Part shown: positions 1 through 64,000 of the stretch, one piece after another | How positions within the stretch are numbered: the first letter of the stretch is position 1 | Layout: every line of letters begins with the position of its first letter | NCBI GenBank assembly: GCA_029260715.1 | Contig: JAJDCS010000003.1 | Coordinates: forward strand, 1 to 64,000 | Direction: 5' to 3' | Origin: Phycisphaeraceae bacterium | GTDB lineage: Bacteria > Planctomycetota > Phycisphaerae > Phycisphaerales > Phycisphaeraceae | DNA: 64,000 nucleotides | Made by a program: the position numbers and the translations under genes | Notes under the pieces: generated by a model | Told to the model about the DNA's origin: nothing | Seen by the model: only the letters and a program-made list of their open reading frames with translations | The model's database searches: none

Positions 1-157
1 AAGCGGGCCGGGATAAGTACGTGTGTGGTGATCGCTCCCTCAGCATCACCGCCTTTGCGCACATAGACCTCTCTCTCATCAATGCGCACTGGTGCCGAAA
101 AACCCCGCGAGCAGCCTCGATTCAAAATAGCGAAGTAAAAAGCTCAGCCAGACAAGC

Positions 158-916
158 TCACCGCTTGTGTTCCGGGCTGTGGAACCCGCTTTTACAACCG
201 GCGTCCCAGACGTCAGGCTGATTCCCGTGAGCGGGGATACCGCCGTTATCTTTCAACATACGCGCCAGGTGCATGCAGTTCCACACCAAGAACGTTGTGT
301 TTCTGTTGGTGAAGTCGTTCTCCGGACCGCCAGACCCTTCGTCCATGTACGACGGCCCCGGCCCCGCCTCGCCCATCCAACCCGCATCCGCCTGCGGCGG
401 GATCGTATACCCAATGTGCGACAGCGAAAACAGAATGTTCATCGCGCAGTGCTTCACCCCGTCTTCGTTGCCCGTGATCAGCGTAGCGCCCACCTTCCCA
501 TAATCACGGTACTGCCCCTTCGCGTTGAACTGGTGCGTGTACCCGTACATCCGCTCAAGCGTCCTGCTGCACACAGAGCTTTTCTCGCCCAGCCACACCG
601 ACGTCCCAATGATCAGGATGTCACAAGCGTCAACTTCCTTCTGAATCTGAGGCCAATCGTCTTTGTCCCACTGGTCCGTCTTAGCCATGTCCATGCCCAG
701 CCCCGCGGCAATGTCGTAATCAACAGGGCGGATGATCTTCGTCGCCACACCGTTCGCCTCAAAAATCCCCTGCGCCACACGGATCAAACCCTCCGTGTGC
801 GACATGATCGGCGACCTGCTAAGCGTGCAGTTCAGAAACAACACCTTCAGGTCGTCGTACTTCGCCGGCGCCGATTCGCACAGGTGCGCCGTCGTAGACT
901 TGAGCTGCTTAGTCAT
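158..916 (-). CDS. Flavodoxin-like NADPH-dependent FMN reductase family protein
   Basis: Predicted cytosolic flavoprotein with a flavodoxin-like fold, 252 residues. A β-strand runs into a phosphate-binding loop around residues 26-42 (VLFLNCTLSRSP then SHTE), a later strand ends in DILIIGTSVWLGE, and a third gives GATLITGNEDG; these are the usual FMN-contacting loops of the NADPH-dependent FMN reductase family. The ATG at 916 is preferred over one 12 codons upstream because AAAGG sits 8 nt before it. It stands alone, divergent from the next gene. The physiological electron acceptor cannot be read from sequence; quinones or flavins are typical of the family. Confidence 0.8.
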   Translation of the reverse strand: MTKQLKSTTAHLCESAPAKYDDLKVLFLNCTLSRSPIMSHTEGLIRVAQGIFEANGVATKIIRPVDYDIAAGLGMDMAKTDQWDKDDWPQIQKEVDACDILIIGTSVWLGEKSSVCSRTLERMYGYTHQFNAKGQYRDYGKVGATLITGNEDGVKHCAMNILFSLSHIGYTIPPQADAGWMGEAGPGPSYMDEGSGGPENDFTNRNTTFLVWNCMHLARMLKDNGGIPAHGNQPDVWDAGCKSGFHSPEHKR

Positions 917-1300
917 GCTAAAAACACCTTTCTTCCTGAAGATAACACGCACGCCCCGGCCATTGAAACAGGGGATTCCTGTCGGTTGGATACGCCCTGC
1001 CTGTATGTTACAAGGCTACCGGCCCGACGCACGTCCTGGCGGCACGGCGTAGACGAAGAATAAATTTACATTTCATTTCACAGTCTTACACTCAAGAAAA
1101 TCCGCGACCCTCGCCGATACTCCAGCGGGTGAGGTCTGCCGCAAGCGAGTGGGGGTTCCGGGGTATTCACGGGTGAAACGGACCGGGGCGCAGCCCGTCA
1201 ACCCTGACGCCGCAGCGCCCTGCCGCTGGGCTTCTTATTGACCTATTACCGCAACTCCGGAACAACAAAACACCTATCGATTAAACCGGGGAACTCTACG
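917..1300. other. Divergent intergenic region, GC-rich and structured
   Basis: No gene is seen in this 384-nt gap between two divergent genes. The left part is AT-rich around 1060-1100, a plausible promoter zone. The right part (about 1105-1230) is GC-rich with several short inverted repeats and would be transcribed as leader of the downstream gene. Fragments recall cobalamin or FMN riboswitch cores, but the diagnostic conserved boxes are absent, so no riboswitch is called. Confidence 0.3.
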
Positions 1301-2359
1301 ATGAAAAGCGTTAATAACACCGCTCGACTCGCCGCTAGCCTGCTGCTCGCCCTCGCCACCACCGCACACGCCGACGTCTCTTTCGAGTGGGTCACCGTCG
1401 GCGACCCCGGCAACGCCTTACCAACCACCGGCTTTCAGACTGGCCGTGTCGACTACGTGTACTACATCAGCAAGCACGAGGTCACCAACAGCCAATACGT
1501 CGAGTTCCTCAACACCGTCGACCCCACGGGTGCCAATGACAAGCTGCTCTACGACCCTGGCATGAGCAACCAGAACTTCAACAGCCTAAACGTCGGTGGC
1601 ATCAACCAAGACATCACCCAGCCGGTCGGCCAGCGCTACGCCGTCCGATCCGGGCGGGGCAACAACCCCGTCACCTACGTCTCCTTCGCCTCCGCCACGC
1701 GATTCGCCAATTGGATGCACAACGGCCAAGGCAACGGCGACCTCGACTCAGGCGCCGCTACTGTCTCTAACTACCAGTCGGGCAATGACTTTCTCCCCAT
1801 TGTAGAGTTCGGCAACGACCCCGTCCGCGGCCTGTGGGGACGCAACGTCGGCGCCAAGTACTTCTTGCCCACCGACCACGAGTGGTTCAAAGCCGCCTAC
1901 TACAAGGGCGACTCCACCGACGCCGGGTACTGGGACTACTCCACGCAGAGCGACACCCAGCCCACCTCCGAACTACCGCCCGGCGGCACCAACTCCGCCA
2001 ACATCGGCGCCACCGTCGGCGACTACACCGACGCCGGCTCATACCCCAACTCACGCAGCGCCTACGGCACGCTTGATCAAACCGGCAACGCCTGGGAGAT
2101 GATGACCGCTCCTGGCTTCAACAACCCGGTCATCCTGCTCGGCGGCGGGTCGATCTACCTGGAAAATAGTGCGAGCAGGGATGATCTCATTCTTACCGAC
2201 GGCCCCCTCGACTACCTGGGCGACCCCGGCGTCGGCTTCCGCGTCGCCACGATCGTCGCCCCAATCCCCGAACCGGCGTCGCTGGCCCTACTCGGCGTGG
2301 GACTTCTGCTAATCGCCCCGCCACACCGCAGCCGAACCGATCTATCAAATAAGCACTAG
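1301..2359 (+). CDS. Secreted formylglycine-generating-enzyme-like (SUMF1) domain protein with PEP-CTERM tail
   Basis: A 352-residue exported protein. The ATG at 1301 starts a clean signal peptide ending near TAHA, with a GGGGA ribosome site upstream. The body shows SUMF1/FGE-sulfatase fold hallmarks in order: ISKHEVTNSQYVEFLN, PVTYVSFASATRFANW, LPTDHEWFKAAYY, GNAWEM and GGGSIY. The C-terminus is PEPASLALLGVGLLL followed by basic residues, a PEP-CTERM signal for exosortase processing. The catalytic cysteine pair of true formylglycine enzymes is not evident, so this is more likely a binding or structural member of the fold than a sulfatase-activating enzyme. It is probably an envelope-associated or exported protein. 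Confidence 0.8.
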   Translation: MKSVNNTARLAASLLLALATTAHADVSFEWVTVGDPGNALPTTGFQTGRVDYVYYISKHEVTNSQYVEFLNTVDPTGANDKLLYDPGMSNQNFNSLNVGGINQDITQPVGQRYAVRSGRGNNPVTYVSFASATRFANWMHNGQGNGDLDSGAATVSNYQSGNDFLPIVEFGNDPVRGLWGRNVGAKYFLPTDHEWFKAAYYKGDSTDAGYWDYSTQSDTQPTSELPPGGTNSANIGATVGDYTDAGSYPNSRSAYGTLDQTGNAWEMMTAPGFNNPVILLGGGSIYLENSASRDDLILTDGPLDYLGDPGVGFRVATIVAPIPEPASLALLGVGLLLIAPPHRSRTDLSNKH

Positions 2360-2362
2360 GTC

Positions 2363-2389
2363 GTGTGGCCAACGACCCACTGGCCACAC
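2363..2389 (+). terminator. Hairpin after the SUMF1-like gene
   Basis: Inverted repeat GTGTGGCC / GGCCACAC with an 11-nt loop, four bases after the stop codon. There is no T tract, so it may be a stability hairpin rather than an intrinsic terminator. Confidence 0.4.
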
Positions 2390-2435
2390 CGCCCCATGCC
2401 ACCAAGCGATTCGGTCGCCACCGTCGTCACACAGC

Positions 2436-2463
2436 CTGACTGAATTTGTGGTACGCTTATACT
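2436..2463 (+). promoter_or_regulatory. Candidate sigma-70-type promoter for the desaturase
   Basis: CTGACT, 16-nt spacer, TATACT, ending about 75 nt before the desaturase start. Both boxes match at four or five of six positions. Inferred only. Confidence 0.4.
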
Positions 2464-2537
2464 GATCGGTCAACCAAAAAGGTTAGTCTGCGGTCGCGTC
2501 CATTTTTTCTTTCCGTATTCTCATTGAAGGATATCCG

Positions 2538-3425
2538 ATGTCTGCACACATCACCGCGGCCCAGCGGCCACAGCGTCGCGGTCTGTCTGTGCGCTCGCTG
2601 GACTGGCCTGTTGTCATTGGAATCACTATCGCACACCTGGGCTGCTTCCTGGCGCCGTTCTACTTTTCGTGGAGCGCTTTCGTCGTGGCCGGTGCGCTCG
2701 TCTGGCTAACCGGCGCGATCGGCATCACCCTCTGCTTCCACCGGCTGCTCACACACCGCAGCTTCAAGACGCCCAAGTGGTTTGAATACTTCCTAACGGC
2801 TTTAGGCTGCACCGCTTGTCAGGGCGGGCCCATCCAATGGGTTGGCACGCACCGGATCCACCACAAGCACTCCGACGACCCCAACGACCCGCACTCACCC
2901 ACACACGGGTTCGCATGGTCGCACGTGTTCTGGTGCCTGCAAAAGCACCAAGGCGGGTTGCCTTGGACAGCCGCAAACGCCGCACGCGACCTGTGCCGCG
3001 ACCCCTACATGCGGCTGCTCAACCGGTTCTACATTGTGCCGCAGATCGTGGTGGCGGTGCTCTGCTACGTCGGCGGTGAGTGGGCCGCGACGCTTGGGTT
3101 GCAAACCAGCGGGCTGTCGTGGCTGGTATGGGGCGTGTTCGTACGCACGGTGTTCGTCTACCACGCCACCTGGTTCGTGAACTCCGCTTCCCACACATGG
3201 GGGTACCGCAACTACAAAACAGACGATTGCTCGACCAACCTGTGGTGGGTAGCCCTGCTCTCCTTCGGCGAGGGGTGGCACAACAACCACCACGGCGACC
3301 AACGCGCAGCCGCACACGGGCGACGCTGGTTTGAAATCGACATGACCTACTGGACGATCCGCATGCTGGGTCTGGTCGGGCTCGCCCGCGACATCGTCAG
3401 TTGCAAGCGACCCGCCGACGCCTAG
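2538..3425 (+). CDS. Acyl-CoA/acyl-lipid delta-9-type fatty acid desaturase
   Basis: Integral membrane di-iron desaturase of 295 residues that would introduce a cis double bond into fatty acyl chains and so tune membrane fluidity. All three histidine boxes are present: HRLLTH near residue 74, HRIHHKH near residue 111 and HNNHH near residue 251, the arrangement of stearoyl-CoA desaturase-type enzymes. Hydrophobic spans at about residues 30-75 and 160-200 provide the membrane anchors. AAGGATATCCG precedes the ATG. No electron-donor gene is adjacent. The substrate carrier (CoA, lipid or ACP) cannot be told from sequence. Confidence 0.9.
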   Translation: MSAHITAAQRPQRRGLSVRSLDWPVVIGITIAHLGCFLAPFYFSWSAFVVAGALVWLTGAIGITLCFHRLLTHRSFKTPKWFEYFLTALGCTACQGGPIQWVGTHRIHHKHSDDPNDPHSPTHGFAWSHVFWCLQKHQGGLPWTAANAARDLCRDPYMRLLNRFYIVPQIVVAVLCYVGGEWAATLGLQTSGLSWLVWGVFVRTVFVYHATWFVNSASHTWGYRNYKTDDCSTNLWWVALLSFGEGWHNNHHGDQRAAAHGRRWFEIDMTYWTIRMLGLVGLARDIVSCKRPADA

Positions 3426-3740
3426 GCGGGCGCCTCAGCCACCTCACCGCCCCTTATACCCTCTTGCTTCGATAAAACCTTCAACCCTGCGGGCTTTGTG
3501 TGACATTGAATGCCCAGCCCGACACGGGGTGTGGCTTTAACACATCAACAGTTGTGACCCGAACCCGAGAGCCCCTCACGTCTAAACCCGCAAGCAATCC
3601 TTTAAAGTCAATTGAAAAACTGACTTACATCGAATCGCCGGCTACGGACACTCGTCCGGCACCGGCCTTGCATCTTCCGTTCCGGGGGGGCCGCTTTTAT
3701 CGCTTATAATGGCCCACAGAAGCGGAAGGGGTTGTTGATC
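3426..3740. other. Intergenic region with a consensus -10 box
   Basis: No gene seen. TATAAT at 3705-3710 lies 31 nt before the next start and is probably the -10 element of the lipoprotein gene. No good -35 is present at the usual spacing. The rest shows no recognisable feature. Confidence 0.35.
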
Positions 3741-4121
3741 GTGAAGAATCGGTTGATGTTTGCCATCCTAGGGCTCGCTTGCGTGGCTATGGGTTTGGGC
3801 GGTTGCCAGGAAGCGCCGCTGGCTCAGGGCAACACATGGCTGCCATACCCCGACGCGCCCGACCGGGCGCGATCGATCGTATTCCATTCACCCGCGGTCA
3901 GCCGAGTCCTTACCTACAACGACAGCAACGCCCCCGCCGCCCAACCCTGGTACGCCTCCCGCAACGACGCCGTCCGAGCCGTCGCCGCCGGGTACCAAAG
4001 CCCAACCGTCGACCGCGCTGTCACCATCACCCACGACCGCCAGGTCATCTCAGGCGGTCGGTCTCGCGACCACTACTCAAGCACCACCTACCGCCAATCC
4101 GTCACCACAACCGTCCGCTAA
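3741..4121 (+). CDS. Small hypothetical lipoprotein
   Basis: Unrecognised 126-residue protein. I choose the GTG at 3741 because GGAAGGGG lies about 9 nt upstream. The N-terminus is a lipoprotein signal (MFAILGLACVAMGLGGC) with a lipobox ending in Cys, so the mature protein should be lipid-anchored. The mature part has no recognised domain, is rich in Ser, Thr, Tyr and Arg, and ends in a β-like Thr/Val-rich stretch. Its function is unknown. Confidence 0.6.
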   Translation: MKNRLMFAILGLACVAMGLGGCQEAPLAQGNTWLPYPDAPDRARSIVFHSPAVSRVLTYNDSNAPAAQPWYASRNDAVRAVAAGYQSPTVDRAVTITHDRQVISGGRSRDHYSSTTYRQSVTTTVR

Positions 4122-4254
4122 CGCGGCTCGCTTCCCAACGAAGCGTCCAATACGAGCCGCGACCGTTAGGGAGCGGTCCCTCTTGATAGTCTTCAAATCA
4201 ACCAAAAATTTTCGCCCCTTCACCCACCCCCCCCCGCCTGATACCATAAACCCC

Positions 4255-5406
4255 ATGTGGGGCATCATCAGCCAAACCGGCGCTCTAGACGCGCTCCAAT
4301 CATCGCTACAAAGCGATCGCCTCCACCACGCCTACATCTTCCACGGCCCAGCGGGCGTCGGTAAATTCACCACCGCGCGCGCGTTTGCCAAAGCGCTGCT
4401 CTGCGACGCCCCACAGACAGACCTCCAAGGCACCGTCTCGCCGTGCGACGCCTGTCAGTCGTGTCGACTAATGGGCACCGCCACCACAGCGGGCGACACC
4501 GACAGCACCGCCCAGCACTCCGCCGCCCACCCCGATTTCCACGTGGTCACCAAAGAGCTCGCCCGCTTCAGCGACGACGCCTCCGTGCGCAACCGCAAGC
4601 TCACGTCCATCCCTGTCGATGTCCTACGCCGGTCGCTGCTCGACCCGGTCTACCGCGCAGCCCAGCTAAGCCGCCGCAAGGTGCTGATCGTTGACGAAGC
4701 GGAGCTGTTGAATCCCACGGGTCAGAACCTGCTGCTCAAGACGCTCGAAGAGCCGCCCCCCGGCACGCACCTGATCCTGGTCACCGCCAGCGAGCCACGC
4801 CTGCTCGTAACCATCCGCAGCCGGTGTCAGCGTGTGTCGTTCGTACCCCTGGCCGACGACGCGGTCGCCGACTGGCTAAGCCAACAAGAGCACGCGCTGT
4901 CCGACGCGCAACAGTCGTGGCTGGTGGGTTTCGCAAGCGGCAGCCTCGGGCGGGCGCAGTTGGCGATTGAATATGACCTGGCCAAGTGGGCCGAAGCCGT
5001 GCTGCCGCTTATCGACGGCATGGCCAAGGGGCAATTCCCCGTGGACTTGGGGCAGGACATCGCCGCCATGATCGACGCCTTCGCCAAGCAGTGGGTCGAC
5101 GACCACGACGGCGCGTCCAAAGAAGCTGCCAACCAACAAGCCGCCGGGCTGATGTGGTCGCTGATCGCCCAACACGCCAGGGAAAAAATCCGCAACACCG
5201 CAGCCCAATGCGACCCGCAAGACCCCGAAGCGGGCGAAGCGGCGCTTGGCCCCTGGCTGGGCGTGATCGACGCGCTGGGGTCCGCCCAACAGGCGTTGGC
5301 CAGCCACGTTAACCTCGGCCTGGCAACCGACCAGTTGGTCTTCTTGCTACACCGCTGCTTCCAAGGGTCGCAACCCGCACCGCTGAGCCTATTAACCGCG
5401 CCCTGA
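4255..5406 (+). CDS. holB: DNA polymerase III subunit delta'
   Basis: AAA+ clamp-loader subunit, 383 residues from the ATG at 4255, which opens with MWGIISQTGALDAL as usual for the family. Walker A is GPAGVGK at residues 31-37. Four cysteines between about residues 62 and 84 (including CDACQSC) form the zinc module. Walker B is VLIVDEAELL, and LLKTLEEPP is the sensor-1 region. The protein would bind the delta subunit and help load the sliding clamp during replication. The intact P-loop is notable because E. coli delta' has lost ATP binding; DnaX-like tau/gamma is less likely given the length and absence of a C-terminal extension. Confidence 0.88.
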   Translation: MWGIISQTGALDALQSSLQSDRLHHAYIFHGPAGVGKFTTARAFAKALLCDAPQTDLQGTVSPCDACQSCRLMGTATTAGDTDSTAQHSAAHPDFHVVTKELARFSDDASVRNRKLTSIPVDVLRRSLLDPVYRAAQLSRRKVLIVDEAELLNPTGQNLLLKTLEEPPPGTHLILVTASEPRLLVTIRSRCQRVSFVPLADDAVADWLSQQEHALSDAQQSWLVGFASGSLGRAQLAIEYDLAKWAEAVLPLIDGMAKGQFPVDLGQDIAAMIDAFAKQWVDDHDGASKEAANQQAAGLMWSLIAQHAREKIRNTAAQCDPQDPEAGEAALGPWLGVIDALGSAQQALASHVNLGLATDQLVFLLHRCFQGSQPAPLSLLTAP

Positions 5407-5440
5407 CAAGCCACAGCACAATCTCGCTATCCTACTTCCC

Positions 5441-6304
5441 ATGCGCTACAGGATGATCGCCATCGACCTGGACGGCACGCTGATGAGCCACAGCGGCACC
5501 ATCAGCCAGGAAAACTTGGACGCCATCGCACGCGCCCAAGACGCCGGTGTGTTGGTCGTGCCGTGTACGGGGCGCGTCTGGCGAGAGTCGTGGATGGCGT
5601 TGGAAAAGCTATCCGTCTCAGGCCCGGGCGTGTTTGTCAGCGGCGCGGTCATCACCGACATGGCAAACGGACAATCGCTGGACCTGGCCGTCATCGAGCC
5701 GCACCTGGCACAAGAACTGGTCCGGTTCCTGACCCACCTACCCGAAGCCGTGCTCGTCTGCCGCGACTGGGCCCAGTGCGGCCACGACTACCTCGTCACC
5801 GGCTCGGGCACCCTCACGCCCAGCACCCAACACTGGTTCGAGCGCACCGGCGCGACCGTCCACTTTCAAGAAACCGTCGCTACCGACGACCTACGCCACA
5901 CCCTGCGCGTCGGCGTCGTCGCCGACACCAACCGTGTGCGCCCATTGATCGAGTCAATCCGCAGCCAATTCGCTGATCGGGTGATGGTCCACAGCTTCGA
6001 GGCCATCCGCACGCCCGACCCCAGCCAGTGCGTCAGCGTGCTGGAGGTCTTCGCCGCCGGCGTAGGCAAGTGGCGCGGCGTACAACTCATCGCCCAGCAG
6101 CACGGGATCACCCCGTCGCAGATCGCCGCGATCGGCGACGAGATCAACGACGTGGCCCTGATCCAAGAAGCGGGCTGCGGCGTGGCTATGGGCAACGCGA
6201 TTGATGCGGTGAAAGCCGCGGCTGATTACCACACCCTCGACTGCGAACACCACGGCGTCGCCCACGCTATCGACCAACTGCTCGCCGGGGCCTGGGACGG
6301 GTAG
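5441..6304 (+). CDS. Cof-type HAD-IIB family phosphatase
   Basis: A 287-residue haloacid dehalogenase superfamily hydrolase. Motif I is DLDGTL at residues 9-14 (nucleophile and acid/base Asp). Motif II is the Thr in VPCTGR. Motif IV is IGDEINDVALI, followed by GVAMGNA, typical of the IIB cap subclass. These enzymes dephosphorylate sugar phosphates, nucleotides or cofactors in the cytosol; the substrate here is not predictable. The gene follows holB by 34 nt on the same strand and may be co-transcribed. Confidence 0.87.
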   Translation: MRYRMIAIDLDGTLMSHSGTISQENLDAIARAQDAGVLVVPCTGRVWRESWMALEKLSVSGPGVFVSGAVITDMANGQSLDLAVIEPHLAQELVRFLTHLPEAVLVCRDWAQCGHDYLVTGSGTLTPSTQHWFERTGATVHFQETVATDDLRHTLRVGVVADTNRVRPLIESIRSQFADRVMVHSFEAIRTPDPSQCVSVLEVFAAGVGKWRGVQLIAQQHGITPSQIAAIGDEINDVALIQEAGCGVAMGNAIDAVKAAADYHTLDCEHHGVAHAIDQLLAGAWDG

Positions 6305-6350
6305 CCGGGCCGCCACCCAGCCCCGGGATAATCCCCCTCTGCCCGCCGGG

Positions 6351-6378
6351 TTGCAGTGCAGCCGGAGAGTGATAGAAT
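6351..6378 (+). promoter_or_regulatory. Candidate promoter for rpsB-tsf
   Basis: TTGCAG, 16-nt spacer, TAGAAT. The -10 matches five of six positions, the -35 only three. It would give a leader of about 180 nt before rpsB, in line with a regulated ribosomal-protein leader. Confidence 0.4.
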
Positions 6379-6532
6379 GGCTCGTTTGGGATATAGCGGG
6401 GTGGGAGCGGTTTGTTTCTGCGCTTCGGGCACCGGCAGACCGGAACGGATATGGGTATATTGGGGTTTGGGACGCTGCTTGTTGAGCAAACAAAGCAACG
6501 GGCCCAACAAAAGACACCCCGGCGGCAATGAC

Positions 6533-6554
6533 CGGCGAGTATTCGCCGAAGGAG
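6533..6554 (+). promoter_or_regulatory. Hairpin abutting the rpsB Shine-Dalgarno
   Basis: CGGCGA / TCGCCG stem with a GTAT loop ends immediately before AAGGAG (6549-6554), which lies 11 nt from the rpsB ATG. A hairpin directly against the ribosome site could take part in translational autoregulation by S2, as known in other bacteria; that role is inferred here. Confidence 0.35.
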
Positions 6555-6565
6555 CTTGATTACGC

Positions 6566-7426
6566 ATGGCATCGCTGGTGAAAGATCTTGTTGAAGCCGG
6601 CATCCACTTCGGGCATCGCGCCACGAACTGGAACCCGAAGATGGCGCCGTACATATTCGGCAAGCGTAGCAAGATCCATATCATCGACATCAAAGCGACG
6701 GTCAAGGGCCTGCTGCTAGCCAGGAAATTCTTGACCCGCGTGGTCGCCAACGGCAAAGACGTCCTCTTCGTAGGCACCAAACGCCAGGCACGCGGCTGTC
6801 TTGAAAGATACGTCCCCGAAACCGGCATGCACTACGTCACCGAGCGGTGGCTCGGCGGCACGCTCACCAACTTCCGCACCATCCGCGAGCGGCTCAAGCG
6901 ACTCGAAGAGCTCGAACGCCTCGACGAGTCCGGGCAGATCAACACCTACTCCAAGAAAATGGAGAGCCAGCTCCACCGCGAAAAAACAAAGATCCTCCGC
7001 AACCTCCAGGGCATCCGCAACATGACCAAGCTGCCCGGCGTGTTGGTGGTGATCGACGTGTCGCGCGAGATCAACGCCGTCAAGGAAGCCCGCAAGCTGG
7101 GCATCCCCACCATCTGCTTGATCGACACCGACTCCGACCCCGACTTCGCCGACCTGCCCATCCCCGGCAACGACGACGCCATGCGCGCCATCGAGGTCGT
7201 CATCAGCAACCTCTGCGCCGCCGTGATGGAAGGCAAAAACACACGCACCGCGGCCGCCGAAGGGAAAGACGCGGCGAACCAGGACGCCGCGACCGCCGAA
7301 GGACAAGACGAGCAACGCCCCAAGCGAAGCTCAAGAGCACAGTTCAGAGCCGAGGATGACGCCACCGAACAGGCGGGCGGCGAAACAGCCGACCAACCCG
7401 TGGCCGGCACCAGTCAGCAGGCGTAA
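6566..7426 (+). CDS. rpsB: 30S ribosomal protein S2
   Basis: Small-subunit protein S2, 286 residues. The start MASLVKDLVEAGIHFGHRA and the signature TNFRTIRERLKRLEEL are typical; GIPTICLIDTDSDPD and IPGNDDAMRAI mark the conserved core. The last ~55 residues form a polar Ala/Glu/Gln/Asp-rich tail beyond the usual ~230-residue core. It is followed 66 nt later by tsf, the near-universal rpsB-tsf pair. Confidence 0.97.
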   Translation: MASLVKDLVEAGIHFGHRATNWNPKMAPYIFGKRSKIHIIDIKATVKGLLLARKFLTRVVANGKDVLFVGTKRQARGCLERYVPETGMHYVTERWLGGTLTNFRTIRERLKRLEELERLDESGQINTYSKKMESQLHREKTKILRNLQGIRNMTKLPGVLVVIDVSREINAVKEARKLGIPTICLIDTDSDPDFADLPIPGNDDAMRAIEVVISNLCAAVMEGKNTRTAAAEGKDAANQDAATAEGQDEQRPKRSSRAQFRAEDDATEQAGGETADQPVAGTSQQA

Positions 7427-7492
7427 CAGCGGCTGGGTGACACGCGGCCTGCCGGTGTCTAATTCTTACAGCCCTTTTTTAGGAGAACCACC

Positions 7493-8323
7493 ATGGCGAT
7501 CAGCGCCAAGGATGTCATGGCCCTGCGGAAAAGATCCGGCTTGGGCATGATGGAGTGTAAGCAAGCCCTGACCGAGACCACCGGCGACATCGACAAAGCC
7601 ATGGACCTCCTGCGCGAGCGTGGCCTGGCCAAGATGGACAGCCGCGCCGACCGCGCCGCCAGCGAAGGACTCATCGCTATCGCCATCTCGCCCGACCGGA
7701 CCAAAGGCGCCATCGTCGAGGTCAACAGCGAGACCGACTTCACCGCCAAGAACGACGCGTTCAAAGCCATGGCCGACTCGATCGCCAAAGACGCCATGAC
7801 CCAAGGCGGCGGGGACGTCAAAAAATCAGACGCCATGCAGAAGATCATCGACGAGGTCCGGCTAACCACCAAGGAAAACGTCCAGTTCGCCAGGGGCAAG
7901 TCCTTCGGCGGCGCCAACTCCCGTGTGGGTAGCTACCTCCACTTCACCGGCCAAATCGGCGTGGTCGTCGAGGCCGACGTATCAGGCGGCGGCGAAGCCA
8001 GCGAAGAACTCATGGCCGACCTGTGCATGCACATCGCCGCGGCCACACCATCGCCCCTGTCCGTGGCTGAAGACGGCGTGCCAGCAGACGTCCTCGAAAA
8101 AGAACGACAGATCGCCGCCGCGCAAGCCGCTCAGCAGAACAAGCCGCCTCAGATCGCCGAGAAAATCGTCGAGGGCAAGGTCCGCAAGTTCTACGAGGAA
8201 TACGTCCTGCTCAACCAGCCGTTCATCAAGGACGACAAGAAGCGGATCAAAGACCTGCTGCCCAAAGGCGTCACCATCAAACAGTTCGTGCGGTACCAAC
8301 TGGGCGACGGCGCAGCGGGCTAA
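7493..8323 (+). CDS. tsf: Translation elongation factor Ts
   Basis: Guanine-nucleotide exchange factor for EF-Tu, 276 residues. The N-terminal UBA-like domain reads VMALRKRSGLGMMECKQAL, and the exchange motif ETDFTAKND, which inserts into EF-Tu, lies near residue 80. The C-terminal dimerisation region ends with LLNQPFIKDD and KGVTIKQFVRYQLG. GGAG precedes the ATG by 8 nt. Co-transcribed with rpsB by position. Confidence 0.97.
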   Translation: MAISAKDVMALRKRSGLGMMECKQALTETTGDIDKAMDLLRERGLAKMDSRADRAASEGLIAIAISPDRTKGAIVEVNSETDFTAKNDAFKAMADSIAKDAMTQGGGDVKKSDAMQKIIDEVRLTTKENVQFARGKSFGGANSRVGSYLHFTGQIGVVVEADVSGGGEASEELMADLCMHIAAATPSPLSVAEDGVPADVLEKERQIAAAQAAQQNKPPQIAEKIVEGKVRKFYEEYVLLNQPFIKDDKKRIKDLLPKGVTIKQFVRYQLGDGAAG

Positions 8324-8485
8324 AATACACCAGCACTAATAAGAGCCGACCAAACGAGCCGCCCGCCTCAGGCGGATCAGGGAGCGGTCTCTTACGCGCA
8401 CACACGACCGTGATAAGGGAGCACCGCCATCCGTTTCCTCTTCGCCGCAGCCGAAGCATCCCTAAAGCTCTACAGCCGAGTCGCG

Positions 8486-9292
8486 TTGTCCGAGCGGGGT
8501 GGTTACCGCTTGGCGAAAGCCGTGCGCCGGCTGCGAAGCCGCGACCACTGGCAAAGCGTCTTCCGCACACCCGACGGCTTCCAAATCAAACTCGACCTGG
8601 GGGCCTACCCCGACTGCACCATGGCCTACGGGCTCTACGAGCTGGACACCGCCCGCCTGATCAAAAAACGACTCAAACCAGGCGACCACTTCGTCGACGG
8701 CGGGGCCAACATCGGGTATTTCACCTTGCTCGCCGCCAAACTCGTAGGCCCCACCGGCCGAGTCGACGCCTTCGAGCCACACCCCACCAACCGCGCACGC
8801 CTACTCGAAAACCTCGACCGCAACGCCCTACGCCAACGCGTCAACGTCCACCCGCTGGCGCTCACAGACACAGCTGGCCAAGCCGAGATTTACACCGGCG
8901 ACAGCGACGACAACCACGGCAGCGCCTCGCTCTACGCCGAGAACGCCGCCGCCGCCCAATCCCAAAAAATACAAACCGCCAGAATGGACCAAGTGCTCCA
9001 AGACACACAGCCCGACCTGGTCAAGCTAGACGTGGAAGGCGCCGAACCCTTAGCCATCGAAGGCATGGCCGCCCTGCTCACCACCGCCAACCCACCCGCA
9101 CTCATCGTGGAATACAACCCAACACAGTCGCGCGTCGCGGGGTTTGGGCCGTCCGCGTTTCTCGAACGCTTGCTGGCAATCCAACCCGCATACCGCGCCT
9201 ACTTCATCGGCCGTTCATTGAAACGGCTCGAACCCACCGAAGCAGGGCTGGCACCTCTGCGCCAGGGCAACCTGCTACTCAAGACGGATTAA
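8486..9292 (+). CDS. FkbM family SAM-dependent methyltransferase
   Basis: Class I methyltransferase of the FkbM type, 268 residues from the TTG at 8486. The SAM-binding motif is FVDGGANIGYFTLLAAKLVG; the next strand is VDAFEPHPTN, and VKLDVEGAEPLAIEGM is the characteristic FkbM motif. Such enzymes methylate hydroxyls of sugars or secondary metabolites. The start is uncertain: no ribosome site precedes the TTG, while the frame stays open to 8417 and an ATC at 8429 sits 7 nt after AAGGGAG, giving a hydrophobic start IRFLFAAAEASL. The true N-terminus may therefore lie 19 codons upstream. Confidence 0.83.
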   Translation: MSERGGYRLAKAVRRLRSRDHWQSVFRTPDGFQIKLDLGAYPDCTMAYGLYELDTARLIKKRLKPGDHFVDGGANIGYFTLLAAKLVGPTGRVDAFEPHPTNRARLLENLDRNALRQRVNVHPLALTDTAGQAEIYTGDSDDNHGSASLYAENAAAAQSQKIQTARMDQVLQDTQPDLVKLDVEGAEPLAIEGMAALLTTANPPALIVEYNPTQSRVAGFGPSAFLERLLAIQPAYRAYFIGRSLKRLEPTEAGLAPLRQGNLLLKTD

Positions 9293-9315
9293 AGCGATAA
9301 CGCCGCCGCCCGCTT

Positions 9316-10107
9316 CTACACGCACCGCACCGCCCTGACCCACGCGTTAAAACCCTCCGGCTCAGCCGCCACGATCCCGTCATAAAAATAGAGCACCCAC
9401 ACCCGGCCGTCTCCCGCGTGGTCAGCCGTCCATATAAAGTTCACCCCACGCTCAAATGCACGGTCGATGTGAAAGTCGTCATGTGCCTCAGCCCGCATCA
9501 ATGACATAGCCTCCTCCACCGTCGGCAACCGCCAATCATTAAACCCCGCCAACCGCTCCGTGTTGAGCTGCCCGACGTACTGCTTAGCCATATCAAACAC
9601 CACCTCCCGCGACCCGCCTTTTTGCCACATCAACCCCGCCGAACCGTCCACCACCACCACCGCGTCGTCGAGCACCTTCGTCTCGTACCGCACCGCAGCG
9701 CGCCCGCCCCCCGGGTTCCACCGCTTGTCGTAGAACCCGTACTTAGCCAGCGACACCTTCACCTGATCGCCCGACACCGTCGCCGGCTTCCGCCTCAGCG
9801 ACACCGCCGCGCCGCCCCCCGCCGCCGGTGAGTCAACCGCCTCCGCCGGCGAAGAGGTTTCTTCATCCCGCGCCGCGCCCGCCGGAGCCGATCGCACCGC
9901 CGCAAACCCGAACGCGCCAACGCCCACTAGCATGAGCACAAAAATACCCGCACGCGTCGCCTCCGACGCATCATGAAAAAAAGTGAACCCCAGCACCGAC
10001 ACCGCCAACACCATCAGCGCGAAAATACCCAGCGGGCTCTTGGCAGCCGATTCAATGATCTGTGGGGCGTGCTTGATTAATTTGTCTATCACCGGGATAA
10101 AAATCAT
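9316..10107 (-). CDS. Membrane-anchored DUF1566 (Lcl-type) domain protein
   Basis: About 263 residues. Two hydrophobic helices near residues 24-42 and 55-73 anchor the N-terminus. A Pro/Ala-rich linker leads to a C-terminal domain with the DUF1566/Lcl hallmarks: GLMWQK, LAGFNDWRLPTVEEAMSLM, NFIWTAD and WVRAVRCV. The family is extracytoplasmic and related to the FGE-sulfatase fold. Several starts are possible (TTG 10143, ATG 10119, ATG 10107); I use the one immediately before MIFIPVIDKL. It lies just downstream of the histidine kinase on the same strand and may be co-transcribed with it. Confidence 0.72.
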   Translation of the reverse strand: MIFIPVIDKLIKHAPQIIESAAKSPLGIFALMVLAVSVLGFTFFHDASEATRAGIFVLMLVGVGAFGFAAVRSAPAGAARDEETSSPAEAVDSPAAGGGAAVSLRRKPATVSGDQVKVSLAKYGFYDKRWNPGGGRAAVRYETKVLDDAVVVVDGSAGLMWQKGGSREVVFDMAKQYVGQLNTERLAGFNDWRLPTVEEAMSLMRAEAHDDFHIDRAFERGVNFIWTADHAGDGRVWVLYFYDGIVAAEPEGFNAWVRAVRCV

Positions 10108-10160
10108 ACCGCGTCCCATGCCCCAACGCGCCCCCGCCCCCAACCCCGCACCCCCCCGCT

Positions 10161-11051
10161 CTAATCATCCCCGTTGTTGTTTGGCGGGTTGACCGGAACG
10201 GTGAGCACAAAATCCGTACCGCGCCCAAGCTCGGAGTGGACAGTCACCGTCCCGCCGTGCTCTTCGATAATCCGCCGGGTCGTGGGCAGGCCCAACCCCG
10301 TGCCGCCTTTTTTGGACGTGTAGTAGGGGTGAAAAACCTTACCAAGCTTGTCGGGCTCGATGCCCGGGCCGGTGTCGGTCACGTGGATGCGGATTTCGTC
10401 TTGGCCCAACGACCGGCCCCGCTCCGTGCGGATGATCAGCTCGTCGCTGCCGCCGCTGGGCAGCCCCGCTTCACGAGCCTCGGACATCGCCTGCGTCGCG
10501 TTAATCAATAGGTTCAGCACCGCCTGCTTGAGAAGCCCCGCATCCACACTGGCCGTGGGCGGCTTGGCCGATAGCTGCGTGCGAAGGTGCACCTGACACG
10601 ACTGCGCCTGCGGCGCGAAGAAATCCGCCAACTCGTTGATCAGCGCGTGAACGTCGTGAGGCGACCGGTCCAGCTTCACACGCCCAGCGAACCGCAAAAA
10701 ATCTTCGAGGATCTCACGCAGCCGCTGCGCCTGGCGCGCCAGAGACTCCAGCCGACGCTTGATCCGCCCCACAGGCTCTTGCAGCTCGCTGTCTGGCGGG
10801 GCCTGCTCGCTGACCGCCTGGAGGTCTTCTTGCAACAACTGCACGTTAAGCCCGACCGTGGACAACGGGTTCTTGATCTCGTGCGCCAGCCCGCCCGTGA
10901 GCATGCCTAATTCCGCCAGCCGATCAGCCGCCCGCGCCTGACGCTCCAGCCGACGCACCCGACGCGTCTCGCGACGAACAGCAGACACGATCAGCGGGAT
11001 GCTAAAAAGCAGACCCACCCCAAGCCCAACAATGAGTGATAACCAATCCAT
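10161..11051 (-). CDS. Membrane-bound sensor histidine kinase (NtrB/HisKA type)
   Basis: Sensor kinase of about 296 residues with one N-terminal transmembrane helix (WLSLIVGLGVGLLFSIPLIV) and no separate periplasmic sensor domain. The H-box is GGLAHEIKNPLSTVGLN with phospho-acceptor His. N-box LLKQAVLNLLINATQAM, G1 box DTGPGIEPDKLGKVF and GTGLGLPTTRRI complete the ATPase. It probably autophosphorylates and passes phosphate to a response regulator; none is adjacent, so the partner is unknown. An in-frame GTG at 11075 is an alternative start. Confidence 0.88.
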   Translation of the reverse strand: MDWLSLIVGLGVGLLFSIPLIVSAVRRETRRVRRLERQARAADRLAELGMLTGGLAHEIKNPLSTVGLNVQLLQEDLQAVSEQAPPDSELQEPVGRIKRRLESLARQAQRLREILEDFLRFAGRVKLDRSPHDVHALINELADFFAPQAQSCQVHLRTQLSAKPPTASVDAGLLKQAVLNLLINATQAMSEAREAGLPSGGSDELIIRTERGRSLGQDEIRIHVTDTGPGIEPDKLGKVFHPYYTSKKGGTGLGLPTTRRIIEEHGGTVTVHSELGRGTDFVLTVPVNPPNNNGDD

Positions 11052-11599
11052 ATCAGGCCATGAGGATACCCGCACCGTTTGTGCCCGTCATGGCAAGAAC
11101 CATGTCAGCCGCCTAATCAACAATGCCTTCCAGCCCAAGCAACACCTAGCAGACCTCAAAGCCACCCCAAGCCGACGGACAAACGCACCAGTCCAAGGCG
11201 GCGGGGCATCTGACGATTCAGCCAGTAGGTGAGTGTCCTATAACCCAATATACATTTATCGGAACTTACATTTAAATCACAGCGGTGAAACACAAGCAGT
11301 TCTGCGTACGCAGCTATTGCGTTCGTAAACAGCGGCTCTAATAAACCATCTAGCCAAATTAGATTTTTTTTATTCTTCTATTGGCCGTCATTAAGTAAAA
11401 GAGAACCCCATCCGATCCTGGAGTTATGGCTTATACGATCCGGACGGCTCGACTCCCACTTCCAAGGGACAAGCAAAACTCGTTACGCAATTGTTTTGAA
11501 ACTCCGTCTGCGAGCCGGGCGAGGTTGTCACAGCCATGAAATAAGGGCCCATATGACCGCCACATTGAATGGGGATACCAGATTCAGGGAGTTAAGCAC
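11052..11599. other. Long intergenic region upstream of the chemoreceptor
   Basis: No supported gene in this 548-nt stretch. The middle (about 11230-11410) is clearly AT-richer than its surroundings and includes a run of eight T, so it probably holds the divergent promoters. GCAAAA and ACGCAA around 11475-11495 loosely recall a c-di-GMP riboswitch, but the rest of that motif is missing. Confidence 0.3.
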
Positions 11600-14113
11600 A
11601 TGAAAATCGGCACGAAACTAACGGTCGCGATGTTATTGGTGGGGCTGATCCCCGCTCTGACAATCGCCTTTATTGCCTGGCAATCGACGAACACAATCGC
11701 CGAAGGCGTCGGCGTACGGTTCCAGGGGCTGGCTATCGATATCATCGATAAAGTCGAGCGCAACTTGTTCGAGCGTTACGGCGATGTGCAGGCGTTCGGC
11801 TTCAACAGTGTGGTCCAAGAGCAGAGCAACTGGTACGCGCATGGCGATGACAACCCCATCGTCCATGCCATGAACAACTATGTCGATACCTATGACATCT
11901 ACTACCTCGCCCTGCTGGTCGACCCGCGGGGCAAGGTCATCGCCGTCAACAGCCGAGATGACGCGGGCAACGCGATCAAGACCGAACACCTCTACAGCAA
12001 AAATTTCGCCGGCGCGTCGTGGCTGACCGACGCCCTGGCCGGCCGGTTCCTCGCCAGCCAAGACGGGGCGTTGACCGGCACTGTCGTCGAAGACCTACAT
12101 ATCGACGCCGATGTACAACAGATCTACGGCGACGAGGGCCTGACTCTTGGGTTCTCCGCCCCCGTCCGCAACGCCTCGGGCAAGGTCATCGCCGTGTGGA
12201 AAAACTTCGCAAAGTGGACCCTCGTGGAGGACATCTTCACGTCCAGCCATGAGACCTTGAAACAGGAAGGGTTGGCCTCGGCCGAGCTGACGCTCTTGAA
12301 CAAAAATGGGCGTGTGATCGTCGATTGCGACCCTGTCACCAACGGCAAGGCTATCAACCGCGATATGAACAACGTGATCCTGAAACTCAACCTGGGTGAG
12401 AAAGGCGTCCTGGTTGCGAAGGAAGCCGTCGCAGGCAAGACCGGTCACGCCAGCGCAATGCACGCTCGCAAAGAAATCTACCAGACCAGCGGATACGCAC
12501 ACAGCCAAGGAGCGCTGGGCTACCCCGGGCTAGGGTGGTCCGCGCTTGTGCGAGTGGCGGAGGCTGAAACCTTAGCCGCGGTAAACACCGTTCGGCTTGA
12601 GCTTCTTGTCATTCTCGCGGTCATCTGCGCGGTGGTCCCGCTGTTCGCTATCTTCTTTGCCGGGTTCCTCGTCAGACCGATCAAGGCCATCGTGACGCGG
12701 ATTAGGGACATCGCCGAGGGCGAAGGCGACCTGACCCAACGCGTCGACGACAAGCGTCGCGACGAGATCGGCGAGCTAGGCAGTTGGTTTAATACGTTTG
12801 TGGACAAAATCGACCAGATTATCGGAGAGGTGTCCGGTGCCATGAGCGAAGTCGCAAGCGCCTCGACCGAAATCGCCGCCTCCAGCGAGGAGATGGCCAA
12901 AGGCATGACCGAGCAGAACCGCGAGATCACCCAGATCTCCTCCGCCGTTGAAGAGATGTCCGCCTCCGTCATCGAGGTGGCACGCAAGAGCGGCGAGGCA
13001 GCCAACAACGCCAGCGATGCCGGACGCGCCGCCGAGACCGGCGGCGAAGTCGTTGAAAAAACCATCGACGGCATGGAGGCCATCAGCGCCGCTGTCAGCG
13101 CTAGCGCCGCGTCCGTCACCGAACTTGGCAAACGCGGCGAGCAGATCGGACAGATCATCGACGTCATCAACGACATCGCCGACCAGACCAACCTCCTGGC
13201 ACTCAACGCAGCCATCGAGGCCGCCCGCGCCGGCGAGCACGGCCGAGGCTTCGCCGTCGTCGCCGACGAAGTACGCAAACTCGCCGACCGCACCACCAAA
13301 GCCACCGCCGAGGTCGCCGAGTCCATCAATGCAATCCAAGCCGAGACGTCCGGCGCCGTCGAACGCATGCACGCCGGCACCGAAGAGGTCAAGATCGGCG
13401 TCGGCCGCGCCACCGAGGCCGGTGAGAGCTTGCGTAAGATCGTCACCAGCTCCAAGGACGTAGCCGGCATGATCCAATCCATCGCCGCCGCCGCCGAACA
13501 ACAGTCCGCCGCCAGCGAAGAAGTCAGCCGGTCCATTACCTCGATCGGGTCGATCGTCAAAGTCGCCGAGCAAGGCGCCAAGCAATCCGCCGAAGCGGTG
13601 GTCAGCCTCGCCGAACGGTCCAACTACCTCCAGAACATGATCGGACAGTTCAAAACCTCTGCTATAACCAAGGCCGAAAACGCCAAGTGGACCCGCCCGG
13701 CAGGCGAACAGACGCGCATCCTCGTCGTCGACGACGACCCCGCGATCGTAAACCTCCTGCAAGGCCACCTCAAAGACTACGGCCAGTGCACCACCGCCTC
13801 CAACGGCGGCAGCGCCATCTCCGCATTCCGCGGACTGCTCGACCAGAGCAAGTGCTTCGACCTGGTCTGCCTCGACATCAAGATGCCCGACAAGGACGGC
13901 ATCGAGGTGCTCAACCAGATCCGCAACATGGAAAAATCCTACGGCGTGGGCTTCCGCCAGCGCAGCCGCGTGGTCATGGTCACCGCACTGGACACCCCCC
14001 AGGACAAGCTCAAAGCCTTCAAGGACGCCTGCGACGGATACCTCACCAAGCCGTTCGACAAGAGCCAAGTCGAAAAAGCCGTCGAGCAGGTCGGCATCCG
14101 CAAGCAAAGTTAA
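11600..14113 (+). CDS. Methyl-accepting chemotaxis protein with C-terminal receiver domain
   Basis: An 837-residue transmembrane chemoreceptor. TM1 is at about residues 7-29, followed by a ~300-residue periplasmic region resembling a double-Cache ligand domain. TM2 is near residues 333-358 ([22 protein letters not shown] region), then a HAMP domain ([15 protein letters not shown]). The cytoplasmic signalling hairpin tip carries [19 protein letters not shown], which contacts CheA/CheW. From about residue 705 a response-regulator receiver domain follows ([15 protein letters not shown], phospho-acceptor Asp in [12 protein letters not shown], Lys in YLTKPFD). An MCP-receiver fusion in one chain is uncommon. 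AGGGAG lies 8 nt upstream of the ATG. No che genes are nearby. Confidence 0.93.
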
Positions 14114-14141
14114 GACACTCAAAACAGGCACTCACACACCC

Positions 14142-14175
14142 AAACCCACGGGCAACAGCCCGTGGGTTTTCGTTT
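14142..14175 (+). terminator. Rho-independent terminator of the chemoreceptor gene
   Basis: A perfect 12-bp stem (AAACCCACGGGC / GCCCGTGGGTTT) with an AACA loop, followed by TCGTTT. It starts 29 nt after the chemoreceptor stop and separates it from the RimB-like gene. Confidence 0.85.
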
Positions 14176-14205
14176 CAGCCACCCGGTTCGAGTAGAATCG
14201 CCGCC

Positions 14206-14682
14206 ATGCACACACCCCCCAAGCCCGTCATCGGTTGGCGAGAGTGGTTAGCGCTGCCGGCTCTGGGGATCGATTCGATCAAAGTCAAGGTCGACACCGG
14301 CGCGCGAACCTCATCGCTCCACGCTTTCGACATCGAGCTGTTCCGAAAACGCGGCGTGCGAATGGTCCGGTTCAAGGTCCACCCGCTCCAACGCAACAGC
14401 AAGACAACCATCACCGGCGAAGAAGAGCTCGTCGAACAACGGCTGGTGCGCCCTTCCACCGGGAAACAGACGCTGCGGCCGGTGATCGTCACGCCCGTGG
14501 AGATGATGGGCCAGCGATGGGACATCGAGCTAACCCTCGTCAACCGTGACGCCATGGGCTTCAGAATGCTGCTGGGCAGACAGGGCATCCACAGCCGGTT
14601 CGTGGTCCACCCCAGCCGCTCATTCTTCAACACCGCGCATAAAGCACGAAAGACCCGAAAAAAACGGTATAATAAAGAGTAA
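14206..14682 (+). CDS. RimB-like retropepsin-type protease ('ATP-dependent zinc protease' family)
   Basis: A 158-residue single-domain protein. The ATG at 14206 is chosen because it opens the conserved PVIGWREWLALPALGI stretch; the open frame continues upstream through the terminator. The motif IKVKVDTGARTSSLHA holds the D-T-G-A of retropepsin-like aspartic peptidases, and GFRMLLGRQGI is the second conserved block. The family is annotated as putative ATP-dependent zinc protease and includes Pseudomonas RimB. It precedes a RimK-type ligase by 47 nt, matching known rim clusters in which a protease acts on glutamylated proteins. The substrate is unknown. Confidence 0.85.
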   Translation: MHTPPKPVIGWREWLALPALGIDSIKVKVDTGARTSSLHAFDIELFRKRGVRMVRFKVHPLQRNSKTTITGEEELVEQRLVRPSTGKQTLRPVIVTPVEMMGQRWDIELTLVNRDAMGFRMLLGRQGIHSRFVVHPSRSFFNTAHKARKTRKKRYNKE

Positions 14683-14729
14683 TGTGGCAATAAACCTCTA
14701 GCCGCCGCCAAATAAGAAAGCATTGCTTA

Positions 14730-15905
14730 ATGAAACTGGCCATACTCTCCCGCGAACCCCGCAACTACAGCAGCCGCCGACTTAAAGAAGCCGCCCTGGC
14801 TCGCGGCCACAAGGTCAAAATCCTCGACACGCTCAAGTTCGCCATCTCCGTCGAGGAAGAAACCCCCAGGCTGTACTACAAAGGCACCCCGCTAGCGGGT
14901 TACGACGCGGTCATCCCACGCATCGGCGCGTCCATCACCTTCTTCGGCACCGCGGTGGTGCGTCAGTTCGAGCAGATGGGAACGTTCACGCTCAACTCCT
15001 CACACGCCATCACCGTCTCACGAGACAAGCTCCGGTCGCTTCAGATCCTTAGCAGACACGACATCGGCATCCCCCAATCCGCGTTTGTCAGAGACAAAGA
15101 AGACGTGCTCCGCGCCATCAAAGAGGTCGGCGACACCCCGGTGATCATCAAACTGCTCGAAGGCACACAGGGCATCGGCGTCATACTCGCCGACAGCGTG
15201 CCCATCGCCGCCGCCATCATCGAGACACTACAGAGCACCAAGCAGAACGTGCTGATCCAAAAATTCGTAGCCGAGAGCAAAGGCAAAGACGTGCGTGCGT
15301 TCGTCGTCGGCGACCGCGTCGTCGCCGCCATGCGCCGCAGCGCCCAAGGCCAAGAGTTCCGAAGCAACGTCCACCGCGGCGGCACCACCCAAACCCTGCA
15401 GCTCGATACGGAGTATGAGAGAACCGCCGTCCGCGCCGCGCAGATCATGGGCCTGCGCGTCGCCGGCGTCGACATGCTCGAAGGCAAAGACGGGCCGAAG
15501 GTCATGGAGGTCAACTCCTCGCCCGGCCTGGAGGGGATCGAGACCGCCACAGGCCTGGACATCGCAGGCACAATCATCGACCACATCGAAGAACAGGTCT
15601 TGTTCCCCGACATCGACGTCCGCCAGCGGCTCACCGTCCAGGGCGGGTACGGCGTGTCGGAGTTTACCGTCGACCCTAAGTCGGACCTGATCGGCAAGAC
15701 CATCTCCGACTCGGGCCTGCGCGAGAAGGACGTCGTCGTGCTGAGCATCGATCGCAACCGCGTGGTCATCCCCAACCCCAAAGGCACACGCGAGATCATG
15801 GCAGGCGACAAGCTCCTGTGCTTCGGCAAGCTCCTCACCCTCAGGGGCATTGTCCCCACCAAGAAGCCCAGACCACGCAAAAAAACCACCAAGACGCTAA
15901 GCTAG
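14730..15905 (+). CDS. rimK: RimK-type ATP-grasp alpha-L-glutamate ligase with TrkA-C-like tail
   Basis: A 391-residue amide ligase. Residues 1-~290 match RimK: N-terminal MKLAILSREPRNYSSRRL, the ATP-grasp region VIIKLLEGTQGIGVIL, DVRAFVVGDRVVAAMRR, and the metal-binding VMEVNSSPGLEGIE. RimK adds Glu residues to the C-terminus of ribosomal protein S6 in enterobacteria. Beyond the usual ~300 residues a further domain (about residues 308-380: VSEFTVDPKSDLIGKTISD, then GDKLLCFG) matches the RCK_C/TrkA-C fold, which often binds small ligands. The very C-terminus is Lys-rich. It lies between a RimB-like protease and an AstE-like deacylase, 12 nt before the latter. The target protein or peptide is unknown. 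Confidence 0.9.
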   Translation: MKLAILSREPRNYSSRRLKEAALARGHKVKILDTLKFAISVEEETPRLYYKGTPLAGYDAVIPRIGASITFFGTAVVRQFEQMGTFTLNSSHAITVSRDKLRSLQILSRHDIGIPQSAFVRDKEDVLRAIKEVGDTPVIIKLLEGTQGIGVILADSVPIAAAIIETLQSTKQNVLIQKFVAESKGKDVRAFVVGDRVVAAMRRSAQGQEFRSNVHRGGTTQTLQLDTEYERTAVRAAQIMGLRVAGVDMLEGKDGPKVMEVNSSPGLEGIETATGLDIAGTIIDHIEEQVLFPDIDVRQRLTVQGGYGVSEFTVDPKSDLIGKTISDSGLREKDVVVLSIDRNRVVIPNPKGTREIMAGDKLLCFGKLLTLRGIVPTKKPRPRKKTTKTLS

Positions 15906-15917
15906 TGCGGCACACAT

Positions 15918-17018
15918 ATGCCCCGCACCAGCCCATTCAAAATCGGAAAGCACGCCGTCCCGCTAGGCCGGACCAAGGACATCTTCCTGCAGGTCAGCCA
16001 GCGGTACACCGGCGACCCCATCAGCCTGCCCATCCGCGTCATGCGCGCCCACAAGCCCGGGCCCGTGGTACTCGTCACCGCCGCCGTCCACGGAGACGAG
16101 ATCAACGGCACCGGCGTGATACACGAACTCATGTTCGGACAACCCCTGGCCCTGACGCAAGGGGTCTTGGTCCTCGTCCCCGTGATCAATATTTTCGGCT
16201 TTGAAAACCAGAACCGATACATGCCCGACCGCCGCGACCTGAACCGCTGCTTCCCCGGCTCCGAAAAAGGAAGCCTAAGCAGCCGCGTGGCGCACATCAT
16301 CATCAACCAACTGATCAAACACTGTGACTACGGCATCGACCTGCACACCGCCGCCAACTCACGAACCAACTTCCCAAACGTACGAGGCGACCTGAGCGAG
16401 CCGCAAGTCCGCCGCTTGGCCAAAGCGTTCGGGTGTGAGCTGATCGTCAACAGCAAAGGCCCGGTCGGGTCGCTCCGCCGCGAGGCGACAAAGGTTGGTT
16501 GCCCCACCATCATTCTCGAAGCCGGTGAGCCTTGTAAGATCGAGCCACGCGTGTTGGAGGTCGGCACGCGGGGTGTGACCAACGTGCTGATAGACCTGGG
16601 GATGCTGCCGGGCGAGCCGGTGAGGCCGGCGTACCAGGCGCGCGTGTCCAAGTCGCTGTGGATACGGTCTGAGGTTGGCGGTATTTTGCGGTTCCACGTC
16701 ACGCCTGGCGAGCCGGTCGCCGCAGGCCAACCCGTCGCCACAAACGCAAGCGTCTTCGGCAAAGAGCAGAACGTCCTGGTCTCACCCGTCGACGGCATCA
16801 TCCTAGGCATGACCACACTCCCCACCGTCAAGCCCGGCGAACCCGTCTGCCACGTCGCCATACCCAACAAATCCCTGCGATCCGTCCAAAAAGCACTCAA
16901 CCAAGCCCCCGACTCCAGCCTAGGCACCCGCCTACGCGAAGACCTCGCCACGAACATCTCCGTCACCGAACACGAAGGCGACTGGGCAGAACCCACCCAA
17001 GAAAACAACGGGTTTTAA
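15918..17018 (+). CDS. Succinylglutamate desuccinylase/aspartoacylase family zinc hydrolase
   Basis: A 366-residue M14-like metallo-amidohydrolase. The zinc site is visible as AAVHGDEING (His and Glu) and DLHTAA (second His); NRCFPG after DRRDLNRCFPGSEKG is the substrate-binding stretch, and TIILEAGEP carries the expected catalytic Glu region. The C-terminal ~90 residues contain a β-barrel-like module (GGILRFHVTPGEPVAAGQPV). Family members cleave amide bonds of acylated amino acids. Tight linkage to the RimK ligase suggests trimming of glutamyl or similar tags, which is inference. The 3' end overlaps the convergent ygfZ gene by 4 nt. Confidence 0.87.
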   Translation: MPRTSPFKIGKHAVPLGRTKDIFLQVSQRYTGDPISLPIRVMRAHKPGPVVLVTAAVHGDEINGTGVIHELMFGQPLALTQGVLVLVPVINIFGFENQNRYMPDRRDLNRCFPGSEKGSLSSRVAHIIINQLIKHCDYGIDLHTAANSRTNFPNVRGDLSEPQVRRLAKAFGCELIVNSKGPVGSLRREATKVGCPTIILEAGEPCKIEPRVLEVGTRGVTNVLIDLGMLPGEPVRPAYQARVSKSLWIRSEVGGILRFHVTPGEPVAAGQPVATNASVFGKEQNVLVSPVDGIILGMTTLPTVKPGEPVCHVAIPNKSLRSVQKALNQAPDSSLGTRLREDLATNISVTEHEGDWAEPTQENNGF

Positions 17019-18187
17019 CGCCCCAAAAACCCCAACCCCGACACCCGACCACCCACTAACTGACCCTCAGCCGGCACCACCACCCCAGTCCCCTCCCGGT
17101 GCACCCCCCACTTCACCATCGCCAACGCCACCGCCTTGCCACCCAGCATCGGCGACACCGTCGAACTCGTCACCGCACCAATAACCTGCCCACTCGTCGA
17201 ACCGCCGCCGCCCTCTGGCTCAGCCGCCAAAACCTGCGACCCCGCGATCGGCAGCCGGTCGTCCTCAAACCGCAAACCCACCAACACCCGCTTGGGGTGG
17301 CCCAGGTTCTGCATACGCGCCACAACCTCCTGCCCCACGTAGCACCCCTTCGTAAAGCTCACCGCTTCATCGAGCACGCCCGTCTCATGCGGCAGGCTGT
17401 CCGCACCAAAATCAATGTGAAAGATCGGCTGCCCCGCCTCGATCCTCGCCGTGTTGTACGCCAACCACCCGATAGGCCTGCCACGCGTCAACCCCGAACC
17501 GGTCAGCACCTCTTCGCTTAATGAATCAATCCCCATCGCACCCAGCAAGCCCCGATACACCCCCACCGCCTCGCCCCGCGGCACCAGCAGGTGCAGCCCA
17601 CCGTCGCCCGTTTCGTCCCACCGGAACAACACACAGGCTTGCCCCGCCACCGCCACGCGCCGGTGCCCCAACGCATCAAGCGGCCCCGCCCCCTCAACCC
17701 CCGCCCCCTCCAACACCGCACCCCCGCCAGGCCCGTGCAGCGACAACTGCAAAAATTCACCGCTCGCGTCGCGCACCTTCACGTCTTCGCTAAACAGATA
17801 CTTGTCCAACTCACCCACCACCCGCCCCGCCACGTAGCACTCCAGCACCAGAAGCGCCCGCTCTGCCTCTTGTAACACCAGCACATCCGCCTCGATCCGC
17901 CCAGCCTTGCTCAGCAAGAACGCCCGCCGCCCTTGGCCAGGCACCAACGTCTTCGTGTCATGCGTCAAAAGCCGATGCAAAAAATCCACCCGGTCCGCGC
18001 CCGTCACCTCCACCACACCCCGCTGAGGCTGGTCCATCAGCCCGACGCTCTTGCGAACCGCCGCGTACTCAGCCTCATACGCACCGAACGTATCCACCAA
18101 CTCAACCGCATCGCCCCCGCCCTCCGCCTGCCCATAAGGCATCAGCCCCGCCCCGGCGACTTCGTATAGTTGCTGCAATGGGTTCAT
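17015..18187 (-). CDS. ygfZ: YgfZ/GcvT folate-binding protein
   Basis: A 390-residue member of the YgfZ family (COG0354), related to the T-protein of glycine cleavage. The signature KGCYVGQEVVARMQNLGHPKR is nearly ideal, including the conserved Cys. YgfZ binds folate and supports repair or assembly of iron-sulfur enzymes such as MiaB. The upstream portion carries the GcvT-like VDFLHRLLTHDTKTL and the C-terminal barrel ends GLGFLGR. It is on its own on this strand and converges, with a 4-nt overlap, on the AstE-like gene. Confidence 0.9.
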   Translation of the reverse strand: MNPLQQLYEVAGAGLMPYGQAEGGGDAVELVDTFGAYEAEYAAVRKSVGLMDQPQRGVVEVTGADRVDFLHRLLTHDTKTLVPGQGRRAFLLSKAGRIEADVLVLQEAERALLVLECYVAGRVVGELDKYLFSEDVKVRDASGEFLQLSLHGPGGGAVLEGAGVEGAGPLDALGHRRVAVAGQACVLFRWDETGDGGLHLLVPRGEAVGVYRGLLGAMGIDSLSEEVLTGSGLTRGRPIGWLAYNTARIEAGQPIFHIDFGADSLPHETGVLDEAVSFTKGCYVGQEVVARMQNLGHPKRVLVGLRFEDDRLPIAGSQVLAAEPEGGGGSTSGQVIGAVTSSTVSPMLGGKAVALAMVKWGVHREGTGVVVPAEGQLVGGRVSGLGFLGR

Positions 18188-18310
18188 AAATCACACTCGC
18201 AAACCAAACGTACACCCCCACCCCAACCAACAAGTCTATCCCCCCCTCGCCGTGATCGCTATGATGTGCCTTCATAAAACATTGATAAAACGAGCCACAG
18301 AGAGCACCCC

Positions 18311-19522
18311 ATGCCCAAAAAGACCATCGCCGACATCGACGTCGCCGCCAAGCGCGTCTTCATGCGCGTCGACTTCAACGTGCCCCTCCAAGACGGGAAA
18401 ATCACCGACGACCGCCGCATCCGCATGGCACTGGACACCATCCGCAGCGTCACCGACCGCGGCGGGCGGCTAATCCTCGCAAGCCACCTGGGCAGGCCAA
18501 AGGGTGACGGCCCCGAACCACCGCTAAGCCTCAAGCCCGCCGCCGACCGACTCGCAGAACTATTGGGCAAGCCCGTCGCCTTCGCCAAAGACTGCATCGG
18601 CGACGACGCCAAACGCGCAGCCGAATCACTCAAAAACGGCGACACACTCGTCCTCGAAAACCTTCGCTTCCACAAAGCCGAAAAGAAGGGCGACCCCGCC
18701 TTCGCCCAACAACTCGCCGACCTGGCGGACGTCTACTGCAACAACGCCTTCGGCACCTGCCACCGCGAAGACGCCTCTATGGTCGCCGTCCCCCGCGCCA
18801 TCGCCGCCAAGGGCGGCGCCAAAGTCGCGGGATTCCTCGTCCAAAAAGAAATCCAGTACCTCGCCGACGCCATCAGCCACCCCAAACGCCCCTTCGTCGC
18901 TATACTCGGCGGCGCCAAAGTTTCCGACAAAATCAGCGCCATCACCAACCTGCTCGACAAGGTTGACGCGATCCTCATCGGCGGCGCCATGGCCTACACC
19001 TTCATGCTCGCCAAAGGCCAAGCCGTCGGCAAAAGCCTCGTCGAGCCCGACCGCGTGCCAGACGCCAAAGCCATCCTCGACGCAGCCGCTGCCAAATCAA
19101 AAGCAGACCTGCTGCTGCCCGAAGACCACGTCTGCGCTGCGGAATTCAAAGCCAACGCCCCCACCCAACCCGCCACCGATGCCATCCCCGAAGGCACCAT
19201 GGGCCTGGACATCGGCCCAAAAACAATTGCGCTGTACACCGAACGCCTGCTCGCCGCCAAAACAGTCGTCTGGAACGGCCCCATGGGCGCGTTCGAGATA
19301 CCCCCGTTCGACTCCGGCACACGCGGCGTGGCCCAAGCAATCGCAAAAGCAACTCAGCAAAACGCAGCCGTCAGCATCATCGGCGGTGGGGACAGCGCCG
19401 CGGCCATCGAGCAATTCGGCCTGGCCGACAAAGTCAGCCACGTCTCAACAGGCGGCGGCGCCAGCCTCGAAATGCTCGAAGGAAAAAAATTCGCCAGCGT
19501 CGAACTGCTCGACAACCAATAA
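18311..19522 (+). CDS. pgk: Phosphoglycerate kinase
   Basis: Glycolytic/gluconeogenic kinase interconverting 1,3-bisphosphoglycerate + ADP and 3-phosphoglycerate + ATP; 403 residues, standard length. Family marks: [11 protein letters not shown] near the start, [10 protein letters not shown], a C-terminal domain with [12 protein letters not shown] and [24 protein letters not shown], and the terminal [13 protein letters not shown] and [14 protein letters not shown]. Cytosolic. It is not linked to gap or other glycolysis genes here and is followed 14 nt later by an exported protein gene. Confidence 0.97.
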
Positions 19523-19536
19523 CACGGACACATCCC

Positions 19537-20559
19537 ATGCCGCTCAACACAACTAAAAATCGGGCACCACACGTTGATCCACCTAAGGCGGACAAAGTGT
19601 GTTTTCACACCGCCGTCATCACCGCCGCCCTCTGCCTCGCCCTCGCCACCCCCACAACCGCCCAAACCGGCGTAGGCTTAGTCGTCCGCTCCTGGTCGGA
19701 AAATCAACAATCACAACTCAACACACAAGCCCTACTGCTCAACAAAACCGAAACCGACAACGCCGACGCCCGCTTCCGCCTCCAGCGTTACGACCTGTCC
19801 GGACGCTGGCGCTCCGACCCGCAACAGCCTGACTTCATGGCCGGCTTCGACACCACCTACATCAACATCACCACCGACGACCCCGCACTGCCCGAGCGGC
19901 TGGTCGATCAATCCATCGCAGCCGCGTGGCTGCTGACAGAGCAAGACCAGGTCAACACCCTATGGCTCGTCGTGGGCGCCGGATACGCAGGCGACCTGCC
20001 CTACGCCGAAAGCCACTCGCTCTACGCCCAAGCCAACATCATCTACACCATGCCCGTCAGCAAAGAAGCAGCCTGGCAGTTTGTCCTCAACTACGACGGC
20101 AACCGCGTCATACTGCCCGACGTCCCCCTGCCCGCGATTGCGTACCAAGCCCGCGCAAGCGACACCCTCAGCTACAGCCTGGGCCTGCCCGTCAGCTCAC
20201 TCACCTGGCACCCGCAAGAAAATCTCACCATCCGCCTCACCTACGCAGTCCCCGTGTCCATCAACGCCGTCGTCGAATACGACCTAACGCCCGGCTGGAC
20301 CACGTTCGCCGCCTTCAACGGCCAAACAGAAGCCTACACACGCAAAAACGACCGCGACCACCGCCGACTCTTCTTCCAGCAACGCCGACTCGAAGCCGGC
20401 ATCCGCTTCACCGCCGACCAGCAAGCCCAAATCACAATCGCAGCGGGATACGCCTTCAGCCAAGAGTTCAACACAGGCTTCGACCTACGCGACACCGAAG
20501 ACCTAGCCGAAATCGACGACGAACCGTACATCCGCGTGGCCGTGAAAGTCCCCTTCTAA
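19537..20559 (+). CDS. Exported β-barrel-like outer-membrane protein, unknown function
   Basis: Not matched to a named protein. The N-terminal hydrophobic stretch VITAALCLALATPTTAQ is a signal peptide. The mature part (~295 residues) alternates polar and hydrophobic residues in β-strand style (e.g. LTIRLTYAVPVSINAVVEY, QITIAAGYAFSQ) and ends in Phe (VAVKVPF), the usual C-terminal residue of outer-membrane barrels. The ATG at 19537 has no ribosome site; a GTG at 19597 preceded by AAGG with 8-nt spacing starts right at the signal peptide and may be the true start. Function unknown; a transporter or structural porin-like role is only a guess. Confidence 0.7.
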   Translation: MPLNTTKNRAPHVDPPKADKVCFHTAVITAALCLALATPTTAQTGVGLVVRSWSENQQSQLNTQALLLNKTETDNADARFRLQRYDLSGRWRSDPQQPDFMAGFDTTYINITTDDPALPERLVDQSIAAAWLLTEQDQVNTLWLVVGAGYAGDLPYAESHSLYAQANIIYTMPVSKEAAWQFVLNYDGNRVILPDVPLPAIAYQARASDTLSYSLGLPVSSLTWHPQENLTIRLTYAVPVSINAVVEYDLTPGWTTFAAFNGQTEAYTRKNDRDHRRLFFQQRRLEAGIRFTADQQAQITIAAGYAFSQEFNTGFDLRDTEDLAEIDDEPYIRVAVKVPF

Positions 20560-20765
20560 TAAAGCTGGGGTGCCACGACCAGCCGGGTGCCAAGGCCAGC
20601 GAGCCAAGCGAGTCGGCCGTGCCGAACCCACAACCATCCCCACCAAACCCAATAAAACCGCCCCCACTCCGACCGCCCTTTGATCCAACCGCCCCCCGCA
20701 GCTAAACTCTTTTGTTCGACCCAAAACCATCAAAGACCCGCCGGGGGAGACTACGTCACCCAATT

Positions 20766-21479
20766 ATGGACTCAGAACACCGCCACGAGCTAAAAGAAAA
20801 CGACCTGGCTGAGTTCCTCACCAACTTCGGCCAGTGGTGGTCCAATTACGGCATGATGCTGTCCGTCGTCGTGCTCGCCGCTGTCGCCATCATCGTCGGC
20901 AAAACCGTCATGGACGCCAACGCCGCCGCGAAAAAGGAGCAAGCCTGGGCCGACCTCGCAGGCTCCACCAGCCCCGAGAGCTACAGCCTCGTCGCCCAAC
21001 TGCACACCGACCCAGCCGTGCGTGCCCTGGGCAACCTACGCGCCGCCGACCTCGTCACCACAGGCCCAACACTGCCGCAAACCGACAACACCCAGACAGA
21101 CCAGCCAGACGCCGCCATCGAATTCACCGAAAAACAAGCCGCCGACATGTACAAACAAGTCATCGACGACGAAGCCGCTCACACGGTCTACAAGCTCAAC
21201 GCACGCCTGGGCCTGGCCGCCATCGCCGAAAACAGCAGCGACTGGGACCAAGCCAAGAACCAATACCAGCAAACCATCGACCAAGCGGGCACCGCATACG
21301 CCGCACTCGCCACCCACGCGCGCAAGCGACTCGAACTGCTCGATAAGCTGACCCTGCCCGTCGTGTTCGCACCCGAAGCGCCCAAGCCGCGGATCGAAGA
21401 CCAACCATTACCCACCGCCGCACCCCCCATGCCCGGGGTATCCGACTTCGGTGACACACAAGACACCGATCAGCCCTGA
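20766..21479 (+). CDS. YfgM-like membrane-anchored TPR protein
   Basis: A 237-residue protein from the ATG at 20766 (a TTG at 20712 is possible). A polar N-terminus ending ENDLAEFLTNFGQWW leads into one transmembrane helix (YGMMLSVVVLAAVAIIVGK). The periplasmic part has helix pairs of TPR type, e.g. YKLNARLGLAAIAENSSDWDQ then ATHARKRLELLDKL, and ends in a Pro-rich tail. The architecture (short cytosolic helix, one TM, TPR) resembles YfgM, an ancillary SecYEG-associated factor. BamB, its usual neighbour, is absent, so the assignment is to architecture only. Confidence 0.65.
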   Translation: MDSEHRHELKENDLAEFLTNFGQWWSNYGMMLSVVVLAAVAIIVGKTVMDANAAAKKEQAWADLAGSTSPESYSLVAQLHTDPAVRALGNLRAADLVTTGPTLPQTDNTQTDQPDAAIEFTEKQAADMYKQVIDDEAAHTVYKLNARLGLAAIAENSSDWDQAKNQYQQTIDQAGTAYAALATHARKRLELLDKLTLPVVFAPEAPKPRIEDQPLPTAAPPMPGVSDFGDTQDTDQP

Positions 21480-21499
21480 CCCCCGGAACGGCCCGGCCC

Positions 21500-22819
21500 A
21501 TGTCCCCCGCCAACCCCAACACGCCCCCCACACCACCGCCCAGCGATGATGCGCCCGAATCTAAAACCATTGACATCAATGCGGAACCCGCAGACGCCCT
21601 AGAAGCCGACAGCGAAGACACCGCCGAACGCCGACAGTTCGTCATCACCCGCGACACACAGAAACGCCTAGACGTCTACCTACAGCAGCGCCTCAAAGGC
21701 ATCAGCCGCAGCCGCGTGCAAAAACTCATCGACCTGGGCGGCGTCACCGTCAACGACCAACACCCCAAGCACAGCACCACCCTGCGCGAAGGCGACCGCG
21801 TCCACGTCATCCTCCCACCACAAGCCGTACGCACCATCGAGCCCGAGCCCATCCCCCTAGACGTCATCCACGAAGACGACCACCTGATCGTCATCAACAA
21901 GCAAGCCGGCCTTATCGTCCACCCCGCACGCAGCAACCTCTCCGGCACGCTGCTCAACGGCCTGGCACACCGCTTCGCACAGCAGCAACAACAAGCCGGC
22001 CTCGCCTGGCGCGAAAAAGCAACCCGCGGCTTCCGCACACACGACCCGCCCGACCCCGAAGGCGCCGTCGAAGGGCTAAGCACCGTCGGCGCCGCCGAGT
22101 TCCGCCCCGGCATCGTCCACCGCCTAGACAAGAACACCACAGGCGTCATGGTCGTCGCTAAAAACGACGAGGCCCACTGGGCCATCGCACGCCAATTCGA
22201 AACACGCACCACCGTCAAAGCCTACCTCGCCGTCGTACACGGCAACTTCGACACACCAGGCGGCGTCATCGAACAACCCCTCGGCAAACACCCCACCATC
22301 CGCGAAGCCCAAGCCGTGCGTCACGACAGCACCGCCAAACAATCCGTCACGCTCTACCGCGTGCGTCGCCAGTACCGCGGGTTCAGCCTCGTTGAATTGG
22401 AACTCAAAACCGGACGCACCCACCAAATCCGCGTCCACCTCTCCTACATCGGCCACCCGCTGGTCGGCGACATCATCTACGGCGGAGAGCCCATCACCGA
22501 TCAAGACATCATCAACCCGCCCACCCCCGCCGGCGCCCGGCAGCACATCACCTTCGCCCGCACCAAAGAAGAAGGCCAACGCGTCGAAGCCGAAGCCGCC
22601 CAACGCCCCAGCCTAATCATCGCACACCCCGCGCTGCACGCAGCCATGCTCCGCATCACCCACCCCCAAACCCAAAAGCCCGTCACCTACACCGCACCCC
22701 TGCACGAACCCCTGCGCACCCTCATACAAAAACTCCAACCCCAACAGATCGACGCCCCCACCGCCGACAGCGGCTACTGGATAGACCTCACCGCCGCACT
22801 CAATCAGCCGCCTCACTAA
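21500..22819 (+). CDS. RluA-family pseudouridine synthase with S4 domain
   Basis: A 439-residue RNA pseudouridine synthase, probably of the RluD/RluC type acting on 23S rRNA. An acidic, Pro-rich N-terminal extension (~50 residues) precedes an S4 RNA-binding domain (LDVYLQQRLKGISRSRVQKL). The catalytic motif is HRLDKNTTGVMVVAK with the active-site Asp; LIVHPARSN, LKTGRTHQIRVHLSYIGHPLVGD are further marks. Two insertions, at about residues 166-205 and 335-375, make it longer than the usual ~320 residues. It follows the YfgM-like gene by 20 nt on the same strand. The rRNA target is not determined. Confidence 0.9.
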   Translation: MSPANPNTPPTPPPSDDAPESKTIDINAEPADALEADSEDTAERRQFVITRDTQKRLDVYLQQRLKGISRSRVQKLIDLGGVTVNDQHPKHSTTLREGDRVHVILPPQAVRTIEPEPIPLDVIHEDDHLIVINKQAGLIVHPARSNLSGTLLNGLAHRFAQQQQQAGLAWREKATRGFRTHDPPDPEGAVEGLSTVGAAEFRPGIVHRLDKNTTGVMVVAKNDEAHWAIARQFETRTTVKAYLAVVHGNFDTPGGVIEQPLGKHPTIREAQAVRHDSTAKQSVTLYRVRRQYRGFSLVELELKTGRTHQIRVHLSYIGHPLVGDIIYGGEPITDQDIINPPTPAGARQHITFARTKEEGQRVEAEAAQRPSLIIAHPALHAAMLRITHPQTQKPVTYTAPLHEPLRTLIQKLQPQQIDAPTADSGYWIDLTAALNQPPH

Positions 22820-22835
22820 AAAACATCTAAAAAAT

Positions 22836-22870
22836 GGGTGCCACTACACAGCTTGCTGTGTAGTGCGATC
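22836..22870. repeat. Palindromic repeat, GGGTGCCAC family
   Basis: GGGTGCCAC leads into ACTACACAG / CTGTGTAGT with a CTTG loop, then GCGATC. A close copy in opposite orientation is at 38102-38134, and a diverged one at 28056-28093. It lies 16 nt after the RluA-family stop and may also act as a 3' hairpin. Confidence 0.7.
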
Positions 22871-23011
22871 TGGAATGAACCGGCCAGCAGCCGGTAGACC
22901 CGGCACCCCCGCCGGGCGTCGGAACAAACATGTCGCCCACCCACTACGAGCGTGCGGAGCCGGGCCTGCCCGGACAATTAGAGAATATGGCGTGATTAAT
23001 CGCCATTCGCC
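22871..23011. repeat. Cluster of short GC-rich palindromes
   Basis: No gene. Three hairpins follow one another: ACCGGC/GCCGGT near 22880, CCCGGC/GCCGGG near 22900, and GGAG followed by CCGGGC/GCCCGG at 22956-22973. The last has a GGAG foot like many REP elements. Confidence 0.5.
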
Positions 23012-23047
23012 GGGTGGCACGGCTTGCTTGCAAGCCGTGAAATGCGG
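23012..23047. repeat. 36-bp palindromic repeat, copy 1
   Basis: Starts GGGTGGCAC and contains a perfect CACGGCTTG / CAAGCCGTG stem with a CTTG loop, then AAATGCGG. An identical 36-bp copy lies at 63429-63464. Confidence 0.8.
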
Positions 23048-23162
23048 TGTCACCATGATACCTGGCACCGAATAGGGTGGCGGATAATCACGCCAAACGG
23101 TCTAATATCCCGTTCCCGCGGCGAGATGTTACGGTCAAATGCCCGGCTGATACAAAACACCG

Positions 23163-23540
23163 ATGGACAAAGCGCCCGACAACAAACCGGATCGATTGCT
23201 TCGTATGTTGACGAAGTGGATCACCCTGACCGGGACGATGGTGTTGGCTGCGTATGGCTTTGCTTTCATCATCCTTCAGACCATTAACCCAACCGACCCC
23301 GGCAGTAATTGGATTGTTGATGTTTTGCACCGGCATTACGCGGCGGTGTTGGGCGTGCCGATGTGCAGCGTCGCGGCGATCTGTATTGTGCTGGTGCTCG
23401 AGCAGGCGGCTGGGCCGATCGAGTTTGAGTTGCTGGGGTTCAAGCTGCGCGGCGCATCGGGGCCGGTGGTGCTTTGGGTGTTGGTGTTCCTGGCTATGGC
23501 GCTGGCGATGCGGGTGTTGTGGACGGTGTCGGCGTCGTAG
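23163..23540 (+). CDS. Small multi-pass membrane protein, unknown function
   Basis: Unrecognised 125-residue protein. A short charged N-terminus (MDKAPDNKPDRLLRML) is followed by three hydrophobic segments at about residues 20-42, 60-80 and 101-121. No catalytic motif is seen. It stands alone after the palindrome cluster. Codon usage resembles the surrounding genes, so it is probably resident. Function unknown. Confidence 0.6.
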   Translation: MDKAPDNKPDRLLRMLTKWITLTGTMVLAAYGFAFIILQTINPTDPGSNWIVDVLHRHYAAVLGVPMCSVAAICIVLVLEQAAGPIEFELLGFKLRGASGPVVLWVLVFLAMALAMRVLWTVSAS

Positions 23541-23564
23541 CCCGACGGTATTCACCCTACGGAC

Positions 23565-24407
23565 TTAGCTCTCCTTTGTGGAAAGCAACTGAAAAGTTGC
23601 AAGTGAAGCCATTACGCGTGCTTTTATGTTCTTGGCCCGCATAACTGCTCCAGATATCGTATCACGAAGTGTTTTAATTTCCTGTTCGCGTTGATCGCCC
23701 TTCGGAGAGAAAGCCATCATATAGCGATCACATATTCGATCGATGATCCGGCACTCTTGGATAAGTATCGCAATCTCATTCAGAGGAACTTGGTCGAGCA
23801 AGAACGGCGCAGCTATGAAGTTTTGAAGTGCAGTTGTGAAGGAACCTCGCCCTTCGGAAAATGCTGGGAGATGTTTTGAGATGTTCGTCCATACCGCGAG
23901 ATTCATGTCAATTTCATGGGCAATGCCTTTGAGTCGCGGAATTAATTGCTCGCCACGATGAAATGTTGTAGTTAAGTCAAGCTGGAAGAGACGTTCGCCA
24001 TCCAGAAGGTGGACATTGCGACCGTATCGCTCTTGATCAATTGCAGATCGTAACCAAGTTCGAGCGTTGTCAGTAATTACGCCCGAGTTGAATACGATTA
24101 CGTTTGAGACTCTTTGGGTGGCGTCGCTATCGGGAAGTTGGGGTGTTACAGAAAACGCCTGCCCCACCTGCCCCAAAATAGTTCCACACAAAGCCGTGTT
24201 TGTTTGGTTTATTTTCTTTTCGTGTTTGACGACAGCAGCATAGTGTCGCAAAAAGCCGAATGGTGTTAATTCGGAGAAAACAAAATCCTTCCCGAATTCC
24301 TGTGCTCCATGTAATTCAGCGACCGAGACGAACCCTAGACGTGTGAGCAGGGGGCGGACGAAATCTGCTCTGAAAGCTTCCTCGTTCACAAAACGATCGA
24401 ACAGCAT
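23565..24407 (-). CDS. AT-richer hypothetical protein with a possible PD-(D/E)XK nuclease-like N-terminus
   Basis: A 280-residue protein whose base composition is visibly AT-richer than its neighbours, suggesting recent acquisition. The N-terminus FRADFVRPLLTRLGFVSVAELHG then EFGKDFVF and YAAVVKHEKKI resembles Mrr-like or PD-(D/E)XK nuclease domains, where an Asp strand is followed by a strand carrying (E/Q)xK; here the second motif would be HEKK. Residues 150-280 look largely α-helical. No methyltransferase or other restriction partner is adjacent. Nuclease activity is a hypothesis; no ribosome site of note is visible. Confidence 0.55.
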   Translation of the reverse strand: MLFDRFVNEEAFRADFVRPLLTRLGFVSVAELHGAQEFGKDFVFSELTPFGFLRHYAAVVKHEKKINQTNTALCGTILGQVGQAFSVTPQLPDSDATQRVSNVIVFNSGVITDNARTWLRSAIDQERYGRNVHLLDGERLFQLDLTTTFHRGEQLIPRLKGIAHEIDMNLAVWTNISKHLPAFSEGRGSFTTALQNFIAAPFLLDQVPLNEIAILIQECRIIDRICDRYMMAFSPKGDQREQEIKTLRDTISGAVMRAKNIKARVMASLATFQLLSTKES

Positions 24408-24430
24408 GGTGAATATTCAACAGCCTTCAT

Positions 24431-24452
24431 GTCCGGCCGGGGCCGGACCTAC
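24431..24452. repeat. REP-like palindrome with GTAG foot at the fabI stop
   Basis: GTCCGGCC / GGCCGGAC with a GG centre, followed by CTAC (GTAG on the minus strand). The G of the fabI TAG stop is the first base of the GTAG foot. Related elements sit at 29736-29803. Confidence 0.6.
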
Positions 24453-25237
24453 TATAGCCCCACAATATTGAACCCGGCGTCGACGTAGATATTCTCGCCG
24501 GTAATGGCCGACGCCATATCGCTCAGCAAAAACACGGCGGTGTTGCCGACTTCGTCGCCGGTGATGTTGCGGCGTAGGGGGGCTTTGGCTTGCTGGTGCT
24601 CGTACATCTTGTCGATGCCGCCGACGGCGGAGGAGGCGAGCGTGCGCAGCGGGCCGCCGGAGATGGTGTTGACGCGGATGTTTTTCTCTCCGAGTTCTTC
24701 GGCGAGGTATCGGGCGGTGTGTTCGAGCGCTGCTTTGGCGATGCCCATGATGTTGTAGCCTGGGATGATCTTTTCGCCGCCGTAGTAGGTCATGGCGATG
24801 ATGGAGCCGCCGTTGGTCATGAGGGGGGCAGCGCCTCGGGTCATGGCCAGGAGGGTGTAGGCGCTGATGTCGATGGCTTGTGTCCAGGCTTCGCGGGTCG
24901 TCGTGTGGAAATTTCCGATCTGCAGGAACTGCCGGTCGGCGAATGCGATGGAGTGGACCACGAAGTCGATGGTGCCGAAGTCTTTTTGGAGTTTGTCGAA
25001 GACGGCTTGGATGTCTTCGTCTTTCGAGGCGTCGCAGGGCATGAGCCAGGGGTCTTCGATGCCCAACTCGCTGATGGCCGACCGGCAGCGGCGCTCCATC
25101 TTGCCCTTGGGGTCGGGCAGGTGTGTGAAGGCGAGCTGTGCGCCGGCTTGTGCGAGCTGGTTGGAGATGTGCCAGGCGTAGCTGCGGTCGTTGGCGATGC
25201 CGAAGACGATGCCGCGTTTGTTGTCCATGAGTCCCAT
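24452..25237 (-). CDS. fabI: Enoyl-[acyl-carrier-protein] reductase (NADH)
   Basis: Short-chain dehydrogenase performing the last reduction in each cycle of type II fatty acid synthesis; 261 residues. The N-terminal nucleotide loop is GIVFGIANDRSYAWHI, where FabI replaces the usual SDR glycine motif. HSIAFA follows strand 4, and the active-site pair is in YYGGEKIIPGYNIMGIAKAA (second Tyr, x6, Lys). ISGGPLRTLAS is the FabI version of the substrate-loop region. GGAG lies 7 nt before the ATG. It follows rpsD on the same strand by 93 nt. Confidence 0.95.
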   Translation of the reverse strand: MGLMDNKRGIVFGIANDRSYAWHISNQLAQAGAQLAFTHLPDPKGKMERRCRSAISELGIEDPWLMPCDASKDEDIQAVFDKLQKDFGTIDFVVHSIAFADRQFLQIGNFHTTTREAWTQAIDISAYTLLAMTRGAAPLMTNGGSIIAMTYYGGEKIIPGYNIMGIAKAALEHTARYLAEELGEKNIRVNTISGGPLRTLASSAVGGIDKMYEHQQAKAPLRRNITGDEVGNTAVFLLSDMASAITGENIYVDAGFNIVGL

Positions 25238-25330
25238 TTGGATTCTCCAAGTGCGCGTGACGAGCTGCCGGCGCGGTCCCGGCTGCGGCGAGGTGGTGGG
25301 TGGTCGGCCGCGCTGCCGGGGCTGGGTGGC

Positions 25331-25930
25331 TTACCGGTAGAACTCGACGATGAGGTTCATGTTGATGTCGAACGGGACCTGGTCTGTGGTGGGCTCTGCG
25401 ACGGCGTTTGCGGTGAGTGTCGAGGGGTCGAAGCTGAGCCAGCCGGGGACGATGTGCCCGGGTTGCGATTCGAGGTTCTCGCGCACGAGTTTGTGGATGC
25501 GGTCCTTGAGGGTGATGGTGTCGCCGACGCTGACGGAAAAGCTGGGTCGGTCGGTTTTTCGGCCGTTGACGAGGATGTGGCCGTGTGAGACGAGCTGCCT
25601 GGCTGCCCAGACGGTTCGCGCCCACCCGAGGCGGCGGATGACGTTGTCGAGTCTGCACTCGAGCGCGAGCAGCAGGACTTGGCCCGTGTTGCCCTTCGCG
25701 GTGGAGGCTTGGGCGATGTACCGGCGGAACTGCTTCTCCAAGACGTTGTAATGGAAGCGTAGCTTTTGCTTTTCGTTGAGTCGCACGCCGAAGTCGCGCA
25801 GGCGCCGGCCGCGGAAGCCGTGCATGCCCGGCGGGTTGAGCTGGCGCTTGGTGGTGTGCTTGGGGTTGTCGACGATGGGCACGCCCACGCGACGGGAGAG
25901 CTTGACCTTTGGGCCGGTGTAGTTGGCCAT
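25331..25930 (-). CDS. rpsD: 30S ribosomal protein S4
   Basis: Primary 16S rRNA-binding protein, 199 residues. MANYTGPKVKLSRRVGVPI and NEKQKLRFHYNVLEKQFRRY are typical, and the S4 RNA-binding domain is present as LECRLDNVIRRLGWARTVWAARQLVSHGHI split over that region. The N-terminus lacks the zinc-binding cysteines, so it is the C-minus form. It lies outside the alpha operon, as in several phyla. GGAG precedes the start by about 10 nt. Confidence 0.96.
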   Translation of the reverse strand: MANYTGPKVKLSRRVGVPIVDNPKHTTKRQLNPPGMHGFRGRRLRDFGVRLNEKQKLRFHYNVLEKQFRRYIAQASTAKGNTGQVLLLALECRLDNVIRRLGWARTVWAARQLVSHGHILVNGRKTDRPSFSVSVGDTITLKDRIHKLVRENLESQPGHIVPGWLSFDPSTLTANAVAEPTTDQVPFDINMNLIVEFYR

Positions 25931-26115
25931 GAGTGAACGACTCCGAATCAGAACCTATGAACGGTAACTACCAAGCCTTGTAGTTGACCAAAATCAGGGT
26001 TTGGCGTCAACCATCGGGGGTGCGGGCGCGGGGGCGATGGCGTGTAATTGCTTGTTTTTATTGATTTTGCGTTGGGGGTTGCCTGTGGACGGGGTGCGTG
26101 GTATCCAGTGTGGGT

Positions 26116-27108
26116 ATGAATAAGCGTGAATTTGGTAAGAGCGGTGTTGAGGTTTCGGAGGTTGGGCTTGGCGCGTGGCAGCTTGGGGGAGACTGCTGGG
26201 GAGATGTGCAAGACGAGGCGGCGATGGCGACGCTGGGCGCGGCTGTGGACGCGGGGGTGACGTTCATCGACACGGCGGACGTGTACGGTGCGGGGCGCAG
26301 CGAGACGCTGATCGGGCGGTTCCTTAAAGAGCGCGGCTTAAAAGAGCGTGCTTTCGTGGCGACGAAGGTTGGGCGGTTCCCTGAGCCGGGTTGGCCTAAG
26401 AATTTTTCGTTCGAGGTGTTCCGCGAACACACGGAGGGGTCGCTCAAGCGGCTGGGCGTGGAGGCGCTGGACCTGACGCAGCTACACAGCATCCCGACGC
26501 AGTATTACAAAAGCGGTGAGGTGTTTGGGTGGCTGGAGCGGTTGCGCGACCAGGGGAAGATTAAGCGGTACGGGGCGAGTGTGGAGTCCATGGAGGAGGC
26601 GATAATTTGCTTGGAGCATGGGGGCGTGGCGTCGTTGCAGATCATCTTCAATATATTTCGCCAGAAGCCTATTGAGGTGTTGTTCGAGCGGGCGAAGGCG
26701 GCGGGTGTGGCGATTATTGTGCGCCTGCCGCTGGCGAGCGGGCTGCTTGCGGGGAAGTTCACGAAAGAGAGCGTGTTCGCCGAGGGCGACCACCGACTAT
26801 TCAACCGTGACGGGCAAAAGTTCAACGTGGGTGAGACGTTTGCGGGGCTGCCGTTTGAGAAAGGCGTGGAGTTGGCCGACGCGATCAAGCCGATGGTGCC
26901 CGACGGGGTGACGATGGCGCAGATGGCGCTGCGGTGGGTATTGGACCACGACGCGGTGAGCGTGGTGATCCCCGGCGCGCGGTCGCCCGAGCAGGCGAGG
27001 ACGAACGCGGGCGCGTCGGGCGTTGAACGGTTGTCGCCGCAATTGCACGGCTGGCTGAGCACGTTTTACCGCGATCGCGTGGCGGGGCAGGTGCGCGGGC
27101 CATATTGA
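26116..27108 (+). CDS. Aldo/keto reductase
   Basis: NADPH-dependent oxidoreductase with a TIM-barrel fold, 330 residues from the ATG at 26116 (GTG at 26098 is an alternative). MNKREFGKSGVEVSEVGLGAWQLGG is a typical opening; FIDTADVYGAGRSETLIG carries the catalytic Asp/Tyr, ATKVGRF the Lys, and the His lies in LTQLHSIP. The C-terminal SVVIPGARSPEQ binds NADPH phosphate. The substrate is not predictable. It is a single gene, divergent from rpsD. Confidence 0.92.
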   Translation: MNKREFGKSGVEVSEVGLGAWQLGGDCWGDVQDEAAMATLGAAVDAGVTFIDTADVYGAGRSETLIGRFLKERGLKERAFVATKVGRFPEPGWPKNFSFEVFREHTEGSLKRLGVEALDLTQLHSIPTQYYKSGEVFGWLERLRDQGKIKRYGASVESMEEAIICLEHGGVASLQIIFNIFRQKPIEVLFERAKAAGVAIIVRLPLASGLLAGKFTKESVFAEGDHRLFNRDGQKFNVGETFAGLPFEKGVELADAIKPMVPDGVTMAQMALRWVLDHDAVSVVIPGARSPEQARTNAGASGVERLSPQLHGWLSTFYRDRVAGQVRGPY

Positions 27109-27178
27109 GGGACGACGCGGGGGCGATTGTGCTTTGCCTATGATTATGAGAGGTGGTTGTTTTTGACAAGAGGATCTG

Positions 27179-28039
27179 ATGAGGCAGCATAAATTTTTAG
27201 TTTTTGTATTGGCGGCTGCGTTGAGCGGGTTGGGCTGCACGGTGAACCCAGCCACGGGCAAACGGCAGTTGAACTTTGTCAGCGCGTCGGAGGAAATCAG
27301 CCGTGGCGAGCAGGCGGCGCCGCAGTTTCTCAAGGGCTACGGCGGGCCCGTCCCTTCGACGGTGATCCAGCGGTACGTGCGGGATATCGGCTTGCGGCTC
27401 GCGGCGGTGAGCGAGCGGCCGGACCTGCCGTGGGAGTTCAACACGGTGGATTCGGAGGCGCTTAATGCGTTCGCGCTGCCGGGCGGGAAGGTCTTTATCA
27501 CGCGGGGGATGCTCGCGAAGCTTAACAACGAAGCCCAACTCGCCGGCGTACTGGGGCACGAGGTGGGGCACGTCACCGCCATGCACATCAACCAGCAGAT
27601 CACCAATTCGATGCTGCTGCAAGGCGTGGTGATCGGCCTCGGTGTGGCGGGCGAGCACAACGACGAGGCGTGGCTACGCGTGCTGGGCGTGGGCACGCAG
27701 CTCGGCGGAACCGTTTACTTGCTGAAATTCGGCAGGGACCAGGAGAGCCAATCCGACGAGCTTGGCGTGCGGTACATGACAAAGCTGGGCTACAACCCCG
27801 TGGGGCAGTTGCAGGTGATGGAGGTGCTTGAGAGTGCATCAAAAAATAGCGGTGGGATGCCCGAGTTTCTCTCGACGCACCCCCTGCCTAGCACGCGCAT
27901 CGAGCGGTTAGAGAAACATATCCGCGAGCACTACCCCGACTACAGCAACCCGGACGCGTACCGGTTTGACGAAGAGCGGTACCGGTCTGTTGTGCTTGAC
28001 GGGTTAAAGGCGCTGCCTAAGGCGAAGCACGGGGGGTAG
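27179..28039 (+). CDS. M48-family zinc metalloprotease, lipoprotein
   Basis: A 286-residue membrane-anchored peptidase. The signal LVFVLAAALSGLGC ends in a lipobox Cys. The mature part carries NAFALPGGKVFITRGML and the zinc motif GHEVGHVTAMH (HExxH), with the third ligand Glu in SQSDELGVRYM. This is the BepA/LoiP/Oma1-type arrangement, linked to periplasmic or envelope protein quality control. AGGATC precedes the ATG. It is 70 nt after the aldo/keto reductase on the same strand. Confidence 0.92.
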   Translation: MRQHKFLVFVLAAALSGLGCTVNPATGKRQLNFVSASEEISRGEQAAPQFLKGYGGPVPSTVIQRYVRDIGLRLAAVSERPDLPWEFNTVDSEALNAFALPGGKVFITRGMLAKLNNEAQLAGVLGHEVGHVTAMHINQQITNSMLLQGVVIGLGVAGEHNDEAWLRVLGVGTQLGGTVYLLKFGRDQESQSDELGVRYMTKLGYNPVGQLQVMEVLESASKNSGGMPEFLSTHPLPSTRIERLEKHIREHYPDYSNPDAYRFDEERYRSVVLDGLKALPKAKHGG

Positions 28040-28055
28040 GAAGCGGTGTGGTTCG

Positions 28056-28093
28056 GGCCACACCACGCAGCCTTCGGCTGTGTGGTGGCACCC
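28056..28093. repeat. Palindromic repeat between convergent genes
   Basis: GGCCACACCACGCAGC pairs with GCTGTGTGGTGG around a CTTCG loop, followed by CACCC; on the minus strand it begins GGGTGCCACCACACAGC, like the repeats at 22836 and 38102. Lying between the M48 and PhoH stop codons, it may act as a bidirectional 3' hairpin. Confidence 0.6.
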
Positions 28094-28102
28094 AATTTAT
28101 AA

Positions 28103-29524
28103 TCACAGTTTTTGCGCCGCCAGTGAGGCGAGTTGTGAGCGTTCGCTTTTCGCTAGCGTGACGTGTCCGACGATGGTGTGGCCTTTTAGGCGTTCGACCA
28201 TGTAGGACAGGCCGTTGGAGGAGGAGTCGAGGTAGGGGTTATCGATCTGCCCGATGTCGCCGGTCAGGATAATTTTGGTGCCTTCGCCGACGCGCGACAC
28301 AATCGTCTTGACCTCGTGGGGGGTGAGGTTCTGGGCTTCGTCGACGATCATGAACTGGTGGGGGATGCTGCGACCACGGATGTAAGTGAGCGGTTCGAGC
28401 ACGAGCTTGCCCGATCCGATGAGGCTTTCGATTCGCTGCTCGGTGGAGTGGCTCTCTGCGTGTGGCGAGCCGGCCCCGCGTGTGGACATGAGGTAGCTCA
28501 AGTTGTCGAAGATGGGTTGCATCCAGGCGGAGAGTTTTTCGTCTTTTGAGCCTGGTAGGTAGCCGATGTCACGGCCCATGGGCATGATGGGGCGGGCGAC
28601 GAGCAGCTTGTCGTATCGCTGCTCGGTGTAGACCTTGGCCATACCTGCGGCGATGGCCAACAGCGTCTTGCCGGTGCCGGCGGTGCCTAGGAGCGTGAGC
28701 AGTTTGATTTCGTCGTCCAGGAGCAGGTCCATGGCCATGGTCTGCTGGAGGTTGCGTGGGAGGATGCCGAACACGGGGCGACGCGGGCCGTGGATGGGGA
28801 TGAGGTGGTCGGTGTCGCCCAGGAGCCTGGCCAAGCCGGTGTGGGAATCGTCGCCGGTGTCTTCCATGTGTACGAACTGGTTGCCGAAGAGCTTGATTTG
28901 TTCCGTTTGAAGGTCTTCTGTTTGCCGGGTGAGGTACGGCTTGAGCTTGTCGGCTTCGAGTTGTTTTTCTTCGTAGAGGGTGTCGATGATGTCGCCGGGC
29001 AGGCCTAGGGAGCAGTAGCCGTTGTAGAGGCGGTCGGCGTCGACTTTTTGTGCTTCGAAGTCTTCTGTGAGCAGGCCCAGGCCGTCGGACTTGAGGCGGA
29101 CGTTGATGTCCTTGGAGATGAGTACGGCTGTTTTCTTGTTTTTGGCGAGGTTCCAGGCGACGGCGATGATGCGGTTGTCCGGCTGGTCAGCGGCGAGCCA
29201 CTCGGGGCGGTCGCCCAGCGCGAACTCGACGCGGATGGTCCCGCCGTGGCCGTTCCACTCCACGCCGTCGCTTAGCGTACCCTTGGCGCGGAGGCGGTCG
29301 AGGTGGCGGATCACCTCGCGGGCGTTGCGCCCCACGTCGTCGTTCTGCTTCTTGAACTTGTCGAGCTCTTCGAGGACGGCGAAGGGGATGACGACCTGGT
29401 TGTCGTCGAACATGAACAGCGCCGCGGGGTTGTGCAGCAGCACGTTGGTGTCCAAGACGAAGTATTTCAGGTCTATCCGTTGTGTGGATTGTTCTTTCAC
29501 CGCGGCTGCGTTTTTTTGGTTCAA
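28103..29524 (-). CDS. PhoH-family ATPase with N-terminal PIN domain
   Basis: A 473-residue fusion. Residues ~20-150 are a PIN ribonuclease domain (FVLDTNVLLHNP with the first acidic residue; VLISKDINVRLKSDGLGL further on). The C-terminal half is a PhoH P-loop ATPase: LLGTAGTGKTLLAIAAGM (Walker A), MIVDEAQNLTPHEVKTI (Walker B), ILTGDIGQIDNP. PIN-PhoH proteins are RNA helicase/nucleases in several bacteria. The start is TTG at 29524, supported by GGAGGT 7 nt upstream; no ATG fits as well. Single gene. Confidence 0.93.
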   Translation of the reverse strand: MNQKNAAAVKEQSTQRIDLKYFVLDTNVLLHNPAALFMFDDNQVVIPFAVLEELDKFKKQNDDVGRNAREVIRHLDRLRAKGTLSDGVEWNGHGGTIRVEFALGDRPEWLAADQPDNRIIAVAWNLAKNKKTAVLISKDINVRLKSDGLGLLTEDFEAQKVDADRLYNGYCSLGLPGDIIDTLYEEKQLEADKLKPYLTRQTEDLQTEQIKLFGNQFVHMEDTGDDSHTGLARLLGDTDHLIPIHGPRRPVFGILPRNLQQTMAMDLLLDDEIKLLTLLGTAGTGKTLLAIAAGMAKVYTEQRYDKLLVARPIMPMGRDIGYLPGSKDEKLSAWMQPIFDNLSYLMSTRGAGSPHAESHSTEQRIESLIGSGKLVLEPLTYIRGRSIPHQFMIVDEAQNLTPHEVKTIVSRVGEGTKIILTGDIGQIDNPYLDSSSNGLSYMVERLKGHTIVGHVTLAKSERSQLASLAAQKL

Positions 29525-29735
29525 ACCGCTTACCTCCGTGGGCCAGCGCGTGTTCCGGTGGTGACGCTTCGTTGGTTTATATCGGCTGGATGGGTCGTGG
29601 CGCCCATTACCGATCGTGCATGTTACCGGGCTTTGTGTGAAGTAATTGTTAGCCCGATATCTGTACGCATCTAAGCGCGGTGTGTGCGGCGGTTGCGGAT
29701 GCCCGCTTAGCGCGAAAAATAGGTCGGGGTCGAGA

Positions 29736-29803
29736 GTAGATCCGGGCCAGCCCGGACACGGATGTCTGTTGTTATTTCATAGTCCGGGCAGGCCCGGACC
29801 TAC
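29736..29803. repeat. Inverted pair of GTAG-footed REP-like hairpins
   Basis: GTAGA followed by TCCGGGC/GCCCGGA at 29736-29756, and its mirror GTCCGGGC/GCCCGGAC followed by CTAC at 29782-29803. The two face each other across 25 nt, like a BIME. The CTAC at 29800-29803 contains the TAG stop of the nucleotidyltransferase gene. There is otherwise no gene between 29525 and 29799. Confidence 0.6.
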
Positions 29804-30891
29804 TTGGCGCCGGGCGAATAAGCGAACCAGTCTTTGAGTGCTTTGTGTGTGAGGTGTTTGGCCAGCAGGGTCGGCGGCATGCGTAGCCAGTGCGAGCGGA
29901 TGTACAGCGTCCACCTGGCCCAGGCGTGTACCCAGGGGCGCTGGTGGGCTTTGCTTACGCTCATGGCCATCGTGACGAGGCGGTCCATCAGCGGCAGGGC
30001 CAGCCCCGCGGGGCGAGCGACGCGAGCGGCTTGGAGCACGCCGTCGGGGACGGGCGTGTTGAGCAGGTCGTGGCAATACCGCAAGGCGTAAAACAGCGGA
30101 CGCTGGAGGTCCAGACGCACGGCACGCGGGACGAGCTGATCCCAAAAATCGGGCTGCGTGGCGAAGTGACGCAGCAGGTCGTCTAGGTCGGTCAGGTCGC
30201 GCAGGCCGTTGTTCAGATCGCCGTCTTGGAATAAATGCGCGGCGCTGTGCAGGACCATGTCGGTGGGGCAGAGCACTTTGACGGGCAAGCCCTCCACGGG
30301 CTGGGCGGCGTCGAACAGCGCGTCGGCGTCGGGGTGGAGGCGGCCGGTCTCGGGCAGGATGGTGTGGTGGACGTCCATGACGGCTTGACGGTCAATGTGG
30401 CGCATGGGGGGCAGCTCGTGCATCCATGTGCGGTAATACCGCTGGTCGTAAGGGTCTAGGTTGATGTGCTCCCAGCCGTGGTCGATCAGGGCTTGCTCGA
30501 CCCGGCCGATGATGGCCTTGGGCACCATGATGTCCACGTCGGACACGAGCCGCCCACGCGCCGGCGGCAACGACGCAGCCACATAAGCGGCGCCTTTAAG
30601 CAAGACGACATCGGCGTCGACGCCCACGAGCGCCCGGCAGACGCGGTTGACCTCCCACCGGACGATCCGCTGGTGCTGCGTGGCGATGGCTTGCGCGGCG
30701 GTGAAGTGGTCGCGGGCTTTGCCGGGCAGCGAATCGAGCAGGCTGTGCTCTTGGGCGAGGTAACCCAGTTTGGCCACGAGCTTGGTCAGGCGGGCGTAGC
30801 GCAGCAGGCGGTTCCACTGGTCCGGTGAAAACGCGGTCATGCGCGCCGGGTCACGCAGCACAGCCAGCAGAAGATCGTTGGGACTGGTCAT
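29800..30891 (-). CDS. NTP_transf_5-type nucleotidyltransferase
   Basis: A 363-residue member of the uncharacterised nucleotidyltransferase family (polymerase-beta-like fold). The metal site is RLVSDVDIMVPKA near residue 110, preceded by VVLLKGAAYVA, and DVHHTILP is a second conserved block. It is the last gene of an operon with an HPr-kinase-like protein and a PqqD-like protein, sharing a 4-nt ATGA overlap with the kinase, so it is translationally coupled. In some lasso-peptide clusters such enzymes modify a peptide; the role here is inferred. Confidence 0.82.
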   Translation of the reverse strand: MTSPNDLLLAVLRDPARMTAFSPDQWNRLLRYARLTKLVAKLGYLAQEHSLLDSLPGKARDHFTAAQAIATQHQRIVRWEVNRVCRALVGVDADVVLLKGAAYVAASLPPARGRLVSDVDIMVPKAIIGRVEQALIDHGWEHINLDPYDQRYYRTWMHELPPMRHIDRQAVMDVHHTILPETGRLHPDADALFDAAQPVEGLPVKVLCPTDMVLHSAAHLFQDGDLNNGLRDLTDLDDLLRHFATQPDFWDQLVPRAVRLDLQRPLFYALRYCHDLLNTPVPDGVLQAARVARPAGLALPLMDRLVTMAMSVSKAHQRPWVHAWARWTLYIRSHWLRMPPTLLAKHLTHKALKDWFAYSPGAK

Positions 30892-31823
30892 GATCGGTCC
30901 GGGTGGGCTGTGGCGCGTGGGGGCGTTAGTGCGTTGAACACGCCGACGGCTTCGTTCAGATCGCTGTAGACCAGAGCATAGCAGTCGCAGGCGTCGACGA
31001 TGTCGGCGAATGTCTCGAACCCTGTGGTGCCTAATAGGCTGTAGTTAAAGGCGTCGTGGGCGACGTATAGCAGCGCGTCGGCTTTGGGTATGGGTTCGAA
31101 GGTGGTGGCGGCGTCGGCTTCGTATCGGGGGCAGATGATCCAGGCCGGCGTGGCGGGTTCGTCGGCGCGGGCGACGTGGTCGGCGGGCGGGCGCATGTGG
31201 GCAACGGTGCCTTTTCGCGTGCCCGGCCAGGCATGCCCCACCGCGGCGGTGGGCTCGAAGCGTTTGATCACGTCGATGGAGCCCTCCTTTAGTCCGACGG
31301 GACGCGGGACGGGCAGCAGTTGCTTGTCGCTGGGTCTGATCATGGCCACCTCGTCTGACAGCAGCCGCCACCCGCGTAGCGACATCGCGGCGCAGAGCGT
31401 GCTCTTGCCGGTGCCGGGTGGGGCGGGGAGGATCGCGGCGCGCCCGTCGCGCTCGATGACCGCCGAGTGGAGGATGAGGTACTGGTTGGGCCTGTTGAAC
31501 ACGCAGCCGTTGAGGCACCACTCGAGCATGGGCATGGCGATGGCCGGGTCGAAGGGCCCGAAGTTCATGATGCCGTCTAGGTAGATGGCAGCGCCGCCTT
31601 GGAACCAGCGGCGAAGGGCGGGGGGCGGGGCGAGCTTGACCTCGAAGTCAACGATGCATGGCTCGTCGATGAATGGGGTGTCTTTGTAGAGGAAGTGGAC
31701 GTGCTGGGCTAGGTTTGGGAAGCGGACCTGTAGCTGGGTAACCATGGGCCCGATGCGCAAACGGATGCCTTGCCCCATTAAGCGGTCGCGCGTCTCGGAC
31801 ACCGATAGGTCGCCTACCTTCAC
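30888..31823 (-). CDS. HPr-kinase-related kinase (HprK-related kinase A type)
   Basis: A 311-residue protein with a C-terminal P-loop ATPase of the HprK type: LPAPPGTGKSTLCAAMSLRGW (Walker A), LLSDEVAMI, then VPRPVGLKEGS. The first ~150 residues are a family-specific domain, not the PTS-regulating N-terminus of true HprK. The start is GTG at 31823, overlapping the PqqD gene stop as GTGA. The PqqD + kinase + nucleotidyltransferase order matches the 'HPr-rel-A' clusters annotated in exosortase/PEP-CTERM bacteria. The substrate is probably a peptide or protein, not HPr; that is inference. Confidence 0.86.
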   Translation of the reverse strand: MKVGDLSVSETRDRLMGQGIRLRIGPMVTQLQVRFPNLAQHVHFLYKDTPFIDEPCIVDFEVKLAPPPALRRWFQGGAAIYLDGIMNFGPFDPAIAMPMLEWCLNGCVFNRPNQYLILHSAVIERDGRAAILPAPPGTGKSTLCAAMSLRGWRLLSDEVAMIRPSDKQLLPVPRPVGLKEGSIDVIKRFEPTAAVGHAWPGTRKGTVAHMRPPADHVARADEPATPAWIICPRYEADAATTFEPIPKADALLYVAHDAFNYSLLGTTGFETFADIVDACDCYALVYSDLNEAVGVFNALTPPRATAHPDRS

Positions 31824-32107
31824 GCTGCCGGCTCAATCAATCCCAACTGATCAAAGTGGTCCATCAGCTTCTCTGTATATCGCAGAAGCTGGTCGTCCGC
31901 TACTTGCCCGATGGCGGCGGCGAGCTGCTGGGTCAGGTCGTGGGCGGTGCGTGGCTGGCTTTGGAGCAGCCGCAGCGCCTGGGCGGATAAGGGGTTGAGC
32001 TTGTGGGTATCGCCCGAGCCGTGGTGGTAGACGACGGTATCATCGCCCCAGGTTCGCCAACTGAGTTTCAAGGCGGGGCTCACCTGCCACTTTGGGGTGT
32101 CGTCCAT
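31820..32107 (-). CDS. PqqD-like peptide chaperone of the HPr-rel-A system
   Basis: A 95-residue PqqD/RRE-like protein. The β-hairpin region WRTWGDDTVVYHHGSGDTHKL and the winged helix LNPLSAQALRLLQSQPRT followed by a C-terminal helix ending LIEPAA fit PqqD-like peptide-recognition domains, which bind leader sequences of precursor peptides. It precedes the kinase with a 4-nt overlap and follows the small Tat-signal gene by 57 nt, placing a possible precursor next to its chaperone. Confidence 0.83.
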   Translation of the reverse strand: MDDTPKWQVSPALKLSWRTWGDDTVVYHHGSGDTHKLNPLSAQALRLLQSQPRTAHDLTQQLAAAIGQVADDQLLRYTEKLMDHFDQLGLIEPAA

Positions 32108-32164
32108 AGCGGCAATATAAAGGAAAACCTAGGCTTGGGGGTGAGACGCGTTGGGGCCGGGGGT

Positions 32165-32572
32165 TTAGTAGCCGCCGCGTCCCTTCTTGGGTTGGGTCCA
32201 CCCGCTGCCGCCTGGCGTGCGAGACTTCTTGGGTGTGGGGGCCGGCGCTGCTTGTTGCTCCACCGCGTTGGACCGGCGTGTGGGGTCTACGAGGAACTCG
32301 CCGTTTTCGTTCACGGGGCGCCATTTGCCGGTGGTGTCCTCTGCGTAGGCACCGTAAAAAATCCCCGCGGAGCCCAGCGAGGTCATGGCCCGTGCGGGCT
32401 TGCTGCGTAGCGTGACGATCATGGGCACGCCGACGAGGCCGGCCATGATAAACTTCCGCCTGGACGCAGCCGCAGCGCGGTCTACGCCGTCACCGGACGC
32501 CTGGCCACCCGGGCCGTGTTCCGGCTGCGGCACATTAGACGAGTTGCTTGGCCCACCCTTTTGATCACGCAC
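32165..32572 (-). CDS. Small Tat-signal protein, candidate substrate of the PqqD/kinase cluster
   Basis: A 135-residue protein. I choose the GTG at 32572 because AGGAG lies 8 nt upstream; a TTG at 32602 is possible. A polar N-terminal region precedes a twin-arginine-like signal (SRRKFIMAGLVGVPMIVTL then SKPARA), after which ~70 residues would be exported. The exported part starts MTSLGSAGIFYGAY and ends in a basic, Gly-rich tail (GGSGWTQPKKGRGGY). No catalytic domain is seen. As first gene of an operon with PqqD-like, kinase and nucleotidyltransferase genes, it is the natural candidate for the modified substrate; this is inferred from position and size. Confidence 0.7.
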   Translation of the reverse strand: MRDQKGGPSNSSNVPQPEHGPGGQASGDGVDRAAAASRRKFIMAGLVGVPMIVTLRSKPARAMTSLGSAGIFYGAYAEDTTGKWRPVNENGEFLVDPTRRSNAVEQQAAPAPTPKKSRTPGGSGWTQPKKGRGGY

Positions 32573-32602
32573 GTCTACTTCTCCTGCCTCACCACCAAAC
32601 AA

Positions 32603-33191
32603 ACGACACCAATTTCAAACTTACATAAGCGCTATGCGACAGGCCCTATTTTACCCCCAAAACATCAGTTGCTCTATACGCTGAAGCGTTACAAGATCGG
32701 CAACCTCTCGCTATTGAAGCGAGTTTGGACCCTCCCACCGAGGAATATAGTACCTGCCTAGGCATCTTTACTTTACCCTAAAAGCGGTATATGTCAAGCC
32801 TATTTAGCGGTTTCCCGTTCGGGTCAGCCTTGTCTTGACGGAAGCCGTCCGGCGATCCGGCGCCCTTCACAAGTCGGGCTTATCGTCATTATCGCTCCTT
32901 TTAAATTGCCTATTTACCGCATTTTGACAAGCGACCGCCCTTTATTCGGTCGTACCTCAAAAAATATTTGAAAAGCAGCCCATTTTAGCATTGTGTTGCA
33001 ACAAATTTTGTGTAATTTAGTAGATTAGGTACAGGTCAAGAGTAGAATTGGAGGCGTGCCATTTCGTTTTGAATCTTTTTGAATCAATGAATGGTCTTTA
33101 AATCATCCCGGGGCCAGGCCGCTAGAACGGTCGCGCTTTGGGGTGGGTCAAGTAAGAACCGCAGTCGTCAGCTCAAGGAGGGTCGCTGATC
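32603..33191. other. AT-rich intergenic region
   Basis: No gene seen in ~590 nt between the divergent small Tat gene and a PEP-CTERM gene. The stretch 32930-33040 is very AT-rich, with TTGACA at about 32933 and TTGCAA near 32997, so it probably holds promoters. A short hairpin CGACCG/CGGTCG lies near 32942. No confident -10 spacing can be assigned. Confidence 0.3.
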
Positions 33192-33944
33192 ATGATCGTT
33201 AAACACACTAAATATTTGGTTTATTTGCTGCCGGTGGTGATCGCCCTGGTGCTGTGCCCGCAGGCGTGGGCGGGGAAGATCGAAGCGGTGGGGTATGACC
33301 GCAAAGAAAACGGCAAATTTATTTACAAAAATAAGAACGCGTTAACGCCGTTCCCCGAGTCGGGTGTGGCCTCGCTGGACTTCGACTTTGAATCGCCTGA
33401 AGAGATCACCTTCGAATACATCCTCACCGATGACGACTTCGACGATGACGATATCTCCCCCACAATCACCCCCGGCACAATCTCATTCGACGCGATTCTG
33501 CTGAACCTCTCGGGGCTGCCCTGGCACAGCTTTAGAATCACACTAGACGGCGGCGCAACGTGGAGCGGGCTTGGCATTATCCGGCCAGACGATCAAGACG
33601 ACAATACCCCCATCGGTGGGGTGAATGGGCCGCTCGAGCCCACCCTGTTCAATGTGGTAAGCAGCCTGACTGAGGCGGTCATCTCGTTCGTCAACCCGAT
33701 CCTCACCACGCCGGGTAACCGCGACACCACCGGGTTTGAGATCGGCATCCCCGAAGAGAGCCCCAACCCTCACATCGTCAACGGAGATTGGCTAATCAAC
33801 CTCAACAGCCTGAGCGTGGGCGATTCTTTCTTGGTGACGTTCTCGCCCAACGACGTGATGTCTGAAATCCCCGAGCCGGCGTCCTTGTCGGTTGTCTTGG
33901 TGGGGGTCGGCCTGTTGCTGCGGCGGCGCGCTGTCGGGCGGTAG
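33192..33944 (+). CDS. PEP-CTERM sorting domain protein, unknown function
   Basis: A 250-residue exported protein. A signal peptide (LVYLLPVVIALVLCPQAWA) opens it and the ribosome site AAGGAGGG is strong. The mature part is acidic and β-rich with DDDFDDDDIS, and no enzymatic motif is seen. The C-terminus IPEPASLSVVLVGVGLLLRRR is a standard PEP-CTERM signal: PEP motif, hydrophobic helix, Arg cluster. It would be cleaved by an exosortase encoded elsewhere. Function unknown. Confidence 0.8.
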   Translation: MIVKHTKYLVYLLPVVIALVLCPQAWAGKIEAVGYDRKENGKFIYKNKNALTPFPESGVASLDFDFESPEEITFEYILTDDDFDDDDISPTITPGTISFDAILLNLSGLPWHSFRITLDGGATWSGLGIIRPDDQDDNTPIGGVNGPLEPTLFNVVSSLTEAVISFVNPILTTPGNRDTTGFEIGIPEESPNPHIVNGDWLINLNSLSVGDSFLVTFSPNDVMSEIPEPASLSVVLVGVGLLLRRRAVGR

Positions 33945-34020
33945 CGCACGGCTCCCGAAGCCTTCGGCCTGAACACGAGGGCTTTTATTCACGGCATAAT
34001 CAACGCTATTAACCACCGTT

Positions 34021-35631
34021 TCACCGTTTGCCCCCGCGGGTGGTGCGTCGCGTGGTTTTCGTGGCCTTCTTGTTGCCGCGTTTGGTAGGCGTGGCGACCT
34101 CCCGCGTCTCGAACGCTTTGATCCGGTTGATGGCTGACAGGTACGCGCGCACGGCTGCTTCCACCACGTCCGTCGAGTGGCCACGCCCGGTGACTTTCCG
34201 GTCGTTGTGACGTACCTGGACGCTGGCTTGGCCCTGGGCGTCTTTGCCGGCTGTCACGGCGCGGGTTTGGTAGTCCTCCAGCGTGATGCGCACGCCCGTG
34301 ATCCGCTGAATCGCTGAGTACACCGCGTCGATCGGCCCGTCGCCCGTGGCGGCGTCCATGCGCTGTGTGCCGGTCGAGTCTTGGAGCACAACAGTGGCGG
34401 TGGCGATCATGCCCGTGCCGCTGCTTACCTGGAAACGCACCAACTCCCAGAGCTGCCGCCCCGTGCGGAGCTGCTGGTCCATGATGACCTCAATGTCCTC
34501 GTCGTAGACCTCTTTCTTCTTGTCGGCCAGAGCCTTGAACGCCTCGAAGGTTGTGTCGAGCGCATTTTTGTCCAGGGTGTAGCCCAGGTGCGAGACGCGT
34601 TGGCCGAAGGCGTGGCGGCCCGAGTGTTTGCCCAGGACCAGCTTGTTCTCGGGCAGGCCGATGTCGAGCGGGTCCATGATCTCGTACGTCGTGCGCTCCT
34701 TGAGCACGCCGTCTTGGTGGATGCCCGCTTCGTGGGCGAACGCGTTCTCGCCGATGATGGCCTTGTTGCGCTGCACCTGTAGGCCGGTCATGGTCGAGAC
34801 CATGCGCGACACCGGGTAGATCTTCTTGGTGTTGATCTTGGTGGTGTATTTTGCGAAGTAGTCCTTGCGCGTGCGCAGGGTCATGACGATCTCTTCGAGC
34901 GCTGCGTTTCCGGCGCGCTCGCCGATGCCGTTGATGGTGCACTCGATCTGCCTGGCCCCGTTCTCGATCGCTGCCAGGCTGTTGCACACGGCCAGGCCCA
35001 GGTCGTTGTGGCAGTGGGCGGACAGGATGATTTTTTTCTTGTCCAACTCGGGCAGTTGTTCTCGCAGGTGGCTGAAGATTCGGCCATACTCGGCGGGCAC
35101 GGCGTAGCCCACGGTGTCGGGCAGATTGATGGTGGTGGCGCCGGCTTCGACGGCGGCGGCGGTGATGTCCACCAAGTAGTTCAACTCGGTGCGCGACGCG
35201 TCTTCAGGGCTGAACTCCACGTCGTCCACGTACCCCCTCGCCTGCTCGACGGACTGGGCGGACAGTTCAATAATCCGCTTGATGGGCATTCGCAGCTTGT
35301 GGGTGCGGTGGATCTTGCTGGTGGCGCAGAAGACGTGTATGCGTGCATTCTTCGCCTTTTTCAGGGCTTCGCCGGCGCGGTCGATGTCTTTCGGCACGCA
35401 CCGGGCCAGGCCCGCGACTGTGGCGCGGCCCAGCTCTTGGGAGATGGCACGCACAGACTCGAAATCACCCACGCTGGTAATGGGGAAGCCGGCTTCGATG
35501 ATGTCCACGCCCAGCGCTTCGAGGTTGCGGGCGATCTCGATCTTTTCCTGCATGTTCAGCGTGGCGCCGGGCGATTGCTCGCCGTCGCGCAGCGTGGTGT
35601 CAAAAATCCGGATGGGAATCGCACTGGCCAT
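34021..35631 (-). CDS. leuA: 2-isopropylmalate synthase
   Basis: First enzyme of leucine biosynthesis, joining acetyl-CoA and 2-ketoisovalerate; 536 residues. The TIM barrel shows [17 protein letters not shown] (metal-binding Asp), [13 protein letters not shown], and [18 protein letters not shown] (His ligands); [17 protein letters not shown] is the second signature. The C-terminal ~120 residues form the leucine-binding regulatory domain, ending in a Lys/Arg/Thr-rich tail. GGAG lies 7 nt before the ATG and directly after a terminator T tract, so expression is under the attenuator described below. No other leu genes are in the window. Confidence 0.96.
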
Positions 35632-35642
35632 GATGAATCTCC

Positions 35643-35684
35643 AAAAAAATAACCCCTGTCACGAGAATATACTCGGTGCAGGGG
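35643..35684 (-). terminator. Attenuator terminator in the leuA leader
   Basis: On the minus strand CCCCTGCACCGAG pairs with CTCGTGACAGGGG (12 bp with two single-base bulges) around a TATATT loop, followed by TTATTTTTTT that runs straight into the leuA ribosome site. A terminator ahead of, not behind, a gene marks attenuation. The 5' arm can instead pair with CTCGGGTAGGG inside the leader peptide (CTCGG with CCGAG, AGGG with CCCT), a competing antiterminator. Confidence 0.8.
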
Positions 35685-35712
35685 CTTGTTCGCGTGGTGA
35701 TCGTAAGCTTGT

Positions 35713-35808
35713 TTAGCTTGGCGCCCTACCCGAGTGACAACCTAGGAGCCCTTGCAACAGCAGGGCCCGGAGGCTCGTAAGTCGGGTTGTGCCAAACGTG
35801 GTCTTCAT
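35713..35808 (-). CDS. leuL: Leucine attenuator leader peptide
   Basis: A 31-codon open frame between the promoter and the attenuator. It begins [10 protein letters not shown] and carries seven Leu codons (positions 10, 13, 16-18, 21 and 22), five of them in the seven-codon run LLLQGLL, including CTA. The putative antiterminator segment spans codons 25-29, just downstream of the Leu cluster, so a ribosome stalled for Leu-tRNA would leave it free while one reaching the stop would cover it. The ATG is 7 nt past the -10 box, so translation is probably leaderless. Homology to a named LeuL cannot be shown; the assignment rests on architecture. Confidence 0.75.
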
Positions 35809-35815
35809 GCGGGCA

Positions 35816-35844
35816 ATCCTAGCGCCGCCCCGGGCAAGTGTCAA
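35816..35844 (-). promoter_or_regulatory. Consensus promoter of the leuL-leuA transcript
   Basis: On the minus strand: TTGACA (35844-35839), exact 17-nt spacer, TAGGAT (35821-35816). The expected start point falls at or beside the leader-peptide ATG at 35808. Confidence 0.8.
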
Positions 35845-35902
35845 AAGCCCAGACGTGGGGCGTTTTCCTGGGTTTGTTATCGGCTGGGCGGGGTCGGCAC
35901 TT

Positions 35903-35931
35903 TTGACGGTGGTGGGGCAGACCGCTATTTT
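35903..35931 (+). promoter_or_regulatory. Candidate promoter of icd
   Basis: TTGACG, 17-nt spacer, TATTTT, about 45 nt before the icd start. It diverges from the leuL promoter, with about 58 nt between the two -35 boxes. Confidence 0.55.
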
Positions 35932-35976
35932 CGTGAGTTTGATCTGTATATCGAGCTAACTTTGGGAGATACGACC

Positions 35977-37230
35977 ATGCCTCCAACCGCCCCGCCCACC
36001 GCAGGCCAACCCATCACCTTCAAAAACGGAAAGCTGGACGTGCCCGCCCACCCCGTCATCCCGTTCATCGAAGGCGACGGCATCGGCCCGGACATCTGGC
36101 GCGCCAGCCAGCGCGTGTTCGACGCGGCGGTCAGCAAGGCGTACAGCGACAAACGCGCCATCGCCTGGAAGGAAGTGCTGGCCGGTGAGAAGGCTTACAA
36201 GGAAACCGGCAACTGGCTGCCCGACGAGACCGTCGAGGCGTTCAAGACCCACTTCGTGGGCATCAAGGGCCCGCTGACCACACCCGTCGGCGGCGGCATC
36301 CGGTCGCTGAACGTGGCGCTGCGCCAAATCCTGGACCTCTACGTCTGCCTGCGGCCCGTGCGGTATTTCCGGGGCGTGCCCAGCCCGGTCAAGAAGCCGG
36401 AGCTGGTCGACATGGTCATCTTCCGCGAGAACACCGAGGACATCTACGCGGGCATCGAGTTCCAACACGGCACCGACGACGCCGAGTCCTTCAAGAAGCT
36501 CATCGCCGAGCACTTCCCCGAGCGGTTTAAGAAAGTGCGGTTCCCGAAGACGGCTGGGTTTGGGATTAAACCGGTGTCGCAAGAAGGCACGGGGCGGCTC
36601 GTGCGTGCGGCCATTGATTACGCCATCGCCCATAACCGCAAGAGCGTTACGCTGGTACACAAGGGCAACATTATGAAGTTCACGGAGGGCGCCTTTCGCG
36701 ATTGGGGCTATGAAGTGGCTAAGAAGTCCTACGGCGGTAAAGAGATCGACGGCGGGCCGTGGCAGGTGATTAAGACGGATGAGGGGCACGAGATTATTGT
36801 GAAGGACGTCATCGCGGACGCGTTTTTGCAGCAGATCCTGACGCGGCCGGCGGAGTATGACGTGATCGCCACGCTGAACCTGAACGGGGATTACGTTTCG
36901 GACGCTTTGGCTGCGTGCGTGGGCGGCATCGGCATCGCCCCCGGCGGCAACATCAACTACACCTCCGGCCACGCCATCTTCGAAGCCACCCACGGCACCG
37001 CCCCCAAGTACGCCGGGCAGGACAAAGTCAATCCCGGCTCCGTCATCCTCTCAGGCGAGCTAATGCTGCGCCACCTAGGCTGGAACGAAGCCGCCGACCT
37101 CATCATGAAAGGCATGGAAGGCGCCATCGCCGCCAAGACAGTCACCTACGACTTCGCCCGGCTCATGGGCGACGCCAAAGAGGTAAAGTGCAGCGAGTTC
37201 GGCGAAGCAATCGTGAAGCACATGGGGTGA
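35977..37230 (+). CDS. icd: NADP-dependent isocitrate dehydrogenase
   Basis: TCA-cycle enzyme converting isocitrate to 2-oxoglutarate and CO2 with NADP reduction; 417 residues, the E. coli Icd length. [14 protein letters not shown] opens the domain. [22 protein letters not shown] includes the substrate Ser and Arg residues, [14 protein letters not shown] and [17 protein letters not shown] carry Tyr/Lys catalytic residues, and [25 protein letters not shown] and [11 protein letters not shown] bind metal and cofactor. The frame is open upstream, but GGGAG 9 nt before 35977 fixes the start. Confidence 0.96.
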
Positions 37231-37233
37231 TTT

Positions 37234-37824
37234 ATGAATCGCATGACAACGATGGCCGATGCGATCCGTGATGCGGTTAATGAAGATCACGGGGTTTTGT
37301 ATGATCGGTTTTTTAACACACATCACGACCGCTGGTACCAACTCTGCTCGGGCCTAGACACCTTAGGGGACGCGACTGATGCTCTGATGGAATTTGAGCG
37401 TGGGGGGCTAGGAACGCAAGCAGAAACGTACCTTCGCTTCTATGGAATGTTTCAGGCCGTGATCCTTCAACAGGATGCTCTTGATGCAATCAACGAGGCC
37501 CTAGTCGGCAGTGCTGAAGCTCACCTAAAAAAAACATCTTGGACTAAGATTCGAGATCTTCGGAATCTTGCTGTTGGGCATCCAACGGACAAGAAGAACG
37601 GAGTTCCAGGGAAGCGGATGCGATCCTTCGTGGCCCGAGTAACTATCACTGCACGCAGCTTCCTGGTACTCACATATGACGAAGTCCAGGAAAAACCCGT
37701 AACGGAAGTCGTTGCTTTTGGCACTATTTATGACAAATACAAGGACGAGGCAGTGGCATACGCCCACCAAATCCTTCATAGCGTCATGAGCTTGAGAGGG
37801 AGTGTTGAGACGGCAGGCAGTTAA
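37234..37824 (+). CDS. HEPN-like hypothetical protein, AT-richer than its surroundings
   Basis: Unnamed 196-residue, mostly α-helical protein. Its base composition is AT-richer than icd and leuA, suggesting transfer. Residues ~66-90 (LRFYGMFQAVILQQDALDAI) and the motif IRDLRNLAVGHPTD near residue 110 match the pattern RN-x4-GHP seen in HEPN-fold proteins, whose R...H pair is the RNase site in several toxin and defence families. It starts 3 nt after the icd stop, so it may be read through from icd. No antitoxin gene is obvious. RNase activity is a hypothesis. Confidence 0.55.
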   Translation: MNRMTTMADAIRDAVNEDHGVLYDRFFNTHHDRWYQLCSGLDTLGDATDALMEFERGGLGTQAETYLRFYGMFQAVILQQDALDAINEALVGSAEAHLKKTSWTKIRDLRNLAVGHPTDKKNGVPGKRMRSFVARVTITARSFLVLTYDEVQEKPVTEVVAFGTIYDKYKDEAVAYAHQILHSVMSLRGSVETAGS

Positions 37825-37846
37825 TTTTTTGGAGCATTGGGTTGCC

Positions 37847-37881
37847 GGGTGCCACACCTTGTCCCGCAGGGCAAGGTGTGC
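37847..37881. repeat. Palindromic repeat, GGGTGCCAC variant
   Basis: GGGTGCCACACC leads into CACACCTTG / CAAGGTGTG with an inner CCC/GGG pair and a one-base bulge. Same leading motif as the repeats at 22836 and 38102. Confidence 0.5.
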
Positions 37882-37907
37882 CGTTCGTCGGACAGCCGGC
37901 TGGCCGA

Positions 37908-38053
37908 GTAGGGTGTGCTTCAGCACACCACGCAGCTAGCAGAATCAACTTTTAGGATAATCTTGACAGGCGGTGCCGGCCGCGTCTCCGCCCATGGCTT
38001 TGCGGCTGCAATGGGGCGGTATTTCCAAAGCGGTGTGCTGAAGCACACCCTAC
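37908..38053. repeat. BIME-like inverted pair of GTAG-footed hairpins
   Basis: GTAGGG followed by GTGTGC-TTCA-GCACAC at 37908-37929 is repeated exactly as its reverse complement at 38032-38053 (22 nt each), about 100 nt apart. Each unit is a hairpin with a GTAG foot, as in REP elements mobilised by RAYT transposases. Confidence 0.7.
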
Positions 38054-38101
38054 CCAACTGAATGCTGTAAATGGGCGGCGGTGGTTTGAGTGTTGATGCT
38101 T

Positions 38102-38134
38102 GATCGCACTACACAGCGGCTGTGTAGCGGCACC
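38102..38134. repeat. Palindromic repeat, GGGTGCCAC family, inverse copy
   Basis: Starts GATCGCACTACACAGC and ends GCTGTGTAGCGGCACC, the reverse complement (with few changes) of the element at 22836-22870. It ends 25 nt before the convergent PEP-CTERM gene's stop. Confidence 0.65.
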
Positions 38135-38158
38135 TAACTGCGGGTGTCTGGGAGTTTA

Positions 38159-39082
38159 TTAGGCCGTTGTCCGCTTGCGCCGGTGTGTGAGGCACAAGGC
38201 TCCGATCGTCAGCACACCGGCTGTGGCCGGCTCTGGCACGAAGCTCAACTCAAGCGTGTATGAGCCGGATTCGTCGTGGAACCCGAAGAAGTCGAAGTCC
38301 GCGAAACCGGTCACGGCGAAGTGCAGTTCGCCGTTAAGGGGCACGATGCCTTCGAGCTTCGACAAGAGTGATTCGCCGTTGTCGTCGTTCAGGTCAACCA
38401 GGTCGCCGAATTCATCGAACGAGGCGAGGATGGTGTCAATCTCACCGGTTGTAATCTCCGCGACATAGGAAGCCCCGGCGGGCAGGCCCGTGAACGTTAC
38501 GAAGTCAACGTCGTTGATCGTGTTGTCCGTGATCGCGTCGTAGTTGTGCCCGGCGAGCGTGGGGACGCCGAAATCGTCGGCCTCTACATCGACGACCACG
38601 ACCCCGCCCGCGGTGAGTGTTGACTCGACCAACACCGTCCCCACAAAGCTGTCGGCCGCGTCGTACAGATCGACATACATGAAGAAGTCGCCAGCCTCGG
38701 TGTGAGCGAGCCCCGTTGTGTCGTCTAGCCCGTCAAAGTCGAAGTCACCAAAACCGCTTATCGCCAGGTGGATAGCGGTGTCGGGGTCTACGTCTATGAT
38801 CGTCAACTCGCTGGCGGTCCCGTTGCCTAACACGCTGCTGTTGTCGTCGGTGGCGAATAGGAACCCGAAGTCGTCAAACGCGCCGAGCGTGAGGTCGGGG
38901 CCGACTTCGATCAGACTCAGTTCATCGGAGAATGTGGTTACGCCCGACGGCAGGATGGTCCGGGTCGCGAATGTCTCGTTCGGCTCGCTTGCCGCGGCTT
39001 GGTTCGGCGCCAACGCCGACAACGAAGCCATCGCCAGAATTTGCGCGGCGCAGCTTAAGCTTTTTCCAATGGACTTTTTCAT
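38159..39082 (-). CDS. PEP-CTERM protein with repeated acidic modules
   Basis: A 307-residue exported protein. The start at 39082 (MKKSIGKSLSCAAQIL) has GGGGGAGAG just upstream and opens a signal peptide ending NQAAA. The mature part has at least two similar modules: SLIEVGPDLTLGAFDDFG with IHLAISGFGDFDFDG, and ASFDEFGDLVDLNDD with LHFAVTGFADFDFFG, each combining a T/S-rich strand with Asp-rich turns that may bind calcium. The C-terminus is VPEPATAGVLTIGALCLTHRRKR, a PEP-CTERM signal. Function unknown. Confidence 0.78.
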   Translation of the reverse strand: MKKSIGKSLSCAAQILAMASLSALAPNQAAASEPNETFATRTILPSGVTTFSDELSLIEVGPDLTLGAFDDFGFLFATDDNSSVLGNGTASELTIIDVDPDTAIHLAISGFGDFDFDGLDDTTGLAHTEAGDFFMYVDLYDAADSFVGTVLVESTLTAGGVVVVDVEADDFGVPTLAGHNYDAITDNTINDVDFVTFTGLPAGASYVAEITTGEIDTILASFDEFGDLVDLNDDNGESLLSKLEGIVPLNGELHFAVTGFADFDFFGFHDESGSYTLELSFVPEPATAGVLTIGALCLTHRRKRTTA

Positions 39083-39323
39083 CTCTCTCCCCCCAAGGCT
39101 GACCCGCCGGTTGCCGCGCATTGGCCACGGCATCAAGCGTGCTTAAATGGACCATACCACTGAAAAGCAGCGTTGGTAAATGTTCTTTTCACTTTTCTTT
39201 CGCCTTTTTCGCCTCACACCGATTTCTCGTAGCGATATGGACAAATGGGGGTTGCCCAATTTAACGCCCGGTTCGTGTCGGCCTTCTTTGCGTTAGGTGG
39301 GCGGTCGTAGCGCGCAACGCGTC

Positions 39324-39347
39324 GTAGGGCAGGTCATTTGACCTGCC
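39324..39347. repeat. GTAG-footed palindrome
   Basis: GTAG followed by GGCAGGTCA / TGACCTGCC with a two-base centre. Same architecture as the pair at 37908-38053 but a different stem. No gene is seen between 39083 and 39404. Confidence 0.5.
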
Positions 39348-39404
39348 TCTTGCGCGGAGAAGAAGGCAGGGCAGTGCCCCCCCTACCTGAAGCAGCAGTA
39401 GCCG

Positions 39405-39791
39405 TTATAGCGGCAGGAACGTGATCAGATCGCCTGTGGCTTCTTTGACGACGATCGCCGCTCGGCCGTTGGGTAGGACGATCTCAATGGTCCCCGCTTG
39501 TCGGCCCGCTTGGGCGGTGCCGTTGGACAGTGCCCGGGCGAAGTCATCGAGGGTATTAATGCCGAACTGCGGGCCCCTGCTGATCAGGCGGCTGATGAAG
39601 TGGCTGTTGTGCGCCTCGCGGAGGCCAACCTTGGCGAATGCGTTGCGAACCTCCTGCTGGGTGAGCGTATTTAACGCGCGGTTTTTGATTAACCCGGTGA
39701 AGGCGACGCGTCCGAACCTGGCCACCTGAGCCGTCGCCCGGCCCGCACCGCCCAGAAACCGCGCCAACAGCCGAAAGATCACGCTCCACAT
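39405..39791 (-). CDS. Small hypothetical protein, possible toxin-like C-terminal fold
   Basis: Unrecognised 128-residue basic protein with a good ribosome site (AAGGAG, 7 nt). The N-terminus MWSVIFRLLARFLGG is amphipathic. The second half, HNSHFISRLISRGPQFGINTL through IEIVLPNGRAAIVV to GDLITFLPL, follows a His...Arg-Gly...β-hairpin pattern seen in small BECR/DUF4258-like RNase-fold domains, but the match is weak. No immunity or antitoxin gene is beside it. Function unknown. Confidence 0.5.
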   Translation of the reverse strand: MWSVIFRLLARFLGGAGRATAQVARFGRVAFTGLIKNRALNTLTQQEVRNAFAKVGLREAHNSHFISRLISRGPQFGINTLDDFARALSNGTAQAGRQAGTIEIVLPNGRAAIVVKEATGDLITFLPL

Positions 39792-39949
39792 GCGAAGGCT
39801 CCTTTTTTATAAACAAACGGGGGGCATGCTTGGCGTACGCTTACGCGGGATCGACGCCTGCCCGTTAGGCAAGGTTATCGACTCGTACGCACTGTTAATA
39901 TTCTAGGCTTGTGGGCGCGCGTCGGCCGGGATGCCGGGCAAAGCTTGAT

Positions 39950-40249
39950 TCACATCCCCGCTTGCGCATTCTGAGCGAACGCGTCAATGACGAGAGCCGC
40001 GGTCAGTGACAGCAGCCCCAGCCACCCGAAGGCCCGGACTAGCCAGCCGGGTGATGTGTGGTTGACGTAGGACAGGCCGAACACGTTCCCGGTTAGCTCA
40101 CCCAACTCTTCGCCCCACCAGATAAGCGTGATCGGGCCCAGCAGGCACATGCCCACGCCCAGCAAGGCGTGTGGTTCTTCTTGTGTGGCTGCGGCGAGGG
40201 CGAGGCAGGCCAGGGCGAGCAGGAGCGAAATGACACGGCCGATGGGCAT
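39950..40249 (-). CDS. Small membrane protein, unknown function
   Basis: A 99-residue protein with three hydrophobic segments (VISLLLALACLALAAA; LLGVGMCLLGPITLIWW; LVRAFGWLGLLSLTAALVI). No known domain is recognised. It lies between two unrelated genes on the same strand, with no clear ribosome site. Confidence 0.5.
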   Translation of the reverse strand: MPIGRVISLLLALACLALAAATQEEPHALLGVGMCLLGPITLIWWGEELGELTGNVFGLSYVNHTSPGWLVRAFGWLGLLSLTAALVIDAFAQNAQAGM

Positions 40250-40357
40250 GGGTGCGTTTTACAAATTGATTTTCGGTCAACCCCTATAGCCGCGGCTTAT
40301 AACCGCGGCCTGACGTGTTTCGCAAACGCGATTACCACCGACGCCGGGCCCGCCGCA

Positions 40358-41644
40358 TTACTTGTTCGCCGCCGACGCGGTGGGTTGTTCGGCTGCGGGC
40401 GTGGCGGCGCTTTCGGCGGTGACGGGCACAGCGCCGATGCACATCGCCGTGAGGTCGTCGCGCTGGTTGAGCGAACCGATCTGCTGGTCGAGCTTGCGTT
40501 CGAGGCGTTGCATGGCTTTGTCGAGCGGGCCGTGGGCGATGTCTTTGAATTCTTCCTCGTAGCGCATGTTCGCGATGCAGGGCGTGGCGTCTGAGCAGTC
40601 GTCGGTGTCTGGGAAGGCCATCTCAAAACCGTCGGAGTACAGCAGCAGGCGGTCTCCGTGTTCGAGTTGCGCATGGTCCACGTCGTATTGGCTGTTTGGG
40701 AAGACGCCCAGGAGCATGCCGTCGGGCTCAAGCGTGGTGACGGACCCGTCGGCGCGTAGCAGGAACGGGAATGGGTGTCCGGCGCGGGCGAGGGTGATTT
40801 TGCGTGAGGGGCAGTGGATGACGCCGTAGCAGGCGGTGGCGAATCGCGTCTTGCCGGTCTGGTGGCGGAGCATATCGTTGTTGAGCCTGAACATGGCCTC
40901 GTCGGGCGGGATGATGCGGTACCCATTGGGCGCTGTAGGGTCGATGTCTTTGGTGTGCAGGGCGCGCTTGATGTACATGGTCATGAGCGCCGCGGGCACG
41001 CCGTGGCCGGCGGCGTCGGCGATGAAAAAACCGATGTGGTCTTCGTCGAGTTGCATCAGGTCGTAGATGTCGCCGCTGACATACCCGGCCGGCCTGTAGA
41101 GGACTTTGAATTCTAAACCGGGGCACGTGGGCAGCGCTTCGGGCAGGAACTCGCGTTGGAGCTTTGCGGCGATGCGCAGCTCTTCATCGATCTTGTCGAT
41201 CTGCTCGCACAGCCCGCCGTGGTGGGCCTGGAGGAAACTGACTTCCGCCTTAAGCGAGTGCACAACACGGCCCTGGTTCCAGAGCCCGCGCAGCATGGCG
41301 CAAAGCGGTTCGGGCCCCGCGGAAAGCGGCGCGATGATGATGCCGTCCTGAAACGGTGCTCCGAGGGGCTTTGTCTCGTTGGGCTGGGTGAGCATCGCGG
41401 GCAGGTGGCGGTCCTGGAGCAGGGCGATCAACTCGTAGCATTTCGAGTTATCGGCCTGGTCCAATATCACCCACGCCACGCCCGTGCCGTCGAGGATGGA
41501 GTCGTCTTCCAGCACGTGCTGGGTAGTCGTGGTGAGGATTGGGGGGCAATCTTGCTCTGGCCAGTGGTCCAGCGTCTGGTCGATCTCACTGGACCGCAGC
41601 ACCGCTGGGTGAGAGCCTATAAGGGTTAACGATTTAATACGCAT
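40358..41644 (-). CDS. SpoIIE/RsbU-type PP2C serine phosphatase
   Basis: A 428-residue signalling phosphatase. Residues 1-~140 look like a degenerate receiver-type domain (ILDGTGVAWVILDQADNSKC), then a coiled-coil linker, then the PPM catalytic domain: QREFLPEALPTCPGLEF, YVSGDIYDLMQLDEDHIGFFIADAAGHGVPAALMT holding the metal-binding Asp residues, LLYSDGFEM and DDLTAMCIG. Such enzymes act on anti-anti-sigma factors in partner-switching; no STAS or anti-sigma gene is adjacent. An Ala-rich tail follows. Confidence 0.9.
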   Translation of the reverse strand: MRIKSLTLIGSHPAVLRSSEIDQTLDHWPEQDCPPILTTTTQHVLEDDSILDGTGVAWVILDQADNSKCYELIALLQDRHLPAMLTQPNETKPLGAPFQDGIIIAPLSAGPEPLCAMLRGLWNQGRVVHSLKAEVSFLQAHHGGLCEQIDKIDEELRIAAKLQREFLPEALPTCPGLEFKVLYRPAGYVSGDIYDLMQLDEDHIGFFIADAAGHGVPAALMTMYIKRALHTKDIDPTAPNGYRIIPPDEAMFRLNNDMLRHQTGKTRFATACYGVIHCPSRKITLARAGHPFPFLLRADGSVTTLEPDGMLLGVFPNSQYDVDHAQLEHGDRLLLYSDGFEMAFPDTDDCSDATPCIANMRYEEEFKDIAHGPLDKAMQRLERKLDQQIGSLNQRDDLTAMCIGAVPVTAESAATPAAEQPTASAANK

Positions 41645-41704
41645 ACCGCCGCCACCCCAGCATAGGCAGTCGTGAGAAAGTACAGCCTTGTTTTAGGTAT
41701 CGGG

Positions 41705-42223
41705 CTAGCGGGCATTCCGCTTAAGGGTGTCCAGCGGCAGGTCGATCTTAGCGCCGGGTTTTAAGCCTAGGGTATCGAGTGTGTGGCCTTTGAGTTCGAT
41801 GGCGAATTGGGCGGGCCAGCGGCTTGAATACCGCCGCAGACGGTCTTCTGGGGTGTCGGGCGGCTCGACATTCATCTGATGGGTGGCTACCACGCGCCCG
41901 TTTGGCCCTAGAAAAATAATGTCGATGGGCACCAGGCACCGGCGCATGACAAAATCCAGCGTCCGCGGCTGCGGGAAGACAAAGAGCATGCCGGCGTCGG
42001 CGGGGATGTGGCTACGCCCCGACAGCCCGAGGTAACGCGACGGGTCGTCCATAGCCAACTCCAACAGGAAGATTTTGTCGGCGATGGGAACGCGCAGCGT
42101 CCCATCAAGCGTGGTCGGCGCGTCGGCGCAGCCGGGCGACGCCGCCACCGCCATGAGCAAGACGAGCGCATACGCCCAAGGCCGCCGGCAGCACCTAGAA
42201 AACAAAACGTGTCCGGTGGTCAT
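41705..42223 (-). CDS. DUF192 family lipoprotein
   Basis: About 172 residues. The start at 42223 overlaps the gluQ stop as ATGA, indicating translational coupling. A signal with lipobox ending AVAASPGC is followed by the DUF192 core: RYLGLSGRSHIPADAGMLFVF, LDFVMRRCLVPIDIIFLGPNGRVV, and the C-terminal AIELKGHTLDTLGLKPGAKI. Members are small β-barrel secreted proteins of unknown function, common in bacteria and archaea. Confidence 0.88.
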   Translation of the reverse strand: MTTGHVLFSRCCRRPWAYALVLLMAVAASPGCADAPTTLDGTLRVPIADKIFLLELAMDDPSRYLGLSGRSHIPADAGMLFVFPQPRTLDFVMRRCLVPIDIIFLGPNGRVVATHQMNVEPPDTPEDRLRRYSSRWPAQFAIELKGHTLDTLGLKPGAKIDLPLDTLKRNAR

Positions 42224-43191
42224 GGTTTTCCGATCAGCCACGCGTGATCTTGGCGTGTAAACGTCACGGCTTGGCGTGGCAGCTTGTCTAGTGTAAAGGA
42301 TCGGCGGAACTCATCAGCGGTCATGGCGGCGTGGTGATCCAAGAGTCCACACCACCGGGCGAGCAAGCCGATCACGCGTGTCGGGTCAACCCCCTGTTGG
42401 CGGTAGGTGGCTAGGCGGGTGTCGCCGTGGCGCTTGGCGAGGCGACGCCCGTCTTCGCCCAGCACCAGCGGCAGGTGCAGGTATTGCGGGATGGGGCCTA
42501 GCTCCAGCATGCGGTACAGCCAGAGTTGCCGACCGGTGGAGCGGATCAGGTCGTCGCCGCGAACAACGTGGGTCACACCCTGACGCGCGTCGTCAACGAC
42601 CACAGCCAATTGGTAGGCGGGGAGGCTGTCTTTTGTGGCCACGACGAAGTCGCCGACCTGCTGCTGGACGTTGATGGTTTGTGGGCCTTGCAGCTCGTCC
42701 GTGAACACGATCGATTCGTCGGGGACCACGACGCGCCACGCGGCGGGGTCGGTTTGACCGCCGGGCACACCCATCGCGGGCGGGTGCGTGGCCGTCGTGT
42801 CGCTGCTCGGCCTGCACGTGCCGGGGTAGCGTAGCTCGTGCTCGTCGCCGTGTGGCGCGGATTGAGCGGCTCGCACCTCGCTACGCGTACACGAGCACGG
42901 GTAGATCAGCCGTTGGGCGTGCAGGCGGGCGAAGGCTTGGGCGTATGGGGTTAGGTCGTGCCGCTGGTACAGCGGTTGGGTGTCCCAGTCGATGCCCAGC
43001 CAGCGGAGGTCTTCGATGGCGAGCTTGTCGGCGTTGGTTTTGACGCGCGGGCCGTCGAGGTCTTCGATGCGCATCGCCACACGCTGGCCTTGTTGGCGGG
43101 CGAGGGCCCAGTTGATCATGAACGTGCGCGCGTTGCCCAGGTGCAACGCGCCGGTTGGGGACGGGGCCAGGCGTGTGGTTGGGGTTGACAC
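42220..43191 (-). CDS. gluQ: Glutamyl-Q tRNA(Asp) synthetase
   Basis: A 323-residue truncated class I synthetase without the anticodon-binding domain. It would load glutamate on queuosine of tRNA-Asp. RLAPSPTGALHLGNARTFM contains the HIGH-equivalent; YPCSCTRSEV supplies two of the zinc-type cysteines; VVRGDDLIRSTGRQLWLY and GRRLAKRHGD (KMSKS-equivalent) follow. I choose the GTG at 43191 because AGGA lies 9 nt upstream; the open frame continues into purN. The queuosine enzyme QueG is encoded 5 kb away. Confidence 0.9.
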   Translation of the reverse strand: MSTPTTRLAPSPTGALHLGNARTFMINWALARQQGQRVAMRIEDLDGPRVKTNADKLAIEDLRWLGIDWDTQPLYQRHDLTPYAQAFARLHAQRLIYPCSCTRSEVRAAQSAPHGDEHELRYPGTCRPSSDTTATHPPAMGVPGGQTDPAAWRVVVPDESIVFTDELQGPQTINVQQQVGDFVVATKDSLPAYQLAVVVDDARQGVTHVVRGDDLIRSTGRQLWLYRMLELGPIPQYLHLPLVLGEDGRRLAKRHGDTRLATYRQQGVDPTRVIGLLARWCGLLDHHAAMTADEFRRSFTLDKLPRQAVTFTRQDHAWLIGKP

Positions 43192-43210
43192 AGTGCAGTA
43201 TCCTAGCGGC

Positions 43211-43858
43211 ATGGCCGATTCGAAAGCCAAGACGACCCCGCTACGCCTCGCGGTGCTGCTTAGCGGCGGGGGCAGGACAATGCAGAACCTGGCGGACCGC
43301 ATCAAAGCCGGGTCGCTACCCGCGTCGCTCGCGGTGGTGATCAGTTCCCGTGCGGACGCGTACGGCCTGGAACGCGCCAAGTCTCTGGGCGTGGTGGCGC
43401 ACGTGGTGGCGCGTCAAGACTTCGGTAGCGCCGCGGCCGCGTCGGGCCGTGTGTTTGAACTGGTGCGGCAAGCGGGGGCGGACCTGGTCTGCCTCGCGGG
43501 GTACATGAGCTTGCTGATGATCCCCGATGACTTCGCTGAGAAGGTGATCAACATCCACCCGGCCCTGCTGCCGAGTTTTGGGGGCAAGGGCATGTACGGG
43601 CACCGCGTTCACGAAGCGGTCCTGGCGGCGGGGTGCAAGGTGGCGGGTTGCACGGTTCATTACTGCGACCAGACGTACGACACCGGGCCGATCATCGTCC
43701 AACGGGCGTGCCCCGTGCTTGACGACGACACGCCCGATGCGCTGGCCACCCGTGTGTTCGAGCAGGAGTGCATCGCTTATCCCGAGGCGATCGGCTTAAT
43801 CGCCCAAGGCAGGGTGCGCGTCGAAGGGGCGCGGGCGAGGGTGCTGCCACCCGGCTGA
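43211..43858 (+). CDS. purN: Phosphoribosylglycinamide formyltransferase
   Basis: Purine-pathway enzyme transferring a formyl group from 10-formyl-THF to GAR; 215 residues. LAVLLSGGGRTMQNL is the GAR-phosphate loop; GYMSLL and INIHPALLPSFGGKGMYG carry the catalytic Asn-His, and TVHYCDQTYDTGPIIVQ the Asp. The ATG at 43211 lies 19 bp from the divergent gluQ GTG, so the two promoters must overlap each other's coding regions or leaders. Confidence 0.94.
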   Translation: MADSKAKTTPLRLAVLLSGGGRTMQNLADRIKAGSLPASLAVVISSRADAYGLERAKSLGVVAHVVARQDFGSAAAASGRVFELVRQAGADLVCLAGYMSLLMIPDDFAEKVINIHPALLPSFGGKGMYGHRVHEAVLAAGCKVAGCTVHYCDQTYDTGPIIVQRACPVLDDDTPDALATRVFEQECIAYPEAIGLIAQGRVRVEGARARVLPPG

Positions 43859-43887
43859 AGCGGACGGCTCGTCGTGGGCGCTTGTGC

Positions 43888-44229
43888 TTAGATCGCCTGT
43901 CCGCCGCGCTCGCCGGTTCTGATGCGGATGCACTCTTCGAGGGGCGTGATGAAGATCTTGCCGTCGCCGATGTCACCCGATCCGTGCTTAGCGGATTGGA
44001 GGATGGCGTTAACCACGACCTCCACGAATTCCTCGTTGCAGGCGACGTCGATGCGAATTTTTGATGAAAGGCTGGGGATGACTTTCTGGCCTCTGTAGAG
44101 GTCTTCGTCTTGCGCCTGGCCATGGCCGGTGCAGCGGCTGACGGTGATACGGTTGATCTGGGCGACGATCAGCGCTTCGTGTACTTCGTCTAGCTTGTCG
44201 GGTTGGATGATCGCGGAGACCAGCTTCAT
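43888..44229 (-). CDS. glnK: P-II nitrogen regulatory protein
   Basis: A 113-residue P-II signal protein. KLVSAIIQPDKLDEVHEAL opens it; the T-loop LYRGQKV holds the Tyr uridylylated in many species; GDGKIFITPLEECIRIRTGERG is the C-terminal signature binding ATP/2-oxoglutarate. It lies downstream of amt on the same strand, so it probably regulates that ammonium channel. GlnK versus GlnB cannot be settled by sequence alone; amt linkage favours GlnK. Confidence 0.92.
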   Translation of the reverse strand: MKLVSAIIQPDKLDEVHEALIVAQINRITVSRCTGHGQAQDEDLYRGQKVIPSLSSKIRIDVACNEEFVEVVVNAILQSAKHGSGDIGDGKIFITPLEECIRIRTGERGGQAI

Positions 44230-44323
44230 AGGGTGTTCTCTAAGAGTACGGCAGAGCGGCTATTTTAACGAGCGGCGGCGTGTTGTGGGAGAGCCCTTCA
44301 GCCACGGCGACGGGCCGATTTCA

Positions 44324-44392
44324 GAAGCCACGGGTGGGGCCCGTGGGCTTCGGCTCTGTGACAATGAATAGCCGCCTCCCAAGACAGGCGGC
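44324..44392. other. Two strong hairpins between amt and glnK
   Basis: GAAGCCACGGG / CCCGTGGGCTTC at 44324-44351 (about 11 bp, one bulge) and GCCGCCT / AGGCGGC at 44371-44392. They could be stability or partial termination structures setting the amt:glnK ratio; neither has a T tract on the minus strand. Confidence 0.4.
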
Positions 44393-44412
44393 GTGGGCGT
44401 TGACGGGCGGTG

Positions 44413-45738
44413 TCAGTTTAGATCGAGCAGGCCGTAGCCGTGTTCGCCGTGGAGGCTGTGGTCGAGCCCCGCCATCTCGCCGGTCTCCGCGATACGGAAC
44501 CCCATGGTCTTGTTGACCAAGACCAGCAGCACGATGCTGACGGCTGTGGTGTAAATGATCGTGACGGTGACGCTTAACACCTGGACGCCCAGTTGCTGAA
44601 CGATCGTGCGGGCCTGGGGCATATCGCCGTGCCTGATGAAAAACGACAGGAGGATAGCCCCGGCGATGCCGGCAACGCCGTGGATGCCGAACACGTCGAG
44701 GGTGTCGTCGTATCCGAGCTTGTTTTTAAGGTTGATAGCCATGTAGCAGCAGGCCGAGGCGATGAAGCCCAGGATGATGGCCCCGGCGGGTTGGACGACT
44801 CCCGCGGCGGGTGTGATGACGACGAGGCCCGCGAGGATGCCGCTGGCCAGGCCTAGCGAGGTGGATTTTCTTAGGTGCATTGCTTCGATGATGATCCAAC
44901 CTAGGGCGCCGGCTGCGGCGGCGATCTGCGTGGCGGTGAGCGCTTGGGCGGTCTTTAAGCCGCTCTGCAGCGAGCTGCCCGCGTTGAATCCGAACCAACC
45001 GACCCACAGCAGGCCCACGCCGATGAGCGTCATGACCATGTTGTTCGCGTGCATGGCGGACTGCGGGTAGCCCCGGCGTGAGCCGACGTACAACGCGGCG
45101 ATCAGACCCGTGATCCCCGCCGAAATATGCACCACCGTGCCGCCGGCGAAGTCAATGGCCTCCATCCGGTACAGCCAGCCGTCGCTCGCCCAGACCCAGT
45201 GGCACAGCGGGTTGTAGACGAAGATCACCCACAGCGCGATAAAGACGCAGTACGCCCGGAAGCGGATGCGTTCAGCCACCGCGCCGGCGATCAGCGCGGG
45301 CGCGATAATGGCGAACTTGCCCTGGAACATGGCGAACACGAGCGGTGGTATTGGGTTTTCGGCGTCGATGATGGCCTGGCTGTCCAGGGCGCTTAGGAAT
45401 AGCAGGGAGCTATCCCACCCGCACCACATGCCCAGCCAGCCGGTGCCGATATTGGGGCCGAAGGCCATGGCGTACCCGCAGACCGCCCAGAGCACGCCGA
45501 TGACGGCCATGGCGGCGTAGCAGTGCATCATCGTGCCCAGCACGTTTTTGGTTCGCACGAGCCCGCCGTAGAACATCGCCAAGCCCGGCACCATCAGCAG
45601 CACGAGCGTGGTGGAGGCGAGCATCCACGCGGTGGCACCCGTGTCGATGCCCGAAGAGGGGTCGGCGCCGATCGCCATGCACGGCCCAGCGGTGAGCAGG
45701 AGCGCCCCCCCGGTAACAAGTTTTGGTGACGTCTTCAT
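44413..45738 (-). CDS. amt: Ammonium transporter
   Basis: Amt/Mep/Rh-family membrane channel, 441 residues, with a cleavable signal (LVTGGALLLTAGPCMA) and 11 predicted TM segments. LVPGLAMFYGGLVRTKNVL-type sequence, GTVVHISAGITGL with the pore His, FIASACCYMAINLKNKLGYDDTLDVFGIHGVAGIAG with the second pore His, and a C-terminal tail GFRIAETGEMAGLDHSLHGE that contacts P-II are all visible. AGGAG lies 7 nt before the ATG at 45738. Nitrogen limitation is the usual control; no sigma-54 site is seen upstream. Confidence 0.95.
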   Translation of the reverse strand: MKTSPKLVTGGALLLTAGPCMAIGADPSSGIDTGATAWMLASTTLVLLMVPGLAMFYGGLVRTKNVLGTMMHCYAAMAVIGVLWAVCGYAMAFGPNIGTGWLGMWCGWDSSLLFLSALDSQAIIDAENPIPPLVFAMFQGKFAIIAPALIAGAVAERIRFRAYCVFIALWVIFVYNPLCHWVWASDGWLYRMEAIDFAGGTVVHISAGITGLIAALYVGSRRGYPQSAMHANNMVMTLIGVGLLWVGWFGFNAGSSLQSGLKTAQALTATQIAAAAGALGWIIIEAMHLRKSTSLGLASGILAGLVVITPAAGVVQPAGAIILGFIASACCYMAINLKNKLGYDDTLDVFGIHGVAGIAGAILLSFFIRHGDMPQARTIVQQLGVQVLSVTVTIIYTTAVSIVLLVLVNKTMGFRIAETGEMAGLDHSLHGEHGYGLLDLN

Positions 45739-46058
45739 CAAGCAACTCCTAAAAAACAAAACAACGCATTCCAGCCGGTCGCCGGGCTGGCGATGCCTTG
45801 GTGTTGCCCTCCTTGTAATGATGCCCCGCATACGTATATGGTGCGTGGCGTTGTTCCCCGGTGTTGGGGAGGCCTCGCGTCGGGCCGTTCGCTTTACTGT
45901 GCAGAAAATTAAATATACATTTTTTCCACGGCGTCAAACCGTCCTAAAAAGCCTTCGGGCGCGATTGTTCACGACGCTTGGCACGCCCCCAAGGCCTTGC
46001 CGCAGTATTCGCAAGGCGTTATAAAATCTGAGATTAGAAGCATTACAAAATAGGAAAA
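45739..46058. other. Divergent intergenic region amt / hydrolase
   Basis: No gene seen. It contains a CCAGCC/GGCTGG hairpin at about 45771-45790 in the amt leader and TATAAA near 46021, about 40 nt before the hydrolase start. A sigma-54 GG-N10-GC element of canonical form was looked for and not found. Confidence 0.3.
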
Positions 46059-46946
46059 ATGAAACCGGTGCAAAATATTTTTTACAAAGGGACGTGGGTT
46101 GTTTTGCTGCTTGGCGTTGTCGGCTTGTGGGGGTGTGGGCAGATGATGTCAGGCCTCCTTCGGCGGGTTCTGTACCCAAGACATCTGATACCAGCCGGCG
46201 ATTACCGCGAAGCACGCACGGGAGACGGAACAGAAACGGTCTGGCTGGAGACCGACGCCGGACGCGTGGAGTGCCGCGTAACGCTGGGGCGGGGTGTGTC
46301 GGCGGATCGGCCCGGCCCGGCGGTGATCTTCGCGCACGGCAACGGCGAACTGATCGGACAGTGGCGCGCAATGATCAACGCCTACGCGCGTAGCGGCGTG
46401 ACGGCCATGGAGCCGGAGTACCGCGGGTACGGCAAGTCGGCGGGGTCGCCCACGCAGGCGGAAATTGTGGAAGACTACATACAGTTCTACGACAAGCTGG
46501 CGTCTCGGACGGAGGTCGACAGCGAGCGGATTGTCTTCCACGGGCGGTCGCTGGGTGGCGGTGTGGTGTGCGCGTTGGCGGCGAAGCGACCGCCGACTGC
46601 CATGATCCTCCAATCAACGTTTACAAGCGTCACCGCGATGGCCAAACGGTTTTGGTTTCCGGGTTGGCTGGTGGCTGATCGGTATGACAACCTCGCGGTG
46701 GTGTCGCAACTGAACCGGCCGCTGCTGCTATTCCACGGCAGACGAGACAACGCGGTGCCCTGCCAGGAAAGCGAGAAGCTGCACGCGGCGGCGAGCGACA
46801 GCAAGCTGATCGTTTACGACTGCGGCCACAACGACTGCCCGCCTGACTTTGAGGCGTTTTGGCGGGAGGTGACAGGGTTTCTTGAAGCCAACGGGGTGAT
46901 CGGGGTGGGGACAAGTGGAAACGACGGCGAGTCGGTGCGGCGGTAA
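46059..46946 (+). CDS. Alpha/beta hydrolase, lipid-anchored
   Basis: A 295-residue serine hydrolase of the abhydrolase family. A membrane segment with lipobox-like LLGVVGLWGC opens it. FAHGNGELIGQW is the oxyanion-hole region; the nucleophile elbow GRSLGG carries Ser; LLLFHGRRDNAVP bears the Asp and YDCGHNDCPP the His of the triad. Related to the YqkD/BEM46 group. The substrate is unknown. It starts after AGGA. Confidence 0.87.
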   Translation: MKPVQNIFYKGTWVVLLLGVVGLWGCGQMMSGLLRRVLYPRHLIPAGDYREARTGDGTETVWLETDAGRVECRVTLGRGVSADRPGPAVIFAHGNGELIGQWRAMINAYARSGVTAMEPEYRGYGKSAGSPTQAEIVEDYIQFYDKLASRTEVDSERIVFHGRSLGGGVVCALAAKRPPTAMILQSTFTSVTAMAKRFWFPGWLVADRYDNLAVVSQLNRPLLLFHGRRDNAVPCQESEKLHAAASDSKLIVYDCGHNDCPPDFEAFWREVTGFLEANGVIGVGTSGNDGESVRR

Positions 46947-46966
46947 CACTGCCGCGTCCGTTGCGT

Positions 46967-46997
46967 GGTGGGTTTCGCTTCGCTCTACCCACCCTAC
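46967..46997. repeat. GTAG-footed palindrome between convergent genes
   Basis: GGTGGGTTTCGC...CTACCCACC followed by CTAC, i.e. GTAGGGTGGGTAG on the minus strand. A REP-like hairpin between the hydrolase and amidohydrolase stops. Confidence 0.5.
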
Positions 46998-47005
46998 GCT
47001 GGAAG

Positions 47006-48028
47006 TCATAGCGGGTCCACGCGATTCATGAGCTGCCTCGCAGCGCCGTGGTAAACAGTGGCGAGCGTGGCCGGGTCGAACTTGGCGCCGCGGAGCGTGG
47101 GGGTGGTGCCGGTGGGTAGCGAAGGGTCTAGCAGTTGCAGGTCGGGGTCGTCGATGGGGCTTGGGCCTTGGTAGTCGGTCTCGAAGAGCGTGCGCAGGGC
47201 CCAGTAGCGGCTGGCGAGCAGGTCGAAGCTGATGTTGTGGCTGTCGGCGACAGAGTCGCTGCCGAACAGGACACGCCCGGGGTTTCGCTGGCAGAAGTCT
47301 CTGAATTCATAAGGGTGCTTACTCAACTCTCGGACCATCCACTTTGTGGCGGAGGTGTCGATGTGCAGGTTGGGGTGGCGATCGAGCAGGGCTTGGAGCT
47401 GGTCGAGGTGTTCGGGGTTGCCGGCCATGTGCGCGGCGAGCCAGGGGATGTCGTGGTGCTCGTCGAGCAAGTGTGAGAGTGTTTCGTATTGCTCAGGCTT
47501 CGTGCCGTAGCGGTGGTGGTCGCGATAGTGGGTAGCGAACCACGTATCGGGGTCGGCGATGTGGATCATGAGCATCATGCCAAGCGACTTGGCCAGGCGC
47601 ATGGCTTGGCGGACGGTGGGCGAGTCGAGGCGGAGCGCGGGGTGGAGGTCTTGGCCACGCGGGGCAGCCCAGAATTTACAGACGCGACACCCCTTGGCTG
47701 CGAACCCCTCGATGCGCTTAAGCCAATCGGTGGTGAACGTCTCGGGCAGGTGCCGGGCCAGGTAGTTGGGAACTGCGATAAACCGCAGGCGAGAGCCGTA
47801 CCGGGCGCTGAGGTCGTCGACAAGCTCAAGGGGGCTCATGGTCCAGACGCGTTGGACGGCGAAGAGGTCGGCGACTTCGAAGTAGCGTTGGGCGGCGGGC
47901 AGGTCGTGGAGGTGTGTGTGGACGTCCCAGATGGGGCCGGTCCAGGGCAGGCGGGTCGCTTCGTGCCGGTAGGTTAAGCCCAGCCGGTTGGCGGGGTGGG
48001 TCGGGGCGGTGTTGATGCTGGGTGTCAT
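47006..48028 (-). CDS. Amidohydrolase family protein
   Basis: About 340 residues from ATG 48028; the open frame extends to 48124. Metal-dependent TIM barrel of the ACMSD/amidohydrolase_2 type: WDVHTHLHDLP (HxH metal motif), MMLMIHIADPDTW (second His), WLAAHMAGNPEHLD, and VLFGSDSVADSH carrying the Asp. These features suggest a zinc decarboxylase or hydrolase; the substrate cannot be read. Divergent from queG. Confidence 0.85.
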   Translation of the reverse strand: MTPSINTAPTHPANRLGLTYRHEATRLPWTGPIWDVHTHLHDLPAAQRYFEVADLFAVQRVWTMSPLELVDDLSARYGSRLRFIAVPNYLARHLPETFTTDWLKRIEGFAAKGCRVCKFWAAPRGQDLHPALRLDSPTVRQAMRLAKSLGMMLMIHIADPDTWFATHYRDHHRYGTKPEQYETLSHLLDEHHDIPWLAAHMAGNPEHLDQLQALLDRHPNLHIDTSATKWMVRELSKHPYEFRDFCQRNPGRVLFGSDSVADSHNISFDLLASRYWALRTLFETDYQGPSPIDDPDLQLLDPSLPTGTTPTLRGAKFDPATLATVYHGAARQLMNRVDPL

Positions 48029-48122
48029 GGTGAAACAGCCTGGGCGATAGCGCGTGTGTACCACTTCACTATAGCCCAGCGCGAGCGGGCGGGCTGGGGG
48101 CGATGGGGCGTACACTGTAAGC

Positions 48123-49244
48123 ATGAGCGTGGTCAGCGTAGAAGATGTGCGGGCGGTGGCGCAGGGGCTAGGGTTTGCGATGGTGGGCGTGGCGCCGGCG
48201 CGGGCTAGCGCGTTTGAAGCATACGTGCGTCAATGGCTCGACAACGGCACGCACGGGCAGATGGGGTACTTGGCGCAAAACGTGGCGGCGCGTCTGGACC
48301 CGCGGAAGCTGCTGGCCGGTGCGGTGTCCGTTATCTGTGTGGCTGACCGATACCCCCCGGATGCCCCGGAAGCTTCGGAAGTAGCAAGGGCGGGCGGTGA
48401 GGGGGCCAAGGGGCGCATTGCGCGGTACGCGTGGGGCGATGACTACCACCGGATCATGAAGAAGCGGCTGTTCGCGTTGGCGGACACGCTGCGCGAGCGC
48501 TACCCCGACTATGAGTACAAGTCGACGGTGGACACAGCCCCGGTCATGGAGCGCGAGCACGCCCAGCGCGCCGGGCTGGGGTGGGTGGGTAAGCACACGC
48601 TGCTGATCCACCCGCGCCTGGGGTCGTGGCTGCTGTTGGGCGAGGTCGTGACGACGCTGCCGATCCGGTGTGAGGAATCGCTGCCGGCGACGGCGGCGAG
48701 CGTGGGCTTGTTGCCCGAGGGCAGCCACTGCGGGACGTGCACGCGGTGCATCGATGCGTGCCCCACAGAGTGCATCGGCGAATACGAGTTAGACGCGAAG
48801 CGGTGTATCAGCTACCTGACACTCGAACACCGGGACACGATCGATACGGGCTTGCAACAGCAGATGGGCGATTGGGTAGCGGGTTGCGACGTGTGTCAGG
48901 AGGTGTGCCCGTACAACCACGGGCACGGCGATGGCGCGTCGGACCGTAGCGGCGAGTACCACCCGCGATACACCGCTCGCCCGCCGGGGCCGGCGGTGGG
49001 GCTGATGCAGGTGCTGGCGTGGGACGAGGCGGCGCGTCGCGAGGCGTTCCGCAACTCCGCGCTAAAACGGGTGAAGCTGGACATGCTCAAGCGCAACGCG
49101 CTGATCGCGGCGGGGAATTACTTGACGAAACACCGCGACGGGGCGTTGCACGAATGGGTGCGACAACTCGCGGGCGATGAAGGCGAGCCGGAACTGGTCC
49201 GCAAGACAGCACAACAGGTGCTGACGCGGTTGGCCCCGGCGTGA
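48123..49244 (+). CDS. queG: Epoxyqueuosine reductase
   Basis: Cobalamin- and iron-sulfur-dependent enzyme for the last step of queuosine synthesis in tRNA; 373 residues. The N-terminal cobalamin-binding domain is followed by GLGWVGKHTLLI and two ferredoxin clusters: CGTCTRCIDACPTECI and CDVCQEVCPYN. SYLTLEHRD lies between them. The C-terminal HEAT-like part ends NALIAAGNYL. It pairs functionally with gluQ in this window. No cobalamin genes are nearby. Confidence 0.94.
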   Translation: MSVVSVEDVRAVAQGLGFAMVGVAPARASAFEAYVRQWLDNGTHGQMGYLAQNVAARLDPRKLLAGAVSVICVADRYPPDAPEASEVARAGGEGAKGRIARYAWGDDYHRIMKKRLFALADTLRERYPDYEYKSTVDTAPVMEREHAQRAGLGWVGKHTLLIHPRLGSWLLLGEVVTTLPIRCEESLPATAASVGLLPEGSHCGTCTRCIDACPTECIGEYELDAKRCISYLTLEHRDTIDTGLQQQMGDWVAGCDVCQEVCPYNHGHGDGASDRSGEYHPRYTARPPGPAVGLMQVLAWDEAARREAFRNSALKRVKLDMLKRNALIAAGNYLTKHRDGALHEWVRQLAGDEGEPELVRKTAQQVLTRLAPA

Positions 49245-49279
49245 GCGGGCGGTGCGTTACAGAAAAAAATCGCTGCTGC

Positions 49280-50668
49280 TTATCCGCGGCGCGGCCGACG
49301 GATCATCGCCAAGGCGCCCAGCGTGAGCAACGACATGGCCGCGGGTTCAGGGACGATGGCTAACACGTCGCCGTTGGAGAGCAGGACGTATAGCTCGCCG
49401 TGGAAGTCTTCGCCGAAGCCGTGGAGGCGGGCATTGACGCTAAGACTAGCCGCGTCGAGCTGTAGCTCGCGGATGTCGCCGGTGGGCAGGTCGAGGTAGA
49501 ACAGCCTGCCGACATTCGCCGGCCCCTGGTAGTCGCCGAAGACGTACTTGCCTTGCAGTTGGGGGATGGCGCTGCCGCGGTAGACGAAGCCGCCGATGAC
49601 GGAGATGCCCTCGGAGCGGTTGTACTCGGCGATTGGCGCGACCGTGTCTTCAAAGTCGGGGCCGCCCGTGCGGTTGACACGCGTGCCTTCAAAGTTCACC
49701 CAGCCGTAGTTGCCGCCGTTGACGATGCGGTCGACCTCTTCGCGCGCGCCCTGGCCGACGTCGCCGGCGTACAGCTCGCCGGTGAGACGGTCGAAGCTGA
49801 TGCGGAACGGGTTGCGCAGGCCGTAGGCGTAAATCTCGTCCACGCCCGCTTTACCGACAAAGGGGTTGTCGCCCGGCACGGCGTATTGCCCGTTGGCGCT
49901 CGTATCGCCCAGCGGGTCGACCCGCAGGATCGAGCCCAAAACGTTGGAGGTGTCCTGAGAGTTGCCGGTGGTGTTGGTGTGGCCGTCGGCGTTGTTGTTG
50001 ATGCCGCCGAACTGGTCGTTGGAGCCGCCGCCGTCGCCCAACGCGATGTAAAGATTGTGGTCGTGCCCGAACGCCAACGCCCCGCCGTTGTGGTTGCCCT
50101 GCGGCTGGTTGATGCGCATGACGACGCGCGAGGGGGTAGTGGCGTCTACCTGGTCGGGGTTGGCCGGGTCGACCGTCCACTCGCGGACGACGCTGTGGTG
50201 GTTGGCCACGTTTGGCAGTTCCGGGTGCGAGAAATCCGGGGTGATGGGGTCGCTCGAGGCGTCTCGGCCGGTCTCGCTGGTGTAGGTGTAAAACTTCCCG
50301 GAGCCTGGTGTGCCCCCGGGCTGAGCGAAGTTGGGGTGGAACGCCAGCCCCAGCAGGCCCCTTTCGCCGCCGGTGCTGAGCGTGAAGCCCGAGCCGCCAG
50401 CCGCGGGGATGTCCAGGAAAGGCTCAGTCACAAGCGAGCCGTTCTTGATCAGGCGTATGCGTCCCGCCTGGCCGACGATGAACAGGCGATTGGTCGCGTC
50501 GCCGGCGTGGGTCAGTGTGTTGGGGGCGTTCGAACTGCCCAGGTCGGCCAGCAGCTCTAGCCGGACGGTGACCGGGCCGGTGATGATCTCGCCATGCGCC
50601 GCTACGGGGACGGCGAGCGATGTGGCGGCGATCACGGCGAACAGCAGTGGCTTTGTGCGGTGTGTCAT
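49280..50668 (-). CDS. PQQ-type sugar (glucose/sorbosone) dehydrogenase-like protein with PEP-CTERM tail
   Basis: A 462-residue exported protein from ATG 50668, with AGGAG 9 nt upstream. Signal peptide TKPLLFAVIAATSLAVPVAA. The β-propeller shows GGERGLLGLAFHPNF, NHNGGALAFGHDHNLYIALGDGGG, IYAYGLRNPFRISFDRLTGELYAGDVGQGAREEV and GFVYRGS; these are the GSDH family motifs, with the PQQ-binding His/Arg region retained. The C-terminal VPEPAAMSLLTLGALAMIRRPRRG is a PEP-CTERM signal. Dehydrogenase activity is plausible but unproven. Confidence 0.86.
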   Translation of the reverse strand: MTHRTKPLLFAVIAATSLAVPVAAHGEIITGPVTVRLELLADLGSSNAPNTLTHAGDATNRLFIVGQAGRIRLIKNGSLVTEPFLDIPAAGGSGFTLSTGGERGLLGLAFHPNFAQPGGTPGSGKFYTYTSETGRDASSDPITPDFSHPELPNVANHHSVVREWTVDPANPDQVDATTPSRVVMRINQPQGNHNGGALAFGHDHNLYIALGDGGGSNDQFGGINNNADGHTNTTGNSQDTSNVLGSILRVDPLGDTSANGQYAVPGDNPFVGKAGVDEIYAYGLRNPFRISFDRLTGELYAGDVGQGAREEVDRIVNGGNYGWVNFEGTRVNRTGGPDFEDTVAPIAEYNRSEGISVIGGFVYRGSAIPQLQGKYVFGDYQGPANVGRLFYLDLPTGDIRELQLDAASLSVNARLHGFGEDFHGELYVLLSNGDVLAIVPEPAAMSLLTLGALAMIRRPRRG

Positions 50669-50859
50669 CTTTCGGTTCTCCTGTTCAGCGTGTGGGCGGC
50701 GGCGGGGTGGGTAGCGGTGCGCCGTGAGGCGGGGCGGGGTTACACGGTAAGGCAAACGGGGGTGAAGCAACCCTTATGTTAATCAGTTTCAGCTTAAAAA
50801 CAAGGGAAAAGTGCCGCCGGACATGGCTAAGCCATGGGTGGCGACGCGCACAGCGGCAT

Positions 50860-50888
50860 AAAAAAATCCCCGGCGGGGCCGGGGATTT
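50860..50888 (-). terminator. Rho-independent terminator of the PEP-CTERM gene
   Basis: On the minus strand an 11-bp perfect stem (AAATCCCCGGC / GCCGGGGATTT) with a 3-nt loop, followed by a run of seven T counting the stem end, 35 nt after the stop codon. Confidence 0.8.
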
Positions 50889-50922
50889 GGGGTACTTTTT
50901 TAGTGCCGTGGTGCTGAATGGA

Positions 50923-51711
50923 TCAAGCCATGCGGCGGCGCGTGAATAAAAGGCTTCCAGCGGCCAAGATAGCCAATGTTGCCGGTTCAGGGACAGGGAC
51001 ATTTGAAAATTCAACCATGATATCACCGCCACCAAAATCGCCGGTGGTAAGAAACCCGTGATATAAAAAGGGAAGGACTGTGCTAGGCGCTTGGTTGCCT
51101 TGTGAACTCGGCTTCTTCAGCGTTATACGGGCAATCGTAAAATTGAGCACACTGCCGTCTAATATGTCGTCTACAAACCACTGGGCGCTAAACATATCGG
51201 GGCCGAGCACCTCATCGCCTACACCATCTCTAACCGCACGCCCGACAATGCTGACATCGCTTGGATTGCTGTTGGGCAGATTGACATAAGTGTCATAAGC
51301 TATTGCGGGATCAAAATCTATAGCCGCTTGACTGGGGGGTAAATCGCCATTGTTAACAATAATCAAAGGGTTAAAGGGGGGAGAGGTGGCATTGAAAATC
51401 ACGATAGACCCACCCGCTTCAGGCTCGATCTTGAGTGACGCGGTTCGGATCGCTTCGTCACTGCTGACAACAAAATCATAGCTCACAAAGTCGTCAAGCA
51501 CGCTATCGTTTGGGGAGTTGGTCACCGGGATCGGGACTTCCACCACGTCGATTGTGATGCTCTGCATAACCCCGGTATCGGGGTCAGGCGCCTGGACAAC
51601 GTTTGATTCAACGACGTCCGCCATTGCAGACGGCGTGCCCAGTGTCGCTGTCAGTAAAAGGGTTCCTAAAAGTGCGCACTGTTGTAGTTTAATACTGCGG
51701 GCTATGTTCAT
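50923..51711 (-). CDS. PEP-CTERM protein, unknown function
   Basis: About 262 residues from ATG 51711 with GGAGAGG before it. Signal peptide CALLGTLLLTATLGTPSAMA. The mature part is β-rich with alternating Val/Ile and Asp/Asn/Pro; no known domain. The tail VPEPATLAILAAGSLLFTRRRMA is a PEP-CTERM signal. Codon use is a little AT-richer than its neighbours. Upstream of its start lies the giant repeat protein's 3' end, same strand, 273 nt away. Confidence 0.75.
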   Translation of the reverse strand: MNIARSIKLQQCALLGTLLLTATLGTPSAMADVVESNVVQAPDPDTGVMQSITIDVVEVPIPVTNSPNDSVLDDFVSYDFVVSSDEAIRTASLKIEPEAGGSIVIFNATSPPFNPLIIVNNGDLPPSQAAIDFDPAIAYDTYVNLPNSNPSDVSIVGRAVRDGVGDEVLGPDMFSAQWFVDDILDGSVLNFTIARITLKKPSSQGNQAPSTVLPFLYHGFLTTGDFGGGDIMVEFSNVPVPEPATLAILAAGSLLFTRRRMA

Positions 51712-51984
51712 CAGACCTCTCCTTGGGGCTGTATTTTGGATACGGTGAGACAATCGGGCAGGCGAGCCGTAATACACCAATAATTCTAATCTCCGCTGAT
51801 GATAACATTGATTTAACATAATAGCAAGGATAATTTCAAAACTTCCATCCGTCGCGTAATATGCTTTTTTAACTACACTTATAGTCTAGCCGCTGTAGTC
51901 TTTGAAGTCTAGGGTTTTACAAACTCATTTTCACGGTGCTTTTAATCGTACTTGTGCTGTTCGTCATAACTCGTTCATCTCAAA

Positions 51985-54900
51985 TTATACGCAGCGGTAT
52001 GGGTTTGAGCGTGTTCTAGAGTAACGAAGCCTGGACGTTGCCGCGATCAGTATGCCCCCAAAGAGAGCGAACGTTCCAGGCTCGGGCACGGCAACATTTT
52101 GCAATCCCGCTATTGGCGAACCAGGAGGCGGCGTAAAGTCGCGGTTAATATTTCCTACTACGATACTAATATCAAAAATATCAACGTTTCCATCGCCGTT
52201 AATATCACCCTCACTCCAAGTGCCTGTCTGATTAATATTCCCAACAATAATACTAAGGTCAAAAATGTTGACCTCAAAGTCTAGATTGACGTCGCCCGGC
52301 CCCGTTGCGACGAGCGTAATACCGTTTCTGGTGCCGTCCTGGTCCACATAATCATAAATTGTTGCCAACGCAAGGTCGTTATCGACGACACCCCCTAGCA
52401 CTGTGTCGAAAGTCCCCGTTCTGGTACCGCCATATGTCAAAATATCGAAGGTGTCGCCATAATTGGGCCTAAAGCCGCCGGTCAAGCCGAGATCAAGCTC
52501 GCCCGCCAACGTGACATTTTGGGTCACGTTGACTTGGTCGTGCCCGGATTGGGGGGTTAGGCCGCCGATTTGTAGCTGCATCGTGGAGCCGTTGTCCAGT
52601 TCCACACTGGTGGCGAAGTCGAGGTTGCCGCTGAACGAGCCGCCCTCGCTGGTCGTGTTGACCTCGACGAACAGAACCTGGTCGGACCCCGTGGGTGCGA
52701 TGACCTGGCCCTTGTTCACAAACGAGTTGGTGGCGCCGCCGAGGATCAGCCGGTCTGACTGGGCGGTGCCCGCTTGGGCTTCGATCACGCCCGTGGTCTC
52801 GTTGATCAGTTCGTGGTTGTCGCCCAGGTCGATCGCGGCGGCGCCCATGTCGGGCAGGTCGGCGCCGAGGTGGCCGTCGGTCAGGACGATGGTGCCGAAG
52901 TTGCGGACCGTGGCCGCGCTATCGTTAAGGGTTAGGGCCGCGCTGCCGAAGGCGTTGGCGAACGGATCGGGGTTCTGAGCGGTGCCCGCGCCTTGGACAA
53001 CGATCGTGCTGTTGGCGTGGTTGTCTGTCATGAGGGTGTTGTCGTTGCCCGCAATCTTGACGACGCTTGGGCTAGCCAGGTCGTTGGCGATGTTGATCTG
53101 TGAGTGCGTCAGCACGACGTCCCCGCTGGTGGTGCCGCCGTTCTCGGCGTGGAACTGAAGCGGTTCCCAGTTTGGCGCGCCCTGTTGGCCGGTGTTGATG
53201 CCCGATAGCGTGAGGTACAGGCCTGTGTCGCCGGGGTCGGTCGCTTTGATCATGCCCCGGTTGATCAGTTGGCCCGACCCGCGCACCTCACGCAGCGATG
53301 GGGCGGAGCCGTTGAGCGTGCCGGCGAGGGCTTCGATCTGGCCTTCGTTGGTGAAGGTCCGGTTTTGCCCGTTGCCTTCGTCGTCTTTGAGGTCGAGGCT
53401 TAAGTTAGAACTGCCAACCTCTGTGATGTTAGAAGTCGGCTCTAGGTCTTGAGCGTCGAGGATGATGTTGCCGGTGTTGACGGTGTCTTGCTGGGCAAAG
53501 AAGAGCAAGCCGTGGCCCAAGGCGTCCGCGGGCTCTTCGGGGAACGCGACGGCTTCGATCAGCTCCGTGCCGACGATGCGCAGCGTGCTGTTGGCGGGGT
53601 TGTCGCTGGTGACCACGTTGTCGGGCGTGGCGAAGTTGGTGACGCGTTGGCCGCCGCCGGTGACGGCGTCGCCCACGTTCGCCAGGGTGTGCGTGAGGAA
53701 GGCGTTGCCGGCGGTGGTGCCGGCGTCTTCAGCAACGTACGTCAGGGGCGACCAATTGTTGCCCACCCTGACGCCGCTGATGCGTAGGATGGCGTTTGTT
53801 TCAACGTCGATCAGGCCGCGGTTGGTCAGTGTGCCGGTGCCTTGGATGATCCTCGCCGAACGCGCGCCGGGCACGGGGTCGTCCGTCACGGGGCCGGCTT
53901 CGACCTGGATCACGCCGTCGCTTTCGTTGATGAACTGGTAAGAGGATTTATATGTATCGAAAGTGGGGGAGCTAAAATCAACATCAAAGCCCACGTCGAG
54001 CACGGCCGCTCCGATCCCGACGGTGACAGCCGGGTCGATGTCCATCGAGGTCAGGACGATGTTGCCGTGGTTGAGGGTGGTGCCGTTGGGGTTGAGCGCG
54101 CTGAGCACGCCGTTGGCCATTTGGTCGGGCCGCTCGGGGGCGCCCGGCAGGTCGGTGCCGACGATGCGGAGCGTGCTGCCGTTGACGTTGTTGGTGCGCA
54201 GCACGTTGTCAAAGGTGCCGATGTTGAGCACCAATTCGCCGGTGGTGGGCGCCGCGTTGATGTGGATGTCCGACCTCGCCAAGAAGACCTGGCCGTCGGT
54301 GGACCCGCCGTTGGCGACGAACTTGATCCGGTCGAAAGCAGGAGGCGGTGAGCCCTGGTTAAGGTCGCCGCCCGAGATTTTGAACAACGCGCCGTCCGCG
54401 ACGGTGATCAGCCCCTCGTGGCGGAACTCGCCGTTCGAGAAGCCACGCAACTCGCGGAGAGACCCGGTGGTGTGAGTGACCTCGATTTCACCGGCGTTGA
54501 TAAACGTGTTGGAGCCGATGTCCAGGTTCGCCGTGCCCACGCCGTTGGGGTTCTGAGCTGAGTCGTCGAGGTCTTCGGAATCGAAAACCACCTTGCCGTT
54601 GTTGGTGATGGTGGGCGTTTGGACGGTGAGCAGCGAGTGCCCGAACGCGTCGGCGGGCTCCGGGCCGGAGCTGGGCAGGATCTCCGTGCCCAGGATCCGC
54701 AGGGTGTTGTTGGCCGCGATGGTGGAGCCCATCAGCCGGTTGTCGGGCGTGACGATGTTGAGCACCGATTCGCTCGCCGGGGTGTCTGCGGTGAACTCAA
54801 GGTCGGCGTGCATGACCAAAACATCACCAGCCACGGTGCCGCCCGCGCCGAGGTACTTGATGGGGCTCCAGTTCGGCGCGCCGCCTTCGTTGAGGTTCGT

Positions 54901-57900
54901 GCCTGAGATGATCAACTGCGCGCCCGCATCGACGATGATCTCCCCGGTGTTCTGCAACACGCCCTGATTGCCCCTGATGGTGCGCAGGGTGCCGGTGCCG
55001 AGTAAGGCTTCAATAGTCCCGGCGTTGGTCATGCTGTTCGAGCCCAGGTCGAGCGTCGCGGTGCCGATGCCGTTGGCGGGCACCGTGGCCAAGTCGAGGT
55101 CTTCGGAATCGAGCACGATCTTGCCGTTGTTCGTCACGTTAGCCGACGTCTGTGTGAGCACCGCGTGCCCATAAGCGTCCGCAGGTTCCGGGCCGCTCGT
55201 GGGGACCAGCTCGGTGCCCAGCACGCGTAGCGTGTTGTTCGCGGCGATGGTGGTGCCTTCGAGCCTGTTGTCGAAGGTCACAAGGTTCAGCGTGGATTCG
55301 CTCGCCGGCGCGTCCGCGGTGAACTCAAGGTCCGCGTGCATAACCAAAACATCACCAGACACGGTGCCGCCCGCGCCGATGTAATTGATCGGCCGCCAGT
55401 CGGGCACGCCGCCTTCGTTGAGGTTCGTGCCGGAAATAATCAACTGGGCGTCCGCCTCGACGATGATCTCCCCGGTGTTCTGCAGCACGCCCTGGTTGGC
55501 TTTGATGGTGCGCAGGGTGCCGGTGCCGAGTACGGCTTCAATAGTCCCGGCGTTGGTCATGCTGTTCGAGCCCAGGTCGAGGGTCGCGGTGCCGGTGCCG
55601 TTAGCGGGCATCGTTGACTCGTCGAGGTCATCAGAATCGAGCACAATCTTGCCGTTGTTCGTCACGTTAGCCGACGTCTGTGTGAGCACCGCGTGCCCAT
55701 AAGCGTCGGCGGGCTCCGGGCCCATGCTGGGCAGGATCTCCGTGCCCAGTATGCGTAGCGTGTTGTTCGCGGCGATGGTGGTGCCTTCGAGCCTGTTGTC
55801 GGGCGTGACAATGTTGAGCACCGATTCGCTCGCCGGGGCGTCTGCGGTGAACTCAAGGTCGGTGTGCATAACCAAAACATCCCCAGACACGGTGCCGCCG
55901 GCGCCGATGTACTTGATCGGCCGCCAGTCGGGCACGCCGCCTTCGTTGGCGTTCGTGCCGGAAATAATCAGTTGAGCGCCTGGTTGGGCCACGACCTCCC
56001 CGGCGTTTTCAAAGATGCCCTGGTCGGTGCCCAGTTGGGTTTGCGTGCCACGGATGGTGCGCAGCGTGCCGGTGCCTGGCCTCGCTTCGACGGTGCCCTG
56101 GTTGACAAAAGTGTTTAGGCCGATCGCGAAGGTGGAAGTGGCGGTGCCGGCGGTGGGCACCGTTGAATCGTCGAGGTCTTCGGAGTCGAGCACAATCTTG
56201 CCGTGGTTCGTGAGGTCCGACGACATCAGCGTAAGCACCGCGTGCCCGAACGCGTCGGGCGGTTCAAGGGCGGGGGCGGGGGGGATGATCTCGGTGCCCA
56301 GTATGCGCAGGGTGTTGTTCGCGGCGATGGTCGTGCCCGTGAGCCTGTTGTCGAAGGTCACAAGGTTCAAAATGGATTCGCTGGCCGGGGCGTCCGCGGT
56401 GAATTCAAGATCGGCGCGCATGACGACGACCTTCCCATCGACGGTGCCGCCCGAGCCGATGTACTTGATCGGCCGCCAGTCGGGCGCGCCGCCTTCGTTG
56501 ACGTTCGTGCCGGAGATGAACAAGATCGCGTCGTCTTCGACCTGGATGGACCCGCCCGTGGCGTTTTCAAAAATGCCCTGTGTGCCGTCGGTCCTGCCGC
56601 GGATGGCCCGGAGTGTCCCCGAGCCGAGACCCACCTCGATATCGCCGGTGTTGGTTAGGTGGTGTATCCCGATATCAAGGTTAGCGCTACCCAGGGGCAA
56701 CGCGTTGCTCGCGGGTGTGACGTGCCCGTCGTCCAAGACAATTGTGCCGGCGTTGGTAAATGTTTTCGCGGTGGCGGGGTCGTCGTCGTTGCGTAGCGTA
56801 ACCAGCGCGTGTGAAAAAGCGAAGGTGTCCGTGGCGGCGCTGCCCCCGGGGATCGCGGTGCCCTGTATGTTGAGCGTGTAACCGGTCAGGTTGTCGCTGA
56901 GCAGGCGGTTGTCCGGGCCAACCAAGTTAATGGTCTGGTCTGCGAGCGTCGAGGCTGAGATATCCACCTCGGAGTGAAGGAAGTAGGCCCGCTCGCTGAT
57001 CGTGCCGCCGGCCGCTTCGTATGTCAGGTGATTCCAGTTGGGGCTATTCGTGCTGCCCTCATTGACGCCCGAGAGCGTCAAGAAAGTGCCTTCCTCGACG
57101 CGGAGCTCCGCGCCGGGGGCGTTGGTCAGGCGGTTGGCCCCCGCAATCGAGCGTAGGCTGCCGTCACCAGCCAAGACGCTGATCAGGTTGTTGTTAACCA
57201 GATTGCCGTCGTTGTCGATGATCAGGTTCACCCCGTTGGGGTTGGCGCCGTCGCTGGTCATGATGATGGTGCCGTTGTTCGTGAAGCCCGACTTCCAAAA
57301 CACCTCTGCCCAGCTACCAAAGTTTTCGTCCCTGCCTTGCAGCGCCAAGACGTGGTTCGCAGCCAAATTGCCGTTCAACTGGCCGCTGTGCCCGCGTATG
57401 ATCGCCTCGAAGGTGTTGTTGTTGGTGTTGGTCCAGGTGTCGCCGATTGTCAGGATCGCCAGATTCAGCACCACGTCACCGCTGATCGAGCCGTCGAGCA
57501 ATTCCAGGTGAGCCTGCGTGTTGACATTGAACGGCTCACCCACGGTGCCCACGTTCAGGCCACCGCCCGAGCTGAATGACCCGCCGTTGAGCGTGAGCGT
57601 GCGGAGCGCCTCAGCGCCATTCGTGACCGTTAGCGTGTTGCCTTCCAGCGAGAGCGGCTGGGTGGCGATAAGCTCCATGATCGTGGCGTTCGACCCTGTG
57701 AATACCACGGGTGTTGTTTGGCCGGTGATCAAACGGGCCAAGTCGCTGGAGCCCGGCAACACGTCGCCCGTCCAGTTCGCCGAGTCGAACCAGCTAACGC
57801 CGTCGCCGTCGGCGTCCCAGTCCACGGCCTGGGCCTGTGTCGCGGTCAAGCACGCCACCGCCATCGCCCCCAGCAAGCGGGCGCCGTGATCAAGCTTAAA

Positions 57901-57990
57901 AAGTTTGCCTAATAAAGATCTGTGTTGCGTTGCGGTTAACGATGATGTCATAAATGTACCCCACCCGGTCAGTAATTGGTTAAAAGCCAT
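51985..57990 (-). CDS. Giant repeat protein with dockerin and PEP-CTERM tail
   Basis: A 2001-residue exported protein from the ATG at 57990, with AAGGAG 10 nt upstream. A long hydrophobic signal (AMAVACLTATQAQA) opens it; DWDADGDGVSWFDSANW follows. The body is built of about eight β-rich repeats, each around 130-185 residues, marked by (I/L)SG-x-N, GGT, FTAD, and DNRL/ILGTE; copies 3-5 are nearly identical, implying recent duplication. A dockerin type I module (GDVNLDFEVNIFDLSIIVGNIN and GDINGDGNVDIFDISIVVGNIN, two calcium loops) precedes PEPGTFALFGGILIAATSRLR. A surface adhesin or matrix role is likely but unproven. Confidence 0.85.
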   Translation of the reverse strand: MAFNQLLTGWGTFMTSSLTATQHRSLLGKLFKLDHGARLLGAMAVACLTATQAQAVDWDADGDGVSWFDSANWTGDVLPGSSDLARLITGQTTPVVFTGSNATIMELIATQPLSLEGNTLTVTNGAEALRTLTLNGGSFSSGGGLNVGTVGEPFNVNTQAHLELLDGSISGDVVLNLAILTIGDTWTNTNNNTFEAIIRGHSGQLNGNLAANHVLALQGRDENFGSWAEVFWKSGFTNNGTIIMTSDGANPNGVNLIIDNDGNLVNNNLISVLAGDGSLRSIAGANRLTNAPGAELRVEEGTFLTLSGVNEGSTNSPNWNHLTYEAAGGTISERAYFLHSEVDISASTLADQTINLVGPDNRLLSDNLTGYTLNIQGTAIPGGSAATDTFAFSHALVTLRNDDDPATAKTFTNAGTIVLDDGHVTPASNALPLGSANLDIGIHHLTNTGDIEVGLGSGTLRAIRGRTDGTQGIFENATGGSIQVEDDAILFISGTNVNEGGAPDWRPIKYIGSGGTVDGKVVVMRADLEFTADAPASESILNLVTFDNRLTGTTIAANNTLRILGTEIIPPAPALEPPDAFGHAVLTLMSSDLTNHGKIVLDSEDLDDSTVPTAGTATSTFAIGLNTFVNQGTVEARPGTGTLRTIRGTQTQLGTDQGIFENAGEVVAQPGAQLIISGTNANEGGVPDWRPIKYIGAGGTVSGDVLVMHTDLEFTADAPASESVLNIVTPDNRLEGTTIAANNTLRILGTEILPSMGPEPADAYGHAVLTQTSANVTNNGKIVLDSDDLDESTMPANGTGTATLDLGSNSMTNAGTIEAVLGTGTLRTIKANQGVLQNTGEIIVEADAQLIISGTNLNEGGVPDWRPINYIGAGGTVSGDVLVMHADLEFTADAPASESTLNLVTFDNRLEGTTIAANNTLRVLGTELVPTSGPEPADAYGHAVLTQTSANVTNNGKIVLDSEDLDLATVPANGIGTATLDLGSNSMTNAGTIEALLGTGTLRTIRGNQGVLQNTGEIIVDAGAQLIISGTNLNEGGAPNWSPIKYLGAGGTVAGDVLVMHADLEFTADTPASESVLNIVTPDNRLMGSTIAANNTLRILGTEILPSSGPEPADAFGHSLLTVQTPTITNNGKVVFDSEDLDDSAQNPNGVGTANLDIGSNTFINAGEIEVTHTTGSLRELRGFSNGEFRHEGLITVADGALFKISGGDLNQGSPPPAFDRIKFVANGGSTDGQVFLARSDIHINAAPTTGELVLNIGTFDNVLRTNNVNGSTLRIVGTDLPGAPERPDQMANGVLSALNPNGTTLNHGNIVLTSMDIDPAVTVGIGAAVLDVGFDVDFSSPTFDTYKSSYQFINESDGVIQVEAGPVTDDPVPGARSARIIQGTGTLTNRGLIDVETNAILRISGVRVGNNWSPLTYVAEDAGTTAGNAFLTHTLANVGDAVTGGGQRVTNFATPDNVVTSDNPANSTLRIVGTELIEAVAFPEEPADALGHGLLFFAQQDTVNTGNIILDAQDLEPTSNITEVGSSNLSLDLKDDEGNGQNRTFTNEGQIEALAGTLNGSAPSLREVRGSGQLINRGMIKATDPGDTGLYLTLSGINTGQQGAPNWEPLQFHAENGGTTSGDVVLTHSQINIANDLASPSVVKIAGNDNTLMTDNHANSTIVVQGAGTAQNPDPFANAFGSAALTLNDSAATVRNFGTIVLTDGHLGADLPDMGAAAIDLGDNHELINETTGVIEAQAGTAQSDRLILGGATNSFVNKGQVIAPTGSDQVLFVEVNTTSEGGSFSGNLDFATSVELDNGSTMQLQIGGLTPQSGHDQVNVTQNVTLAGELDLGLTGGFRPNYGDTFDILTYGGTRTGTFDTVLGGVVDNDLALATIYDYVDQDGTRNGITLVATGPGDVNLDFEVNIFDLSIIVGNINQTGTWSEGDINGDGNVDIFDISIVVGNINRDFTPPPGSPIAGLQNVAVPEPGTFALFGGILIAATSRLRYSRTRSNPYRCV

Positions 57991-58405
57991 GAAATCTGGG
58001 CTCCTTGCTTGGGATTGCGTCTCTAATTTCCCGTTATCAAATTCAGTACAAACAGCATTAACTGTTTGCAATAACAATAAATAGTCAATTCTCCGCCTTG
58101 CCTGGGAACTGTATCTGCGGTGTAATGCTTCTCTTCTCGCCCCCCCGAGTGGAAAACACACTGCGTAAGACTTAGCGCAAAGTAAGACATTAAGTATACC
58201 CGAATCGGTTAAGAAAAATCAAGATTAAAATAACGGAATCTAAATAGATTGTTCGCTGGCGCCGCGGCATAGGGCTTGGGTTCACAAACTTGTAGTGCTG
58301 AGTGGCTAAACCGTAATGTTATTTTGGGCAATCTAGGAAAGACATCCAAACGGTAGGTAGGAACGTGATTATACGGGCACGTGAGCGCTGCGTGGGGCGG
58401 ACTTA
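57991..58405. other. Divergent intergenic region
   Basis: No gene or strong promoter recognised in this 415-nt gap between the giant protein and the CPBP protease. AT-richer around 58010-58090 and 58200-58330. Confidence 0.3.
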
Positions 58406-59287
58406 ATGGAACTAGACACACTAATCTTCCCGTTGGTGGGAGCCGTCGCGGCGATTGGTTGCGTCAAAGCGGGTTGGACGAAACCCCGGGTATTTGAGCA
58501 TAGCCCCAGGCGAGCTATGGGCTTGGGCGCGTCGGAGTTGGCCGCTGCGTTGATGTTGATGTTCTTGGGGTTCGTCGTGATTCAAGCGATGGTGGTTCAG
58601 AGCAGCGCCGGCCGTTCAGCCGAGCGCCCGGCAAGTGAGAACAGCGTTCAACTGAGCGAGCCGCAAGCGGAGATGAAGCCGACGCCGCGGCAGTACCTCC
58701 GGATCGCCTTGCTCAACCAAGGGTTGGCCCAGTTGCCGCTTGTAATGTTGCTGGGTGTTCGTTGTGCGGCGAGGCGGGATGGGTGGCGGACGGTGGGCGT
58801 TGTGCCCCGTCGCGCATGGCGCGAGGCGGCGGGCGGTGTGGTGGGGCTGGGCGTGGCGCTCCCAATGGCGCTGGGGCTGAGCGTGGTCGTAACTCATTTC
58901 GGGCAGGTGGTGCTCCGCAGCCCGGCGCCGGAGATCGGACACGACTTATTAGAGATCCTTTTTCAGCCCGCCGAGCTGTGGGTGCGCATCGGGTTGCTCG
59001 CGTCGGCGGTGGTGGTGGCGCCCGTGTTGGAAGAGCTGATCTTCCGTGGGCTGGTGCAGACGGCCTTGGGCGAGATTTTGGGGTGGGAGCGGCGGTGGCT
59101 AGTGGTGCTGATCGCGTCGGGCGTGTTCGCCGCGGTGCACATCGGACAGCCGTGGCAGGTGCTGCCCAGCTTGTTTGTGTTGGCTGTCGTGATGGGTTGG
59201 CTGTATGAGCGGTCGGGCAGCCTGCTTGGGCCGGTCTTGATACACGTGGGGTTCAACGCGATCAACGTAGCGCTGGCCGGCGTGTGA
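58406..59287 (+). CDS. CPBP family intramembrane glutamic protease
   Basis: A 293-residue multi-pass membrane protein of the CAAX-protease/bacteriocin-processing family. The motifs EELIFRGLVQT (EExxxR), FAAVHIG (FxxxH) and HVGFNAINVAL (HxxxN) are all present near the C-terminus, as in the Rce1-like active site. It may process lipoproteins or peptides; no precursor gene is adjacent. ATG at 58406 has no strong ribosome site. Confidence 0.86.
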   Translation: MELDTLIFPLVGAVAAIGCVKAGWTKPRVFEHSPRRAMGLGASELAAALMLMFLGFVVIQAMVVQSSAGRSAERPASENSVQLSEPQAEMKPTPRQYLRIALLNQGLAQLPLVMLLGVRCAARRDGWRTVGVVPRRAWREAAGGVVGLGVALPMALGLSVVVTHFGQVVLRSPAPEIGHDLLEILFQPAELWVRIGLLASAVVVAPVLEELIFRGLVQTALGEILGWERRWLVVLIASGVFAAVHIGQPWQVLPSLFVLAVVMGWLYERSGSLLGPVLIHVGFNAINVALAGV

Positions 59288-59361
59288 GGCGACAGAGACG
59301 CTCCGCTTGGGGGCGAGGCCGCCGCGATCATGATTAACCCCGTTACACAGGGACCGAAGCC

Positions 59362-59697
59362 ATGAAAATAGTGCAACTCGATGGGCTGGCGCAGGAGGAG
59401 GTCTCGCACAACCCCGCGATTAAGAAACGCGTCATGCTCGGGCCCGGTGACGTGCCGGGTGTGACGAATTTTTCGCAAGCGAGGTTCGAGCCCGGGCACG
59501 TAGCGCCCGCCCACGAACACGCGGACATGCACGAGGTGTTCTTGATTGAGGCGGGGCGGGGCGTCATCCGAGTAGACGCTCAGGAGCACAGCTTAGAGCC
59601 CGGCGTGTGCGTGGCGGTCAAGCCCGGAGAGCGACACGAGCTGGCCAACACGGGCCAAGAGGATTTGGTGGTGACGTATTTCGGGGTTAAAGGCTGA
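59362..59697 (+). CDS. Cupin-domain protein
   Basis: Small single-domain β-barrel of 111 residues. Cupin motif 1 is HVAPAHEHADMHEVFLIEAG, with His and Glu metal ligands, and motif 2 is PGVCVAVKPGERHELANTG. This is a typical metal-dependent storage or isomerase-like fold, here without further clue to substrate. It stands alone between the CPBP protease and a membrane protein. Confidence 0.82.
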   Translation: MKIVQLDGLAQEEVSHNPAIKKRVMLGPGDVPGVTNFSQARFEPGHVAPAHEHADMHEVFLIEAGRGVIRVDAQEHSLEPGVCVAVKPGERHELANTGQEDLVVTYFGVKG

Positions 59698-59828
59698 CGT
59701 GCCCGCGTCGGTCCGCTGATCGGGCTCGCCACCGGTGTGTCACAGCGATGACCCGTGACGGAAGCGCCCGGATCGGTTTAAAATGGCAAGCGTACCGCAT
59801 ACGCATCCTTAAAAGGAGATCATCTCGC

Positions 59829-60035
59829 ATGAACAAACCAAAACTGATCACGGTGCTTGTGGTGGCGGTGCTGGCGTTGATTATCTTGCTCCAGAACACC
59901 GCCACGGTGGAGACGCGCATCCTGTTTTTTACCATTTCATTACCGCGAGCGTTGTTGCTCTTGATTACCGGGTTGACCGGGTTCGCCGCGGGGGCGTTTG
60001 TGGCGTGGTCGATTATGAAGCGGAGGGCCGTGTAG
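59829..60035 (+). CDS. LapA-domain small membrane protein
   Basis: A 68-residue protein from ATG 59829, with AAGGAG 10 nt upstream (the open frame starts at 59748). Two TM helices surround LQNTATVETRILFFTISLPRALLLL, the LapA/DUF1049 pattern. In enterobacteria LapA takes part in controlling LPS synthesis; in other phyla the role is unknown. Solitary here. Confidence 0.75.
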   Translation: MNKPKLITVLVVAVLALIILLQNTATVETRILFFTISLPRALLLLITGLTGFAAGAFVAWSIMKRRAV

Positions 60036-60084
60036 CCGCGACCCGGGCGTGACGGTCAACGCCGGGCGGCTTTGAGCTAAAGAC

Positions 60085-60765
60085 ATGTTTACAGGCATCG
60101 TTCAAGTGTGTGGTCGCGTGGCTGGCACGCGGCCCCAAGCGTCGGGCTTGCGGCTGGACATCGACCGGCCCACGTGGGCGTGCGCGCCGCCGGCACACGG
60201 GGACTCAATCTGTGTCAGCGGTGTGTGCCTGACGGTGGCGGGTGGTGACGACCGTGTTTTAAGCTTTGACGTGGTAAGCGAAACGCTCACCAAAACAACG
60301 CTCGGCTCGCTGGGCGTGGGCGGTGCCGTGAACCTTGAGCCGGCGGTAACACCCGCAACCCCGCTTGGCGGGCACTTTGTACAGGGGCATGTCGATGCCA
60401 TGGGTGTGGTGTCGCGCGTGCAGCGCAACGGCGGTGAGTGTCGCATGCGGTTCGAGCCGCTGGATTCGGGCATGGCCGACCAGGCTGACAGTGTGTTGGA
60501 AGCGGTGGTGCCTAAAGGGTCGGTGACAATCGACGGGGTGAGCTTGACCGTCGCCGGGGTGGACCGGTCGGGTTTTGAAGTGGCGCTGATCCCCACCACG
60601 CTTGAACGAACCACGCTGGGCTCGCTCAAACAGGGCGGCCGCGTGAATATCGAGACGGACATGATCAGCAGGACAATCGTCCATTGGCTGAGCCGCCACT
60701 TCGACTTGAAACCGGGGCAAACCGTGACAGCCGAAGCGCTACGCCGCGCGGGGTTTGTCGAGTAA
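60085..60765 (+). CDS. ribE: Riboflavin synthase alpha subunit
   Basis: A 226-residue enzyme with the two-fold lumazine-binding repeat. Repeat 1 has MFTGIVQVCGRV, SICVSGVCLTV and GGHFVQGHVDAMG; repeat 2 has VTIDGVSLTVA and LIPTTLERTTLG. It converts two molecules of 6,7-dimethyl-8-ribityllumazine to riboflavin. No ribB/ribH neighbours and no FMN riboswitch were seen upstream. Confidence 0.95.
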   Translation: MFTGIVQVCGRVAGTRPQASGLRLDIDRPTWACAPPAHGDSICVSGVCLTVAGGDDRVLSFDVVSETLTKTTLGSLGVGGAVNLEPAVTPATPLGGHFVQGHVDAMGVVSRVQRNGGECRMRFEPLDSGMADQADSVLEAVVPKGSVTIDGVSLTVAGVDRSGFEVALIPTTLERTTLGSLKQGGRVNIETDMISRTIVHWLSRHFDLKPGQTVTAEALRRAGFVE

Positions 60766-60867
60766 CCGGGGGCGTGCGATAGGCTGCAAGATCGCGCCGC
60801 CGCCGCCCGCATTTACCGGTAATAGACTGCCGACAAGGGGCTTACCCGTGACGAATCCGATACGGGT

Positions 60868-60897
60868 TTGCCCTAGGCGGGCTGATGCCGCTATAAT
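60868..60897 (+). promoter_or_regulatory. Candidate promoter of rpmA
   Basis: TTGCCC, 18-nt spacer, TATAAT. A second TATAAT at 60918-60923 has no good -35. Confidence 0.5.
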
Positions 60898-60959
60898 ATT
60901 GGGTTCGAGGTTGTATCTATAATAGAAGACCTGTTTGAGTTGGTTAGACGGAGCTAGGC

Positions 60960-61205
60960 ATGGCACACAAAAAGGGACAAGGCAGCACGAAGAACGGACG
61001 CGACTCGAACGCGCAGTACCGCGGTATCAAGCTGTACGGCGGTCAGTTCGCTCGCGCGGGTAATATTATTGTGCGCCAGTGTGGCTCACCGTTTAAGCCC
61101 GGTTACATGGTAGGAATGGGGAAAGACTACACGCTGTTTGCCCTGGCTGACGGAGTGGTCCGTTTTCAGGGGCGCAGGGTGCATATCACGCCCGCCGCGG
61201 GCTAA
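60960..61205 (+). CDS. rpmA: 50S ribosomal protein L27
   Basis: An 81-residue large-subunit protein at the peptidyl-transferase centre. [39 protein letters not shown] and [17 protein letters not shown] are diagnostic. The usual upstream partner rplU (L21) is absent: the preceding gene is ribE. GGAG precedes the start by 8 nt. obg follows on the same strand, the common order after rpmA. Confidence 0.97.
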
Positions 61206-61391
61206 GTCATTTCGGGCCATGATCGCCCTTGCAGGGGAGTTGCGGGGGAACACAAAGGGAGCGAATTCGCGCCGGGGCATTATGTATTGCGCCGGCGGCA
61301 CGGGGGTAGCTTCCGGGATCGGTCATTTTTTTTCAGCGACCTACGAAGCGGCCCGAAATGTAAGTGGTAGTGAATAGCACTGTGGTGCGTT

Positions 61392-62468
61392 ATGCTCGTT
61401 GATCAAGCGACAATCATTGTGCGGAGCGGCAAAGGCGGCGACGGCGTGGTCAGTTTCAGACGCGCCAAGTACGTGCCCAAGGGCGGACCCGACGGCGGCG
61501 ACGGCGGCGACGGCGGCAGCGTTTACCTCGTCGCCACACCGGGCGTGGACACGCTTTTAGACTTCGCCGGGCGTCACCACTGGCTCGCCGCAGAGGGGCA
61601 ACCGGGCGCAGGCAAGCAGTGCCACGGCGCCAACGGCAGCGACCTAGAAGTGAAAGTACCCCCGGGCACACTGGTCTACGACGATGAAACCGGAGAGCTG
61701 ATCGCCGACCTCGACCAAGACGCATTGAAAATTAAGATCGTCCAAGGCGGGCGAGGCGGGTTCGGCAATGAACACTTCAAGAGCGCGACGAACCAGACAC
61801 CGCGTCAGCACACCGACGGTGAGCCTTATCAAGAGCGGTCGCTCCGCCTCGAGCTGAAGCTGATCGCCGACATCGGCCTCGTGGGACTGCCCAACGCGGG
61901 CAAGTCCACGCTGCTTAGCTGTATTAGCAAGGCGCGGCCGAAGATCGGGGACTACCCCTTTACAACCCTCGAACCGAACCTGGGCATCGCGTCTCTGAGC
62001 GGGTACCGGCGGATGGTCGTGGCGGACATCCCCGGCTTGATCGAGGGCGCGCACGACGGGCACGGCCTGGGCACACAGTTCCTACGACACATCGAGCGCA
62101 CGCGCCTGCTGGTGCACCTGCTCGAAGCGGACCCCCCGTCCGGCCCGAACGTGGACCCCGTTGAAAACTACAGAGTCATCCGCAACGAACTCGCCGGGTA
62201 CAGCCATGTGTTAGCCGACAAGCCGCAGATCATCGCGTTAAGCAAGATCGACCTGCTGGCGTCGCCCGAAGACCAACAGACCGCGATCGACATGATCCAA
62301 GACGCCATCGGATGCCCCGTCGTGCCGATTAGCGCCGCCACGGGCCAAGGCCTGGACCGCTTGCTAGAAGCCTGCTGGCTGGCGCTACAACAAGAAAAGG
62401 GCGCGTCCCAAGAATCAAACTGGCCGAAAACGCCGCACACACAGGAAGAAACCGTACCCAGCAACTGA
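61392..62468 (+). CDS. obg: Obg-family GTPase
   Basis: A 358-residue GTPase involved in 50S assembly and stress response. The glycine-rich Obg domain is GGDGVVSFRRAKYVPKGGPDGGDGGDGGSV; it runs to residue ~158, followed by G1 GLPNAGKSTLL, G3 DIPGLIEGAHDGHGLG, G4 SKID and G5 SAATGQG. The tail is short. No clear ribosome site precedes the ATG. It sits 186 nt after rpmA on the same strand; no gene is seen in between. Confidence 0.96.
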   Translation: MLVDQATIIVRSGKGGDGVVSFRRAKYVPKGGPDGGDGGDGGSVYLVATPGVDTLLDFAGRHHWLAAEGQPGAGKQCHGANGSDLEVKVPPGTLVYDDETGELIADLDQDALKIKIVQGGRGGFGNEHFKSATNQTPRQHTDGEPYQERSLRLELKLIADIGLVGLPNAGKSTLLSCISKARPKIGDYPFTTLEPNLGIASLSGYRRMVVADIPGLIEGAHDGHGLGTQFLRHIERTRLLVHLLEADPPSGPNVDPVENYRVIRNELAGYSHVLADKPQIIALSKIDLLASPEDQQTAIDMIQDAIGCPVVPISAATGQGLDRLLEACWLALQQEKGASQESNWPKTPHTQEETVPSN

Positions 62469-62511
62469 CCGTGCCGCACAACACCGCCCGGCAAACACCA
62501 CGGAGCCTGCT

Positions 62512-63282
62512 ATGAACACCAACCTCTTGGCCATCGACGCCGGCAACACCCGCACGCACGTGGGTGTTTTCCTCGACGGCAAGTTGGCCCAGAGCGCCGC
62601 GGTTGAGAACAATGACCTGAAGGGGCTCGGCGATCAGATCGAAAAAGCCTGCGCCACGCTCGACAGCAAAACCGACAAGTGCGCCATGCTCGCGTCCGTC
62701 GACGCGCAGCGTGATCAGCAACTGGCCAGCCTGGCGGCCGGGCGGATCGACGGACCGTTTTACCGCGCGGAGAAAGACCTCAGCGTGCCCATCGGCAGGC
62801 AGCTCGACCCCGAAACCATCGTCGGTGTTGACCGCCTGCTAAACGCGGCCGCGGCGTACGACGTGCTGCGGCAGGCGTGTATTGTGGTCGACGCCGGCAC
62901 AGCCATGACCGTGGACCTCATCGACGGTGCGGGCACCTTCCACGGCGGGGCAATCGCGCCGGGGGCGCAGATGATGCTCACAAGCCTACACAAAAGCACC
63001 GCGCAACTGCCCGATCTGCGATTCGCACCACCCCAAGAACCCGTCGGACACAGCACCGCCCAGGCGATGCTGACCGCTGTGTTCCACGGGATGCGCGGCA
63101 TGGTCCGCGAATTGATCGAGCAATACGCCCAGGTCATCGGCACGTTCCCCGTCGTCGTGGCCACGGGCGGCGACGCGCCCACGCTATTCAAAGACTTCGA
63201 CATGGTCGACCGCATCGTGCCCGACCTGACGCTCATCGGCATGGCGCTGACACTCCAATCAGCAACCAAAACACAACTGTAA
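62512..63282 (+). CDS. coaX: Type III pantothenate kinase
   Basis: A 256-residue ASKHA-fold kinase for the first step of CoA biosynthesis, potassium dependent. LLAIDAGNTRTHVGVF is the phosphate-1 motif, VGVDRLLNAAAAYDVLRQACIVVDAGTAMTVDLID contains the catalytic Asp and phosphate-2, and VVVATGGDAPTLF is the adenosine motif; GGAIAPGAQMM lies between. It follows obg by 43 nt. Confidence 0.92.
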   Translation: MNTNLLAIDAGNTRTHVGVFLDGKLAQSAAVENNDLKGLGDQIEKACATLDSKTDKCAMLASVDAQRDQQLASLAAGRIDGPFYRAEKDLSVPIGRQLDPETIVGVDRLLNAAAAYDVLRQACIVVDAGTAMTVDLIDGAGTFHGGAIAPGAQMMLTSLHKSTAQLPDLRFAPPQEPVGHSTAQAMLTAVFHGMRGMVRELIEQYAQVIGTFPVVVATGGDAPTLFKDFDMVDRIVPDLTLIGMALTLQSATKTQL

Positions 63283-63428
63283 CACCGATCCCTCACGCCA
63301 CACCTCGCCGGGCCTGCAACGCCGCCTCGGTGATCAGTTGCCGCACCACCGCCGGGCCCTGGCGTGTGATGCGGCCTAGCAGGCTGCTGCAAAACTATAG
63401 CACGTTGCATTTATAAATTTGATTGACT

Positions 63429-63464
63429 GGGTGGCACGGCTTGCTTGCAAGCCGTGAAATGCGG
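63429..63464. repeat. 36-bp palindromic repeat, copy 2
   Basis: Identical over 36 bp to 23012-23047 (GGGTGGCAC then CACGGCTTG/CAAGCCGTG). It lies inside the IS remnant, implying the repeat inserted after, or was carried with, the IS. Confidence 0.8.
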
Positions 63465-63607
63465 GTTCGCCATGTCAACGACCACCGAACATCCATCAAA
63501 GATAATCACGACAGGTGCTCTAGCGTTTGAGTTGAGGTGGTGATGTGTTGGTGAGCCGGAGTGTTGTTTGGGGTGCGTGGCGTTGGTACGCCGCTGGACA
63601 CGGAAGT

Positions 63608-63850
63608 TCACCTCTGCGTTGCGGGGTTTGAAACCGTTGGCGTCACCGGATTGATCATCTCGATCCGTCTCATCGGCACGCGTTTAAAGCTCTTGATCGC
63701 CGCGTACGCCGCCTCAAACCGCGGGCCCATCTCGGCCAAGATCGCATCGACCGCTGCCTTGATCAGCCGAAGCGGGTGGTCGGGACGGATACGGTCTTCG
63801 ATGTCGATCGCGTAGAACATCACTTGACGGGGATCGGGCTTGCCACGCAT
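63608..63850 (-). pseudogene. Truncated IS5/IS1182-type transposase
   Basis: An 80-residue N-terminal fragment. MRGKPDPRQVMFYAIDIED then RIRPDHPLRLIKAAVDAIL match the DUF772-type N-terminus of IS5/IS1182 transposases. The similarity fades after YAAIKSF and the DDE catalytic domain is missing; the frame ends at a stop soon after. Non-functional remnant. Confidence 0.75.
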
Positions 63851-64000
63851 AAGAAGGCCTCCGTGCCGGGGGGAGAAAAAACCATCATAGCCGACATGCC
63901 AACAGACTTTTGCAGCAGCCTGCTAAGCGAAGCGTGCCCCAGAATACGCTCTTAATAGAAAAACCTATACTTGAGCCACTGTGTCGTACTACCTAGGCAT

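Follow-up and report, generated by a model that had tools for sequence, protein, structure and literature searches.

The gene leuA of a Phycisphaeraceae bacterium is preceded, on the minus strand, by a promoter and a short frame rich in leucine codons. The question raised by this locus is whether leuA is controlled by leucine through the translation of a leader peptide, and whether this translation starts at the very 5' end of the messenger. The window (the whole stretch of 64,000 nucleotides that was analysed, positions 1 to 64,000 of contig JAJDCS010000003.1) comes from an assembly of 3.32 Mb in 44 contigs. With a probability of roughly 0.9, we read the region as a ribosome-mediated transcription attenuator of leuA, the leader peptide of which would be translated from a leaderless 5' end. 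The LeuA protein is recognized by the NCBIfam profiles NF002086 (762 bits, cut-off 532) and TIGR00973 (724.2 bits, cut-off 598.7), and its nearest named relatives are from a Planctomycetota MAG and from Phycisphaeraceae MAGs (records of the own genome were possibly excluded from this comparison). The features of the locus are the following:

35839..35844, minus strand: -35 element TTGACA (sequence and promoter scan)
35816..35821, minus strand: -10 element TAGGAT (TAnnnT), with a 17-nt spacer from the -35 element (sequence and promoter scan)
35713..35808, minus strand: leader ORF, leuL-like, 31 codons including 7 Leu, predicted to be leaderless (sequence and translation)
35724..35735, minus strand: 5' arm of the antiterminator (segment 2), ACTCGGGTAGGG (folding and comparison of the arms with relatives)
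35672..35684, minus strand: shared arm (segment 3), CCCCTGCACCGAG, partner of segment 2 in the antiterminator or of segment 4 in the terminator (folding)
35653..35665, minus strand: 3' arm of the terminator (segment 4), CTCGTGACAGGGG (folding)
35643..35652, minus strand: U-tract of the intrinsic terminator, TTATTTTTTT (sequence)
34021..35631, minus strand: leuA, 2-isopropylmalate synthase, 536 aa, with ATG at 35631 and GGAG at 35642-35639 (NCBIfam profiles)

The leader frame starts with the ATG at 35808, 7 nt past the -10 element, and ends with the TAA at 35715-35713; the leucines occupy codons 10, 13, 16-18, 21 and 22. All the parts named in the preliminary description (TTGACA-17-TAGGAT, the ATG 7 nt on, the 31 codons and their leucine positions, the terminator, the GGAG and the ATG of leuA) were recovered on re-reading. 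Between 34000 and 37500, three sigma-70-like sites were detected on both strands, compared with 0.7 (sd 1.0) on average in shuffled sequences, and the promoter of the leuA leader is the single minus-strand site listed. The intergenic region of the attenuator is shared with a divergent gene for an NADP-dependent isocitrate dehydrogenase (35977-37230, plus strand, ATG at 35977), and contains a plus-strand site TTGACG-17-TATTTT at 35903-35931.

The intrinsic terminator ahead of the structural gene leuA has 11-12 pairs with bulges, and the energy of its region (-20.9 kcal/mol, z = -4.0) was equalled by none of 200 shuffles. A generic terminator scan of the window did not list it, probably because of these bulges. 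The terminator shares one arm with an antiterminator, so that the two helices are mutually exclusive. The alternative pairing of the 5' terminator arm with the 3' end of the leader, as had been proposed, is supported by folding: a 91-nt stretch in which the 3' terminator arm is represented by its first base only adopts this pairing as its minimum-energy fold, the stability of this stretch being ordinary (z = -0.9; 40 of 200 shuffles equally good).

These parts suggest the following mechanism, in which the exact 5' end, the stalling, the termination and the response to leucine are predictions made from the sequence. Transcription would start no further than about 2 nt from the AUG at 35808, and the ribosome would begin directly on this codon. 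When Leu-tRNA is ample, the ribosome would reach the end of the frame and cover segment 2, segments 3 and 4 would pair, and transcription would halt at the U-tract. When Leu-tRNA is scarce, the ribosome would stall in the leucine run (codons 16-18, 21 and 22) and leave segment 2 free, so that it could pair with segment 3 while segment 4 is still to be transcribed, and the RNA polymerase would continue into leuA. A leucine-rich frame at the start of the messenger would thus probably let this planctomycete turn leuA on just when leucine is scarce.

The preliminary description had proposed to look for conserved leucine-rich frames upstream of leuA in relatives, and such frames are indeed widespread in the family. 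The sample comprised 51 genomes including that of the window; leuA was detected in 45 of them at an E value of 1e-100, and 44 upstream regions were examined (43 plus that of G048; in G033 the match starts at the contig edge). A leader was defined by a -35 element matching TTGACA at no fewer than 5 of 6 positions, a spacer of 16-18 nt, TAnnnT, 3-13 nt, an ATG and a frame of 12-60 codons with at least 4 Leu. It was found in 40 of the 44 regions (39 of 43, plus G048) and in none of 2150 dinucleotide-shuffled regions, while 38 of the 43 real regions still passed when trimmed to the same 450 nt. Two of the four misses, G014 and G016, are cut contigs with just 41 and 28 nt upstream; by eye, the other two have a leader with 3 Leu (G015) and a leader with a GTG start (G042). 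When the promoter requirement was dropped, 36 of 43 genomes displayed a leucine-rich ATG frame ahead of a terminator, and the promoter was present at one start in all 36 genomes (36 of 40 distinct frames).

Among the 39 leaders, which were selected with at least 4 Leu each, leucine accounts for 269 of 1019 codons. The peptides are 23-31 aa long, and their leucine content is maintained while their sequence is not. A hairpin with a U-tract lies 3' of the leader across the family, the U-tract being weak in G019 and G020, and the distance from the leader stop to the leuA match varies from 81 to 436 nt. A covariance model built from 36 relatives gave matches in 43 of 397 genomes of the class and was judged unfit for counts, several of its weaker matches preceding unrelated genes. 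This model does not recover the leader of the window, which we read as one that has drifted relative to the family.

The two helices were then compared among relatives. When the arms of the 39 leaders were swapped, the own arms paired better than the swapped ones in both the antiterminator (z -6.6) and the terminator (z -11.8), with none of 20000 permutations reaching the observed value in either case. When each genus was represented by a single genome (26), the values were -5.7 and -9.4, and 0.0 for the control pairing of segment 2 with segment 4. Both swap tests include the window, G022 and G036, the atypical arms of which were left out of the alignment used to count changes on both sides of a pair (36 of 39 rows, which biases the count in favour of the structure). 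In this alignment, changes on both sides were observed in 6 of 10 terminator pairs (reached by 2 of 500 shuffles) and in 5 of 11 antiterminator pairs (reached by 23 of 500); cells with such changes number 16 in each helix, which none of 500 shuffles reached. The arms of the leuA antiterminator and terminator thus covary. A protective pairing between segments 1 and 2 is weakly supported (z -2.9, 58 of 20000 permutations).

The typical segment 2 of the family is GCCGGATAGGG, in which the stop codon is UAG, and its partner CCCTGTCCGGC is the 5' arm of the terminator. The stop codon of the leader lies within this pairing in 33 of 39 leaders, the exceptions being the window, G034, G022, G043, G036 and G020. 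In the window, the matching TAG (TCGGGTAGGG, within 35724-35735) is one frame off, which makes the leader 4 codons longer, whereas in the nearest relative, G029, the matching TAG is in frame. This frame difference reflects either drift or an assembly error; assuming a ribosome footprint, most of segment 2 would nevertheless be covered once the ribosome has reached the later stop. With the same kind of assumption, 214 of 267 leucine codons are located at least 13 nt ahead of the antiterminator arm, and the placement of the leucine codons of the window is such that a stalled ribosome would free segment 2 and a ribosome at the stop would cover it.

Folding of the leader in both states, another check put forward in the preliminary description, gave the 2:3 pairing with a ribosome at Leu17 and none with a ribosome at the stop. 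In stepwise folding, the ribosome at Leu17 was accompanied by a 12-pair antiterminator until segment 4 was nearly complete, whereas 2:3 never formed with the ribosome at the stop. Without a ribosome, 2:3 was present at four of the five lengths before the completion of segment 4, and strong basal termination is therefore not predicted from folding alone. In the finished leader, the terminator has the lower energy, even if a ribosome sits at Leu17; antitermination must therefore be kinetic.

A LeuA paralogue in the genome of the window is the citramalate synthase cimA (TIGR00977, 601.6 bits, cut-off 450), which is the entry to isoleucine. Upstream of this gene (contig C6) are found TATAAT, 7 nt, an ATG opening the frame MAELRRTIFAIIIARQTIPTPLARR with its stop codon, and then a terminator. 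The -35 element is poor (2 of 6 matches), and a UAG lies in the stretch that pairs with the 5' terminator arm. A second attenuator, with an isoleucine-rich and apparently leaderless leader, precedes cimA. Leaders were also sought across the family by a scan blind to amino acids, which used the spacing of the -10 element and a terminator 30-110 nt past the stop. It recovered 35 of 41 leuA regions, with 27.1% Leu and 4.3% Ile, and 32 of 46 cimA regions, with 23.6% Ile and 4.9% Leu; shuffled regions gave 0 of 820 and 0 of 920, respectively. The same scan found no leader in the trpE and ilvB upstream regions of the family (0 of 30 each). When at least 4 of 6 matches to the -35 element were required in addition, 35 of 41 leuA regions (26.9% Leu) and 17 of 46 cimA regions (26.9% Ile) were retained. 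One of the 32 passing cimA regions (G031) is not Ile-rich and is probably a chance match, and among the 14 misses four have, by eye, isoleucine leaders that look Shine-Dalgarno-led and not leaderless. An antiterminator pairing is present in the cimA leaders, the own arms pairing no better than swapped ones (z -1.2, 2501 of 20000 permutations); only the terminator covaries (z -7.4). A leucine leader at leuA and an isoleucine leader at its paralogue amount to a natural codon-swap test within one genome. Together with the family conservation and the covariation, this swap argues for the classical ribosome-mediated leucine attenuation that had been suggested for the locus.

How the leader is started remains to be considered. 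Every one of the 39 leaders has exactly one TTGACN-16..18-TAnnnT within the 300 nt before its stop; more than one candidate ATG, GTG or TTG start is available in 33 of the 39 frames. The distance from the -10 element to the ATG, which the leader search limited to 3-13 nt, is 6-12 nt, most commonly 9 (14 leaders) or 7 (9 leaders). Shine-Dalgarno-like 4-mers occur at only four of the 39 leader starts, the window being counted among them because its -10 element contains AGGA. Similar motifs are found at 24-26 of the 39 leuA starts when the start is picked regardless of them, and at 29 of 39 when the in-frame start with the most motifs is picked. This scarcity at leader starts and abundance at leuA starts supports leaderless initiation, and with the promoter spacing it places the predicted 5' end at or near the AUG at 35808. 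In the own genome, the pattern TTGACN{17,19}TANNNTN{6,9}ATG was found 18 times (L126-L143), against 2 for a reversed control pattern. Ten of these 18 sites open frames of at least 110 codons, and, judged from their sequence, these frames include lipoprotein-like genes as well as regulators resembling LysR and ArsR. From this enrichment, leaderless initiation is likely to be ordinary in the genome of the window. It is quite unlikely that the attenuator is real and not leaderless, that is, that transcription starts further upstream and that the AGGA at 35820-35817 acts as a Shine-Dalgarno sequence. This AGGA does lie 8 nt ahead of the leader ATG, four of the 39 family leaders have such a 4-mer, and the cimA leaders of G012, G035, G015 and G008 (by eye, with GGAG or AGGA and no TAnnnT 3-13 nt before the ATG), indicate that Shine-Dalgarno-bearing leaders exist within the same family. 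However, 35 of the 39 leuA leader starts have no such 4-mer, and the single promoter of each of the 39 leaders ends 6-12 nt before the ATG. The leaderless start predicted for this frame is therefore supported, within one planctomycete family, by the conservation of the promoter spacing and the lack of Shine-Dalgarno motifs.

The sensing of leucine through the leader could also be questioned. The terminator, stable by itself, might be a constitutive brake, the leucine-rich frame being a small protein or a chance frame. This seems very improbable, as leucine content is kept although the peptide sequence is not, isoleucine replaces leucine in the cimA leaders, and the antiterminator arm of leuA covaries with segment 3. 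The involvement of a T-box or of another riboswitch is the least credible proposal. Genes of the leu group are T-box targets in other phyla, yet none of the 4227 models of Rfam 15 matched the window at its gathering score, no Rfam match was listed for locus L001 at E values up to 5, and a T-box would not account for isoleucine codons replacing leucine codons before cimA. Searches with Rfam near five loci gave one tRNA, all else being below the gathering score. Control might finally be exerted on the translation of leuA, by hiding its Shine-Dalgarno sequence, instead of on the elongation of the transcript. In the actinobacterial LEU element, the leucine run has been proposed to pair with the Shine-Dalgarno sequence of leuA (PMC1262725, as excerpted), and the GGAG of leuA lies directly 3' of the U-tract in the window. 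We give this very little credence, since leaders throughout the family are followed by a hairpin and U-tract that lie at widely varying distances from leuA, and no arm of the window includes the GGAG.

The attenuator was also sought outside the family. In the sister family f3 of the order, a leader was present in 7 of 7 leuA regions (one with a TTG start), whereas it was found in 9 of 40 regions from other classes of the phylum (one of them, G468, doubtful) and in 0 of 3 from the rest of the class. Shuffled regions passed in none of 140 (f3), 800 (other classes) and 60 (rest of the class) cases, thus 0 of 1000 overall. A looser test was passed by 15 of 80 named leuA loci, each of which bears a planctomycete title; the promoter matches at 2 of 6 positions in one of them and at 3 of 6 in another. 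These numbers suggest an element that is old within the order and has a patchy distribution outside it. A leuA match at an E value of 1e-90 is absent from 45 of 71 genomes of the order, which are largely complete, and this absence includes every searched genome of the families f2, f4, f5 and f28. Leucine auxotrophy or a different enzyme would be possible explanations.

Upstream of ilvB, in 30 genomes of the family, valine-rich leaders are often observed with TAnnnT located 4-10 nt before the start. Many of them end in VVVS before the stop, and 18 of 30 were recovered by a search that required a terminal run of V or I. The end of these leaders is a strongly conserved sequence, GTYGTYGTTAGCTGAGCGGnnGACCCGC, which extends across the stop codon. 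The core of this sequence is present in 21 of 30 ilvB loci, and a 27-base form has a single occurrence in each of 7 of 298 genomes of the class, all 7 belonging to the family of the window; the own genome of the window gave no match to the motif. In six ilvB loci compared with Rfam, no family reached the gathering score, and one sub-threshold match was seen in three of them at E values up to 2. The stretch is possibly an undescribed regulatory RNA motif. We tentatively suggest, as a wider reading that is somewhat doubtful, that the entry points of branched-chain synthesis are controlled as a set in this family by leaderless sensor peptides: leucine at leuA, isoleucine at cimA, and a valine-rich peptide at ilvB, which ends at a strongly conserved, undescribed RNA motif that lacks a terminator. 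If so, the leaderless start would load the first ribosome at the 5' end in step with the RNA polymerase, and the stop codon inside the antiterminator pairing would make the arrival and release of the ribosome at the stop the switch itself. The pair formed by leuA and cimA would be a system in which to compare the step between ribosome and polymerase after leaderless and Shine-Dalgarno starts.

Attenuators of the leu, trp, ilv and his operons of enterobacteria combine a leader peptide in which the regulatory amino acid is abundant with an intrinsic terminator and a choice between 2:3 and 3:4 helices; the leader frame there is preceded by a 5' UTR that carries a ribosome-binding site. The locus of the window resembles them in its amino-acid-rich leader, its alternative helices and its intrinsic terminator; a difference is that 33 of 39 planctomycete leaders have their stop codon within the antiterminator pairing. 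Polycysteine leaderless short ORFs of mycobacteria have reportedly been treated by Canestrari in 2020. In the excerpts of the sources on mycobacterial cysteine uORFs, the likeness is that of a leaderless short ORF sensing one amino acid for a downstream operon (PMC4633059), and the difference is that the mode is given as translation attenuation (PMC13236596).

A close likeness in gene and start is found in Streptomyces lividans, for which the excerpted text of PMC8079986 describes LeuL1 (before leuA) and LeuL2 (before leuS). LeuL1 is, like the leader of the window, a leaderless leucine-rich frame before leuA, and LeuL2 has a hairpin and a U-stretch; LeuL1 is given there as having no typical Rho-independent terminator, unlike the window, and the two peptides (15 and 12 aa) are shorter than the 39 planctomycete ones (23-31 aa). 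The same text includes TrpL1 and IlvL among the leaderless leaders of S. lividans, and leuA, leuS, trpE and ilvB among the Streptomyces targets. For actinobacterial leuA leaders, the part of PMC1262725 consulted proposes a pseudoknot, which is a difference from the planctomycete leaders. In Sinorhizobium meliloti, the trpL transcript (rnTrpL/peTrpL) begins at the ATG of the leader ORF and undergoes ribosome-dependent transcription attenuation, the differences being tryptophan, trpE(G), a 14-aa peptide and the affiliation to Alphaproteobacteria (PMC7298713, in part). The ilvB leader of Corynebacterium is likewise a branched-chain leader, and the excerpt of PMC5784534 reports that ilvB of C. diphtheriae has a leaderless transcript, leaderless translation of C. 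glutamicum ilvBNC being discussed in that of PMC11857589; the gene and the phylum are others, and the peptide has 15 aa.

Among the matches listed by a full-text literature search with planctomycete terms, no amino-acid attenuator was reported in Planctomycetota in the titles and the beginnings of the abstracts, and a search on citramalate synthase and leader peptides gave a single match, concerning an archaeon. The excerpted text of PMC4833913 deals with leader genes in Planctomycetes generally, the words 'leuA' and 'leucine' being absent from it, and that of PMC5397173 names Planctomycetes among species with few Shine-Dalgarno genes, which tend to have a bias ascribed to leaderless mRNA or to ribosomal protein S1. 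The preliminary description regarded a leaderless leader peptide as unusual; it seems new for Planctomycetota in the literature searched, but Sinorhizobium, Streptomyces, Corynebacterium and mycobacteria already provide documented examples. Judged by sequence comparison, the leuA attenuator is real and conserved and, as leaderless leader peptides tied to actual or proposed attenuation have been published in other bacteria, it belongs to a kind already known there; amino-acid-sensing attenuation with leaderless translation would now be placed in Planctomycetota as well.
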